Source: Saururus chinensis
Lineage: Eukaryota > Streptophyta > Magnoliopsida > Piperales > Saururaceae
Direction: 5' to 3'
Assembly: GCA_035235625.1 (NCBI GenBank)
Contig: CP141140.1
Location: forward strand, 38,745,351 to 38,809,350
Length of the DNA: 64,000 nt
Shown here: positions 1 through 64,000 of the stretch, piece by piece
Layout: the number at the start of each line of letters is the position of its first letter
How positions within the stretch are numbered: the stretch's first letter is position 1
Translations under genes and position numbers: made by a program
The notes under the pieces: generated by a model
The model's database searches: none
What the model saw: the letters and a program-made list of their open reading frames with translations, nothing else
What the model was told of the DNA's origin: nothing

Positions 1-1103
1 TTTACATGTCTAAACAGGCTTCAACAAGATACAACTGAAAGAGGAAGTTAAGCCCAACTACCCAAAGCTATTTAAAAGTCAAGAATGGGCTCCTAATGGT
101 CTAAACATGCATAGAATGGTCGAACACAACCTTGTGGATCCATTTGATTTGAGATTTGTATGAATAGAACTAAATTATAAAAGAAGTTGATTCGGACAGA
201 TTGACACAGCCTTAGTATTTCGATCATATCTTTTTTATGTATAATTCGGATGGATATGATTCTGGTGGCAATGGAAAGAAGACTTCCGTGACTACAAGTG
301 TTATTTCGGGAAGAAATTTCAAATTCCAAAGATATATGGGTCCAATCAGGCAATCAATTAGGATGAAATCTGGAGATATGATTTGACTTTCCCCTTTGAA
401 GCAACCCCTTCTTTTCTTATAAATAGAGGGGTGGACGTGATAGATGGGGCACTCCCTCCTCTTTGGAGCTCTCTTCTCCTATTTTCTTCTTTTATTTTGT
501 AATTTTGTTTTTAGTTTTATTGTAATGGCTTTCTAAGCTCTCAAGCTAAGGCTAGAGGTGATTTGTAATAATCTAATGGAGTTCAATTCATGTTTCATCA
601 ATGGTTTCAAGTAAGTATTGTTTATTTGAAGTGATGTTTATTTAATATTGTTCTTCTTCTTGTTTCTTTGTGATTTGGATACATAAGATGCTTGAAGGCT
701 CTCCTTCTTGATCTTTTGTGATTTGGATACATAGAAATCTTGAAGAGACAATTATTTTGATCCTTCATCTATCCAAAGCATTTTCTATCTTTAGTTTTAA
801 TTTTAATGTTCATATCTTCCGGTTAGATAGAATCTTCATTCAATTCTAACTGAGATAACATGATACATGAAGAACATCATTAGATGTTACAATGATCTTT
901 AATGCCTTAGTGTTTTCTCATCTTGATTTCTTAACGTGTTATTCCCTCAATACTCTTTTACTCTTTCTTTCTTAATTTTTCTTCTTCGTAACTATTTTCA
1001 TTGTTGTACAAGGCTTTCCCTGTGGATCAACCTTGTCTACTACAATTGGCAAGTAAAATAAATCTGAATTTGACTTCTTCATAGTCTTGTTTCAGACGTA
1101 ACA
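1..1103 (+). mobile_element. LTR-like sequence, left end outside the window
   Basis: This stretch reads like the promoter-bearing LTR of a plant retroelement. It has a TATA box (TATAAATA at 418-425), a T-rich leader, a conserved-looking block near 840-870 (TGATACATGAAGAAC) and a block near 1,020 that resembles the CCCTGTGGAT motif common near plant LTR 3' ends. The same ordered blocks recur at 61.9-62.8 kb, so both belong to one repeat family. It ends close to 1,103, where chromovirus integrase coding sequence begins, so it probably inserted into that element. Its start and target duplication cannot be seen. No coding domain is visible. Confidence 0.5.
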
Positions 1104-3720
1104 CTATCCACCGAGGAGGAACAAAAATGTACCAAGACTTAAAAAGGAATTTTTGGTGGAATGGGATGAAAAGGGGCATGGGAGAATTTGTCTTTAAATG
1201 TTTAAATTGTCAACAAGTGAAACCAGAACATTAGAAACCATCGAGTACCCTACAACCTATTGAAATTCCAGAATGGAAATGGGTGCACATTTCCATGGAT
1301 TTTGTTTTAGGCTTACCCAAGACTTCATCTGGTCATGAATCTATTTGGGTTATAGTTGACAAACTTACTAAAAGCGTGCATTTTCTTCCCCTAAAGAAGA
1401 TATTGACATTGAATTCTTTGGCAAGAATATATAGAAAAGAAATTGTGAGCCAACATGGAGTATTGTTATTGATCATTTCCGATCGGGATAGTCGCTTCAA
1501 TTCCCACTTTTGTTAAAGACTTCAAGAAGAGCTAGGTAATAATCTCATATTTAGTACCACCTTCCACCCGCAGATTGACGGTCAGTCTGGAAGAACTATT
1601 TAGACATTAGAAGATTTGTTACACGCATGTGCATAGATTGGAAGGGTAACTGGGATGAGCACTTGCCATTGATTGAATTTTCTTATAATAATAGTTATCA
1701 TTCCAGTATAGACATGGCACCATATGAAACTCTTTATGGTCGACCCTGTTGATCCCCAACTTGTTGGAGTGAAGTGGTGAAGGAAAGCTGGTGAAGTCAG
1801 AACTTTTGTAGTAGTGCGCTGATCCGGTAAAGCTTATCAAGATTCAATTAGTGATATCTCAGAGTCGTCAAAAGAGCTATGCCGATCAAAGAAGGAAAGA
1901 CCTCGACTTCTGCATAGGTGATCATGTGCTGCTAAAGGTATCACCAAGTCGAGGAGTTATGAGATTTGGTGTTAAAGGAAAGCTAAGTCCTCGTTTTGTA
2001 GGGTTAGTGGCTTACAAATTGGCGTTGCCCCCTCAGCTAGACAATGTTCATAATATGTTTCATGTGTCTATGCTTCACAAATATGTGCAAGATCCTTGTC
2101 ATGTTCTGGATCAGACAATGGTCACCTTAGAACTTGATTTGACCTTTGAAGAAAAATCAGTTAGAGTTTTGGATCGTAAGGAACAAATCTTGAGGACAAA
2201 AAGGATTCCATTAGTAAAAGTATTATGGCAACATCATTCTTTTGAGAAAGCAACATGGGAATTAGAAAGTAAAATTTTGAAGAAATGTCCAAAATTTCTT
2301 TAAGGGGGGAAGATTGTGAGAACTCTGATTTCTGGTATGTTTCTTAAAATCAATAATAGAATTTTAATATATTAATACAATATTGTTTTGGGTCCAATGT
2401 CTAAAGAGTATTGGTAGAACTCTAAAAGACGAGTATAATGGTTTTTGAATCATTCGAATTGGACATCGGGGCCATATGTAACGACCGCAGGAAGTGCACC
2501 TCATGGGCAAGACCCACAGTAAAACTATGGTAAAACCTATCCATGAGTGGTCTTGTTTTGAAGGGCTCATTGATACGAGTCCATAGGTACCAAAAATGTG
2601 TAATTTTGATTTATGGTTGAAAATGATGTTTCGAAGTTTTGGAAAAAAAATAAGTAAATAAATAATATTTTTTGTGGTTGAAGCAAGTTAATGCAAGATC
2701 TGTGTCAACTGCGTTAGATAACGCGATGACATGTCGTCTCATGCAACAACTACATGATGCATGGTCAGTGGTGGCCCGCACCATACGGTCATCCTTGTGC
2801 GACACGCAGGACCCACGTGGCGCACTGCACAGTCCGTTTCTTTTATAAATTCCTCCACATTTTTAACTTCAGTCATTTCAGTTCTACCACTTGTCAAACT
2901 TCTGTTCCTCTGTTATAAGCCATTTTGAGTCCAAATCAAGCTGTTCAAAGGCATTTTCAACTAAATCAACTATACTGGACACTGTGGCAGGGTCAGTTTT
3001 TGAGTTTGAGGTCTCTACAACTACAAAAAATGTATAGTCGAAATTTATGCACTATTTTTAGTCAATTATGCTTATTTGCTTTAGTTTTTGAAAAATGTCA
3101 TACGTGTGCTATGTTTTACATACACTGAATTGTGTTATGATATGTGCATTTTCGTGATAGTTCTGAGGTAAAACCTAGAATTATAATATTTTATATGGCT
3201 ACCTATTGAGGAAATAATTGCTATCTAGTGTGCGCACATAGGTTAGGAGCATCATGGGTAAGGTCTTAGCCTTCTGAGCTTCCCATTTCCTCATGAGTGT
3301 TGGGAGGAACACCCTTCTGATCTCGTTTCTGAAATAAAATTTCTTCTAACAAAAATTATTAATTTTTTGAGTTTTCTACTTAGCATTCAACAAGATTTTA
3401 ATTCTGCCTATTGAGTATACAAATGCTGCAATTATGTGACTATTATGTAAGGGCTAGCTATGCCCACAATTTGTTATCTGACTGCTCTAGGAACAGTGGC
3501 ATTGGAATATGTCATAATTTTACAATTTTTTGTTAAACCTGGCATTATGGTGATATATAGAATTTTGGTTGTGCATCGACTCTAGTTATTCTATGATTTA
3601 TTTTTTTATGTGTCTTTCTTGCGGTGGTACGAACCGACGGTTGTCATGTTCAGTTACTCGTGCGATGATAACATGTGCCGAGTAGAATAATAATTATGAT
3701 TATTATATCATATATTATTT
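1104..3720 (+). mobile_element. Ty3/gypsy chromovirus remnant (Tekay/Del type), 3' portion
   Basis: This is a broken, 5'-truncated chromovirus. Parts in order: integrase zinc-finger tail and catalytic core start (about 1.13-1.5 kb, with the lineage-typical WKWVHISMDFVLGLPKT), the integrase C-terminal region and a chromodomain (about 1.85-2.3 kb, ending in a W-x-P/H...TWE pattern), a polypurine tract at 2,302-2,313, and a 3' LTR that opens with TGTGAGAACTCTG at 2,315. The LTR has a TATA box at about 2,844. Chromodomain position and LTR start fit the Tekay/Del lineage. The LTR's right end is uncertain. The element carries several breaks and looks old. Confidence 0.85.
2315..3720 (+). repeat. 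3' LTR of the chromovirus remnant
   Basis: It starts directly after the polypurine tract with TGTGAGAACTCTG. It shares order and scattered identity with the LTR starting at 4,217: a GGACAT..GGG block, a CCCAC block, then GATCTTGTTT or GGTCTTGTTT, and the TATA box. The segment at 3,180-3,330 matches the two tandem units at 9,650-9,905 of the next LTR. No clean CA terminus is visible, so the end at about 3,720 is set only by where element A coding sequence begins. Confidence 0.55.
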
Positions 3721-3723
3721 AAT

Positions 3724-4216
3724 GGCTGCCGCCATAGACAGTGTACCAAGAAGTCAAACAATAAGGGGGAGAGCTCCCAATTTGATGAGGATAATGTTAG
3801 GAGGAGCAACAGACCAGATGAGAGCATGAGGCAAGATGAGAGAGATGAGCTTATGAAGAAAATGTGTGAGAATTTTTAGCACCTGTACAACATCAACATG
3901 AAACTTAGAGAGGAGAATAATGCTCTGAAGTACAAGATACAAAGAGTTGCATCTCTCAATCAGAGGTGTTGGGTGATTGAGAAGAGATTTGGACTCTCAA
4001 AATATGGTGCAGAAAGCATGCCTCCACAGGCATCTTCACCTCCAGCTACAGCTTTAGCTATAGCTCCTAACCCTACCCAAGAGAAATAGTTGCTCTCCCA
4101 AAACCTTTCCAAGATATGACTTAAGAAAAAAGTGTCCACATCAATGAGGCGAAGAAGGTTGTTTAAGAGCTTGGATAAGTGTGCCTCCTCTCCACATGAG
4201 CATGATGAAGCATCTC
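3724..4216 (+). pseudogene. Element A accessory gene, N-terminal coding segment
   Basis: One frame here encodes a charged, coiled-coil-like protein segment: an acidic/basic start rich in D, E, R and K (3,746-3,880), one in-frame stop, then KLREENNALKYKIQ and a proline/alanine-rich stretch (4,019-4,080). Near 4,180-4,216 it ends in HEHDEAS. Directly across the solo LTR (from 10,399) the frame resumes with further EHDASP-type repeats, so this is the same gene split by the LTR. I recognise no domain in this segment. It is assigned to the MULE accessory gene because the downstream part ends in a Ulp1 protease. Stops and a frame slip show it is dead. Confidence 0.55.
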
Positions 4217-5157
4217 TGTAACAACCCGTAATTTTTTGTTGGGTCCAAACGTGACTTGTGGGCCCATTAACCATTTTTCATAATTTTGGACCATTATTTA
4301 ACTTGATTAGTTGGAGGAGCCTTTAGGTATTTGATAGGACTTGTAGAGACGAATTTATAAAGCCCAAAGGTGCATCAATCGGACATTGGGATTGTATGCT
4401 ATAGCCTCAAGAAGAATGTGTAGGTGGGGCCCACTTTAAAATTTTTATGATAAAATATCCTTTTGTGATCTTGTTTCATAGGGCTTGTCGATATTAGCCC
4501 AACAGTACTAGAACACAAAATTCTAAGCACGAGGTAGGGAGTTATTGTGGTGTGAAAATAAAAAATCAGACATCAAATAAGGATGAAAGGAAAAACGTAC
4601 AAAATAAAAATAAATTTTTTTTTTGTGTCAGCTCCATTTCAGGTGCTGATGCATGCAAGGCACATATGCTATGCTAGCACTAACGCCTGCAAGGCACATA
4701 AGCCACGCCAGTGCTTATGTTTCTCACACATCAGATGCTGATGCGCACTACACTCGCCTTGCACTTGGATGCATGCCACATGGTGCACATCCGGCACTCC
4801 CGCTCCTCTATAAGAGGGGGGTCTCCATTTGAAGACACACCATTCCCACTTCATTTTGACGCTCCTCCCGAATTTCTCTCTGATTTCACCGTCTTTGGAT
4901 GTTCTCTCTGTAACGTTCGGGATTTTTCTAAATTCACAAAGTCGACAATGTAGGGATTAGGGTGTTGGACCCATTGACCTTCTTGTTATAATAAATTGAT
5001 CATAGGTTATAAGTGATGGGTAGATCCTATATGGATGGAAAGTAGATAGAAAGAGCTTCAAAACTCCACCAAGAATGTGCGAATCAAAGTTCAGATGAGG
5101 GAGATACGACCGTTCGAAGTTGAGCATATTGCACAGGGCCCGATTAGACAAATTGGA

Positions 5158-5356
5158 TGTCCTAAACGTACTAGGAGTTGGGGGTCCTAAATGTACTAAG
5201 AGTTGGGAGTCCTAAATGTACTAGGAGTTGGGAGTGCTAAACGTACTAAGAGTTGAGAGTCCTAAACGTACTAGGAGTTGGGAGTCCTAAATGCACTAAG
5301 AGTTGGGAGTCCTAAATAAACTAGGAATTAGAAGTCCTAAAAGAACTAGGAATTGA
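5158..5356 (+). repeat. Tandem repeat, about 26-bp unit, 7-8 copies
   Basis: The unit reads CCTAAACGTACTAGGAGTTG plus GGAGT. Copies alternate between CTAGGAGT and CTAAGAGT forms, and the last two or three drift to CTAGGAATT. It lies upstream of the TATA box of the nested LTR, so it may be a promoter-proximal repeat of the U3 region. Confidence 0.9.
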
Positions 5357-6235
5357 AAGAGGGAGAGTGTTAGTGGGACAAGGACTCAAAGCAAGAAGTA
5401 GGCATAACCAGAACTTTGTTGAGACGAGATAGCATGCAAGCAGAGGACTTCTAGCCAAAGTAGGAGTTCGAGGAGTACTAGGAGTGGTGGAAAAACTTGA
5501 ATGAGGGATCAGCGATACCTCTAGTGGGGCTAGAACTCTTTTGGGATTGTTTTGAGCATGTATGTGGGTTGGTTTCCTATTGGTAATGGGGCAGGGATTG
5601 TGATTCCAGGATTGTAATTAAGGGAGAATCCTAGAGGGGGAGGGCACCCAAGAGTTTGAAGAGGGGAAGCCTTATATAAGAAAAGAGAGGGGGGGGACTG
5701 GAAGAAAATGAATGATTTTGGTTTAGCCTCCCTCTTTTCCATCTCTTCCCTCCTCTTCCTTCTCTCAGCAAGGACCTCCATAACTAGCAGCTTTAGAAGG
5801 TACAAAGCATCCATCTTTGGATTGAATTCAAGGCCTAGAAGTATAGGAGCAAGGGCTAGGAGCTTTGGGGACAAGTTGGTACAAGTAGGTGCTTCTCTTT
5901 ACACCCTTAAACATGAGGTTTTGATAGATGTAATTCAGCTATAGTTCAGCCTGGTTCAAGGGGGTATTTTTGATGTCATGAATTAGCCTTTACTTGTTTT
6001 GAATGATTGTGATTTTATCTTATGTTTATATGGCTGAATTGTGCATGCATGATTCTATTTTTTTTTTAAGTAGATTATCCTTAATTCAGGCAAGCATGTT
6101 ACTGATTTTTGTTATTTATCTTAGCCCTATGTTAGGCATGCATGATTTTGTTTCTAGCCATGTTTATTATCCATAATTTGGGCATAAACTCTGCTAAAGT
6201 TTATCCTTGGTTCATGGCCTTATTTAGGCCAGTCT

Positions 6236-7215
6236 TTTGTTTATTTAATCCTTGATTCATGGCCTGACTTTAGGCCATACTTTGGCCAACTTAATCCTTG
6301 ATTTGTAGCCTTACTTTAGGCCATACTTTGGCCAATTTAATCTCTGATTCGTTGCCTTACTTTAGGCCATACTTTGGCCAATTTAATCTCTGATTCGTTG
6401 CCTTACTTTAGGCTATACTTTGGCCAATTTAATCGCTAATTCGTGGCCTTACTTTAAGCAATACTTTGGCCAATTTAGTCCCTGATTCTTGGTCTTACTT
6501 TAGGCCGTACTTTGGCCAATTCAATTTTATCCCTAATTCGTGGCCTTACTTTAGGCCATACTTTGGCCAATTTAGTCAATGATTCTTTGCCTTACTTTAG
6601 GCCATACTTTGGCTAATTTAATCCCTGATTTGTGGCCTTACTTTAGGCCATACTTTGGCCAATTTAGTCCTTGATTCTTGGTCTTACTTTAGGCCATACT
6701 TTGGCCAATTTAGTCCTTAATTCTTGGTCTTACATTAGGCCATACTTTGGCTAATTCAGTCCCTGATTCTTGGTCTTACTTTAGGCCATACTTTGTGCAA
6801 TTCAATTTAATCCCTAGTTCGTGGCCTTACTTTAGGCCATACTTTGGCCAATTTAGTCCATGATTCTTTGTCTTACTTTAGACCATACTTTGGCTAATTT
6901 AATCCCTGATTCATGGCCTTACTTTAGGTCATACTTTGGCCAATTTAGTCCTTGATTCTTGGTCTTACTTTAGGCCATACTTTGGCCAATTTAGTCCCTA
7001 ATTCTTGGTCTTACATTAGGCCATGCTTTGGCCAATTCAGCCCCTGATTCTTGGTCTTACTTTAGGCCATACTTTGGGCAATTCAATTTAATCCCTAATT
7101 CGTGGCCTTACTTTAGGCAATACTTTGGCCAATTTAGTCCATAATTCTTGGTCTTACTTTAGGCCATACTTTGGTCAATCTAATCCCTGATTCATGGCCT
7201 TAGTGTAGGCCATAG
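6236..7215 (+). repeat. Minisatellite, about 46-bp unit, roughly 20 copies, with a 281-bp higher-order unit
   Basis: The monomer is built round CTTTAGGCCATACTTTGGCC, whose GGCCA/TGGCC arms can pair. Monomers alternate in their spacer (AATTTAGTCC, AATTTAATCC, AATTCAGTCC). A marked long spacer containing AATTCAATTTAATCCCT recurs near 6,515, 6,795 and 7,080, about 281 bp apart. Between these marks the order of six monomer types is the same, which makes a higher-order repeat. It lies downstream of the TATA box, within the solo LTR. Confidence 0.92.
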
Positions 7216-9649
7216 TTTGGCTAATCAAAACCCTGATTTGAGGCATTGGTTTAGGCTTTGCTATTGCTTATTTAGATCCCTATTTTGTAGCCTTGTTTTA
7301 GGCTCTATTTTGGCGAAAGTAATACCAAATTCTCAGCCTTGATTTATGTTATAATCATGCTGAGAGAATATCTAACTTTTAGCCCTAGTTTAGGTTGCAT
7401 TATTGCCTACCTAATACTTGATTCTTAGCTTTGATTTAGGTTATAATCGTGTTGATTGAATCCCTGACTTTTGAGCCTTAGTTCATGATATATTCATGTT
7501 CATTAAGTCTCTGAATTTTAGCCTAAGATGCCTTTGAAATTCAGCATAATTTGTCCCTAAATTTCAGCCTTGATTGTGATATACATTAGGGTGAATGTTG
7601 AAGGTTGTTTCAGCTTGAAATTGTCATGTTAGGTGGCTGACTTGAGTTATGCATCTCAACCCCAAATCTTTTTTATTATAATGTTGAATTGGTCAATTCA
7701 TCTCAGCATGAGTCTGAGTCCTTGTCATGTTGATTAGTGCACATGCTTGAGCCCTACGTCTGCCTATTATCTTGCCAATCATGAGAGTCGATTGCATGCA
7801 TGATAGGGTGTGATTAGTATTAAATATTTGAATGTATTTAGTCATATGTTCATTCAGCATTATGTTAGTTCACGGTAATAGCCATGGCGGATATTTAGGC
7901 CTTCATGGCCTCGACACCTTTGGGACGATGGATCGTTGCAAATAAGCAAACCAGGTTTTTGAGCAACATGGAAGGCTCATCTACCTCCGGCCAGTGTGTC
8001 CATGAGCAGAGCTGGTACCTACATCTCTAGGCCCATGGCTGATCTAAGTGGTTCTCTAGAGATGTTAGGATTTCTGTTAGCATACAATTACTCATTTGAG
8101 CAGGAGTCGGTATTTTTAGGTAACAATTAGTGCATTGTTTCCTAGACAGTGTCCATTGTTTTGTACATTGTGTTGGTCTTTATTGGTTAAAGGTCAGCCC
8201 ATGTTACTGAGCTATGTTATATTCAGTGCTCTATATATTACTTTACATGTGTCACTATATATTGATGTTCTGCATGTTGGAGTCCTATGTCTGGAGATTT
8301 CTCGACGGGCGAGTTCTCTTAGAGTGAATACAGATTTGTTAGTATTAATTATCAAACAATGGCTCGAGAGATAATTAATAACATTGTTTAATATTGCTTG
8401 TTAATTAAACAAGTGGAACGATTAAAGGACTTGCATTAACTGTAGATTTCTTTAAAATACTTAAGCATTGCATGGGTGATGCTATGCTTCTTAGTATAGT
8501 GTAGTTTTTAGGCAAAACTACATCTGGATTTGATCTTGTTGGAAACATTGAAGATGTTGTCTGATGAGTATGTAGGCAACTAACATCAGGTGATGTTGGC
8601 CCGATCCAAAAAATATTAATAAAATCTTTTATCCTTAAGGAAACTCTTCTCTTGAAGGCGGAGAGATTTCATTGTTGTTGTTGTGGTTGTTTGGTTTAGT
8701 TAGTTGCAGATTCTCAAGGCGACGACAAGTAAGACCAAAAGAAGTTAGCACAAGAAGAAGTTTTAGCACTTCTGCAACTCTAGTATGTAAGTGTTTCATT
8801 AGCGTGAGAGTCAACTTAGTTATTTATTTTTAGACGGTTGATGAATTTGTACTAAATTGGATGAGTTGTTCTTATTGAATTTTGAGACGTGTAATAATAT
8901 CATATGATATTCGTATTTGTGAACCCCAGTTATCATGACCTAGATATTTAATCAAATGGTTTGTTTTGTATTTAAGAAAAAAAAAATTTGTGACTACCGT
9001 TCATACGATTTTAGAAAGGCTTTTAAAAATCTAGGTTGTGACACTCTCAATCGCTTCTTAACCATTTTAGCCCGTTCAAAAGGCAAACCTAGCTAAATCG
9101 AGGATGCTCTATGTCATGGGAGGATCAGTTTAGAGAGATAACCTTTCTAAGTGGGGGAAGTGTCCTGGGAAAGGGGAGCCTTTGTCCACGGCCTTTGGGC
9201 AGCAATGAGAGCAATGTTCTAGGGTAAGGGAAGGCTTTGTTCTTGTTCATCAGGCTGTAAAAAGAGAAAAGTTCCCAAGTAAGGGGAGGTTCCGTCCACC
9301 ACCTTCGAGCCATTAAGGAAGAATCCTTCTAGAGTAAGGAAAGGCTCCACTCGGCATCTTTTGCCTTAAAGGGAAGATGTCTTTAAGGAATGAGGACTTT
9401 GACCGCCTCTACTTCTAGAAATCTCAGGGGAGTAAGCAACTACAACTTTATTATTTTAATGCATGCTTATGAATGTGTATGCTTATAGTTGACTTATATG
9501 AATGCATGTTATGTTGAATGACATGATTGATTGATGAATTCTTTATCGCTTTTGGGTCTTTGGACTTTTGTTTAATTATTTAAACGATACTTTGAATAAC
9601 TTTATTTGAAGGGTAGTTATTTGGTATAAAGCCCAAAAGAAATCGATTT

Positions 9650-9905
9650 TAGACAGCTACCGAGAAAAAGAATCGGTTATAGTGCACACAAGTGTGGAAC
9701 ATAATGGTAAAATTCCTATCCTTCTAGCCTCCATGGCCCCATGAGTGTAGGGGTAAGCTGTTAGGTATCAAATTTAAATAAGAATACCTATCAAGAGAAA
9801 TAATCGGTTTTGGCATGCACAGGTGTGGAGCATAATGGGAAAGCTCCTATCTATATAGCTTCTGTGGCCCCATGAGTACGGGAGTAGGTCGTTAGGTATC
9901 ATGGC
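9650..9905 (+). repeat. Direct duplication, two units of about 130 bp
   Basis: Both units run AAGAATCGGTT or AATAATCGGTT, then a GTGTGGAACATAATGG-type block, CTCCTATC, TGGCCCCATGAGT, and end GTTAGGTATC. A single diverged unit is at 3,180-3,330 in the LTR of the left chromovirus, so the duplication arose within this LTR lineage. Confidence 0.75.
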
Positions 9906-10398
9906 TCTCTGAATGAATGATTTATCTAATTATGTGAATGATTTATCGGATTTCGTGATTGATTTATCCGATTATGTGATTTATTCATTGGATTTCATGA
10001 AAGAATGATTTGTTTGATTTTTTAGCACTTTTATTTTTCACGTCAACTATGATATATGACTACATATGGAAAATACTTAAGCATAGTTTATGTATAATGC
10101 TATGATTGTTAGAAGGACTTAGTTTTAGGTAGAACTACATCTGGATCCTATCTTATTGGTATAACATTGGAAATGTTATCCAATAAGTACGTAGGCAACC
10201 AAGGGCATGACAATGTTGGTGAATCCAAAAAATAGTATTAATTAATGTTTTTATTCTTTTTGAAACTGGTGCTCGAGGGTTGCTACAACTCTTGCACATG
10301 GATGAGGATCCTGGTAATCATTAGAAGAATTATTATTTTCTAAACCCTGAGCTAGGTTTAGCCTTGAATTTTGGTGCCCGTGGACCTAGGGTGTTACA

Positions 10399-10760
10399 AT
10401 CTCCCTTTGAGGAGCATGGTAATGCATCTCCCGAAGAACATGATGCATCTCCTCAACAACATGATGCATCACAATTTGAACATAGTACAGGGAAAGATAA
10501 GCATCATCTTGGGGAGAAGGAGGTACAAGCAGTGTCATGGGCTCTCTAGATTAGCTCATCACGATCATTGAAACCAAAATTGGGGTTAAAGAAAATGTCC
10601 CACCTAGAAGAGTATTGCCTACCATAATCCCTACCATCATCTATACCACCCCTTTCAACCCTAGTCTTGCCAAGAGTTTTGGCCATATTTCGTGACAATT
10701 AATCATTGCTATTCCATCTGATTCCATGGTTCCCATTGAACCAATCCAAGTTGTAAGTGA
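10399..10760 (+). pseudogene. Element A accessory gene, middle segment with EHDASP repeats
   Basis: The segment resumes the frame left at 4,216. It encodes a short histidine/acid-rich repeat (EEHGNASPEEHDASPQQHDA) followed by a charged stretch and then, in another frame, a proline/isoleucine-rich segment up to about 10,755, where a GTAAG-type donor follows. The repeat EHDxSP occurs four to five times if counted across the solo LTR. No known domain is visible. The segment lies upstream of the first TTGCGATGG motif array and of the Ulp1 exons, so I read it as the low-complexity middle of the same protein. Confidence 0.5.
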
Positions 10761-10943
10761 CATGAATTAGAGTTCCATATTCTATGGAGGTAATACACTT
10801 GATTATTGTTGAACTATTCTAATTATCTTGCCATTTATTGGTAGGAACCATCTGTCATCCCCAACCCATCTGGCTCCATGCAAGTCCCTCCAACGTCAGT
10901 TGCTGTATTGATTTGGTCCAATTAATGGTTCATCAGTGCTATT

Positions 10944-11232
10944 TTGCGATGATTGTTGTGATAAGTTTTGCAATGGGTTATATTAGGTTGCATTGGCCTT
11001 TGCAATGGTTTATATTAGGTTGCATTGGGCTTTGCAATGGATTATATTAGGTTGTGATGGGATTGTGATCGTTGTTTCTAGTGTTTGTGATGGTTTAACT
11101 GCATCATGCAAATGTTTTGTGATGGGTTTTACGATAGTTTATATAAGGTTGCAATGGTGTATATTAGGTTGCGATCGGTTGTGATGATTCTTGCGATGGT
11201 TTTTTTATTGTATGTGATGGGAGCTGCAATGG
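10944..11232 (+). repeat. Element A motif array 1 (TTGCGATGG and CpG-decay forms), in an intron
   Basis: About 16 copies of a 9-bp motif lie in 290 bp. CpG-bearing forms occur at 10,944, 11,169 and 11,191 (the last an exact TTGCGATGG). TTGCAATGG occurs at 10,968, 11,000, 11,032 and 11,149. TTGTGATGG occurs at 11,052, 11,085 and 11,117. Further copies carry one extra change. The array sits between accessory-gene coding segments, so it is probably intronic. The CA and TG forms are the two products of methyl-cytosine decay at the central CpG. Confidence 0.85.
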
Positions 11233-11349
11233 TTAAATAGTTTTATTCCAATTTTTTGGCTCACATATTGTGCTTTATTATTCTATTAGGAGGAAAATAG
11301 TTTTGAAGGGAACGAGGCTCAATCCACACATACATATAAAAGAGAAGTG

Positions 11350-12322
11350 ATTCCTGGCCCTAGCTGCAAGTCTCCTTTTTAGTGTCCCCATGCTGTTAGG
11401 AGAAACAAAATAGATGGATACCAAGATGACTTCTTCCTTGATGCCAAGGATGAGCTTTTAGTTGATAAGTTGTGGAGATTTTCGTATGAGCTGCACAATT
11501 GGTTAGTTGGAATTGCTACAGGAATTCCAGTGAATGTGGACAACATCCACAGCATTTGCTGGGATGCATATGATGGGCCTAAACAAAGGAATGACCCTGC
11601 TTAGTTTGATAATTTCATTTTCAAGGCATACATCTCTCTGCTTAATAAACGTGTTTTGGATGTAGAAAGGGAGGACGATGGGATGTAGAGGGTTCACAGT
11701 TTTTACCCTAATTTTATAGTAAGTGACTAATTCATGCACAATATATTCCAATTCTTGCATTTTGGAAATTGATGATTATTGTTGGACTACTTATCTCTTT
11801 TTATTGTGTAGAATATTTGTTCTAAAAAATTTCAGATTATAAAGACTTGTTGGCATAACATCCAAGCAAAGATGCAATGAACTCGCCATCTGGTGCAAGT
11901 TCAACACAGTCTCCAATGTGAACCTCTTCAAAATTAAGCGGTGGCTCCTTCCTCTTATCAAGAATAGACCTTGGATCCTTTTTGAATTTTGGACTACCAA
12001 ACAAAAGGTGTTTGTGTATGACAACATAGGTAAACGCACAAGGATTGCAGCTAATGTGAACACTTTTTTACATTCAATGTGGAGGCAGACAGTGTATGTA
12101 TTCGATGAGGATCTATTGAAAGACTGGGTCAAGAAATGGAAGACTACCTGCATGAAGGTTCTACAACTGCAATAGAATGGGGATGATTGTCGGGAATTTT
12201 GTTGCTACTACATGTACAGGCTGACAATAGGAGAGAGCATCCAGCCTTTTGATGTGAAGAAGTTTAGGAAATGGATAGTATGGTACATTGCGAGCTCTGT
12301 AAATATCTACAAGAGATTATAA
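11350..12322 (+). pseudogene. Element A Ulp1-like (C48) cysteine protease domain, decayed
   Basis: Ulp1 family proteases cleave SUMO or related conjugates, and plant MULEs often carry a relative. Here an N-terminal part at about 11,410-11,700 encodes the family's FDNFIFKAYISLLNKR helix. After a gap (probable intron about 11,710-11,830) the catalytic part follows. At 11,890-12,175 it reads LLPLIKNRPWILFEFW then VFVYDN, and at 12,173-12,222 Q-stop-NGDDCREF. So the catalytic Asp and Cys are kept, but the expected His of the HW motif is Pro, the usual DCG is DCR, and the Q position just before NGDDC holds a stop. It ends with TAA at 12,320-12,322. Further stops lie upstream. It is a dead gene whose family is clear. 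Confidence 0.75.
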
Positions 12323-12604
12323 ATGAGGAGATGTTATGTATTTGTGTTGATGAACCTTTAACAATGCTATGTAATTATGTTTCTGGTTTGATGTATCTTT
12401 TATAATTAATAATAATTATGTTAACAGATGGTGGACTATGTAAACATTAACCTTTTGTTGTGAAGAGGTGTCAGTTGGATAATAGTAATAGATGTTTTGT
12501 TTATGGTCGTATCATAGTATTGCAATTTGTATAGTATATCCAGATAGTCCTAATAAGGCAAAATGAGACTATCAATTTTAGTTGGCTGGTTGTTTGCTAT
12601 GGTT

Positions 12605-12805
12605 ATTAGGATGGATTTGGATTGTATTTGTGAAGGGCTTGCGATTGTTATTGCGATAGAGTTGTGTTGTTTGTTGCGATGGATTTATGTAGGAATCATG
12701 TTAGATTTGCGAAGGACTTGTGACAGTTATTGTGACAGAGTTGTGTTAGATTTACGAAGGAGTTGTGATGGTTATTGCAATGGAGTTGCGATGACATTTG
12801 GAGTT
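12605..12805 (+). repeat. Element A motif array 2 (TTGCGATGG type), between convergent genes
   Basis: Copies include exact TTGCGATGG at 12,674, CpG-bearing variants at 12,639, 12,651, 12,707 and 12,786, TTGTGATGG at 12,763 and TTGCAATGG at 12,776, with about five weaker forms. The array fills the space between the end of the Ulp1-like gene and the 3' end of the oppositely oriented transposase. Its right edge is cut by the solo LTR at 12,806. Confidence 0.85.
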
Positions 12806-15529
12806 TGTCACTCCCAATAAGGCCTCAAATTTCAATGCTTAAATGACATAGATTTCAATAAGATTAAAGTCTTACAACATAAATTAAGAAATGTTTAATA
12901 ATGAAAAGCTAAGAATTAAAATGAGAAATCATACAACCCACTCTTCTGAAGATAGTTTATTGTCCGATGTCAAATGATTGGCTTCGCACATGTCAGGTAG
13001 TTGTCATCATGCCCCGACGCCCACCTGACCCGAGCCGAACCTGGTCCAAGGGCCGGTTGCACACGGGGGAGACTAGATTGCACTGTAGAAGACTTTAACC
13101 CCTTAATTGGGTAAATAACACACACACAGAGTCGCGCACCTTTAGTCCTTTGAGCAAGACAAACAAGGTAAAAGAAAAGAGGATAACAACTATAAAATAA
13201 ATCTGCACTCACAACCCACATGCATGTAATCCTGAGCTAACACGTGGCTTGAATCAGAAAATTTGAGACAAGTCTAAAAGTAGAAGATACACACGAGTCA
13301 GAAACATGGTAACCCACACAAGGTGTTCTATGATCATAATAGCATAAATCAGAAGACAAAATAACATTTGATAGCATCCATGCTTAATCCCAGCATATCC
13401 TAGTCATCCCTCGTACAGAGAATCTAGAACACATGGGAAGAGTCTGAATTCTACACAAGAAACCTAGAACACGTGGTAGCCAGTGCACAAAGGCATACCA
13501 CTCTGGATTCTCAAGGTCTAGATGACTATCTCAAGAAATCTCGACTGCAAGACAAGTACATAACTCGTCCCCATTCAACTCAACTTAGTTAAGATCAACT
13601 CAACCCGAGGAGGAAACATGTTCTACACAGGAACTCAAATTGAAATTATGTCCTTTCGAACCAAACAATTTCTGATAAGCCAACAATTGACTAATATAGC
13701 ACGCAATCTCACATCATTGCATCCAATCGAACAAGCACGGCTAATCTTGATAATGTCTAAATTAGAAATCCGTTTCTTGATGCATACAACATGGTACATA
13801 CATGGGCAGGGCATACATGAATCCTAATTCATAATATGTGCTCCCATCAACCCCTCATGCATCATTTATAATAATAATACTAAGCATCATCATAATTATC
13901 CCCCACGTGTGTGTATGAAAGAAACATTTAAGTTTAAGCATATGAACATACCTTGTAATTAACTCATCATCATACCACACATACACATTAACATATAATC
14001 ATGGATTCTAGTGGAAATATTGGGTGAAAACCATTGAAAATCATCAATTAAGTCAAGTGTAACCACATGCTAAACACATGCAAGCATATTTACATCACAC
14101 TTAAATCTAGACATGACACCATCCCATAATTAAATCACATTATATGAAGACATATCAGTTCATTCTTAAAACATATGGAATCATTCAATCATAGATTCAA
14201 AATAGCAATTCTAACATGTATAGCCAACCACAAGCAATTTCACATAAACTTTAAATATTCTTCATAATTTCCAAACATCAATAACATACCCTTCGAGTAG
14301 CTCATTCTACTCAAATTACTCAACATAAACATAGGAAATAATATTGAAGATATATACATCAAAATAAGCAAAAGGAATAAAAATGGCCAAACTTTAGTAC
14401 TGCTATTCGATTGGCCTACAAGGCCGTTTGAACGTCATAACAACTGTTCTGGTTTGTCTTCCCCACATTGAATTCAAAATTGAAACTTTACATACACTTC
14501 ATAAACAATCAAATAACATCCCCAAACTTCATTATAATCCAATCTATGCTTCCAGAACATCAAATCTAGCCATTACTAAACATAAACCATAAGAAATTTC
14601 ATAAAAAATCAAACCTTTCTTAAATCACCATTAAAGCTCATAATTAAGGAATCCATTTGAAAACCACATCAAAACTTAAATTTGAATCAGAAAAACATTT
14701 GAGACTAAAACCCTTACCTTCCATCAAGTTCTTGATTTGAAATGGCTCCTTAAACTCTTTCAAAACCTACCCAAAAATATGATTTTTATTAATACTTCTC
14801 AAATTCGATTACAAAGCACCAAAAACCTTCAAGAACAAGTAGATCTAGGGCTCAAGATACCCAAAAATGAAATTCCAAACATTAGGTTTTGAAATAGAAG
14901 TCCAAATCAGTAATTTTTTAGTGAAAATTGAGATTGATTTAAAGGAAAGGAAGAGATTTGATAGATTTAAGCAAAACCCTAATAGATTAATAAAATTTTA
15001 AGTAAAATCATACCTTAATCTTCTTTCTCCTTTAGGAAAATAGGGATTAAGCTTTAGGTCTTAGCTATTTCCTAATTAGAAAAGTGCCTGTCCCTATCCT
15101 TTTATAGTAAAGTGTGGGGTAGACTTAGTTAACTATTAGGGTACAAATTGGGTTTTATACTTAAAAGTAGTAAAACTTACTTATTTGAAACCCAATTTGA
15201 TATCTAAAAAATTTGAAATAATTATGCATAGTCTTAGTTTGATGTTAGGGACATTTAGAGCTAAAAATCCCAATTCCACCCGTGGGGCCCATGGTGGATC
15301 CCGCCAACCCTAACTTTGCGGGAAAATAAGTGAAAATTTTAAAAATTCTAAAAAATTCAAAATGACTTAAACTAACTTATAAACCTAAAATGTGAAGAAA
15401 ATTTTAGTTAAAACCTTTGTTAACCACTTTAATTTTGAAAATAGTTAAAACCAATCAGAATTGACATTAAACCACACAAAAGCAATTAAATAGAATCAAA
15501 TAAACCGGTTTAAGTTTAGGGATCTTACA
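12806..15529 (-). mobile_element. Solo LTR (chromovirus type), minus strand, in the element A transposase
   Basis: Read on the minus strand it starts TGTAAGATCCCTAAAC at 15,529 and ends GGGAGTGACA at 12,806. It is 2.7 kb, has a TATA-like CTATAAAA near 15,100-15,106, and carries no internal coding domains. The start and the GGGCCCCAC block (near 15,285) match the other chromovirus LTRs in the window. The flanks share only AAC, so the target duplication is unclear. It lies exactly where the zinc knuckle of the transposase should continue: GHN is on one side, and the flank on the other side encodes a Cys three codons on. Confidence 0.8.
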
Positions 15530-17420
15530 GTTGTGGCCTACACCATCACAAGGACTATAATGAAATGGACACAAACTACTTTTTCGCAATTCAATGTGCT
15601 TCTTCTTTGGCCTGTCTCTTGGCCTTTTCGTTTTAGGAGTGAGGATGACTGCATCTCCTTCAAGCGCGATCACTCTCACTAGTTTGTCATGGGGTACGGG
15701 GAAGACAATTTCCCAGTAGGTGTTTTGATAACACTTCATCATCCAATATTCTCCCCGACAAAAAATGGTGGGTATACCTCCCATCACACAAATAGCATCG
15801 CAAGCAAGTGTATATTGTAGGCCCATTATTTGCCACTTGTGAGAAGAGCAACTGCGGTTAGCAAGATCTATAGTATAATGCCCTTCCACCTCCACCACCA
15901 CCTCTACGACATGTTCATTTGCAATCAAGTTACTAAGTGCCCGAGACTAGTTGATAATAGCATTAAGTTTGCCGTTGATTTCAAGAATAAGAAAGGTTTC
16001 CCATTGCTAACAGCATATTTTGGCATCATGCATCTTTGTCATTATCCTCATGTGAATGCCATCAATAAGGCCAATTAGTGGGTACTCTTGTTTTGCCTTC
16101 ACCCATCTGTTAATGATTTTGGCTATATTATTCAACAAGTGCCCATACCTTTCATCTTGAAAAAGTGCATTACACCAGTGGTCAGGCTCGTTCATTAGAA
16201 CCCAATTTTATGCATCCTCTAATCCTTTCCAAAGATCAAGCATTTCTTTCTCATACTCATGCATATTTATTGCATTTACAACTGTGTGGATTTTCTTTCC
16301 CACCTGCACTGCATTCCCCACGATCGTCTTCTTTTTCAATCCCCTATCCTTTAGGCCCCTATCCTTTAGGTTGTGTTCTAAGTGGTGCACGTAGTACCCA
16401 TGAAATCCATTAGGAAATATTGAGATGATACCATTGATCAATCTTTTTTCCTTATCAGATACAAATGTAATCCACCTCTCATGACCCACAACAGCTCACA
16501 ATGAATGAAGGAACCATGTCCAATTGTCTTCATTCACATTGTCTACAACACAGTAAGCCACTGGAAAGATATGATCTCCACCATCAACTGCACTTGCTAC
16601 TAAGAGACTTCCTTTTGCCTTCCCATTAAAGTGTGCACCATCCAAAAATAGTAAGGGCCAACAATATCTAAACCCAAGAATAGATGCATTCAATGAAATG
16701 AGGCAACACAAGAATCTTCTATTTGGGCTTACAGGGTTCCAAGGTTCGTCGTCATGAGTTTGTTACAATACCATGGTATATCATTGTGCAAATCCATGTA
16801 AGTCACATGTATGAGGGTAACTGCTATCTCCTTCACACGCCATGCCTTTTAATATGTAATAGTTACACCATACTCTCGATGCATGTCCTTTACCATATCA
16901 GTTGGAAAATATGTAGGTCTTTCTCACACAATCTCCACTACCAACTTAGACAAGAGGCACTTTGATGCATGAGGCTAATACTTTCTCCCTATTCCCCCTG
17001 CACAAGTATGAGGATGAACATGTTGCTTCACTTGGAAATAACTTGTCATTTGGTCCAATATGACATGTAGTTTCAAACTACAATTGGGGCTCCCACAAAC
17101 TGTTGTCACTCTTCATTTTCCATTCCTTTCAAATTTATACTTGAAGTTGTGAGGAATAAAAAATTATTTTAATGTCTTCCTTACTTCATACTGATCCTTA
17201 AACTGTGTAACCCCTATGAAATTGTTCTCCCAAATACTTGATCGCAATACCATTGTTTGACTATTTTCACCTTTGGACCTTTCTTTCATCTCTAAAGCAT
17301 TGTCATACACACTAGCTTGTGTTGGCAATGTCCACTGCCATGGCTCCTCCATCACTAATATCTTATAGCATTCTCCACTACAGTTGAACACATGGAACAT
17401 CTCCATTAACCCCATATCAT
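15530..17420 (-). pseudogene. Element A MULE transposase (MuDR/MURA-like), decayed
   Basis: On the minus strand the segments occur in family order. The N-terminal FIGVTQFKDQYEVRKTLK motif is at about 17,164-17,240. A CGSPNC zinc region follows at about 17,090. The first catalytic block, FLDGAHFNGKAKGSLLVAS, is at about 16,580-16,650, followed by DNWTWFLHSL. The second Asp block, WITFVSDKEKRLINGI, is at about 16,430-16,480. A RYGHLLNN block lies near 16,100-16,140, then a SWIM region (about 15,795-15,860) in which several metal ligands are replaced (CSS for CSC, YTL for CTH). An RPRDRPKKK stretch and half a zinc knuckle end at the solo LTR. Several frame shifts and stops are present, and a 12-bp in-frame duplication gives KDRGLKDRG. 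The gene is dead, but its family is certain. Confidence 0.9.
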
Positions 17421-17763
17421 TAGCACAACAACCTCTTCATCCAAGTCAGAGTATATATATATATATATTTCAAATTGACATCCTCGTGGAAAATTTTGAA
17501 CGATTTTGCTATCCATTGTACAAATGAACTGATATTATCGTCCTTTTCTACATAGTATAAATGATTAACACCTCCTACTATCTTCAATTTGCAATTTGGG
17601 TTGCATCAATAGTTCCCCCATAGCACGCCAGTACTCTTATCTTTAATGGTGGACTTTGCACATGGATACAACAATGTTACTTACTTATGTAACACAAATT
17701 TCTTTCCTATTCAATTATCAAACTAACTTGCATTCCCCTACATCCCCTATACCGCCAATGGAA

Positions 17764-18110
17764 TTTGTGATGCACAACATTATGTTGTGAAGGACTTGTG
17801 ATGGAAAACACCATTGTTGCAATGGTATTGTGATGGATTTGCGATGATAGTTGCAAACCACTTGTGATAGCAATTGCAAACAAATTACAATGGCATTTAT
17901 TGGCCATCACAATCCCAATTGTGATGATCTTGCATCGCAACTACGTCTTAAATCCCTTTATCCCAACATCACCTATATGGCCAAGTTAATTGTTATGCGA
18001 TGAATCAGCGATATAGTTGTAATGGCATTTACTGGACATCCCAATTAGGATGATCTTCCATTGCAACTCTATCGTAAGCATGTTGCAACCCCGTCGCAAT
18101 GACATTTTGA
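17764..18110 (+). repeat. Element A motif array 3, upstream of the transposase
   Basis: Motif copies occur on both strands. TTGTGATGG is at 17,796 and 17,828, TTGCAATGG at 17,817, TTGCGATGA at 17,839, and CCATTGCAA (reverse) at 18,058, with about ten weaker forms such as CCATCACAA and TTGCATCGCAAC. The array lies 5' of the minus-strand transposase, where its promoter should be. Confidence 0.8.
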
Positions 18111-18837
18111 TCACATAGCGACTACTTCCCTTCCCAACATTTAATAATACGATCTTATCATGCTACTGCTGGCGGATTATCTTTGAATCCTAAATTGCAA
18201 TTCCATCAGATGTGTACTAGCATTGTTCAATGCTCTAACTTTGAACTTATGGGCAACTTTCAACCTTTTTTCCTCTACTAGCCGAGCTTCTGTTGAAGCA
18301 TCTGGCCAAACTTTTGGGCAATCTTCTGACAGGGAGGAGGTAGATAGAATAGACAACATGGAGAAGGGAGCTGATGCAATTTGCATAGGTGCTTCTGGCA
18401 GGGCTTCTGGGTGATCTTCTGGTAGCGTGAAGTTGTTGATGTAGAAACATAATGTGAAAGGAGAGCTTATGGGTGAGTTTCGGGCACCATGTAGAGTAAG
18501 ATGCAGCAAAGCTTCTGTCCGACCTCCACCAATGACCGAAGATGAGGAAGATGAGAAGGTGCAGAGCAACCACCAATAAGTGGAGATGAGGAAGATGAGA
18601 AGGTGTAGCCAGAGCTTAGACCAGAGAAGAAGAAGACAAATGCGCATGAGGCAGATGACAACCGGAGATGAAGCAAACAATCACGTTGCATGAAGCCGAG
18701 GGCAGGATGGGCAACAATGTTTTTTGAAAATGTTTTGTCCCATACCTCACTTGACTATATTTACAATTTAGGAAGTGGCCTATTTTGATCATAATTTTCT
18801 TCCCTTATTGCATTCCCGTAATTCTTTGTTATATATA
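18111..18837. other. Spacer between MULE A and MULE B
   Basis: No recognised gene. The stretch 18,180-18,690 has overlapping open frames on both strands, but their products are low-complexity (serine- or histidine-rich) and match no family I know. A direct repeat (GATGAGGAAGATGAGAAGGTG, starting at about 18,541 and 18,586) explains part of it. The right end of element A must lie here, but I see no terminal repeat. Confidence 0.4.
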
Positions 18838-18905
18838 CTCCCTCTATCCAAGATTAATAGCTCTATTTGACAAAAAAATTTGTTCCATATTAATAGCTCC
18901 ATTTT
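18838..18905 (+). mobile_element. Stowaway-type MITE end (one side only)
   Basis: TA followed by CTCCCTCTATCCAAGATTAATAGC at 18,836 matches the terminal repeat of the intact Stowaway at 50,914-51,104. No matching right end lies downstream, so the MITE was cut, most simply by element B, whose inverted end starts in or just after it. Confidence 0.6.
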
Positions 18906-19020
18906 GTTCAATATAATTGACAGTTTTTTCTATTTTGCCTGGTTGAAGAACATAATAATCCATATTCCCTGGATTTTAAACACAAATTCCATATTACTTG
19001 CTTATGGAAAAAGCTGCCCT
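18890..19020 (+). repeat. Element B left terminal inverted repeat
   Basis: It pairs with about 26,580-26,740. Shared blocks are a poly-T region, TGCCTGGTTGAAGAA, CATATTCCCT and a TTAC..TTT stretch. Identity looks near 70 percent by eye, so the element is old. Confidence 0.7.
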
Positions 19021-19075
19021 TAGGTTTCAAATAAACTCACTACGCAACATATTATAATAAATGAACACCCCAGAA

Positions 19076-19106
19076 AGTCGCCGACAGGATGTAACCGTCG
19101 GCGACT
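19076..19106. other. Perfect GC-rich hairpin, 10-bp arms
   Basis: AGTCGCCGAC (19,076-19,085) is followed by an 11-nt loop and GTCGGCGACT (19,097-19,106). The arms are exact inverted copies and hold several CpGs in otherwise AT-rich, CpG-poor DNA. It lies just inside the left end of element B, upstream of the transposase start. Confidence 0.85.
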
Positions 19107-19215
19107 CACCGGCAAGAGTTGTAGGTAATTAAAAAATTATTTTTTGACACCCCAGATGTTGTTGAGGGCTCCAAAGGCTTCATTTTGAAGATTCAATCAC
19201 CCTTTTACACCCATT

Positions 19216-22200
19216 ATGGATAGGATTCGTATCTACATACATTATAATGGAGAGGTAGGAAATGATGGCATGTATATAGGTGGAAAGGCACACTTGATGA
19301 ACATTGATCCGTTCATGAGGTTCGGGGAGCTGCTGCTTCAAGTCAAAGGACAACTTGCCATCAATGGTAATGTGACTTTGAAGTATTTAATTTCATCTTC
19401 CCAATCATCCATGATATATGAATTACAAGACAATGAGGGCTCGCAATCAATGTTCTCTATTCATAAGAAGGCAAATAAGGAGGTGTTATCATTGTATGAC
19501 GAGATGAAAGAGCCCAACAACGGTGACAAATCACCATAAGTAGAATGGAACTAGATATTCAATAGAGATAAATCACTGGTCGTAATGGCTTAGCCCAGCT
19601 CTAATTTCATATTGCAAATTGGAGTCAATGATACACAATTCACTTTTGAAATAGTCAAGTAACATTGAATTTTTAGATTACATGAGATTGTACTTTATCG
19701 TGTACTCGAGCACACAATATTGAACATATTGTGTTATGTCCAAAGCCTATCGTGTGAAGAAAAAATACGATTTTTATTCTATTGCATAAGTAATGATGCG
19801 ATATACACATGCGACATACTAATATAGATTTTTAGCATAGATATAATAACACGAAATGTATCCATATTGTGGTTTCGGTAACACAATATGAATTGTAAGC
19901 GTGTTACCAAATACACAATGTCGAGGTATATCATATTTTTATTAACATGTTAATCTCCAATGCAGATTGGGAGAACCGAGAAATTTGCCCTCTACAAATC
20001 CATGTCATTCTTCTTTCATCAATCCAATGACTACAGAACTTGTGATAGAAGTCAATCAAATTTGATTAGAAGAATTGTCGCCAACGATGGGTGCGACAAG
20101 GACTTCATTTGATAACTATGAACCCCCATACAACCCTTGTCATTACAATGGTGAAGAATTTGAAGAAATATGGGGTGATGATCAGTGGAACTATAGTGAT
20201 ATAGTTGACATGGAAAGTATGTCTGACCACGAAGAATTCGGAAATAGTGAGGTCCCCAGTAACTTTGATGTTGAGGCCAAGGCAGAGTGGGAGATAGTAG
20301 ATGATCTCAACCTGTTAGAACTGAATATTGGTGAAGGCGCACTAATGACTGGCAGTTTAGAAGCAAAGGATTACCAAAAGCTCCTCTAATTGGGTGCACA
20401 TTTTCAAAGCCTGTTGCATTTCAAGAGGGTTTTGATCGACTTAGCAATAAAGGCGAATTTCACTTACCATGTTGTGGATGAAAATAGGAATACGTATGCC
20501 ACAAAGTGATCCAATTATTCTTGTAACTGGTACATAAGGGTTTAAAATATAGGTGATCATGTGACTATCACGAGGTTAGTGTTGAACCATTCTTGTGGAA
20601 CCCAAAGAAAGTCAACTGGCCATCCCCTAGCATCGCACCTTTGGATTGCAAGAAATGTTATATGTTGTTTAAAGATCAGTAGACATTACACCTAAGAGCA
20701 TAACAAGTTATATTTCGAAGCACTAGGGCATAATTGTGAACTACAAGAAATCCTGGCACACAGGTAATATAACCTTAAGAAACTCCAAGAAGCGTGTGTT
20801 CCGTAACATGACATTTAAAGATGACATGTTGTTGGACACACGATAAGAATACAGTTGCATTTTCATATCACACAACTTGATTACATATCATGTTAACATG
20901 AACATAATGGTTAATCAGTTCTAGTTTACGATCTCAAGAGTACAAAAATTGTCGCGTGATCAGGATCACGATGACTGCACTTGTCATAAAACCTTTATTA
21001 AATTGTTAACAACTTAATATTCGATCGTGCAGGTAAAGCACTGACTGGTTTAATAGATGGGTACCCAGACGAATCCTATCGCATACTTCCTGCTTACAGA
21101 ATTCAGATAAAATATATAAATCCAAGAAGTGTAGTTGTTCCAATAAGATCATGTGATATTCCCGGACCTATAGGGAGGTACAATTTCAAAAGAGTATTTT
21201 GGATGTTTGGTCTTGTAGCTAGAGTTTTCAAAACAACATTGAGGCTTTCTGATCCTCTAGTCGAGTTGGATACAATTGTTTCTGATATTGAATCCGTTAC
21301 ATGGCAGCAAATATGTTGGATAGATTCTAGGACAACTACCTAAAGAACTAGTTCCATGTTGTAGCCAAAACTTTTAGATAGATGTGTATGAAGAAACAAT
21401 GATTAACATTAAAAAACATAATCCCAAAGCATTTGCTTGGCTAAATAAGATAGGTTCAGAGCATTGGACCAATGTCGCATTTTCAGGAAAAAGATATGGA
21501 ACCCTAAGCTCAAACATGTCTGAAAGTGTCAATACAATGTTCAAAAAAGCCAAGTCAATGCATATAACTTGGTTAATTGAGCATAGAAGGGAGCACACAA
21601 CTACATTATTTGATATACATCAGACAGACGGCCAGAATATGATAGAAGATTTAACCCCATTTGCTGGCAAATACATCGATAACAGGCAAGAAGAGCAAGT
21701 TATGTGCATGTATTGCCTGTGTAAATGTATGAATTCCAGGTTAAATTGCTTTATCACTAGGTGCATTACGTTTATACATTGTTGTCCATATCATGTGTAC
21801 GTGTATATGTTTATTGTCCATATCATGTAAGTGTATTTGTAATACTTACATGATTGTATGGTTTGCATTACAGTTCATGTACCCAGTAACACGACATTGT
21901 TTTTATTTATCATGATCTTATTCACACGATATTTACTAAACAGGATGTTGTGAATCTCATTGAACATAGCTACACATGTGGAAAGTTTCAACATCTGGGG
22001 CTATTGTGTAAACATGCAATCATAGCAATTGATCACAGACACTTCTGGGTGTCTAACTACTGCAAAAAATGGTACTCTACAGAAACATATAAATTGACAT
22101 ATCAAGAGCGAATATACGCAATAACAGATAGGCACCAGTGGGCATCGACTGGAGTTTTGCCTAAATTCAACCTGCCTATCCTACTCAAGCAGTAGGGGTA

Positions 22201-22357
22201 TCCATGAAAAAATTGGATAGAGTCATAACCAAAGGTCAAAGCCCCACGAAAATGTGGAGCATGCAAGAAGTTGGGTCACAACCGCAAACGATGTACCAAT
22301 ACACAAGAGGAAACTCTGAATGTGGTAGATGGATCAAATACAAGTCAAAGGAGGTGA
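19216..22357 (+). pseudogene. Element B MULE transposase, internally deleted
   Basis: Coding segments in order: an N-terminal ubiquitin/PB1-like domain (19,216-19,539), an acidic linker (20,075-20,389), a pre-catalytic part with ALTGLIDGYPDESYRILPAY (about 21,034-21,090) through FKRVFWMFGLVARVF to a VELD aspartate (about 21,270), then almost at once a VSD motif. The roughly 60-100 residues normally between the first and second catalytic Asp are missing. Next is a helical part with SEHWTNVAFSGKRYGTLSSN (21,384-21,690), a SWIM domain (21,950-22,195; YTC for CTC, CKH kept), and an intact CCHC knuckle CGACKKLGHNRKRC before TGA at 22,357. Spacers between segments look like introns and hold the ACACGAT motif. 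Several stops are present. Confidence 0.85.
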
Positions 22358-23313
22358 CCAAAAGAGTAGAAAAATGATGTTCTATAGGGGAACACCGATC
22401 AAGGTTGCCTTTTCCAACCCCTTTCTTTAGTTGACTTGATGAAATGCCATTGTACAGTCGTGTTTTGAGCTACATGCTTTACTAACTAATCATGTTGTCG
22501 ATAACACGTTATTTTCATTTTTGGAAACATTGTACACTATATACATATCATGTCATTTATAACACGACAAAAGTTTGTACGTGTTACCAATTACACGATA
22601 AGAGATTAAATGAATGAAATATTATTTTTGCATTGTTTGTCACTAATTACACAATATCCTTTAACATTGTACTATCAATAACACAATAACATTTAATAAA
22701 CGAACAATTTCCAAAGCATCACTCCGTTTTTCCACTGTTTGCCACTAATTACACGATATCCTTTAACATCGTACTATCGAAAACACATATCCGTTTCCAT
22801 TTCAATTGCATTTAACACCCATCCATTTCCCAATACCGACACTAGAATAGACGCGAATGGGCCATTATAAATCCGTGACCTCCAGTTATGTCAAGACACA
22901 CCTCCTATTAGATCAAGTTACTTAAGCATAGCTACTTTGCCGAGAGAATGCTCACCCATGGATCTTTAGCGCTGAAACGGAGCCTTCGGGACATTCAATA
23001 GCGCTAGATGATGATTCATCCCCCTTCAGAGGTGGTCCATGTCAGAATCTGAAGGGGGCCGATTCATAGTCTGGCATTATTTCAATGTCGTGAATGTTCT
23101 GTAGCATTTTACCTCATGTTTTGTTTTGTAATGTATCATTTCCATAGACTAGATGTTTTGTAAAACTTTGAATGTAATGGATCACCCTTTTGTAAAGGAA
23201 TATATTAATAAATGATAAGTCTTTTTTTCCCAGGAAAAAATGTGTAGTGTAACTGTTTAGGACAAAATCATCATTATCACATTTTCGGGGACACAACACT
23301 TGTACATATCATC

Positions 23314-25580
23314 TCATCGAATACACGACATCATCTTCATATCAAGATAGTCGTGTAGCACCAAAGCGACCACCTCCTTATTCTTTTGCTGCTTAGCGTT
23401 CTCTTCCACGTCTATAACTTTACAGATACTCTCTACTAGTTCATCATCAACTGGAGGGGTATCCGATATAGTGGCACTACTATCGCCAGTATTTGAGTCC
23501 ACCATTTCTGGGGGTGGGAGACTTTGCCTGTGGTGGAGGGACGGATGCTAGAGGAACTTCATCCTCTAGATTTGTCTTCTGATCCACACTTTCTATTCAT
23601 TTGGACTTTGCTATCCTCTCTTCAATATAGTTGCTGAGATTTTTTGGCTTCTTTAAGCCCTTCGCGGCCACCTTATTGGATGGCTCCTCAACCTTAGATA
23701 CATGAGTCGGTCAATCAGTGACTATGTACCTCAACTTCTGGGGCACCGGAGGTAGGAGGGGTGCTATAGGGGTAGCATCTAAAGCTTTTTGCATCTTTAT
23801 TGTCATATTTATTTCTTTTGGAGGAACTGCTTCTTTATTTTTAGACTTATTTCAGCTTTCCTCTTCTTTATTTGCTTTCCAGGATTGTTGCTTGACCTCC
23901 TAGGTTTGCTCTGTGACGTCATAGGATTGAACAACTTCGTTTATTTTCTTGAGGAATCTTGTTATTACAGTCCTTTGAACCTTTCGACCCTTCTTCTTCT
24001 TTATTGTGGAGGCAGCTTTCAGCTTCGTTTTCTCTATATATAAGAAGTAAGCAATCATATTAGTACATACACGATATGAAACTCAATCGTGTTTTGGAGA
24101 CACAATGAGTCACCCTCTCTTGTTGACCGAACTACGTAGATATGTACCATCATGTTATTGAGCACATGACCACAACCACATCATTATCTTAACTAACGAC
24201 TGTTTTTGTTTTCGTGTGCTCAATTACATGATTATCCTCATACCAACATGATATTGGAAAATGTCTTGTTTTTCCAATTGTACTCATGCAAAATGAAATC
24301 TTCATCATCAGACTAAGGGATAGGTACTCTTTGCTCTTCAAGAGCAGATTGACGAACAACTTCTCTCAATTTGGAAGCTCTAGTCTTGACCCGAGCTAAC
24401 GGCTCTCCTTCAGTTATTGGCAGAGGGGTTGCGGCATGAGGGACTTCCGGTTGAGGGGGTTCTTATGGATGCTTTTTCTTTGGTTCCTGTGGGGGTTGCA
24501 TATGTTCTATAAGGCCTTTTGCCACCTCCAAATCGTTTTTAACTTGCTAGAGTGCAACTTGAACGCTATTGGTGCTCCAACCCCGCTCCTCTTACAGAAC
24601 TGCCTTCTCCAAAACAATGTCACAAATCCTGGTGATGACATTCACTAGCATGACAAAGGATTTAATGATGTCCTGGTCGAACTGAAAATGCCTTCACGTC
24701 TAGCCATGGTGGGCGTGAATGGGTTTCATGATATAGTACTATGCGATATACACGATATAGTACTATGTCGTCTTACCGATAACACGATAAGTACACTTGC
24801 GCGTTATACATCATGTTTTCGTACTCACGATACACATGATATCTTGTGATTAAGACGGCAAGATACATGTGTGTGATGAAAATATTGTATCATTGTTACT
24901 ATGCTAATTGCAGACATCATGTTATTGATAAGAAGAGATTTACCTGGAGTACAAATGAGGCCCCAACGAGAATTCTGGCAGTATGCTCCTAATGTTTCGA
25001 TGGGCTGATGATATGCCTCGAATCAACATATCATGAACAGCCCTAGCCCAATTGTACCTCCCCACAACTATTAAGTCATCTATGAAATCACACAGAGATG
25101 GGGATGAAAATCTGTAGCTCTATGTGAATAACACTAGGGCCCCCATGTGCACGACAGCCAACCGTGCTATGTCCTCGTTAGAGACAGTCTGTCTCTTGTT
25201 AGACACTTCTTTCAACATGTCTTCAATCAAAATTTTTCTCCAGCCATTTCCCTCAGAAGAACTTCTTGAAGTATTACCCCTTACCTTGGGTAGCCTTCCC
25301 CTCACCACTTTTCAATTTAAATGGGTTCCCTTTCATACTCAAACCAGAGATCAGTGCTACTTCATCCACCATAAGGGGTAGTATTTTGCCTCTATTATTG
25401 AACACCTCTTGTGAGCCATCCTAGCACTCACCAATTAGAACATCCACGAGTAGCCTGGATATAATGATCGACTCGCAATCATATTCTGGGTAGAACCCAA
25501 TCTCCACCAAGATTGCCTTGCATCCCAACCGTGAATCAACAAGGTCTTTTGAAAGTTAGAGTCCAGCGGGGAAACTGTTT
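23314..25580 (-). pseudogene. Element B accessory gene with DUF1985/plant-mobile-domain-like region
   Basis: On the minus strand the first recognisable exon (about 25,330-25,550) encodes LGCKAILVEIGFYPEYDCES, then GKILPLMVDEVALISGLSMK, the DVxLITGLxxxG pattern typical of DUF1985 and plant mobile domains. A frame slip leads to a lysine-rich stretch and LARLAVVHMGALVLF-type helices (25,120-25,308). The next coding piece (about 24,960-25,090) encodes RYNWARAVHDMLIRGI, again family-like. Then come a coiled-coil/charged segment (24,290-24,700) and a lysine- and proline-rich tail (23,500-24,050) ending at 23,314. Stops and frame slips show decay. In Arabidopsis VANDAL MULEs, VANC proteins carry DUF1985 and act as sequence-specific anti-silencing factors, and the gene's place next to the motif arrays fits that role. 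I do not see a Ulp1 domain here. Confidence 0.6.
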
Positions 25581-25674
25581 ACTCCCAGACCTAGTCTCCT
25601 CTCATGGATTCTCTTCTGATGCCTTTACTGTTTCTGCCATTTGCTGTATATTCTAGCTTTATGTCTGCGAAATT

Positions 25675-25676
<2 letters not shown>

Positions 25677-25742
<66 letters not shown>
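25677..25742. repeat. (AT)n microsatellite, about 33 units
   Basis: An uninterrupted AT dinucleotide run. The open frame across it that would give alternating Ile-Tyr is an artefact of the repeat. Confidence 0.97.
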
Positions 25743-25744
<2 letters not shown>

Positions 25745-26579
25745 ACAATGGATTGTGACCATAATCAATAGTCTCATTGATTCACATTATGTAACTAACT
25801 TGCTTATATATGCTAAGTTGATATATCGTGTTATCAAATACATAAGATGACGCCTGCTCAAACACGATAGCACAACACTTGAATGTCATGTTTCGCTTGT
25901 CATGTTATTAATGACACGTTATGTATGCTACACATACACGATAGGATGGCATCTATATCGATTATCATATTTTCGAACACATGATATATTACTTAGTGTT
26001 TACTTGAGAACATGATAAGCTACTACAAAGATATACTTCGTGTGCTCTAAAACACGAAATAGCAAAAATCATGCATACGAATATACAATTTAGAGTTTGA
26101 GAAAGGCCTTACCACGAAATCGATCTAAGCCAGATTAACCCCTCAATCAGCCAGTGATTTTCTCCAAAGTTCACTATTTTACCGGGATTGCATTAGTATA
26201 TTGTCTGATGGAACCTTGCTTCACGATGAAACTTGCTTTGGGGCAAAAAATTTGAAAATCACCTTTCAAAAACAAGAAAATCAGAACTCACAATGGAATT
26301 TTTTTAAAATCTCCTTTAGGAAACAAGAAAAACCTGATTGTGCGGAAAACCGATTGGAGTTTTTCAAAATCATTGATGGGATGAGTCAAAAATTCGAACT
26401 CATGTTGCGTGTATACTTTTCACTACTCCGATTACTGAAATCGACTGTGAGATGGGTTAGAAAACGGAACAAAGACTTCTCACTAAGGAATCGCCTGTCT
26501 GTGAAGTCGTTTCCTTGTGAATGCTACTGTGTGAGGGTTTAACACGATATAAATCCCTAAACCCTGACCAGGGGTATTT

Positions 26580-26740
26580 ATGTCCAAAAATTTTTATATA
26601 TCATGTAAGTCTGGGTTTGATGGCACTTTTTTAGGAAATCTAGGGAATATGAAATATTGTCTTCTTCAACCAGGCAATATGGAAAAAACTCATTTTTTTA
26701 TTTCATTAACCAAAATAAACAAATACAAAATGCCAAAAGA
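26580..26740 (-). repeat. Element B right terminal inverted repeat
   Basis: Inverted copy of 18,890-19,020. It holds TTCTTCAACCAGGCA at 26,662-26,676. One ACACGAT motif lies just inside it at 26,542. Confidence 0.7.
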
Positions 26741-26799
26741 TAAAAACAAGAGAAGATTCCTCCTGGGTCATCCTTCAGAAAATAACTTAAAATAAGTAG

Positions 26800-28293
26800 A
26801 GCAGAAAATTCAACGAGCTTTTGGAAATACCAAAAACACAATAAGGTAATAGAGTTCTTACAAAGAATACATTCAAAGGTGATAAAGCTGCACTACATTT
26901 AAAACATGAAAGTTATCATCAATCAGAACTTCAGGTCATGTTAAATTTTGTATTTTAGAAGCCAGATTGCTATGCTAGAACTTAAGGATTCCCTAACATC
27001 ATAAAGATAAGAATTAGTATGAATTGGGAATTTACTTTTATCCCTGAGGCCCTGCCATTTTGGAGCCCCTCCATACCGGTAGGTGAAACTACCACTTAGT
27101 ACCAACCAGTATTGCTAAAAAGCTACAACCTTAATTATTTACTGCTTTCTCTTCTACAACGTAGACATGCATACAACTTCTACTAATCCTTACTTAATTC
27201 TAGAAAAGTCATTTTAACATCATTTATGAGAAATCTAGGAAGAAAAACAGTTCCATCCCATTTTAAAAACTAAACCAGCCATGCAAACTATCAAACAATG
27301 ACTGATAAAAACTAGAGCCACCTGCTATCATTCTTTAAACAGATGAAGAAGAAGAAGAAAAACAAGAAAAAACCCACTTAAGATATTGTGTGTTTAACTC
27401 TATCCCCCAACACCACCATTAATCCAACAGAAATGAAGAACAACTCTCAACAATCATTAGAAGTTCGGAGGCATATGAAAGAAGAAGACTATACATGGGA
27501 AAAGACCAACATCACCATTTCTAAGATATCGTAATCAAATAATCGAATACCTGAGATGTCCTTGCCTTCTTCATCTTCCTTCTCCCCACTTTCTTTTCAC
27601 TTTACCCAAATGGGGTTTTTACTCCTTTCTCGCTATCTTTCTCTAGTAAATCAATGGTTTTTTACTGTGAGCATTAACCGGAAGCAGCCTATACGTGGGG
27701 AGGGAGAACCGGTTCCTGCCCTCGCCATCCACGTTGCGTTCCCGCCTCCCGCTATCAATCTAAGGCTGGGAAAACCCCACCCGACCCATTTACATGACCC
27801 GAACCCGACCCGCTTAATCCTCTATCATATCAAACCCGACTATAGGTAGGGTCAGAGTTTAGGCTTTTTACCTACTAGGAATAATGTATGTGCAGAAGAA
27901 CTTAAACACTTGTATGTTAAGATAGTTGTAAACTCAACAGAGTTATCTAAAAGATAAATTTTGTAAACAAAAAAATAAACAAATTAAATAAAATTATTTC
28001 AAATTTTCAGAAATTTGTCTAAAAATAATTAAGCCAAGTTATCTAGAAAAAGGTACATAATGTGTAAAAGAGAGAGAAAGTTATGGAGGGTTGAATCTTA
28101 AGCAAACAATGCTAGAAGCATGAGATTTGATTTTAGTAGTGAAACACTATTTCGTATGTTAGAATAGATATTCAAGAATATACTCGAATGCTCCCTGTCA
28201 AAACCCACATTCAACATTTAACATTCATCAAATGAAAATTTAATTCTACCGAGCAAACAAAAAATAAATCAAGAAATTATTATCATGTAGTAC
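26800..28293. other. Noncoding stretch between element B and the kinesin exons
   Basis: I see no gene. A GACCCGAACCCGACCCGC-type block at about 27,760-27,860 resembles the ends of the hAT-like sequences at 44.5-45.5 and 49.1-50.1 kb. The plus-strand open frame at 27,556-27,849 is low-complexity serine/proline and unsupported. The kinesin motor exons that should follow the neck exon at 28,294 are absent here. Confidence 0.45.
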
Positions 28294-28389
28294 CTCTTAA
28301 ATCTTGAACTTCATTGTAAAGTTTCCGACTTTCAGCAAGAACTCTATAATAATTTTCAATTGCTTCTGCCAATTCTTTAAGAAACACTC
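28294..28389 (-). pseudogene. Kinesin-14 (KIN-14) neck exon
   Basis: This 96-bp exon has an AG acceptor and a GTACTA donor. It encodes LKELAEAIENYYRVLAESRK then LYNEVQDLR, with the last codon split so that the next residue would be Gly. This is the neck just before GNIRVYCRIRP, the start of the motor domain in plant minus-end-directed kinesin-14 proteins, which move along microtubules. It is intact as an exon, but the motor exons that should follow to its left are missing: MULE B and unrelated sequence lie there. It is therefore a gene fragment or a truncated gene. A decayed tandem copy follows at 28,658. Confidence 0.8.
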
Positions 28390-28657
28390 CTACACAACTA
28401 AATAAAAGTGAAAAAAAACAATTAGCAGGGATATGCATGCAATTTTATTGCGCAACAATAACTTGTTCATGTGTCCAAGCTTTACGTTTCACTCCTCTAC
28501 CAAATACAATAAATACATGCTGTCAAAATTTTCTTGTAGCCAACACCTCCTCTTTCACGGACCCAGAAACCGCCCTTAGTCCCTGATCAGTCACCTAAGG
28601 TTGAACACCTCACTTCACTACTGCTATACAAAGTCAAAATAGCAATATGGCAAATTT

Positions 28658-28723
28658 TCCGATTCTTAGCAAGAACTATACAATAATTCTCAGCTGCTTA
28701 TGCCAATTCTTTAAGATCGACCC
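28658..28723 (-). pseudogene. Decayed tandem copy of the kinesin-14 neck exon
   Basis: Homologous to 28,294-28,389 but shorter. It encodes LKELA, a stop, AAENYCIVLAKNRK and then loses the LYNEVQDL part. The following intron sequence matches as well: 28,420-28,650 corresponds to 28,760-28,863 plus 35,246-35,366. So a unit of about 330-360 bp was duplicated in tandem and the copy was later split by the Copia element. Confidence 0.75.
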
Positions 28724-28863
28724 CTACACAAATAAATAACAGTGAAGAGAACAATCAGTAGGGTTTTATGCATGCAGTTTATGTGCAACAATAACTTGTT
28801 CATGTGTCCAAGCTTTACGTTTCACTCCTGTACCAAATACAGTAAATACATGCTGCCAAAATT

Positions 28864-29559
28864 TGTTGTGTAGTGGGCGTCATACCCACTTAAACCGGGA
28901 AGATGGTTCTGGTTTGAGAGTTACGTGAATAGGAGGGAATTTTGTGGGCCCAATACTAATTGAAATAGGATAACTACGTGGACTAAGTTAGTTATAAAAC
29001 AAAACCATCTGTTCATTATGTGAACACGACGGAAAAACAGAAAATTGGGCTGGCTTCGTTTTCTCTCCCGTGATGAAAAACAAAAAAGCTTTTGGCTTTT
29101 GTTCTTCTCTCCCATACAAAAAGTGCAGAGAAAAATTGTCTTCTCCTCTCCAACGAGAACAAGTGAAGACTGGAAAATTTTCTCTCCTTTGGTGCGTGGT
29201 GATCAAGCTATATCCCAAGTTAATAATTCCCAGCAAATTAGCAAGAGGAAGGAGGGCTTTCTCTCTTGATTTTCAAGAGAAGGATTCATCATAAGAGGTA
29301 ATTCTAATCCCCAGTTATTATACTTGATATAACAAAGAGGTCATGCAGGGTGATTAGCGCGTCCTTGGGGCTCAGCCCCTAAAGGTTAGTAGTATTAAAT
29401 TTATGCTTTAATTTATATTAATTCAAAGTAATTTTGATTTACTACTGCTTATTTGTGTTTATGTGTATATGCATGTAATTTGATTGAGAGGGACACAAAG
29501 GTGATATTTTTGCACATCCACAAGGCCAGGCTCAACCTCGAAGCTTTCGCTGTGCCACA
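28864..29559 (+). repeat. Copia 5' LTR
   Basis: It starts TGTTGTGTAGTGGGCG and ends GTGCCACA, just before the primer-binding site. It is about 97 percent identical to the 3' LTR. Confidence 0.95.
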
Positions 29560-32500
29560 GTGGTATCGGAGCCCTGGTTCGTGGATTGGGTGCTGAAATT
29601 ACCTTTTTGTCCCTTGTCATCCCTAATAAGGCTAGGGTTAGGGATTACTATATCTCTCTCATAAAGATAGTAATTGAAATTCCGTCTGAATAGGATTTTT
29701 ATTTACTGTCTAAAGTAGGCCTCTACCAAATTTGAGATTATTTGGATTTTGGGAAGCGTGCCAAACGCTGCCATCAAGAATAGGGGTATTTTGGTCAATT
29801 TAGACCAAATTCGCCCGAATTCGAATTAAATTTTTTCAGTATTTTTACTGGGTTCTTTAGGACCCTAATTGGCTGAAATTATCATTGTTTTGGTGAATTT
29901 GGATTATAGATTTATTCTATAAATAGATTTTGCCCTAAAAGAGACTTGTTTTTTGTAAAACTTGATTTCAAGGGCATTATAGGAAATTCACCTTACTGAA
30001 TTCTATTATTGAGGCTAATTTTATATGCTGTTTATAGGTGATTACATGCATAATCTCTTGTGTGAAGTAATTGATGCATGATATAAAGTGCACAATTGTT
30101 GTATGTGATTGATTGTACTTAACTAGCCCAAGGGTAGTTTAGTAACTTCACACAAATCACACTTTTGTTTTCTGGACAGAAGTGTATATTATCTTTATTT
30201 ATAAAGTTCATTCCCTTTCATTGCTTGTTTAGCATAGTAAGCACACATACATTGCTTATTTGTCTAATTGAGTGGATTATTGTTATAAATAACCCTATAT
30301 AAGGGTAAAATATTAATTCACTCTATTTTCACCCACACACACCAAGATTATTCTTGGGAGTGAACTTGCATGCTGGTGAGATTAGATAGAGTCCTACTCC
30401 TTTTATATCCATCTAAATAAGTTAGCAGTATTATTTATTTGCCTATTTATTCCCTTGTTTACCTTTGTAGACAATTTTTGTTTATTCCATGGCGTCCCGT
30501 ATAGTTGCTAGTGAGCTAAGCAAAACTGAAAAGCTCAACTCCACCAACTACCTCACCTGGAAGAGGAGGATCAGACATATTCTTTTCCTAGATAATCTAG
30601 CCCATGTTTTGGACCAGTGTGCAGACCCGCTTACAGATTCCTCTACTCAGACTCAGAAGAGAGCTTATGAAAAGTTTAAGGAGGAAGATGCCAAAGCAAG
30701 GACTACCCTTCTTACATTCATGGAGCCAAAAATTGAAATGCTTTTTGAAAAGCATAAGACTGCCAAGGAAATGATGGAGGCAGTAGCTAGGCGGTGGAGA
30801 GCACACAGAGGCACATATTAGGATGTTGCAAACCCGTTATTAGAACAGTCGCATGAGGGAAGGAGATAATGTGCTTGAGCACATTAATTCCATGTCCATC
30901 ATTGCAAGTGATCTGGAGATCCTTGAGAACCCCATAAATGAGGGGATCCAAGTTTCAACTGTTCTGAATAGCCTCCCTAGGTCTTGGGAGAGTGTGGTTG
31001 TTGCATTAAACATCTCTGATAAGAAACTCACATTTGATGATCTCACTACCAAGCTTGGCTTAGAGCAGGAGAGGAGGAACCATGTGAATGCTCTGAGTGC
31101 ATCTGCCAACCTTGCCCAGCATGGTGGCTCTAAGAAAGGTGGAGGAGGTGGTGGTCAAGGTCAAAGGAAGAAGAACTTCAAGAGAAAGGGCAAGAAACCC
31201 CAAGGTGGTGGAAAGGGCAACAATGACAACAATCCCAAAGGGGCTTGTTTTAAATGTGGCCAGATGGGTCATTTTAAAAACAACTACCCTAATGGGGATC
31301 AGGGAGCTGGAAGCAAGGCAAATCAGAAAGGGAAAGATATCATTTGCATGATCTCAGAAGTTATGATTGCTGACTCCAATGAGAAGAGCTGGTGGCTGGA
31401 TTTTGCAGCCACTAAGCATGTGGCTTTGACTAGGGGTGACAGGATGACTGATCTGTCTCCAGGGCAGCACAAGATCTACATGGGGAACAACACATATTGT
31501 GATGTGACTGCTACAGGCACCTAGAGGATCCCTCTTCCTCAGGGGATGAACTTGGTGCTAACAGATGTCCTCTTTGCCCCTACCATCAGAAGGAATTTTA
31601 TCTCAATTCCCCTCCTCACTAGCAAGGGGTTTGAGACTAGGTTTAAGGGGTCAAAGGCAACAGTTGGCAAGAACAATAAAATTTTATTTACTGCTTCTTT
31701 TGTTGATGGTTTATTTAAGTTAGATGTAGTAGATGACTCTTCAATTAATGCAATAGCTAAGTTTGATTATGTGGTGTGTTTGTCTGATGTTGATTCTTTG
31801 ATGTGGCACTTGAGGCTTTGTCATGTGCATGTTAATAAATTACACAGAATGTCCAACATTGGACTCCTCCCTAAGTTGTCTAGGGATATGCGTGTGTGTG
31901 AAGACTGTTTGGCAGGCAAAATGAGTAGGCAGCCCTTCCCAAAGGGTAAGCGTGCCACAGACCTTTTAGAGGTCGTTCACTCAGACATATGTGGGCCTAT
32001 GAATGTACAAACCCATAGAGGGATGGTGTATTTTATTATATTCATAGATGATTACTCTACGTTTGGTTATATATACCTCCTAAAGCAAAAGTCTGAAGCC
32101 TTTGAGAAATTCAAAGAATTCAAGGCTGAAGTAGATACTCAATTAGGTCGGTTAATTAAAGTCCTAAGAACGGACAGAGGTGGAGAATACACCTCTGATG
32201 AGTTTAAGGACTATTTTACCAACCTAGGAATTATACACCAATACACTCTACCCTATACTCCTCAACAAAATGGAGTTGCTGAAAGGAGAAACAGAACCCT
32301 CTTAGATATGGTTAGATCCATGTTAAACCACTCAGAACTAGGAGTAAATTTTGGGGTGAGGCATTAGACACCACTGTGTATGTGCTTAACCGTGTACCTA
32401 CTAAGGTTGTCAAGAGAACACCTTATGAGTTATGGATAGGCAGATGTCCAGACTTAGGTCATCTTAGAGTGTGGGGGTCTAAGGCACATGTAAAAGTGCC

Positions 32501-34544
32501 TGACCAACATAGAAGCAAACTAGACCCTAAAACAATAAAGTGTAACTTTATAGGGTATAGTAAACACTCTAAGGGGTACAGGTTTGTAGTGCACCATGCT
32601 GATGGGACAGTGGGGGTCATTGAATCTAGGGATGCTTGTTTCCTAGAAGAAGACTTAGACCCTAAAATTCCTAGTAAAAGAGTAGAACTGTTTGAAGTAG
32701 AGAAAGAGCAAAACACTACTACTTCTACAGAGGTGGTTATAGGATCTGACCCTAGGGGAATATCTGAAGTAAGGGAGGTGAGAGATAGAAGACCCTCGAC
32801 CTTGTTGCGGGACTTCTATGCCATGTTAGGAGAAGATGAAGTAACAATAGATGAACCTTTATCTGATGATCCCTTAACCTATGAGCAGGCAATGGATAGT
32901 CCAGATTCCAAGGAATGGCAATCAGCTATTCAAGAGGAAATGGATTCCATTATGAAAAACCAAGTCTGGGAAGTTGTTGACTTGCCCAGTGAAAGAAAGC
33001 CTATTGGCTATAAGTGGATTTTCAAGAAAAAGCTCAAGGCAAATGGGTCTATAGATAAATATAAAGCAAGACTAGTAGCTAAAGGTTTCAACCAAGTCAG
33101 GGGAATTGACTTTAAGGAAACCTATTCACCTGTGACTAGATTTACATCTATTAGGTGTTTGTTGGCTATAGTGGCACAGTTAGATTTAGAGTTGCATCAA
33201 ATGGATGTAAAGACTGCCTTCCTAAATGGTGATTTAGAGGAGGAGATTTACATGGAACAACCTGAGGGTTTTGTTGTTCCTGGAGAGGAACACAAGGTGT
33301 GCAACTCATAAAGTCTTTATATGGCCTTAAACAGTCTCCTAGGCTTTGGTACTTCACTTTTCACAAAGTGATTAGTGAGTATGGGTTTATAGCAAATGAA
33401 TGTGATCATTGTGTCTACTCCTTTAAGGATGAAAGTAGATTTATGTTACTCTCTCTATGTAGATGATATCCTTTTGATGGGAAATGACTTGAGCTTAATA
33501 GTCAGTCTAAAGGAGTACCTCAAGACCCAGTTTGAAATGAAAGACATGGGTGAAGCCTCTTACATACTCGGTATGAAGATTGACAGAGATAGAAAAGCAA
33601 GGCTGCTTAGTATATCTCAAGAATCATACATAGAAAGCGTCTTAAAACGCTTCGGTGTGATTGGTTGGAAAGCAATAGAGTCTCCTATCTATAAGGGTAC
33701 AACTTTATCTAAAAGTCAGGCACCATCCTCTAACGAGGATAGACTCAAAATGGAGTCAGTGCCTTATGCACAGGCTATTGGCAGCTTAATGTATGCCATG
33801 ACCTGTACTCGACCTGATTTGAGCTATGTTGTAGGGCTCTTGAGTAGATATCAGGCAAACCCAGGTATGGCTCACTGGCAAGCAGTGAAGCGAGTTTTTA
33901 GGTACCTCCTGGGAACCAAAGGTATGAAACTCACCTATCAGGCTGAGGAACTGTCATTGGCTGGGTATAGTGATTCAGACTATGCTGGGGACCCAGATGA
34001 CAGGAAATCCACTGCTGGTTATGTCTTCATGTTTGGAGGCGGTGCTATAGCTTGGGCTAGTAAAAAGCAAAAGAGTGCAGCAAAGTCAACCATGGAAGCT
34101 GAATTTTATGCATGCAGTTTAGCAGCTTCAGAAGCAGTGTGGATTAAAGACTTTCTAGCCAGACTTAGGCTAGAGAGCTGGGTTGATTCTCCTGTCCAGA
34201 TATTTTGTGATAATCTGGCTACTGTGTCGACACTTAAAAATGGAGAAATCAGCGCAAGAGGTAAACACATTGAAGTAAATTACTACTTTGTGTTTGACAT
34301 GCTACAAAAAGGAAAGTTGGTAGTAAATCATCTTCCTACTTCTGAGATGTTGGCAGATTCGTTAACTAAGGCTTTAACAACGGATCACTTTGTACGTCAT
34401 GTTCATAGTATAGGACTTCGATAGGGCTAGGGCGCCATCTCCTGTGGAGTTCAGTATGGACATTTTTGCCTACAAGTTAGACTAAGACAGAACTAGGTGC
34501 ACAAGTTGCTGTCTGGTTCGTGGGCACTTCACCCAAGTGGGGGA

Positions 34545-35245
34545 TGTTGTGTAGTGGGCGTCGTACCCACTTAAACCGGGAAGATGGTTCCGGTTTGAGA
34601 GATACGTGAATAGGAGGGAATTTTGTGGGCCCAATACTAATTGAAATAGGATAACTACGTGGACTAAGGTAGTTATAAAACAAAACCATCTGTTCATTAT
34701 GTGAACACGACGGAAAAACAGAAAATTGGGCTGGCTTCGTTTTCTCTCCCGTGACGAAAAACAAAAAAGCTTTTGGCTTTTGTTCTTCTCTCCCATAAAC
34801 AAAGTGCAGTGAAAAATTGTCTTCTCCTCTCCAACAAGAACAAGTGAAGACAGGAAAATTTTCTCTCCTTTGGTGCGTGGTGATCAAGCCATATCCCAAG
34901 TTAATAATTCCCAGCAAATTAGCAAGAAGAAGGAGGGCTTTCTCTCTTGATTTTCAAGAGAAGGATTCATCACAAGAGGTAATTCTAATCCCCGGTTATT
35001 ATACTTGATATAACAAAGAGGTCGTGCAGGGTGATTAGCGCGTCCTTGGGGCTCAGCCCCTAAAGGTTAGTAGTATTAAATTTTTGCTTTAATTTATATT
35101 AATTCAAAGTAATTTTGATTTACTACTACTTATTTGTGTTTATGTGTATATGCATGTAATTTGATTGAGAGGGACACAAAGGTGATATTTTTGCACATCC
35201 ACAAGGCCGGGCTCAACCTCGAAGCTTCCGCTGTGCCACCCAACA
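34545..35245 (+). repeat. Copia 3' LTR
   Basis: It starts TGTTGTGTAGTGGGCG after the purine tract AAGTGGGGGA. Homology to the 5' LTR stops at 35,239, and the last six bases (CCAACA) differ from the 5' copy before the AAATT duplication. Confidence 0.93.
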
Positions 35246-35506
35246 AAATTTTCTTTTAACCCAAACCTCCTATGTCATGGATTGAGAAAAAGCCCTTAGT
35301 TCCTGATCAGTCACGTACGGTCAAACACCTCACCTTACGTACAAAGTCAAAATAGCCATATGGCAGCATGTACCTTCAAGGTATGGAACTAAAACTAGTA
35401 GATTCCTATATATAAGTTCCTTTCTATTCCAAAGGTCAGCCTTCAATTATCAACACGCATTCACCTCTTTAACTGTCTTTGTGGACAAAAGCTAAAAGTT
35501 CCTCAC

Positions 35507-35735
35507 CTGCCCTTAGCTTCACCCCCAGCTTCATTTTGCTTTCTATAGCTTCTACTTATATCTGTTGAAACTGTTCCTCGTACAACCTCTTGGTTGCCTC
35601 GAGTTCTTTCTTCAGTTCTAATATGATGAGCTCGATATTTTCTTCTGCCACGTCCTCAAGTTTCTTTACTCCATCCATTTTCTTATTCTTTTTCAGTCAG
35701 GCATTTAGAGTGGCAACCAAAAACTTGTCTTTCTG
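35507..35735 (-). pseudogene. Kinesin-14 coiled-coil exon
   Basis: On the minus strand the frame encodes KKMDGVKKLEDVAEENIELI then LELKKELEATKRLYEEQFQ, with two in-frame stops, and a GTGAGG donor at 35,501-35,506. The pattern of an ELKxELExxKxxYE heptad segment followed by a neck exon matches the stalk of plant kinesin-14 proteins. It lies 5' of the neck exon at 28.3-28.7 kb in the same orientation, so both derive from one gene. A diverged copy of its upstream part is at 41,640-41,740. Confidence 0.65.
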
Positions 35736-35739
35736 CTTG

Positions 35740-36619
35740 GAACTCACCAAGCAGAAGGAGCCCAAATAGGATCAAAGAGCACTTAACCATGATCCGGAAT
35801 AGAGCTATGATCGATTTTTTTACGCCAAGGTCAGTGTCACCGTCTCCGCCTCCTCTGGGGCTAGGGCTCGCCAGAGCTATGAGATGCAGACAGGGAAGAG
35901 AGCCGAGGGGACTTGGAAGAAGAAGGTAGAGAACTAAAATTTAGGGCAGAGGGGGCCAGGAGCAGGATTTTAGTACCAACCAGTCGCGTGGTCACATAGT
36001 CCGCCGCTTATTTTAACCGTGACAGTGAGCAAATAGTCAGTCCATTTGGTCATGGTCAATCGGTCTCAGGCAACACGGACACAGACTCAAACGCAATCGA
36101 CCAAAGACCATTCCACCCCTAAATCCTGTGTACTTTATTAGTTCAACAGTTATATTTCAATTTGATGATCAACCAAAACTGATGATTGACATTTTTTTAG
36201 AGTATTAATTTGCAGGAGTGAGCTTTTACATTGATCGGGGAAAGTCATCTGAACTTCAATAGAAGTACATGAAAAACTGGGTATCTGAAAAAAATATTCC
36301 TTTTACTGCAATATGACAAGGCCTAAGTCCTAACTGGAAGCAGGAATAATTAAGCGAAGGTTCATTCTGTAAATACAACATCAAAGCACCGAGAGGGACC
36401 TAAATTTGATAAAAACTTTTGCTCACGAGAAGAGCTAATGTAGAAGGGAAGAAATACTCCGTTCATTAATCAAAACTATCACTTTGCCAAAATACATTGA
36501 AAAGCAACCAGGACAGTCATAGAAGGTAACCAGCATTGTCATCTAATTAGCATATACATTCAAATCAAACAATGTGAATTAATGCCCAAATGAAAGATTG
36601 TAAAAGCGTGGATCTTTAC
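35740..36619. other. Noncoding stretch
   Basis: I see nothing I can support as a gene. A C/T-rich and GC-richer patch at 35,820-35,960 (TCACCGTCTCCGCCTCCTCT) has no open frame of note. Confidence 0.4.
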
Positions 36620-36722
36620 CATTGTCATCGTGAACCTCTCTACTTTTGGGGTCGTCGCCATCATGAACTTCAAATTTTGACTTGTCGAACTCCTCCTCAC
36701 CGGCCTCGTGCAACTGCTCCGG
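36620..36722 (-). pseudogene. Unassigned acidic exon
   Basis: A 103-bp open segment with a pyrimidine-rich AG acceptor (TTCTCCAG) and a GTAAAG donor on the minus strand. It encodes PEQLHEAGEEEFDKSKFEVH then DGDDPKSREVHDDN. The splice sites and acidic composition look like a real exon. I do not recognise the family. It lies between the kinesin-14 and YbeY-HAD fragments in the same orientation. Confidence 0.45.
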
Positions 36723-38498
36723 CTGGAGAATGAAAAAGTCATAACTCCATACGGATTTGCACAGTACAAACCAACGTTAATCCAAACAAAGTCTAAACTA
36801 AGCCTATTACCAAAAGCAAATATGGAACAAAGAAGCTCGCAAAACTTACACAAAAGTATACAGTGATAGTTGTACCAATCCTAAAAATCAATAACTGTTT
36901 CTGCTATTTCAGTAATAAATTTACTAATAAACCTTTAAAAAAGTACCACTAATTTTAGTAATAAATTTATTAAAAAACCTTTATAATGTACCACCATGTC
37001 TCCATTAAACCTTTCAAAGCTGATTACATCTCTAGCAATTCCACCAGCCATACTAAAAGTTACGCAAGATCATGAAACTACCCATGAATCTCACAACAAA
37101 TAGTAAAAAAACTCTACAATCATACATGATATAGATCCACAGCCCCTCAAACTTTACTTACAGTAATCAGTTGAATAAATGATTTACCATAAAACAAGAC
37201 TTCCACTATCACATAGTAAAACAATGAAGAAGCATGTTAGGAGGAAAATTGCGCAATCAAGCAAGATGCTGCATACTTTTCTAAGCTTGTATATAAAACA
37301 CACAAACATTTGTAAACAAAGATAGAAGATGAAGCAAGAGAAGAGAGAAAGATATAACCAGCTAATTTTTCATAGCACTGAGAAAACATATAAAATAATA
37401 GAAAAAGGTTGTCCATCATCATCATAATGTTGCAATAACATACTTATACTTGCCCGACATATATAACAACAATGGTAAATTTACGAATTTTCATTAATAG
37501 CCCAGCCTTAACAGCAACAATACAAGCAATCATGATGAATTCAAAAGACCAATTGCTATCAAAATAAAAAAGTTATAGAGCCCAATAGCAATTGCATTAA
37601 TCCTATGTTGCATGAAAGTGTTTCATTAAATGGGGATTACATTATTTTTTTTAGCATATGATTAACCAATAACAAACAATACAATTAAGACTCGAATAGA
37701 ACCCAAATTCATTGTTGAGCTGCCAACTATTAAAAATATATCATAAGCCAACTGTAACCATTAAAAGAAAAAATATAATGAATAAAAATTATAGAACATG
37801 ATGGCTATTTCTAACTATAATTATTTAGAGAACGAATAAAAACTGTCTAGTAAACAATGGTTGATTTTACTATAAAACCACCAACAACACACAGAGCAAC
37901 CATAAAACCAGATCAAAAAAGTAAATTTTCAAAATGAAAAGATTGTTGTACAACAATTCAGCAAAACAAGACTTGAACTAAAATTTAAGAATTTGATATT
38001 CTATATACAAAGTGAGAATGAAATAGAAATACACTATTGCCACACCTTGGGACATCCTAAAAGCTCAAACTCTTATGGGAGGATAGCATGGGAAGTCAAG
38101 CGGCGTATGAAAAGATTTTGCACTTTCCCTAACAGAACTATGTAAAAGTTGCATAACCAAATTAGAGCTAATTTATTCCCTTCCGTAGCTAACACTACTC
38201 CATCATATTACAACAAATAGCAGATGTTGCAGCCATCAAATCTTCCAGTCATACTTCTCCTCTATGGTCTTTATCCATATTTTTTCAATACAAACTCCTC
38301 ACCAATTACAAGCTGTGCTACACTATATTATACACTATAGTTACCTTCTATTTGAGAAAAAACATAATTAAAGAATAACAAATCTAGCACATTAAATTCT
38401 CAAAAAAAAAAAATCCAAGAGCAATTACATTTAGTTCAGTCAATGGAAGTATTAAGATGAAACAAACAAAATTAAAAAGATGTATCACAGCAATCCAC
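36723..38498. other. Noncoding stretch, left part of segmental duplication X1
   Basis: No gene seen. From about 37,125 it is repeated at 46,380 onward with small differences. By position it should be an intron or the 3' flank of the YbeY-HAD fragment, but none of the later HAD exons could be found in it. Confidence 0.5.
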
Positions 38499-39222
38499 CT
38501 GCAAGAAGACTTCAGGAGAACATTCAGAAGCAATGCTGTATTTTCCCGCCAAACCCACCATCCTAAGTGCACTAATAACTGTTGGACAAGCCTAAAATCA
38601 AGGAATGGTAATTGACCAGTATCATATACAACACACGTTAAAGGCTCAAGAAAATCAACCAAGAAGAAAGAGAGATTCCAGTAAAAAAAAAGGAGCAAAT
38701 GATACCCAATTCTAAAACGTCAATACAATTTCAATAAGAAAATAGGACTTCAAGTTTGCAGTATGTACACCAGCGAATTTTTCACGAGCTACCGCAAAAG
38801 TTTCAATTCAGATTTGAGCTAGTTTATCGCACCTTTCCAGTAGCAATCACAATTCTTACACCTCCTGAGATGACTTCTTTTAAAGCTTCGGCTGTTCCCG
38901 GACTGACTTGGCTTTTACTATTCAGCAAAGTGCCTTAATTTCACAAAATGTAATGAGAGGATTGCGAGATTCAGTGTTTTTTTTTGTAGAAAAAAAAAAG
39001 AAACTCTTCTATTTGCTCACCATCCATGTCACATAATATGTAGTTAAATTTCGGTTGACAGAACCTCAAACTCGCTTCTTTCCTCTTATATTTGATAGCT
39101 TCTTCTGCAACAATTTTTGTAGCAAAGTTACTATTATCAGTCACAAGATGTAGTCTCACAGGAAAAGAAAACGTACTTTATTGGTGAACGTTGCATCATA
39201 AAAAAGTTAGCTACCATTATTT
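37125..39222. repeat. Segmental duplication X, copy 1
   Basis: It matches 46,380-48,468 over about 2.1 kb, including exons e, f and g of the YbeY-HAD gene and all introns between. Copy 1 keeps open exons where copy 2 has stops. Confidence 0.9.
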
Positions 39223-40165
39223 GCATCCTTCGTTTGAAGTATTCCCTCATGCTCAGCATCATATGTACTCTGAATTAGACCTTTCCCTTTCCATTCCAGA
39301 CTCTTCAAGAAAAGCTCTTCTTCCTACTCCATTTCCACCTCAGCTGCATCACTAACTTTATGATCAAATCCAAAAGATGCAGTAATCCATGAACCTGTAA
39401 CACTCAAGTAGTGACTAAAATATATAGTCATGGGATTCCCCTATATGTAAGAATACAGGGTCTCAATTTAAAATAAGAATGGTCTATGTCATTGTAAGCA
39501 TACTATTACCAAAGAAAACATGTCAGAGAGAGAAGTTCTCTTAATGAAAAGAATTACAATTTGCATTGCATTGTGCAATTGGAAGGTTTTTATTCAACTC
39601 GACAAAACTGGCGACTATTTCTTTCAAAATCATGGTCTTCAACAAATTAACATAAGGAAGCTCATGAATTAAGAATTTGTCCACCATGTAAAAGGCTCAA
39701 CCAAAATGTAGTTACTACACTTAAATCCCAAATTTGAATTGGACAACAAGCTTAGAATTCAAAAATCATATGAAAGAGATTACCAACCATGATGATCCAT
39801 ATCTCATCAAATAGAGTGTGTCCCATCTCCTCTGCTTGTCTTGCATATGCCTCAACGGAGATTACAATATCACCGAGCATTAGCTGCAACATGCTAAAAT
39901 CACGTAAAAAAAAACACAAATTAGGAAGCATAGGTATAACGAGCTTGAGAAAGTAGGTGCCACTCTTACAATCAACATGGAGAGAATGTCAATAGCATGG
40001 TCCTCGTCCCTCCACTCCTTGTTAAGTTTTCGAATGAATTCATCATTACATAGAAGCACCCATAGCTCAACCTTTTTGAATTTACCTACATCGTCATTTG
40101 AAGTGTCCCTTGTTTTATATTCTGAGTCTTTCTGTCTGTCGAACGCAATCTTCATCGCTAGCAAT
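38499..40165 (-). pseudogene. YBEY: YbeY endoribonuclease-HAD phosphatase fusion gene, partial (6 exons)
   Basis: Plant chloroplast YbeY fuses an rRNA-processing metallo-endoribonuclease to a C-terminal HAD (Cof-type) hydrolase. Exons in order on the minus strand: b (about 39,963-40,165) with VELWVLLCNDEFIRKLNKEW then RDEDHAIDILSM; c (39,788-39,883) LMLGDIVISVEAYARQAEEM; d (39,215-39,394) with the metal site HGLLHL..FDH; e (39,021-39,154) ending in HAD motif CDMDG; f (38,833-38,933) TLLNSKSQVSPGTAEALKEV then IATGK; g (38,499-38,591) with PTVISALRMVGLAGKYSIAS. All have plausible splice sites. Exon d has a one-base loss in the metal-binding motif and a stop. The residues normally between exons b and c, and everything after exon g, are not found. 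The gene is partial and disabled, but the exons are well conserved, so the loss looks recent. Confidence 0.85.
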
Positions 40166-40344
40166 TCCACAAGCCATACTAAAAGTTACACAAGATAGCA
40201 ATTCCACAAGCCATACTAAAAGTTACGCAAGATAATGACTAAAACTAACAAACCGAGGTCCCAATTCCCTCCATGTATAACACCACATAAAAACACATAA
40301 TTACAAATTTCAAAAGCTAATTACATGCCTCTTTCGCTTATAGA

Positions 40345-40420
40345 AGGCTGAGCCAAGAGAAGCCAGTTTCCAAATCTTCTAACTTTGAAGTGTTAATGGC
40401 TGGATATAGCTTGGTTTCCT
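40345..40420 (-). pseudogene. Unassigned first-exon-like fragment
   Basis: On the minus strand it encodes MEETKLYPAINTSKLEDLET and a few more residues, then meets a stop. It lies upstream of the YbeY exons but does not look like a plastid transit peptide. A diverged copy occurs at about 43,130-43,225 and a partial one near 42,920. I do not recognise it. Confidence 0.35.
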
Positions 40421-40619
40421 CCATTATTTGATGGAGAGGACTGAGAGAGAGGGAGATGAATGTGTCTGTCCTAGAATCTCAACGAGATTGACTCGAGCTT
40501 TCAGATTCGGTTCAAATGCCTCTCGCCGGATGTCGGTAGATCACATAAAATTACAATTAAAGTGAAGGAAGTTCAAAAGGCAGGAACAACATGGCATACA
40601 AAGCGAAGGACGTGTAAAA

Positions 40620-41390
40620 GCCAGGAAACGCTTCTTTCTTAAATTCAATCTAATGTGCCACCTAAGCTAAAAGTGGCATGTATTAACATGCCATAAGGCT
40701 GATTAGACGAACCTACCAAATAAATCTCCACCCATAAGTATCATATTAATCTTTGACAATTAAATATAACATCAATACCAAAATTATTCCTACAAAAAAT
40801 CCGAATTACAAGGAAATGTTTCCTTCTTAAATTCACTCCAATGGCCCGTCTAAGCCAAAAGTGGCATGTATTAACTTGCCACAAGGATGATTAGATGAAC
40901 CTACCAAATAAATCACTACCCTTATATATCACATTAATTCTTGACAACAAATCATAACATCAATGCCAAAACTATCCCCAAAAACAAATTTGAATTACGA
41001 ACACCATCCTACAAAACCAGAACATAAGCATGAAGGATATTTTCATCCGCCCGTGACAAATCTATTTGTCCTCACTAATTAGCATTAATTATTTATATCC
41101 TGTACAATAAATATACCCCAGAAACTAACAAAATTTACATCAAAAAATGTAGGAAATGGAGGCACATGAATAGAGGGCATTTTTGTCCGCCTAAGGAAAA
41201 ATGTCTCGGACACCATTAATTTTGGCCCTAAATACCCAGGATATCCCTACAGAGCAACTATAATTTCATAGAAACTAAACTATGTAAGCACGTAAATATC
41301 CACTTTTTTATGGCATAAACCAGTCATTTGTCCTTTGAAAAGTCAAATTGGCTGCCGCTCTTTTTATAGAGAGGACAAGATGCTGACAAC
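40620..41390. repeat. Y-core repeat, diverged copy
   Basis: It matches the first part of the Y segments at 43,866 and 48,467, ending at CTTTTTATAGAGAGGA. A second partial copy of the opening block overlaps its start (40,630-40,780). Each copy has the palindrome GGCATGTATTAACATGCC or a near form at its start. Confidence 0.75.
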
Positions 41391-43100
41391 AATAATCATT
41401 CTCCATTTCTGACATTTGCATCAAGGCTTAAAGGTGCATACGTGAACCATATAACATATCACATATAAAGCAACTCTATAAGAGTCCTATGTATAATAAC
41501 CCACATTGAACAAAAACATTACCAAAAAAGTCATTACTTTAGGTTAATGTATAAATAAAGTTTAATCAATTAAAAATTTAGACTGCATAATAGAATACAC
41601 TTTTCTATATTCCATTTTTCATTTCACGCCTAGTGTGGTTTGCACAGTGTCAAGTTTCTTTATGCCATCCATCTTCTTGCTCTCTTCCATTCTAATATTT
41701 AGAGTGTCATCCAAAACCTCAAGTATCACTGTACTTTATTATAAGTGTGGAAACAATAATAAAGGTAACATAAATGTGTTAAAAAAGAAATTGTTATATA
41801 AGTAGCCACATGATAGAAGTTAATGACCTGCAGTTGGATATAAAGTGAGAAATTTTAGGGAGACCCCATAACAGCTACCATATGCAGAATTATCCACCAC
41901 ACAAAAAACACACTCATCACACTGCAAGCCCTGCCCGATCAATCCATGAGCTACACATAAATACAACATCTTATTTAAAAAAACATGATGTAGTCATAAA
42001 CATAGTCGAACAATATAAAAGCATAGTATCATTGTATATGGTTTAAAAGAAACAATGATTACACATGGAAACATAAACAGACGGACAAAAGAAAAAGAAA
42101 ACACAAATACGAGTAAACAACTAACACGTACAAACTACACATGTTCATAATAAGGATACAATAAGCATAAATGTTTTACACAATATTACATAGATAGAAA
42201 AAATGTCAAGTAGCATGGTACTTGAAGCCAAGTGTAGAAAAAGTAATAACGGTAACATAATCGCATGCCAAAAAATTTGATCTGTGACGCTTAGAAGAGA
42301 AAAGGTTAAGAAAGTGAATCTAGTAATAAGCAGCTATTAGGACAATAGAAGACCTATATCTGCTAAACATTGCTCACAAAAACTGTCATACAAAAAGTTA
42401 AAAATTATATCAAATATTAATCTGCATCACCAAACCACAAAATCATAATACTAATCTTCGTTGACAAATGACTACGAATACGTAGGCTCTCCCACACATC
42501 TCATTTGCAAAGTCTCAAGTAGTCTAATCCTTGTATGATACCCGCATTGCATGTCTCTTAAGATTATTTGTTGCAAAAAACAAAACATTGTTAAACATAC
42601 AAAGGAATTGCAGCAAGGTATAATAATACCCCTCTTTTATTCTAATCACTTCATGGAAGACATGTCGAAATATACCTCAATTTTGCTACACCAAGTATGA
42701 TCTCTTTGAGTGGATCTGGTAACCATCATAAAAAACTAATTGAAACACGTTGTTAGCTGCACAACAACACCAAATACCAAATGGTCGTAGAAATCAAAAT
42801 AATCCTTACCAAAGCAATGAACAATATGGAAAATCTATATTAGATGCCTTAAACTAACAAACCATGATCCCCATAACCTACATGTATAACACTACGAAAA
42901 TTCACATAATTTCAAATTTGGAAACTAATTACAGACCGCATTCGCTGATTTAAAGCCAAAAGAAAAAGATCATGAAGAATGATGCAATAGAAGCGAAGAC
43001 AAAAAAGAATGAACCTTGAGGAAAATATAGTTTTAGACAGCTTAATATAACAAGAACAAATCCTAATTCCTTCCATGTATAAACCCACAATAAAATACAA
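41391..43100. other. Mosaic of diverged duplicated fragments
   Basis: 41,640-41,740 (minus) resembles the upstream part of the kinesin-14 coiled-coil exon (EESKKMDGIKKLD). 42,840-42,960 and 43,030-43,230 resemble 40,240-40,420. The rest holds no feature I can support. A minus-strand stretch at 42,425-42,545 hints at a protein kinase fragment but is too weak to call. Confidence 0.45.
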
Positions 43101-43865
43101 AACCCCAAACCTTCAAGGCTAACTACAAACCTCTTTCGCTGATACAAGATTGAGCCAAGAGAAACAAGTTTCAAAATCTCCCAACTATGAAATGGTAATG
43201 GCTGAATATAGTTTGGTTTCACTCATTATTTGACGATGAAGACTGAAATTTCTCTGGATCAAATTTCCACTTACCTAAAAAATAAATGGTCCACAAAATG
43301 CAACAGCCAGTAATGACAATATTGCAGATCACATACAATAATAAAGCCAATATTGTTGATTAGTACAAAAAATAATCTATGGATGGAAACTACCAATCTG
43401 GACACAACACTGATCCGCTTCCTCATAAACAAAAAATAGATGAACTACAAATTTAAAGCTAAATCTTATATAGCAGTAACAGATTTAGCAAAAATCAAAT
43501 CTAAATAACAATTGTAAAAAATAGTGAATCACATAATCTACAATCTAACTTCCCAAAAAAACATTAACAAAAGATACTCAACTACAAGTCATGAGAGACG
43601 CCATTGTTGTTCGGAACATTTACGACTATCGAACCGTAAAAGAGGGAGACGAGGACATTGGTCCTAGCGTCTAGACTCCTAACAGATGAACTGAGAGAGG
43701 AATGCCTCACACCAAATATCAAGTAATCCTATGTAAAATTCCAATTAAAGTGAAGGAAGTTGAAAAGGCGGGAAACAGCTTGTACTAATTGAAGTGAAGG
43801 AAGTTGAAAAGGCAGGAACAATTTGGTACAAAAAGCAAAGGAACTTAAAAGGCTTCCTTCTCAAA

Positions 43866-45990
43866 TTTAATCCAACTTAAAAGGTAGGAAACGCTCCATT
43901 CTTAAATTTAATCCAATGTCCCACCTCAGCCAAAAATGGCATGTATTAACATGCCACAAGGCTTATTAAATGAAACCTACCAAATAAATCAATATTCATA
44001 AATATCACATTAATTATTGATAAACAATGATATCGCCAATGCCAAAACTATCCCCAAAAACAAATTCAAATTATGAACACCATCCTACAAAACCAAAGCA
44101 TAAGCATCAAGGATATTTTTGTCCAACGTGACAAATTTATGTATCCTCATTGATCATAATTAATTACATATATCCCATACATTATATATACCCCAAAAAC
44201 TCACCAAAATTACATCCAAAAGCATAGGAAACAGAGGCATATGCGTAGAGGGTATTTTTGTCCGATTGTGGCAAAGTGTCTTGGATGTCATTAATTTTGA
44301 CCCTAAATTCCCGAGATACCCCTATAGAATACCTATAATTTCATAGAAATTGAACTATATAAGCACATAAATACTCACTCCTTCGTGGTTTAAACTGTCA
44401 TTTGTTCATTGAAAAGTCAAACTAGTCGCAACTCTTTTTATAGAGAGGATTTTTTATTTAGGGTTGAGTTGAACCCGACCCGCACAATCTAGCCAACCCG
44501 ACTTTTACTAGATTACAAATAATAATAAAAAAACCTATTATTACGGTATTTGTCTATTGGACTTATTTATACTATCATTATGGTGTTTGTTTAGTACATA
44601 CTATGTTGAACAAAATGTGCTTAAACACAAATTTGGGTATAAATAAGATGTTTAGAGCATAGTCATGTTTACATATATTTTGCTTTGTGGTAGGCATCCA
44701 TTTTGGGATAATAGAGGATGATATCTTCAAGGTATGGTTAATTTCTATGTAGTTTAATTTCTTTTTTATTATTCTTATAGGTGTGGTGATTGGAATGAAA
44801 ATATTTTATATTTTGTTGTATTTATTACTCATCCTCTCTTAACATACTAGACTCGGCTCTGTATGAAAGTCTTGACAGTCATAATAGGAATCTGGTTAGG
44901 AATATGTAATCAAAGAGACAGATGATAAAGCACAATAAGGGACAATTTTTGGAGGAGGAAAATTGTAAACAAGTATTACTGGTTGCTGAGGAGGGTAGTG
45001 CTATGAATAGCCATAGGGAAGTAGTTATAAGAATTTTAGAATTAAGACATGTTGAATTGTATGATCCTCTCTCGTTATCTAAGAAATGATGTTTAATCTA
45101 TTTTGCGTTTATATGAAGTTATCGAAAGCCAAGTGGCCTGATCTTGAGTAACTAAATATTGAAGGTTTGTTTTGTTATCTCTCTCAAAATGGAAAAAAAG
45201 ATAATATTATACCTCTAAGGTCTTCATTGATGGCTACTACAAAAACATGTGAGCCACAAATAAACCAAAAAACCAAACATTACAAATTAATGTTGTAATG
45301 TATTTAAATTTCTTTTATGTTTGGCATTTGCAAAAAGAAGGTATATATTATGAGTCTAACAAAAAAAAATTGAGAAAAAAAAGTGGGGTTACCCGACTCA
45401 AGAAGGGTTAGGTTGGATTTTCAACCAAATTTAAAAAGACCCAATTTCAATGCGGGTCAAGGCTAACCTAACCCGATTTGACCCGACTCGACTCATTTCC
45501 CAGCCCTATGTCAATCAAGGTGAGGGTGAACGTGTAAACGGACAGACACGAATGCACGGGCATTGACGCAGATAACGCCATCTGCAGCCCGTTTGGTTTT
45601 TTGCAAACCATATATTTGTCCGTTTGTATATGTCAAGGACATGGACAAAAACAAACATATACAGATTAAATGAAAGTGAAAGTTTGACATAGACTACTTT
45701 ATTCTCAGATTAAAGGTACTTAGTAAAAAATTAATTAAAAATAAGTTATAACAATAATAAAATAGTCTAATATATAAAATAAATAAATAATAATGCTATG
45801 CAAGACATGTCTAAATATAATAAATTTTTTTATGAAGATTAACTATGTCATATAGGAAACTAATTTAGCATAAATTAAAAAATAATAATAATAAATTATG
45901 TGATTGACATATGCAAATAGTTGTGGACACAAACGACCCTTGTTTGTGTTCATTCATAGTATGGATGGACAAAAAATAATATTGTTTTAG
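43866..45990. repeat. Segmental duplication Y, copy 1
   Basis: It matches 48,467-50,590 over about 2.1 kb. It consists of the Y-core (43,866-44,455), a hAT-like insert of about 1 kb (44,465-45,510) and a tail with GTGTAAACGGAC near 45,530. The copies diverge abruptly after 45,990. Confidence 0.9.
44465..45510. mobile_element. hAT-like non-autonomous element inside segment Y
   Basis: The left end (TAGGGTTGAGTTGAACCCGA) and the reverse complement of the right end (TAGGGCTGGGAAATGAGTCG) have the TAGGGxTGxG start common in plant hAT elements and are rich in ACCCGAC. No transposase is seen. An 8-bp target duplication was not found. The other copy is at 49,065-50,120. Confidence 0.45.
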
Positions 45991-46379
45991 AAGTGAAGAG
46001 ACGCACAAGTAACAACCCATTCATCTACTTCCACTTTCCTTCTTCAATAGTCATCAACAGTTGAAGACAATCTCATTCCAGGTAGAGAATAGGAAAATGC
46101 ACCCTTCTCCAATCTCTTCGTAAGCAAGCCGAGAAAAGGAAAATTTACCCATTGGAGAATTTGGCCAGACTTCAAGCAACCCTTTGTGATTCTACATAGT
46201 TCTATGAGGGAGCAGGGGAGACAGATTCAACACTTCAACAAGGGAGACCTCATCTCACGTCAAAAAAATATCAACAGTTAGTAAAGTAAGGCCACTAAAT
46301 CCTTTCAAATATTTTTACAATTTTGTATGTTATCATTTGTGGTATGCAATGTATTGTAGTTATGTATATTGTAAACATA

Positions 46380-48468
46380 GTACATGACATAGATCGATAG
46401 CCCCTCAAACTTCAGTAACAGTAATAAGTTGAATAAGCTATTTACCATAAAACAAGACCTCCACTATCACGTAGTAAAACAATGAAGAATCATGTTAGGG
46501 GGAAAATTGCGCAATCAAGCAAGATGCTGCGTACTTTTCTAAGCTTGTATATAAAACACACGAACATTTGTAAACAAAAATAGAGGATGAAGCCAGAGAA
46601 GAGAGAAAGATATAACCAGCTAATTTTTCATAGCATTGAGAAAGCATATAAAATAATAGAAAAAAGTTGTCTATCATCATCATAATGTTGCAATAACATA
46701 CTTATACTTACCCTACATATATAACAACAATGGTCAATTTATGAATTTTCATTAACAGCCCAACCTTAACCACAACAATACAAGCAATCATGATAAATTC
46801 AAATCACCAATTGCTATCAAAATAAAAAAGTTATAGAGCTCAATAGCAATTGCATTAATCCTGTGTTGCATGAAAGTGTTTCATTAAATGGGGATTACAT
46901 TATTTTTTGAAGCATATGATTAACCAATAACAAACAATACAATTAAGACTCGAATAGAACCCAAATTCATTGTTGAGCTGCCAACAATAAAAAATATATC
47001 ACAAGCCAACTGTAACCATTAAAAGAAAAAACATAATGAATAAAAATTATAGAACATGATGGCTTTTTCTAACTATAAGTATTTTGAGAACGAATAAAAA
47101 CTGTCTGGTAAACAATGGTTAATTTTACTATAAAACCACCAACAACACACAGAGCAACCATAAAACCAGATCAAAAAATAATTCAAAATGAAAAGATTGT
47201 TGTACAACAATTCGGTAAAACAAGACTTGAACTAAAATTTAAGAATTTGATATTCTATATACAAAGCGAGAATGAAATAGAAATTCACTATTACCACACC
47301 TTAGGACATCCTGAAAGCTCAAACTGCTAGGGGAGGATAGCATGGGAAGTCAAGCAACCTATGAAAAGATTTTGCTCTTTCCCTAACAGAACTATGTAAA
47401 AGTTGCATAACCAAATTAAAGCTAATTTTTTCCCTTTCGTGGCTAACACTACTCCATCATATTACAATAAATTGCAGATGTTGCAGCCATCAAATCTTCC
47501 AGTCATATTGCTCCTATATGGTCTTTATCCTTTTTTTTTCAATACAAACTCCTCACCAATTACAAGCCGTGCTACACTATATTATACACTATAGTTACCC
47601 CCTATTTGAGAAAAAACATAATTAAAGAATAACAAATCTAGCACATTAAATTCTAAAAAAAAATATTATCCAAGAGCAATTACATTTAGTTCAGTCAATG
47701 GAAGTATTAAGATGAAACAAACAAAATTAAAAAGTTGTATCACAGCAACCCACCTGCAAGAAGACTTCAGGAGAACACTAAGAAGCAATGCTGTATTTTC
47801 CCGCCAAACCCACCATCCTAAGTGCACTAATAACTGTTGGACAAGCCTAAAATCAAGGAACGGTAATTGACCGGTATCATATATGACACACGTTAAAGGC
47901 ACAAGAAAATTAACCAAGAAGAAAGAGAGATTCTAATAAAAAAAGGAGCAAATGATACCCAATTCTAAAACGTCAATACAACTTCAATAAGAAAATAGGA
48001 CTTCAAGTTTGCAATATGTACACCAGAGAATTTTTCACAAGCTACCGCAAAAGTTTCAATTCAGATTTGAGCTAGTTTATTGCACCTTTCCGGTAGCAAT
48101 CACAATTCTTACGCCTCCTTAAATGACTTCTTTTAAAGCTTCGTCTGTTCCCGGACTGACTTGGCTTTTACTATTCGGCAAAGTGCCTTAATTTCACAAA
48201 ATGTAATGAGAGGATTGCGAGATTCAGTGTTTTTTTTTTGAAAAAGAAATTCTTCTATTTGCTCACCATCCATGTCACAGAATATACACTTAAATTTCGG
48301 TTGAGAGAACCTCAAACTCGCTTCTTTCCTCTTATATTTAATAGCTTCTTCTACTATACTTTTTGTATCAAAGTCACTATTATCAGTCACAAGATGTAGT
48401 CTCACAGGAAAAGAAAAAGTACTTTATTGGTGAACGTTGCATCAACAACAAGTTAGCTACCATTATTA
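46380..48468. repeat. Segmental duplication X, copy 2
   Basis: Copy of 37,125-39,222. It ends sharply in the middle of the exon d boundary region (ACCATTATT) and passes directly into Y copy 2, whereas copy 1 continues into exon d. Confidence 0.9.
47754..48400 (-). pseudogene. YBEY: YbeY-HAD exons e-g, second copy
   Basis: Exons e (48,267-48,400), f (48,086-48,186) and g (47,754-47,846) with their introns are present. Exon e keeps CDMDG. Exon f has a stop within the ALKEVI region and Leu-to-Pro at the second LL. Exon g has a stop after IAS. None of the YbeY exons b-d is present, so this copy never included the nuclease part or lost it at the junction with segment Y. Confidence 0.85.
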
Positions 48469-50590
48469 AATTTAATCCAACTTAAAAGGTAGGAGACACT
48501 CCATTCTTAAATTTAATCCAATGTCCCACCTCAGCTAAAAATGACATGTATTAACATGCCACAAGGCTTATTAAACGAACCTACCAAATAAATCACTATC
48601 CATAAATATCACATTAATTATTGACAACCAATGATAACGTCAATGCTAAAACTATCCCCAAAAACAAATCCGAATTATGAACACCATCCTACAAAACCAA
48701 AGCATGAGCATCAAGGATATTCTTGTCCGGCGTGACAAATTGATGTATCTTCATTGATCATCATTAATTATTTTTATCCCATACATTAAATATACCCCAA
48801 AAACCCACCAAAATTACATCCAAAAGCGTAGGAACAGGAGGCATATGAGTAGAGGGTATTTTTGTCCACCTGTGGCAAAGTGTCTTAGATGCCATTAATT
48901 TTGACCCTAATTCCCAAGATACCCTTATAGAATACCTATAATTTCATAGAAATTGAACTACATAAGCACTTAAATACTCACTCCTTCGTGGCCTAAACTG
49001 TCATTTGTCTGTTGAAAAGTCAAACTGGTTGCAACTCTTTTTATAGAGAGGATTTTGGATTTAGGGTTGAGTTGAACCCAACCCGCACAATCTAGCCAAC
49101 CCGACTTTTACCGTATTACAAATAATAAAAAAACCTATTATTACGGTATTTGTCTATTGGACTTATTTATACTATCATTATGATGTTTGTTTAGTACATA
49201 CTATGTTGAACAAAATGTGCTTAAACACAAATTTGGGTATAAATAAGATGTTTAGAGCATAGTCATGTTTACATATATTTTGCTTTGTGGTAGGCATCCA
49301 TTTTGGGATAATAGAGGATGATATCTTCAAGGTATGGTTAATTTCTATGTAGTTTAATTTCTTTTTTATTATTCTTATAGGTGTGGTGATTGGAATGAAA
49401 ATATTTCATATTTTGTTGTATTTATTACTCATCCTCTCTTAACATACTAGACCCACCTATGTGTGAAAGGCTTGACAGTCATAATAGGGAGCAGGTTATG
49501 AATATGTAATCAAAGAGGTAGATGATAAAGCTCGATGAGGGACGGTTTTTAGAGGAGGAAAATTGTAAACAAGTGTCACTGGCTGCTGAGGAGGGTAGTG
49601 CTATGAACAGCCATTGAGAAGCAGTTACAAGAATTTTGGAATTAAAACATGCTGAATCACATGATCTTCTCTGGTTATCTAAGAAATGATGTTTAATCTA
49701 TATTCCGTTTGTATGGAGTTATCGAAAGTAAAGTGGCCTGATCTTGAGTAACTAAATGTTGAAGGTTTGTTTTGTTATCTTTCTCTCAGAATGGACAAAA
49801 GACAACATTACACCTCTAAGGTCTTCATTGATGGCTACTACAAAAACATATCATCCACAAATAAACCAAAAAACCGAACATTACAAATTAATGTTGTAAT
49901 TTATTTAAATTTCTTTTATGCTTGGCCTTTGCAAAAAGAAGGTTTATAAAATGAGTCTAACAAAAAAATTTGAGAAAAAAAAAGTAGGGTTACCCGCATG
50001 TCCAAGCCGACCCAACTCCAGTAGGGTTAGGGTTGGATTTTTGACCAAATTTAAAAAGACCCAATTTCAGTGCGGGTCAAAGCCAACCTGACCCGACTCT
50101 GCCCATTTCCCAGCCCTATGTCAATCAAAGGTGAGGGTGAATGTGTAAACGGACGGACACAAATGCACGGACATAGACGCAGATAAGGCCATCTGCAGCC
50201 AATTTGGTTTTTTGCGAACCATATATTTATCCGTTTGTATATGCCATGGACACGAACAAAAACAAACATATATACATAAAAAGAAAGTGAAAGTTTGACA
50301 TAGACTACTTTATTCTCAAATTAAAGGCAGTTAGTAAAAAATTGATTAAAAATAAGTTATAATAATAATAAAATAGTCTAATATATAAAATAAATAATAA
50401 TGCTATGGAAGACATATATGAATATAATAAAAAATTTTATGATGATTAACTATGTCATATAGGCTACTAATTTAGTATAAATTAATAATAATAATAAATT
50501 ATATAATTGACCGACACGAATAGTTGTGGACACAAATGACCCTTGTTTATGTTAATTCACATTATGAATGGACAAAAAATAATATTATCA
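48467..50590. repeat. Segmental duplication Y, copy 2
   Basis: Copy of 43,866-45,990, joined head-on to X copy 2. It contains the second hAT-like insert (49,065-50,120). The short open frame at 49,767-49,949 lies in this insert and has no family signature. Confidence 0.88.
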
Positions 50591-50668
50591 ATTTTAGTGC
50601 GAACAGATGATAATGTAGATGAACACGAGACAAACCGACGCCGTTTACACCTCTAGGGTGAACCGGAT
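50136..50668. mobile_element. Possible short hAT MITE
   Basis: GTGTAAACGGACGG near 50,141 and its inverted form CCGTTTACACCTCTA near 50,642 flank about 0.5 kb. GGGTGAAT lies just before the left side and GGGTGAAC just after the right side, which could be an 8-bp target duplication. The left end lacks the terminal TAGAG of the right end. Confidence 0.4.
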
Positions 50669-50913
50669 AAGCATTCATCTTGCTCGCTTAGTTGGACCAT
50701 ACAACCTCCAATTTATTAAAAGTACTACTACCATGTTTGGAGCATGCGTGACCTCCAAGTCTTAATTTGTTGTTACGTGCACTTGCACTAGGGTGGCTAT
50801 AGACACAGGCAAATAATTGTATGTGTCTACCCTTTTTTATGGTGATAGGGACCTTAATAAAAAAATATCTCAATCTCTATCTACCATGTTAAGATTGTCC
50901 TTACATAGTACTA

Positions 50914-51104
50914 CTCCCTCTATCCTATATTAATAGCTATATTTAGAAAAATAGTGATTTTTATTCAATGTTAAAACCCACTTCTAAGACATAGGAAAAT
51001 AAGCATAATATACTATTTTTTAACTACCTAATTACTTAAATTAAACTAAATAGAGGAACAAACTATTTTTTTCAAATTGAGCTATTAATATAGGATAGAG
51101 GGAG
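50914..51104 (+). mobile_element. Stowaway (Tc1/mariner) MITE, intact
   Basis: It is 191 bp with inverted ends CTCCCTCTATCCTATATTAA plus TAGCT, matching over about 25 bp without a mismatch, and is flanked by TA on both sides. No coding sequence. The terminal sequence is that of plant Stowaway elements. Confidence 0.93.
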
Positions 51105-51656
51105 TATATAATTACTAAACAATTGTAAATAGTAAAAAAAAAGTAGGATCCAATAGCTATGTAGCATGTTAGGCAACATAACTGCTGGACACTATGAGTT
51201 GGGGTTTTTTAGTGTAGACATCTTTGTCTGCGTTCATACCAAATGAACTCAGAGAAAATGTAATACGGATTGGGGCAGACACGGATGAAAGTTATGCCTA
51301 TAGCGTACAAACACAGACAAACCTATATGCGCATATATTTCTATCAATGAACACCCCTACTCTGGAGTCCGATCCAATAGCGCTTCAGTTTTTTATGCAC
51401 ACGCCCATACCAGAACCCATGCTAACACTTGGGCCCAATGGAGGCCCATAGCCTAGCCCCAAGAATGCGTGTATTGTGTGTTGGTTAGATTCTTCCAATT
51501 CTGCATGAAGTTCGAATCCTAGTGTTCATGGTGCCTTCATTTTGTTTTTCTTATATACAGGGTGAGTAAGTATATCATTCCAACCATTTTAGCTAAACCA
51601 GGACATTCCTAAAAAAACATTACATTTTATAAAGTTTTAACCCATAACCCATATAC
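51105..51656. other. Noncoding stretch
   Basis: No supported gene. GTTCGAATCC near 51,515 looks like an RNA polymerase III B box and could mark a degraded tRNA-derived SINE, but the A box and tail are unclear. Confidence 0.3.
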
Positions 51657-51665
51657 ATATAAAGG

Positions 51666-51875
51666 GAAGAGTTTTTAATGTTCTCCGCTCACCATAAGCC
51701 CAATGTAAGGAACACCTAAGGGTTATTCATTCATGAGATGAACACTATACACGCTAATGCATGTTAGCATTAGTATGACACTAGCACATGATAGTGTGTA
51801 CCGACGATCATGAATGGTCCCTATACATTCCTTACATTGGGCTCATGATGAGCATAGAGCATTAAAAAATATTAC
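51666..51875. mobile_element. Mutator-type MITE with 9-bp target duplication
   Basis: It is 210 bp with long imperfect inverted ends of about 60-70 bp (left opens GGAAGAGTTTTTAATG, right reverse complement opens GGTAATATTTTTTAATG, both then reach GCCCAATGTAAGGAA). CATATAAAG flanks it on both sides (51,657-51,665 and 51,876-51,884). A 9-bp duplication is the Mutator hallmark. A diverged sibling is at 55,715. Confidence 0.88.
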
Positions 51876-51884
51876 CATATAAAG

Positions 51885-52540
51885 ATGCTGAATTTGCACC
51901 CACGTCTACTTGTTGTACACGTGTTACATGAAAATGGCATGAGTTGTATACTAAAAAGAGAGGGGGTGTGGGATGTTGGGTGTTGAAGGTTATAAAGGAG
52001 TCCTTATCATACGTAGTAAGGACAAAGAAAGTCAAAAATATGACACGAATTTAAAAGTTTAAATTGGAGACCCGTTCTTCATATCTACTTTTTCAAACCT
52101 ATTAATCTTTTCCTCTCTCCTTCCCCTCTACATTGCCCCAACTCCTCTGCTGTCAGTGGATCATGACCAGTTCACCGATCAAGCTAGGGGAGGGCTCATA
52201 TCAGACCTCCAACAGTGGCTTCGGCCATTGAGAAAAAAATATTTTTTAAAAAAAATACTAAACTAAACCTAGTAGGGATATTTGAATCCTAGGGTCTGGG
52301 CATCCAGTGGCCCAGCCTCGACCCGGGTGGTGAGAGCTTGAGGGGGTGACAATTATGGATATGGTGGTTGGAGGAAAAAGAAAATAAGGATAATTCCACC
52401 CCGAGAAAGTTGTGGGACTTTAATGGCAAACCTAAAATATCTTAAAGCTATTTTTATAAAAAGTCACTTCTATATAAAAACCCACTAGTCCCTTTGAATT
52501 ATGGGTGTTACATATGAATATATGATGATTTTGCACATTG
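51885..52540. other. Noncoding stretch
   Basis: I see no gene, RNA or clear repeat. A poly-A patch at 52,230-52,250 is the only simple feature. Confidence 0.4.
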
Positions 52541-52830
52541 GGTAATAGTTAGGGGCTATTTGAATACGGAATTTCTATTAGATTCCATTGGTTCTACTTT
52601 AAATTCGGTTCAAATTATCGGAATTATATTTGTGTGCAGCAGATAAAATTAAAAATTTTGTCCGGAAGTTGATTCTAAGTCTTTTTAAGCCAAAATTAGC
52701 CGTAATCACCAAATCACCTCATAAAGTGATTTCGTTCATTTTGGCTCCCAACGCCTATTTTGGAATTACAAATTTTGTTATTTTTCAACAGTTATCTCTC
52801 ATATCAATTTAAGCCTCGACAACCGTACTG

Positions 52831-54134
52831 TCAGGGCTGCTAACGGTACCCATTCTACTGTTTGTACCGTACCGTTAAGAAGTTAAATGGTATGGTTAAA
52901 TTTATTCGATGGATAAATATAAGAGGATAATTTAATCAAACCATTATCTAAATGGAAGGTAATGGAAAAAGTTCTTCCATACCCGTTTATCCGTTACCTG
53001 TTTGTCATATTTAAAACATATATATATATATAGTCTTAAGTGGTTTAATTTAAAAAGAGATTGGCTTATGGTCTTTTACAATAATTTTCATGTCATGATT
53101 CACCGAAGTGATTTACTCGATGAAAGATATCATTCAAACCCACACATTTATTGAATTAATTTAACTACTGACAACCATATGTTTATAGTTGTTAAAAATT
53201 GCTACTTGAAAGATGATTTGCTTTTTCTAGCATTTTTTATCTAACTTCATTTTTTGATAAAAAATATCTATTTGTAATTTATATTTTTATTCTTTTAAAC
53301 TCACTTCACTTTGATGTTTTCCATTTGGTTGCTTTGTCTAATTTTTCTAGTCTCATTAGGTCACGATTCATCTTTAATCATACATGCTAAAATCTTAATA
53401 ACCTACATAGACACTTTGTACCAAACAAGTTTAAGTGAGACTTTGAATAGGTTTAGAGAATTTTTTTCTAAAATATGGGTGGAATCCTTTAAGTTTTAGG
53501 TGATGATGTCATCATTCGGTCAACCCAGGTTGACCTAGCCCAGCCACTCAAGGTCCTGACTGGGCTTAGGGTTTAGGATTTTAAACCATTGCTTCAAAGA
53601 GACACTAATGGATGATACACATGATTACATGTGGTCTCATTTTTTCCTACAATACACCTTTGAAGATAGCTAGCTATGAGAAGGCAATTGTTATTCTTCT
53701 CACATTTGGGATTCTTCTAAAATAGGCACTAGACGGATGTCTTGGAGCTTTACTCATGTGATAGGAAGTAAATATTAGAAAATAAGTAGTTTTATTATGT
53801 ATATATGCCTAATATATCTATCCATTTATGTTTCATGTTTAATCATTACAATTTCTTTGCAACAAGTATAAATAACAGTAGTAATGATGTGAGTTTTTTT
53901 ACTTAGTAATATCTAATTAAGTGAATAAAGAATGTTTATTTTAGCATTTTTTAGCACATTTAAAAAATATAATGGATAATGGTTATCCGGTTAACTAACC
54001 GATGATTAGTCGGAGGAACGGTTATGAAAGTACCTATACCGTTCACTTAATAGAACGGTTATGGATAATGATTTGGGAAATGGTTATGGTAATGGAATAG
54101 GTTATATCGTAACCGTATCATTCCATTGTCAACC
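52831..54134. mobile_element. hAT-like non-autonomous element, about 1.3 kb
   Basis: The left end TCAGGGCTGCTAACGGTACC and the reverse complement of the right end (TAGGGTTGACAATGGAAT) resemble plant hAT termini. Subterminal regions on both sides are full of ATGGTTATGG/ACCGTT/CCGTTA motifs, as in hAT subterminal repeats. Flanks CCGTACTG and CCGTATAT could be a worn 8-bp duplication. No transposase is seen. Confidence 0.55.
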
Positions 54135-54290
54135 CTATGTGCCGTATATGTGAGGCTCACTTTAAATTTTTAAAATTACTTACCCTTGTGGGATCTTGTT
54201 TAATAGAGCTCGAATTTAGGAGCACAATAATACTAAGAACGTGCATATCCGAGAGAGAGAGAGAGAGAGTTATATTAGTTTAAACTTTTA
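54135..54290 (+). mobile_element. Chromovirus LTR fragment
   Basis: GCTCACTTTAAATTTTTAAAA through GGGATCTTGTTTAATAG to AATACTAAGAACGTGC aligns with 4,430-4,540 of the LTR starting at 4,217. A GA-repeat (about 54,250-54,270) lies at its right edge. Confidence 0.5.
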
Positions 54291-55700
54291 AAATTGAGTT
54301 TGACGTGACATCTAAATTTATTGCAAAATATTTCATTACCAAATGTAATTCTCATTTGGTGGTGAATTATTAAATTTAATTCTAAAAAATCCACTTCCAT
54401 TTTTATAAACTCCAACACCCAAATGTGGCCTTGGGGTTTCTTGCACATATTTATGGGCATGGATACACCGGGGCAGATCTAGCGTTTTGGGCTTGAAATG
54501 CAAAGAAATTTACTTTTTAAAAAAAATTCCAAACATTATAAAAAAAATTTATTATAATAGATAATGCTTTAAAATTCTCCGTCAAAAGCTCTCATGTTTT
54601 AGAAGCATTGTGTAATAGATTGATTGTTAACTTCACTAATAGGCATAAAGCTAAATGATTTTTCATTCTAAAAAAAATACTAAATTAAGTAGAAGAAAAG
54701 TTAGATTGGTGACAACTCTATCAATTTTGATAATGCAAAATAAATTTAATAAAGTTTTCTAGTAATGAGAGAAAAATTAAGTCATAAATTTTTAAATAAA
54801 TAAATAACCTTCAATACTTCCAGGACATTAGAAGTTCATTATTAAGAAACCTAGAGATTTTGAATACAAAAGTCATAAAATTAATAAATGATATTTATAA
54901 CATACTTTAGTCTTAATCAAAATAATAAAATAATATAGATAATGTGGTAGGAGCGAACAATGTCATTATACAACAAGAATGAATGGAGGAAGAGAAGGAA
55001 CAAACAAATATTGTAAAGGGTAAATCTTGTCTCTAGGATTGCCCACAAGGCATACCCTTCCCCTTAAATTTAATTTTTTTACTTTAGGACTAGTGAAGAC
55101 AGAAGATTGAAGACGACTAGTGAGATAGTTTGCTTTAGGTATTTGACGTTTGGGAAAACAAATTGTAATTAGAGTAGAAAATAATTTTAGTATTTGTGAG
55201 AGCAAATCATGACTGGAATAGGATATAAGGGTTTGTAGATTTGGACTTTTTAATAATTTTTTAAAATTTATCATTTTTAAGGGGAGAATTTATTTGTGAG
55301 TTCTTAACTTAGTAAAGATACCAATCTAACTTTATATAGAAGAGTCTTGTTTATATGAGTCCGGGCTCATATTAACTTTTTCCTATATAGAATGGCGTAC
55401 CTGCTCAACCCTTTCCTTCCGGGATATGGTTGTTATTTTATCACTTTCCTAGTACATTGTTGACTTCATTCATTAGTGACTGCCATCATTATATTGGAAT
55501 TGGTATATAATATTAAATTTTTGCTACCAAATTCTCCCAAAGATCACCCAAGTGGACGGGTAATATTATAATTATACCTATATATTAATACAAGGTTTTT
55601 ATAGGTTAACAAGGGGCCTTGCACCCCCGGGCGATAGATGCACACTAACAAACATGACTCACTTGCAATTGAAAACTGCTTAATGGGGCTATAATATCAT
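54291..55700. other. Noncoding stretch
   Basis: No supported gene. The end at about 54,423 (CCAAATGTGGCC) looks like a PIF/Harbinger or hAT MITE terminus and may pair with GGGGCTATTTGAATACGG at 52,554, but the pairing is weak. The minus-strand open frame at 54,966-55,274 matches no family I know. Confidence 0.35.
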
Positions 55701-55714
55701 AACTATGTTTTATA

Positions 55715-55940
55715 GGAAGTATTTTTCATGTTAAACTATGATAATGGGCTCAATGTAATCTATGCATAATAGCCGTTCATTCATGTGATCAATGGTGCAT
55801 ATGCAAGTACACGTTAATATAAATATTACTTCTGCTACTATGTGCTAACATGTGCATGCGCATCAATTTGAAATATAAATATTTCTCATATGTAGCTTAT
55901 GTTGAGCTCATTGTGAGAGTGGAACATAAAAAACTCTTCC
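55715..55940. mobile_element. Mutator-type MITE, diverged sibling of 51,666-51,875
   Basis: It is 226 bp with inverted ends GGAAGTATTTTTCATG and GGAAGAGTTTTTTATG (reverse complement of the right), then AATGGGCTCAATGTAA against AATGAGCTCAACATAA. Flanking 9-mers TGTTTTATA and TGTACGATA agree at 6 of 9 positions. It is clearly older than its sibling. Confidence 0.75.
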
Positions 55941-55949
55941 TGTACGATA

Positions 55950-58900
55950 ATGTGCAAGGCAAAACATACTTGGCCACTCAGCTACATGAGTGCTACACTT
56001 AAGAGGTGGGCCCCACACACATGCACGAGTAAACTTTACACTTAAAATCAAAGTTCATAGTAATTAACAGTGCACCACACTAAAGCTAGTATAGTGAGCC
56101 GGCCACTAATTGTGGCCGACCGGAGGCAGCCTAATTCAATTGCAGGATTGCCTCCCTCACCGAGGCACTGTTGGAAGGAGAGAGTCCAGCAGTTGTTGGA
56201 CTTCTCACCCAGTGGTTGCCGATTCAAACTCCACCTGCCACTGGCTAGCAACTCTTTATTTTTTGATTTTGTTAATGCCAATGGCCATGCCACATGTCGG
56301 ACCCAATTTAAGCCTAATCAACCAGCATTCTTAGGTATCAGCAATGGCCACTGATGCGACCAGCCATGATTTCTTAGATGCATGCCGGTCACCCAAAATT
56401 CCCCCCTTATATTTAACTTAAAATTATTATTTTTCAAAAAATTATAGAGAGAATCATGCAATAACTAGGGCTAGGCATCAATACTTCGGCCTTTATGCTT
56501 CATCCTCTTTACCTTCATTCCTTCCTCGAAAATTCTTTGACAGCTCCTTATCTCTCCTAAAAAGACTCCCCCTAAAGGCATTTTAAGTGGTTCTTATAAT
56601 AATAGAGATTAGGGTTCATAATTATAATGCCTTAAATTTTGTTATGTTTGTATCTTTGCAAGTATTGTGATGAGAAATCTTACTTAAATGATTATGATCG
56701 AATCAAGAAAATTATTTTGTCTATTAAGACAAAATTCATCCCCCTTAGCGGTACTTAGGATACACTTGGGCGTCTACCTCCAAAGATAAGATGATCAACC
56801 ACGTACTGTAGAAGCACAAGTTCTCATAGAAAATATGAAGACGAAAATCTAAAAAAGAATTGTTGCAGAAATAGTTTTCCATGATTTTATAGGAAATCCT
56901 GTTGAAGACACCTCATCCCGTTCAAACAGATGCGTCCATCCATTAACAGACACATTCTTTAGTGAAATCAAACCAGACCCGTTTTAGTTAATATAAACCA
57001 AACCAAATAAATAGAAAACCAAATGAAATGAAGTTAGATTAAGATAAAACCAAACCAAATGAATTTATCCCAAAAATAATTATCTTGTTGACCCAACCCA
57101 ACCTGACCCGGCCGGCCACGCTTGCGAACCAAACCGAGCTAGCCGGCCGGACTGCAACGGTACACGTGTGGGTTAGCCCACCTAAGTACATGGGTCTAGC
57201 ATATCACTCCCTTACAAAAGTGGGTTGGCCCAAGGGCCTAACTTGAAATGCCAAATTTGTGCCTTAAATACGAACACCATCACATTCTTTTAGGAAATGT
57301 GGGACTATTCACTTCTTCAACCATTTTACATGTATAATTCTTATTCAATACAAAGTGGGCTTGGGCTCTTTACCATATGGGCTTGACCCATATAAGCAAT
57401 ATGGGCTTGAGCCATATAAATAATATGGGCTTAGCCCATCAAAATATTATGCCCACATTAATAATATGGGCTTAAACCATTAAAATCTTGTGCCCACTTC
57501 TAACAAATTTTATATATGCATTTTTAGATTTTCTTTGTGAAAAATATGACATCAAACTTTGCACATGATGCATCAGAATAATAATTAATCAAGAAGTCTT
57601 TGAAATGATCAATAAACATTGGACACATGACTTCTCATTTTTACAACGAGAATTATGAATATTATCATATATCTGCATTGCTAAAAATATCTGTCACATT
57701 AAAATAATTATAAGATCCATTGTTCAATACTTGTCTCTCACAAAAACACTTTGACTAATAACAATAATAAATGACACACTTGTGAACCTAAGTAACAAAC
57801 CTACAAAGAGAGATGAACTTATGTTGCAAGAAGAATCTTTACTATGCTTGTCCGAAACCCTCTAGAGTAATACACTTCCCCTGAAAAACTTGCACCACAA
57901 AAGATGTTCAGTATACAAACATACTCAGTGGGATTGCAAAACAAAAACAAATAACTAGCAAAGTACATATATAAAGATCAAACCAGTAAAGCATAACTTC
58001 CAAAGTCACAATCATACTTAAAGGAATAATGAACCAAAAGTTAACATGTTTCTCTACAACTTGGTAGTCACATCTAAGAGTTCAACTACATATACTAGAT
58101 AATGAACTACAACAAACTCGACTTTAGCTTTTTCTTAAAGCTATGCCCAACTCCATCCTTGCCTTCAAGCAAATGCCCACAAGGGCTCATAGACCTAAGT
58201 GGTTGAGATCTCGACTTCTATAATTATCAAAACTACATGTATGATATTGCATTGGACCATTCATCTTTTAATGTTATGATTCGTTCAAACCAAACTCCTA
58301 GGCTAGGGGGAGCAGCTCTACATATAAGTCCAAAATTTGGAGAACCGGAAAACCGTGATCCTTTTTCATACTATACCCTTTCGTCTACATATTAGGATCC
58401 TTTATCCTTAAGTGTCGAAATGCAACGGTTAGGGTGACTATCCATTGCAAAGATTTACACATACATTAGGGCTTACTTACCCTTGTCTAATATATGTTTA
58501 ATATCATCCAATCATAAATCCAAATGCAAGGATATATATATATATATATAAAACATGTTTAAAATTCCAAGTGTTGATGTACCATTAGTGGCTACATCAA
58601 CGTGTTGACCAAGGCGTCAATGACCATCGATGCCTCGTTAACGTTCCGAACCCTATATACCTACAATGAGTTGGCTGTAGGAGTCCACTTTACCGACACC
58701 ATACCAATGCATCAATCACACTGCCGGTGACCGGTTAAACATTGATGTGGATCAGCACATCAGTGTTGATACTATTCATCTTCCTCCTATTATAGACATG
58801 ATCACCAACATGTCGATAGTTGTGCCGATGGTCAGGAAGAAAATGGACAAAGACTGTACCAGTTCTTTGAACATTTTCTTTCAACAAAACAAGATAAAAT

Positions 58901-59024
58901 CTTCATAAGGTTCATGTTTCTTATAGATTAAACATGAAAATTGACTATTAAACAAACATAAGAAAAAATTACTATTGTTACACTAAGCATGGTAAATGTC
59001 CTCTAATAAAAAACTCATGCTCAC
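55950..59024. other. Long noncoding stretch
   Basis: I find no gene. 57,060-57,500 has repeated ATGGGCTT..AGCCCAT and ATGGGCTTGACCCATA blocks and an AAATGTGGGACTATT motif seen in some plant LTRs, so it may be an LTR relic, but no ends could be set. A B-box-like GATTCAAACTCC is at 56,220. AT microsatellite patches lie near 58,530. Confidence 0.35.
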
Positions 59025-59352
59025 TGTAAGATATGTAAGTTTTAATGTTTTCTTACTAGTGTAAAGTTGATTATTTTAAGTTTCTTTTGATTTTGTTTGT
59101 GTGCTGGGTTAGTTTAAGCATGAATTTTTTTGGGTTTATCTTAATTTTAGTGGGAAAACATTACTACATAGCTTAATCAACCAAGTGTAATACTAATTGT
59201 GTTAAATTGTCGTTTAATTTCTTAATTAAGGAAGTGGCCCCCACCTTAGGACCCATGTCTATCTTAGGAGACATGCCAACTTCTTAGGCCTCCGACTCTC
59301 ACTTGACTTTAAAATGGGCTTGGACTCAGTAAAATTCATTTTTGGATTCGTT

Positions 59353-59383
<31 letters not shown>

Positions 59384-61306
59384 GCCCAATAACTTACCCT
59401 AATTATAAATAGAAACCTTAGCTTTTTATCCATTTGGGGAGGGCTTAGATTGGGAGGCATGGAGGGCTATACCCCCGTTCTTAAGAAGGGAAATCCATTC
59501 TAAGGCAAAACCCACTAATCTCTACCATGTTTTTAAAAAAAATTTACCCTAAAATCCCATGTTTCTCTCCTCACAAATGGGATTCTAGGTCTCTTTTTAT
59601 CAAGTTCATTTCTTTTACCATGATTAAAAACCCTACATTCGGATTCATTGTTCCTATGACACGCTAAAAGAAATAAATGTAGTGTATGATGTCATGCTTG
59701 TCTTTAAGCCGGATTTTGATCTTTCTCTATGTTTATCTCATGACTCCAATAGGTTATAACCATGAATGAAGTAAGAAAGCTTACATGCATGCTAAATTAA
59801 TTACATATGAACTATGTTCCATATGTTTTAACTTATTTATGAACATAATCATGTATCTTTAAGTTTACGTATGCATAAATGACCCCATTTGCCATGTATG
59901 GACCATGTCTCATGCATAATATGACTGATTGATGCATGATTACTTATGCTTACATGTGCCTAGCATTGCTCACATATGTATCATGTTGCATATATTAAGA
60001 AAATAATTTCTTAAGCCATGATTAATTGTGCTTAACCAATTTAGGTGTTGTAGTTTGTCGAATTAGTCGTATCAGAGATTAATCGCCTATTTTTCATCCA
60101 ATGGGCAGGTCCTTCTGTCCTGTGGGCATGGTTTTGCGTTCCCTTGAGGGTGTGTTTCCTCCTTGGGTGAGAAGAGCATAATGTTATATTGAGATAAACT
60201 ATTGTGACTTTCTGGACTTGAGAATCCAGGTTGGTTTGTCCGTGTACACTTGCTTATGAGGGGCACTGTCAATCTAGATCTACCCAAACTGCTCCAGTTT
60301 TCCTTTTAGAATTTATAGGGTGAGCAAGTCTACTATGACTTTGGCCAAGGTAAGCAGGTTGATTTCTCTATCTTGAGACATTCATTGTACTATTTATACA
60401 TGTTGTATATGGATTATAATGATCATTTACACAAGTTATGGTAGAGATAATGATGTTTATGTTTACACAGGTTGGTATGGATTATGACAATCGATCATAT
60501 AGAATGTGTATGGATTATGAGACTTGATCATGCAAGATGTATATGAAATATGATACTTGATCATTCAGGATGTATGTGGATTGTGAAATATGATCATGCA
60601 GGATCATTATAGATATGTCCATTGAATGCACATGTTGTATGCATGTGATTATGAGATATAAATGAGACCATGATGTACGGGTTTTATTTATGGATATGTG
60701 ATGCATGAATGAGATTTCCACAAGATGTATGTTTGTGAGGGAATGAATATGGTATTGTGTTATTAATACTAATTTACATGAGATTTATACTATGATTTTT
60801 CAGGATTATGTTTTGGTGTTAATGTGAGTTTTATGTTTTCAAAATCCTTATTGAGCTAAGTTCATCCCTTTTTTGTGTGTTTTGATTTGGGGTTGCATGA
60901 TTGTGTCATGTAGGTGCTCAGGATAATCTCTTTTATGAGCATAGAGACGATAAATAGGTGTACGGAGTGTGAGATAGTTCTCATGTGATGTGATAGACAT
61001 ATTTACGACTTATGTTAAAACCTTGTTTCTTTATATGTTATGGATAGCCTTGTTTAATGACTTAGACATATGTGTTGCCATTTAAGGATTAAGACCATTT
61101 ATGTTGCTTTATGAGGATATGTGGGTATATGATAGACTAAAAGACTTTAATTAATATCTTTATTCCTCCTTTGACTTGCTTTTGTTCTAAGAGGAGTGTT
61201 GTGTATTTCAATCTAGCCTATGTTAGGTTAGCTTTTTTGCTTTGTCATGTCTTCGTTACCTCTCCTTAGACTAACTTTGGGTAAGGGGGTATGGCGGGGC
61301 GTGACA
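59025..61306 (+). mobile_element. Chromovirus-type LTR, 2.3 kb, probably solo
   Basis: It starts TGTAAGATATGTAAG and ends GGGGCGTGACA. A TATA box is at 59,404-59,411 (TATAAATA). No pol or gag sequence lies on either side, so it is probably a solo LTR. The flanks CTCAC and CACGC do not match, so no target duplication can be claimed. A minisatellite of about 37 bp lies inside it at 60,480-60,615. Confidence 0.7.
60480..60615 (+). repeat. Minisatellite, about 37-bp unit, 3-4 copies
   Basis: The unit is GATCATGCAGGATGTATATG plus GATTATGAGACTT-like sequence, with variants TCATTCAGG and AAATATGATCA. It is inside the LTR downstream of the TATA box. Confidence 0.75.
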
Positions 61307-61533
61307 CACGCATGTCTAAAACTTTCCAAAAATTCTTGAAAGGACAAAAATATGATATTCAAACATTAAATAATAGAAGAAGGTGCAATCCGACACAGAA
61401 TCCGAATCAAAACCTTCTTCCTAGTATAAATCCTCCTACTCTTCTATTTCGGAACACCACACTCCTACTTGGAATTCACAGAGATTTCCCAAAAACTCAA
61501 AATCTCATGATTTAATCCTCTTAAATAGGGCCT

Positions 61534-62835
61534 TGATAACCATGTAATATACCTATTTGAAGGCCCCTTTTCTAAGCATTTTATTTATGCTTTGATGCTA
61601 ATTTGTGTCTGGTGATCAATGTTTATGCCTGACTCGGTTTATGAGCTAATATTATTTATTGGGCTTCAATAAAATCTTGAAGGAGGATTCTACAACACTT
61701 GATTGCAGCCCACTTCAAGACACCCAGCCCACTTTAAAGGTACCAAGATTGTAGCCCACTTCAAGATATCCAGCCCACTTCAAAGGTGTAGAGATTTTAG
61801 CCCTCTCTATCATTTCAAAGGAGGAGCAAGAAAGTTCATTCAAAGTGAAGCCCCAATGTCCACCTCCATATCTAGTCAATAGGAAGCAAAGTGACCACCT
61901 CCATATCTAGCCAATAGGAATTAAAGTGGTCAAATCTCTATCTCTAGTCAATGGGATTTGACCTCCATTTTTAGCCGATGAGAGTCTATTTAAAGGGTAG
62001 AGGACTTGATAAGAGGGAAAATTTTACTTGGAGTTCCACCACCAACTTGAAGACCTTCTTCTTAGTGCTTCTCTTTCTTCTTTTCTTTTGTAATTTTTCT
62101 TCTTTTCTTTTGTAATGGAAGGTTAAGGCCCCAGATGAGGCTAGAGGTTATGTTGCAGCTTCCAAGTAGTGTTTCTTTATGCAATCCTTTGTTTTAATGA
62201 AAGTATTGGGTAGTTCTCTTCTCTTATTCCTCTATTCTCAACTCTTTGTTTTCTTAGCACATTGAATGCTTGAAGGTTTTTCCTCTTAATTCATTGTAGA
62301 TTTGATACTTAGAGTACTTGAATTTGTACTATGGACAACCTTGACTTGTTGTGATCTCCTTACTTCAAGTGCTTTGTATCATCATACAACTCTACTTCAT
62401 ACATTTGTAGAGCTTTAATTATTCAATCATTTTTAGAGTTTTACTTTTGCTTTGCAAGTTCAAATCATCCAATTAGGAGGAATCATCATTCCATTCTAGC
62501 TGAGATAAATTGATACATGAAGAACACTAGGTGCTACAAAGATCCTTGATGTATTAGCATTTACATTTCATTTTACCAGTTTCCACTTTGACAACTCTAC
62601 TTCATACTACTCCCTTCTTCTTTGTTTCTTTTGCTTTGTGACCACATTCTCAGTCACACAAGTCAATCCCCGTAGATTTGACCTTGTATGTACTACAACA
62701 CTCTTGTGCACTTACAAGTAAGGCTTTGGTTCAATCTCATGAGTCAATAGTTTGGGTTTTACAAGTGTAAGTGTTTCAAAGAGTCCTTAACTTCATAACT
62801 TAATCCCTTGACTTTTGAAAAAATTGCAACTTACA
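61534..62835 (+). mobile_element. LTR-like sequence related to 1-1,103
   Basis: It begins near TGATAACCATGTAATATACC and ends near AACTTACA. It has a TATTTAAA box at 61,987, a T-rich leader, TGATACATGAAGAACACTAG near 62,511 and CCCCGTAGATTTGACCTTGT near 62,668, in the same order as the left-end sequence. A short direct repeat (CAGCCCACTTCAA) occurs three times at 61,706-61,785. The ends are tentative and no target duplication is seen. Confidence 0.5.
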
Positions 62836-63215
62836 GTTTCACCAACACAACCGTCGACAAGCACATGCCAATGGACAATTGAAATTATTGTTCACTGATG
62901 CAAAGCACCGACATGCTAGTGGCTTGCAGCTGAAAACAAAAAATTGCTGATAAAATATTATATTTTTCTTGGAAAATACAGTGTGTCACAATAATCCCTT
63001 AGGGAACTTGGGCCAAAACACTCCTTGTTAGGCAACCCAATTGGGCCCTTTAACATAAAATTCATCACTTAAATTATGTGGGCCTACAAACTAAGTAAAC
63101 AATCCAATTGCATGTCTAATTTAGGTATAAATGGACCCTGTGCATCATGTCCAACTTGAAATAGTCATATCTCTCTTATCTAAAATCTGATATTTGCACC
63201 TTTTGTGACATTTTG
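62836..63215. other. Noncoding stretch
   Basis: Nothing recognisable apart from a few GGGCC-containing palindromic patches (CAATTGGGCCC at 63,029). Confidence 0.4.
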
Positions 63216-64000
63216 TGTAAGATCTCTAATTTTATTTGATTTATTTTTTTTAAATTATGTGAATTTGTGTGATTCTGCTTGTTTACCGGTTTGATTTGAT
63301 TTTGGGTTATGGATTAGTAATTATGACTCTAATAAGGTTTAATTTTTATTTTTATAAATTTAGTGTCAAACTTCATTTATCAATTTTTTACCAAATTTAT
63401 GGTATTTTATTCTAATTTTTCATTAATTATGAGAGTAGACCCTACAGTGGGCCCCACATCCATGTTGGATGGCATGTGATCCATTTGACCCTATAGGATT
63501 TTGTTACTTTATTTAAGTGGGATGGGGTGAGATTAGATTCATTTTTTGACGAAAAATAACCTTACTTAGTCACTTAGGGCGTTTTGACCTATTTTCCAAC
63601 CTAATAGTTGTTGACATTAAAAAATTTAAAATTAAAAATTTAGAGGCTAAGATTTTGGAGCTTTACTAGCTCTAGATGAGACCAAATTTTCAAAATGGAT
63701 AAAGTGGACAAAGTCCAAAGAAAACAATGAAGAGATGAAGCAAATTCTAATAGTTGTTGACAAAAAAAAATTAAATGGCCAAGAGTTCGGAGTTTGACTA
63801 GCTTTGGATGAGACCAAACTTTCAAAATGGATAAAGTCTCCAAAGTAGACAAAGTCCAAAAAAAAAAAATTTAATTTAAAAGCCAAGATTTCAGAGCTTG
63901 ACTAGCTCTAAATGAGACCAAATTTTCAAAATGGACAAAGTCTCCAAAGTGGACAAATTCTAAAGAAAACAAAAAAGAGAAGAAGAATTAAAATCTAATC
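63216..64000 (+). mobile_element. Chromovirus-type LTR, cut by the window end
   Basis: It starts TGTAAGATCTCTAATTTTA and has the GTGGGCCCCACATCCATG block near 63,448 and GGATTTTGTTACTTTA near 63,497, matching the layout of the other chromovirus LTRs in this window. Its end lies outside. Confidence 0.6.
63645..63990 (+). repeat. Tandem repeat, about 105-130 bp unit, 3 copies
   Basis: Each unit has GAGCTTGACTAGCTCT (or a near form), then GATGAGACCAAATTTTCAAA and ATGGATAAAGT..ACAAAGTCCAAAG. Copies start near 63,658, 63,789 and 63,893. The array is in the upstream part of the LTR. Confidence 0.88.

Follow-up and report, generated by a model that had tools for sequence, protein, structure and literature searches.

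A MULE family of Saururus chinensis with a reverse-oriented DUF1985–Ulp1 gene and helically phased motif arrays

We analysed a 64-kb stretch of the genome of Saururus chinensis (the window), of which positions 18890–26740 hold element B, a transposable element with the remains of a MULE transposase gene, a broken accessory gene on the opposite strand, and many copies of the short motif ACACGAT (Table 1). The element has terminal inverted repeats (TIRs) that are imperfect, as the initial annotation had proposed, and ends resembling its left TIR were recognised by eye in L012, L030, L031, L032, and L034. For the target-site duplication, expected to be 8–11 bp in MULEs, B, L030, and L036 offer only imperfect or AT-rich candidates. 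Element B is decayed and dead, one copy among a large MULE family, for which the genome yielded 4,092 candidates by DNA (38 of them scored) and 2,424 by protein (150 scored).

Table 1. Features of element B (positions in the window).
Feature	Position	Strand	Basis or remark
Left TIR	18922..18992	+	inverted-repeat search, 71 nt, 80% identity to right end
MULE transposase remains	19237..22288	+	profile scan and comparison with relatives
Transposase exon-like blocks	19237-19581, 20342-20653, 21014-21274, 21223-21342, 21357-21665, 21920-22288	+	
ACACGAT, two copies	19697, 19749 (span 19697..19755)	-	between transposase blocks
ACACGAT	20838..20844	+	between transposase blocks
ACACGAT	21924..21930	+	edge of last transposase block; only B site of 14 in a block
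ACACGAT, two copies	22593, 22751 (span 22593..22757)	+	downstream of transposase
Accessory gene remains, broken	23329..25675	-	profile scan and comparison with relatives
Accessory blocks	23329-23547, 23483-24034, 24316-24708, 24985-25675	-	last block is the DUF1985-like part
ACACGAT, opposed pair	24069 (+), 24086 (-) (span 24069..24092)		17 bp apart
ACACGAT, direct pair	24750, 24782 (span 24750..24788)	+	32 bp apart
ACACGAT, three copies	25825 (-), 25862 (+), 25936 (+) (span 25825..25942)		upstream of DUF1985-like part
ACACGAT	26542..26548	+	148 nt inside right end
Right TIR	26620..26690	-	inverted-repeat search, 71 nt, 80%

The transposase reported for B is indeed present (SWIM on the + strand, 20.9 bits for a Pfam cut-off of 19.6), though the gene is broken and its core partly deleted: about 172 and 55 nt that are present in L029, L030, L032, and L035 are missing near 21246 and 21284. 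DBD_Tnp_Mut falls just under its cut-off on the same strand (24.9 bits versus 25). Among the relatives, L035 matches the Pfam families MULE (50.3 bits, over the cut-off) and Transposase_mut (39.4 bits), and L033 matches DBD_Tnp_Mut (44.4 bits). Judged by these predicted Mutator-type transposase domains and by SWIM in B, the family is a MULE family.

The description of the reverse gene as DUF1985-like holds for the family, but B itself stays below the threshold. The best DUF1985 match in B has 13.2 bits (E 0.089), under the Pfam cut-off, and in the same scan the unrelated Vps4_C ranks higher (15.8 bits, likewise below its cut-off); an assignment from B alone was therefore rejected. The identity is secure because relatives pass the cut-off: the accessory exons of L035 reach 35.9 bits for DUF1985 (cut-off 35.1), so that the profile search does not point to an unrelated family. 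The same exons match Peptidase_C48, the Ulp1 protease (21.1 bits, cut-off 20.7), as does L030 with 29.4 bits, and in both copies the Ulp1 gene runs in reverse to the transposase; the protein joined together for L031 is left out of this comparison. The Ulp1 exon of L035 found no match within B. DUF287 is absent from the Pfam results for the stretches scanned (B and relatives), which have Ulp1 instead. A protein search with the L035 exons returned nothing at E 0.001, and the PDB search gave a single chance-like match at E 0.67. As to the host, TIR domains of the NLR kind were searched for and gave 1 match, an argument against a plant with many TIR-NLR genes.

The window contains 15 copies of ACACGAT, 14 of them inside element B, exactly as initially counted; shuffled windows hold 3.4 on average and none of 100 reaches 15. 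Thirteen of the 14 sites in B read ACACGATA, a word missing from the remainder of the window. A position outside coding domains, claimed for all 14, holds for 13, one lying within a coding-like block. The enrichment extends to the other family copies: each of the seven fetched by similarity to B or to its accessory gene is enriched, with 10–25 sites. Nine copies together have 155 sites (2.8 expected), distributed along the element between the exon blocks and on both strands. Outside coding-like blocks lie 148 of the 155, an argument for noncoding placement that is weakened because words of the same letters with CG are likewise scarce in these blocks (154 of 1,006). The sites conform to ACACGAY(A) and are often preceded by an inverted half-site (TCGTGT-N8-ACACGATA). 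CpG-decayed variants are also in excess (ACATGAT, 89 versus 13.9 expected; ACACAAT, 79 versus 19.8). One short derivative, L036, has 2.2 kb, retains its TIRs (44 nt at 82%), and carries 13 sites and a 31-bp motif array of 16.4 units; it shows no exon match.

The spacing of the sites is regular. One turn of the DNA helix takes about 10.5 bp, and helical periodicity of motifs was reportedly described by Sasaki et al. in 2022. Direct pairs in the family lie 21, 31/32, 42/43, 52/53, or 63/64 bp apart, and opposed pairs are spaced by 15 or 16/17 bp, to which whole turns may be added. Genome-wide, 1,776 direct pairs are spaced by 31–32 bp versus 165 by the half-turn-shifted 26–27 bp (20 and 22 for the reversed-motif controls), and perfect dyads, ATCGTGT-N8-ACACGAT, number 801 versus 6 for the control. 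When the sites of each copy were jittered, none of 1,000 jitters reached the observed phase in any of the nine copies, with offsets for opposed pairs that had been chosen on the data tested. After removal of similar pairs, the observed value was reached in 0 of 5,000 for same-strand pairs, in 4 of 5,000 for − then +, and in 143 of 5,000 for + then −. Of two control words unrelated to the motif, one was phased too (TACAAAA, 13 pairs). The spacing follows turns of the helix, as would be expected for the docking of a protein encoded by the element.

We also scanned the other 19 DUF1985 loci retrieved for enriched, phased 6-mers and found no clear array, in a scan that is weak because the total of B itself (18.8) is matched by L016 at 21.9, where words are enriched but unphased, and by L023 at 17.0, with even lower totals for L029 and L032. 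In L016, L025, and L028, GTATCGATAC-like palindromes form short clusters, and L023 has CTCATAC repeats. L012 was rejected as a motif-bearing DUF1985 locus, six of its seven motifs belonging to a separate, adjoining B copy.

Which protein the sites serve can be read in several ways. They might be binding sites of the MULE transposase, used for transposition: family members have transposase domains, phased arrays on two strands would fit any multimeric DNA-binding protein, and L036, reduced to ends and array, looks like a transposase substrate. The parallel would be Ac/Ds or CACTA elements, whose repeat arrays are subterminal. However, a subterminal position is not what we see here: in B and L030, the two copies with both TIRs in view, the first site lies 775 and 837 nt from the end and only 1 of 14 and 1 of 25 sites fall within 500 nt of an end; in L029, counted from the start of similarity, the first lies 600 nt in and 1 of 10 falls within 500 nt. 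They sit instead between exon blocks all along the element, and we consider this reading rather unlikely. A host transcription factor driving the genes of the element would account for sites upstream of and between exon blocks and for the use of both strands, but the dyad excess and the strict phase fit a dedicated multimer, which makes a host factor highly improbable.

The phase could also arise with no protein at all, as the unit length of old 31-bp tandem repeats of which the array is a relic. The array of L036 has such units, they recur in other genome-wide rows of direct pairs, and the many CpG-decayed sites are compatible with relics. Yet the flanks of phased same-strand pairs (117 pairs) are 36.3% identical, against 33.4% for distant pairs, and the tandem-repeat search found no motif array of a 31-bp unit in B or L035 and a single 30-bp row of 1.9 copies in L030. 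Moreover, the phase appears at 21, 42/43, and 52/53 bp and between strands, and it survives the removal of similar pairs. We regard a tandem origin as very unlikely.

The closest known systems are VANDAL21/Hiun with VANC21 and VANDAL6 with VANC6 in Arabidopsis, MULEs that likewise have a gene for a DUF1985 protein and a short family-specific motif dense in introns, intergenic, and terminal noncoding parts (PMC5735166). YAGTATTAY is the motif that VANC21 binds in the noncoding DNA of elements of its family, where the sites are described as sharing one orientation (PMC5735166), whereas the B family uses both strands and dyads; its motif, ACACGAY, differs from YAGTATTAY and from the AGTTGTMC of the VANDAL21/VANDAL6 systems (PMC5735166). 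VANC targets often lie in tandem repeats (PMC5735166), as here in L036 but not in B or L035. For VANC proteins, DUF287 is named alongside DUF1985 (PMC5735166, Fig. 5 legend); the B family has Ulp1 in its place and, unlike Arabidopsis VANDAL21, has TIRs. The excerpted text of PMC6446971 gives VANDALs no TIRs or short, degenerate ones, with TIRs in some members of the clade, and the 71 nt at 80% in B and 44 nt at 82% in L036 depart from the former description. The label "VANDAL-type" given to B is thus not upheld as worded: TIRs are present, and the protein combines DUF1985 with Ulp1, with no DUF287 in the stretches scanned.

A Ulp1 domain in reverse to mudrA is a feature of KI-MULEs and KIU in the excerpts of PMC2528002 and PMC13317346, where KI-MULEs are non-TIR elements, in contrast to the B family with its TIRs and own motif. 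KIU-carrying VANDALs, according to the excerpt of PMC13317346, recognise particular motifs that lie in the noncoding stretches of elements of the same kind, and Ulp1-carrying KIU systems were reported by Sasaki et al. 2022 (as cited there). The ULP-carrying MULEs of grapevine and melon, both TIR and non-TIR, have a ULP-like region downstream of the transposase in either orientation, and the excerpted part of PMC2528002 describes no motif arrays for them, unlike what we find in the B family. Related systems have thus already been reported, and the B family is a variant with TIRs, a Ulp1 domain, and two-strand sites. As for the suggestion that the strategy may be wider than the VANDALs, a reach beyond VANDAL21 was, going by these sources, at least partly known (VANC6, KIU systems).

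We think it likely that the sites serve the element's own DUF1985–Ulp1 protein in an anti-silencing system like those of VANC and KIU, a reading drawn by analogy with these proteins. The MULE family would encode this protein against the direction of the transposase, and its predicted binding sites would be strewn over the noncoding DNA of the element, in a phase that would let a multimer align along the double helix. We infer that the sites are bound by the accessory protein, with relief of DNA methylation as the predicted outcome; by the same analogy the bound protein would strip silencing marks from motif-bearing copies, even from copies that encode nothing. In a more specific and rather unlikely version, DUF1985–Ulp1 would cover the element in an ordered polymer on a dyad lattice of three turns (31–32 bp), its Ulp1 part stripping SUMO from the silencing machinery; this would be an eraser addressed by sequence and helical phase, in a TIR-bearing MULE lineage and a host perhaps from a clade beyond those examined to date.

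Such an array bears on the open problem of how transposons lose their silencing and yet spare the host. An array with dyad, phase, and an ends-plus-array derivative can be read from sequence and gives a direct design for tests of binding and methylation outside Arabidopsis. It raises the question of what the Ulp1 domain contributes, and the helical phase may be a handle for finding such systems in other genomes.

Element B, a decayed MULE, holds 14 of the 15 copies of ACACGAT in the window, where shuffles of the window give 3.4. Of these 14, 13 have the sequence ACACGATA, found nowhere else in the window, and the CpG-decayed forms are also in excess (ACATGAT, 17 versus 3.1; ACACAAT, 9 versus 1.8). 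The element ends in 71-nt inverted repeats that are 80% alike, and it carries a decayed MULE gene on the + strand and a decayed accessory gene on the − strand. The initial annotation had claimed the 14 exact motifs, imperfect terminal inverted repeats (TIRs) and a gene pair in opposite orientation; all are borne out, and the observation holds, more strongly than first stated. The MULE core of B lacks two stretches, of ~172 and ~55 nt, relative to four other family copies (L029, L030, L032, L035), and B cannot be autonomous.

A DNA search of the genome (516 Mb in 11 contigs, with the window on contig 1) with B gave 4092 candidate places. Scoring covered 38 of them, B itself and 37 more whose best pieces are 79–84% identical to B. 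We retrieved six of the 37 (L029–L034), a partial copy within a DUF1985 locus (L012) and a more distant copy reached via the accessory protein (L035, one of 150 scored protein places). Enrichment of the motif in other family copies, a check set beforehand, was found throughout L029–L035, with 10, 25, 22, 12, 20, 22 and 24 sites, respectively. ACACGAT is the top enriched 7-mer in six of these seven stretches, and in L032 it ranks second, behind the overlapping TACACGA. The nine copies, B included, hold 155 sites versus 2.8 expected from other loci, and ACACGAC is likewise enriched (53 versus 4.2). The 14 motifs of B had been placed entirely outside coding domains; across the nine copies, this holds for 148 of the 155 sites but not for seven lying inside blocks that match family exons (39% of the length). 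The binomial p of 1e-23 for this placement is overstated because other words with CG and the same letter composition are likewise scarce within these blocks; the remaining contrast is 7/155 motif sites versus 154/1006 such words.

A short family copy, L036, is 2.2 kb long and has end regions that resemble the family ends (72%), 13 copies of ACACGAT and a tandem array of 16.4 units of 31 bp; no match to the family exons was found in it. It was one of the listed arrays, and is uninformative on frequency because it was chosen for its array. It shows that ends and array can exist without genes, as a cis-acting site served in trans would.

The DUF1985 identity proposed for the accessory protein stands on L035, whose exon, translated directly from DNA, scores 35.9 bits (cut-off 35.1), but not on B alone, which reaches 13.2 bits and is outranked by an unrelated Pfam family. 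Composites of L030 and L029 cover most of the profile below the cut-off (23.6 and 22.3 bits). The C-terminal exon matches Peptidase_C48 (Ulp1) in L030 and L035 (29.4 and 21.1 bits; cut-off 20.7), and no match to it was found in B. By eye, the L035 Ulp1 exon keeps a cysteine (ACGLF) and a histidine and has YNPL at the expected aspartate position; its protease activity is putative. DUF287 was not found in Pfam scans of the accessory stretches examined. When the L030 composite served as a protein query against the genome, it gave 2424 candidates, of which 150 were scored (62–88% identity); 27 of these lack an internal stop, and 13 coincide with DUF1985 places above the Pfam cut-off (manual count). 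Given the Pfam matches, the accessory gene is therefore a DUF1985–Ulp1 gene antisense to the transposase, the orientation that a passage of PMC2528002 describes for the Ulp1 gene of KI-MULEs. A weak scan of 19 other DUF1985 loci gave no clear array. Further features are collected in the table. In the whole genome, the TIR-domain (PF01582) had one match from 4 candidates and no large TIR-NLR set was seen, which makes a plant with many TIR-NLR genes less likely.

Positions of element B, the short copy L036 and other features of the window and of DUF1985 loci
Sequence	Position	Strand	Feature
Window	18890-26740		Element B
Window	1815-2303	+	Open frame resembling C-terminal part of LTR-retrotransposon polyprotein (by eye)
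Window	6203-7238		46-bp tandem repeat, 22.2 copies, with TTTAGGCC and TTGGCCAA; perhaps within element A of the initial annotation
Window	16208-17436	−	Frames resembling second MULE transposase fragment (by eye)
Window	22971-23120		Segment with inverted repeat 22997-23030 / 23048-23081; five like pieces within C4:39885308-39887598, another copy
L036	C1:1231500-1235500		Retrieved stretch
L036	873-916 / 3025-3068		TIR arms, 44 nt, 82%
L016	1219-1859		GTATCGATAC-like palindrome cluster, DUF1985 locus; perhaps another motif system
L028	2986-3103		As for L016
L025	9244-9950		As for L016
L023	8835-9190		CTCATAC repeated at 6, 20, 26 bp, DUF1985 locus

Distances between motifs, decayed forms included, are close to multiples of 10.5 bp: spacings are 21, 31/32, 42/43, 52/53 and 63/64 bp on the same strand, 16/17, 28, 37, 49 and 59 bp for + then − pairs, and 15, 26, 37, 46/47 and 58 bp for − then + pairs. 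Each of the nine copies alone gives a mean cosine of 0.47–0.79, reached by 0/1000 jitters in a test whose phase offsets for opposed pairs were fitted on the same data; the best period is 10.6–10.7 bp. Because the copies share ancestry, we removed similar motif pairs, leaving 122 of 369. The pruned same-strand pairs have R 0.49 (reached by 0/5000 random sets), the − then + pairs 0.48 (4/5000) and the + then − pairs 0.34 (143/5000; best period 11.3). Flank likeness is 36.3% in phased same-strand pairs versus 33.4% in distant pairs; in tandem-repeat searches, neither B nor L035 showed a motif array with a 31-bp unit, and L030 gave one row of 30 bp (1.9 copies). Seven words were frequent enough for the phase test, five of them motif forms; as counter-evidence, the unrelated TACAAAA is phased too, and ATATGGA hardly (13 pairs each). 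Genome-wide, exact direct pairs number 1776 at 31–32 bp (reversed control, 20) and 165 at 26–27 bp (control, 22). The latter fall mostly into two groups of like sequences (by eye, 100 rows listed), one being a 26-bp tandem unit with ACACGATG, and are perhaps a sub-family having its own array geometry. The dyad ATCGTGT-N8-ACACGAT occurs at 801 genome places (control, 6), and the profile over the 155 sites shows the same dyad, with TCGTGT and ACACGATA separated by 8 bases that include a YR step.

The placement, the phase and L036 are consistent with sites for a protein that binds DNA as a multimer. The natural candidate binder would be the DUF1985 protein, because of VANC21 and VANC6, whose motifs lie in the noncoding parts of their own elements: VANC21 binds YAGTATTAY there, and AGTTGTMC is associated with VANC6, both with methylation loss (PMC5735166). 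VANC genes carrying Ulp1 (KIU) act likewise, according to a passage of PMC13317346 citing Sasaki et al. 2022. The motifs could instead be binding sites of the MULE transposase, an explanation weakened because they avoid the element ends: the first site lies 775 nt from the left end in B and 837 nt in L030, and each has a single site within 500 nt of an end. Our best inference is that the motif and accessory system would have an anti-silencing role. Compared with the open-licence literature, we read B's family as a variant of the VANC/KIU kind, with TIRs, a DUF1985–Ulp1 gene and phased sites on both strands. Sasaki et al. 2022 reportedly described gain and loss of DUF1985, DUF287 and Ulp1 across eudicots, and a specificity set by motif sequence, density and helical periodicity. 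If so, the phase in B's family would be an independent sign of that principle.
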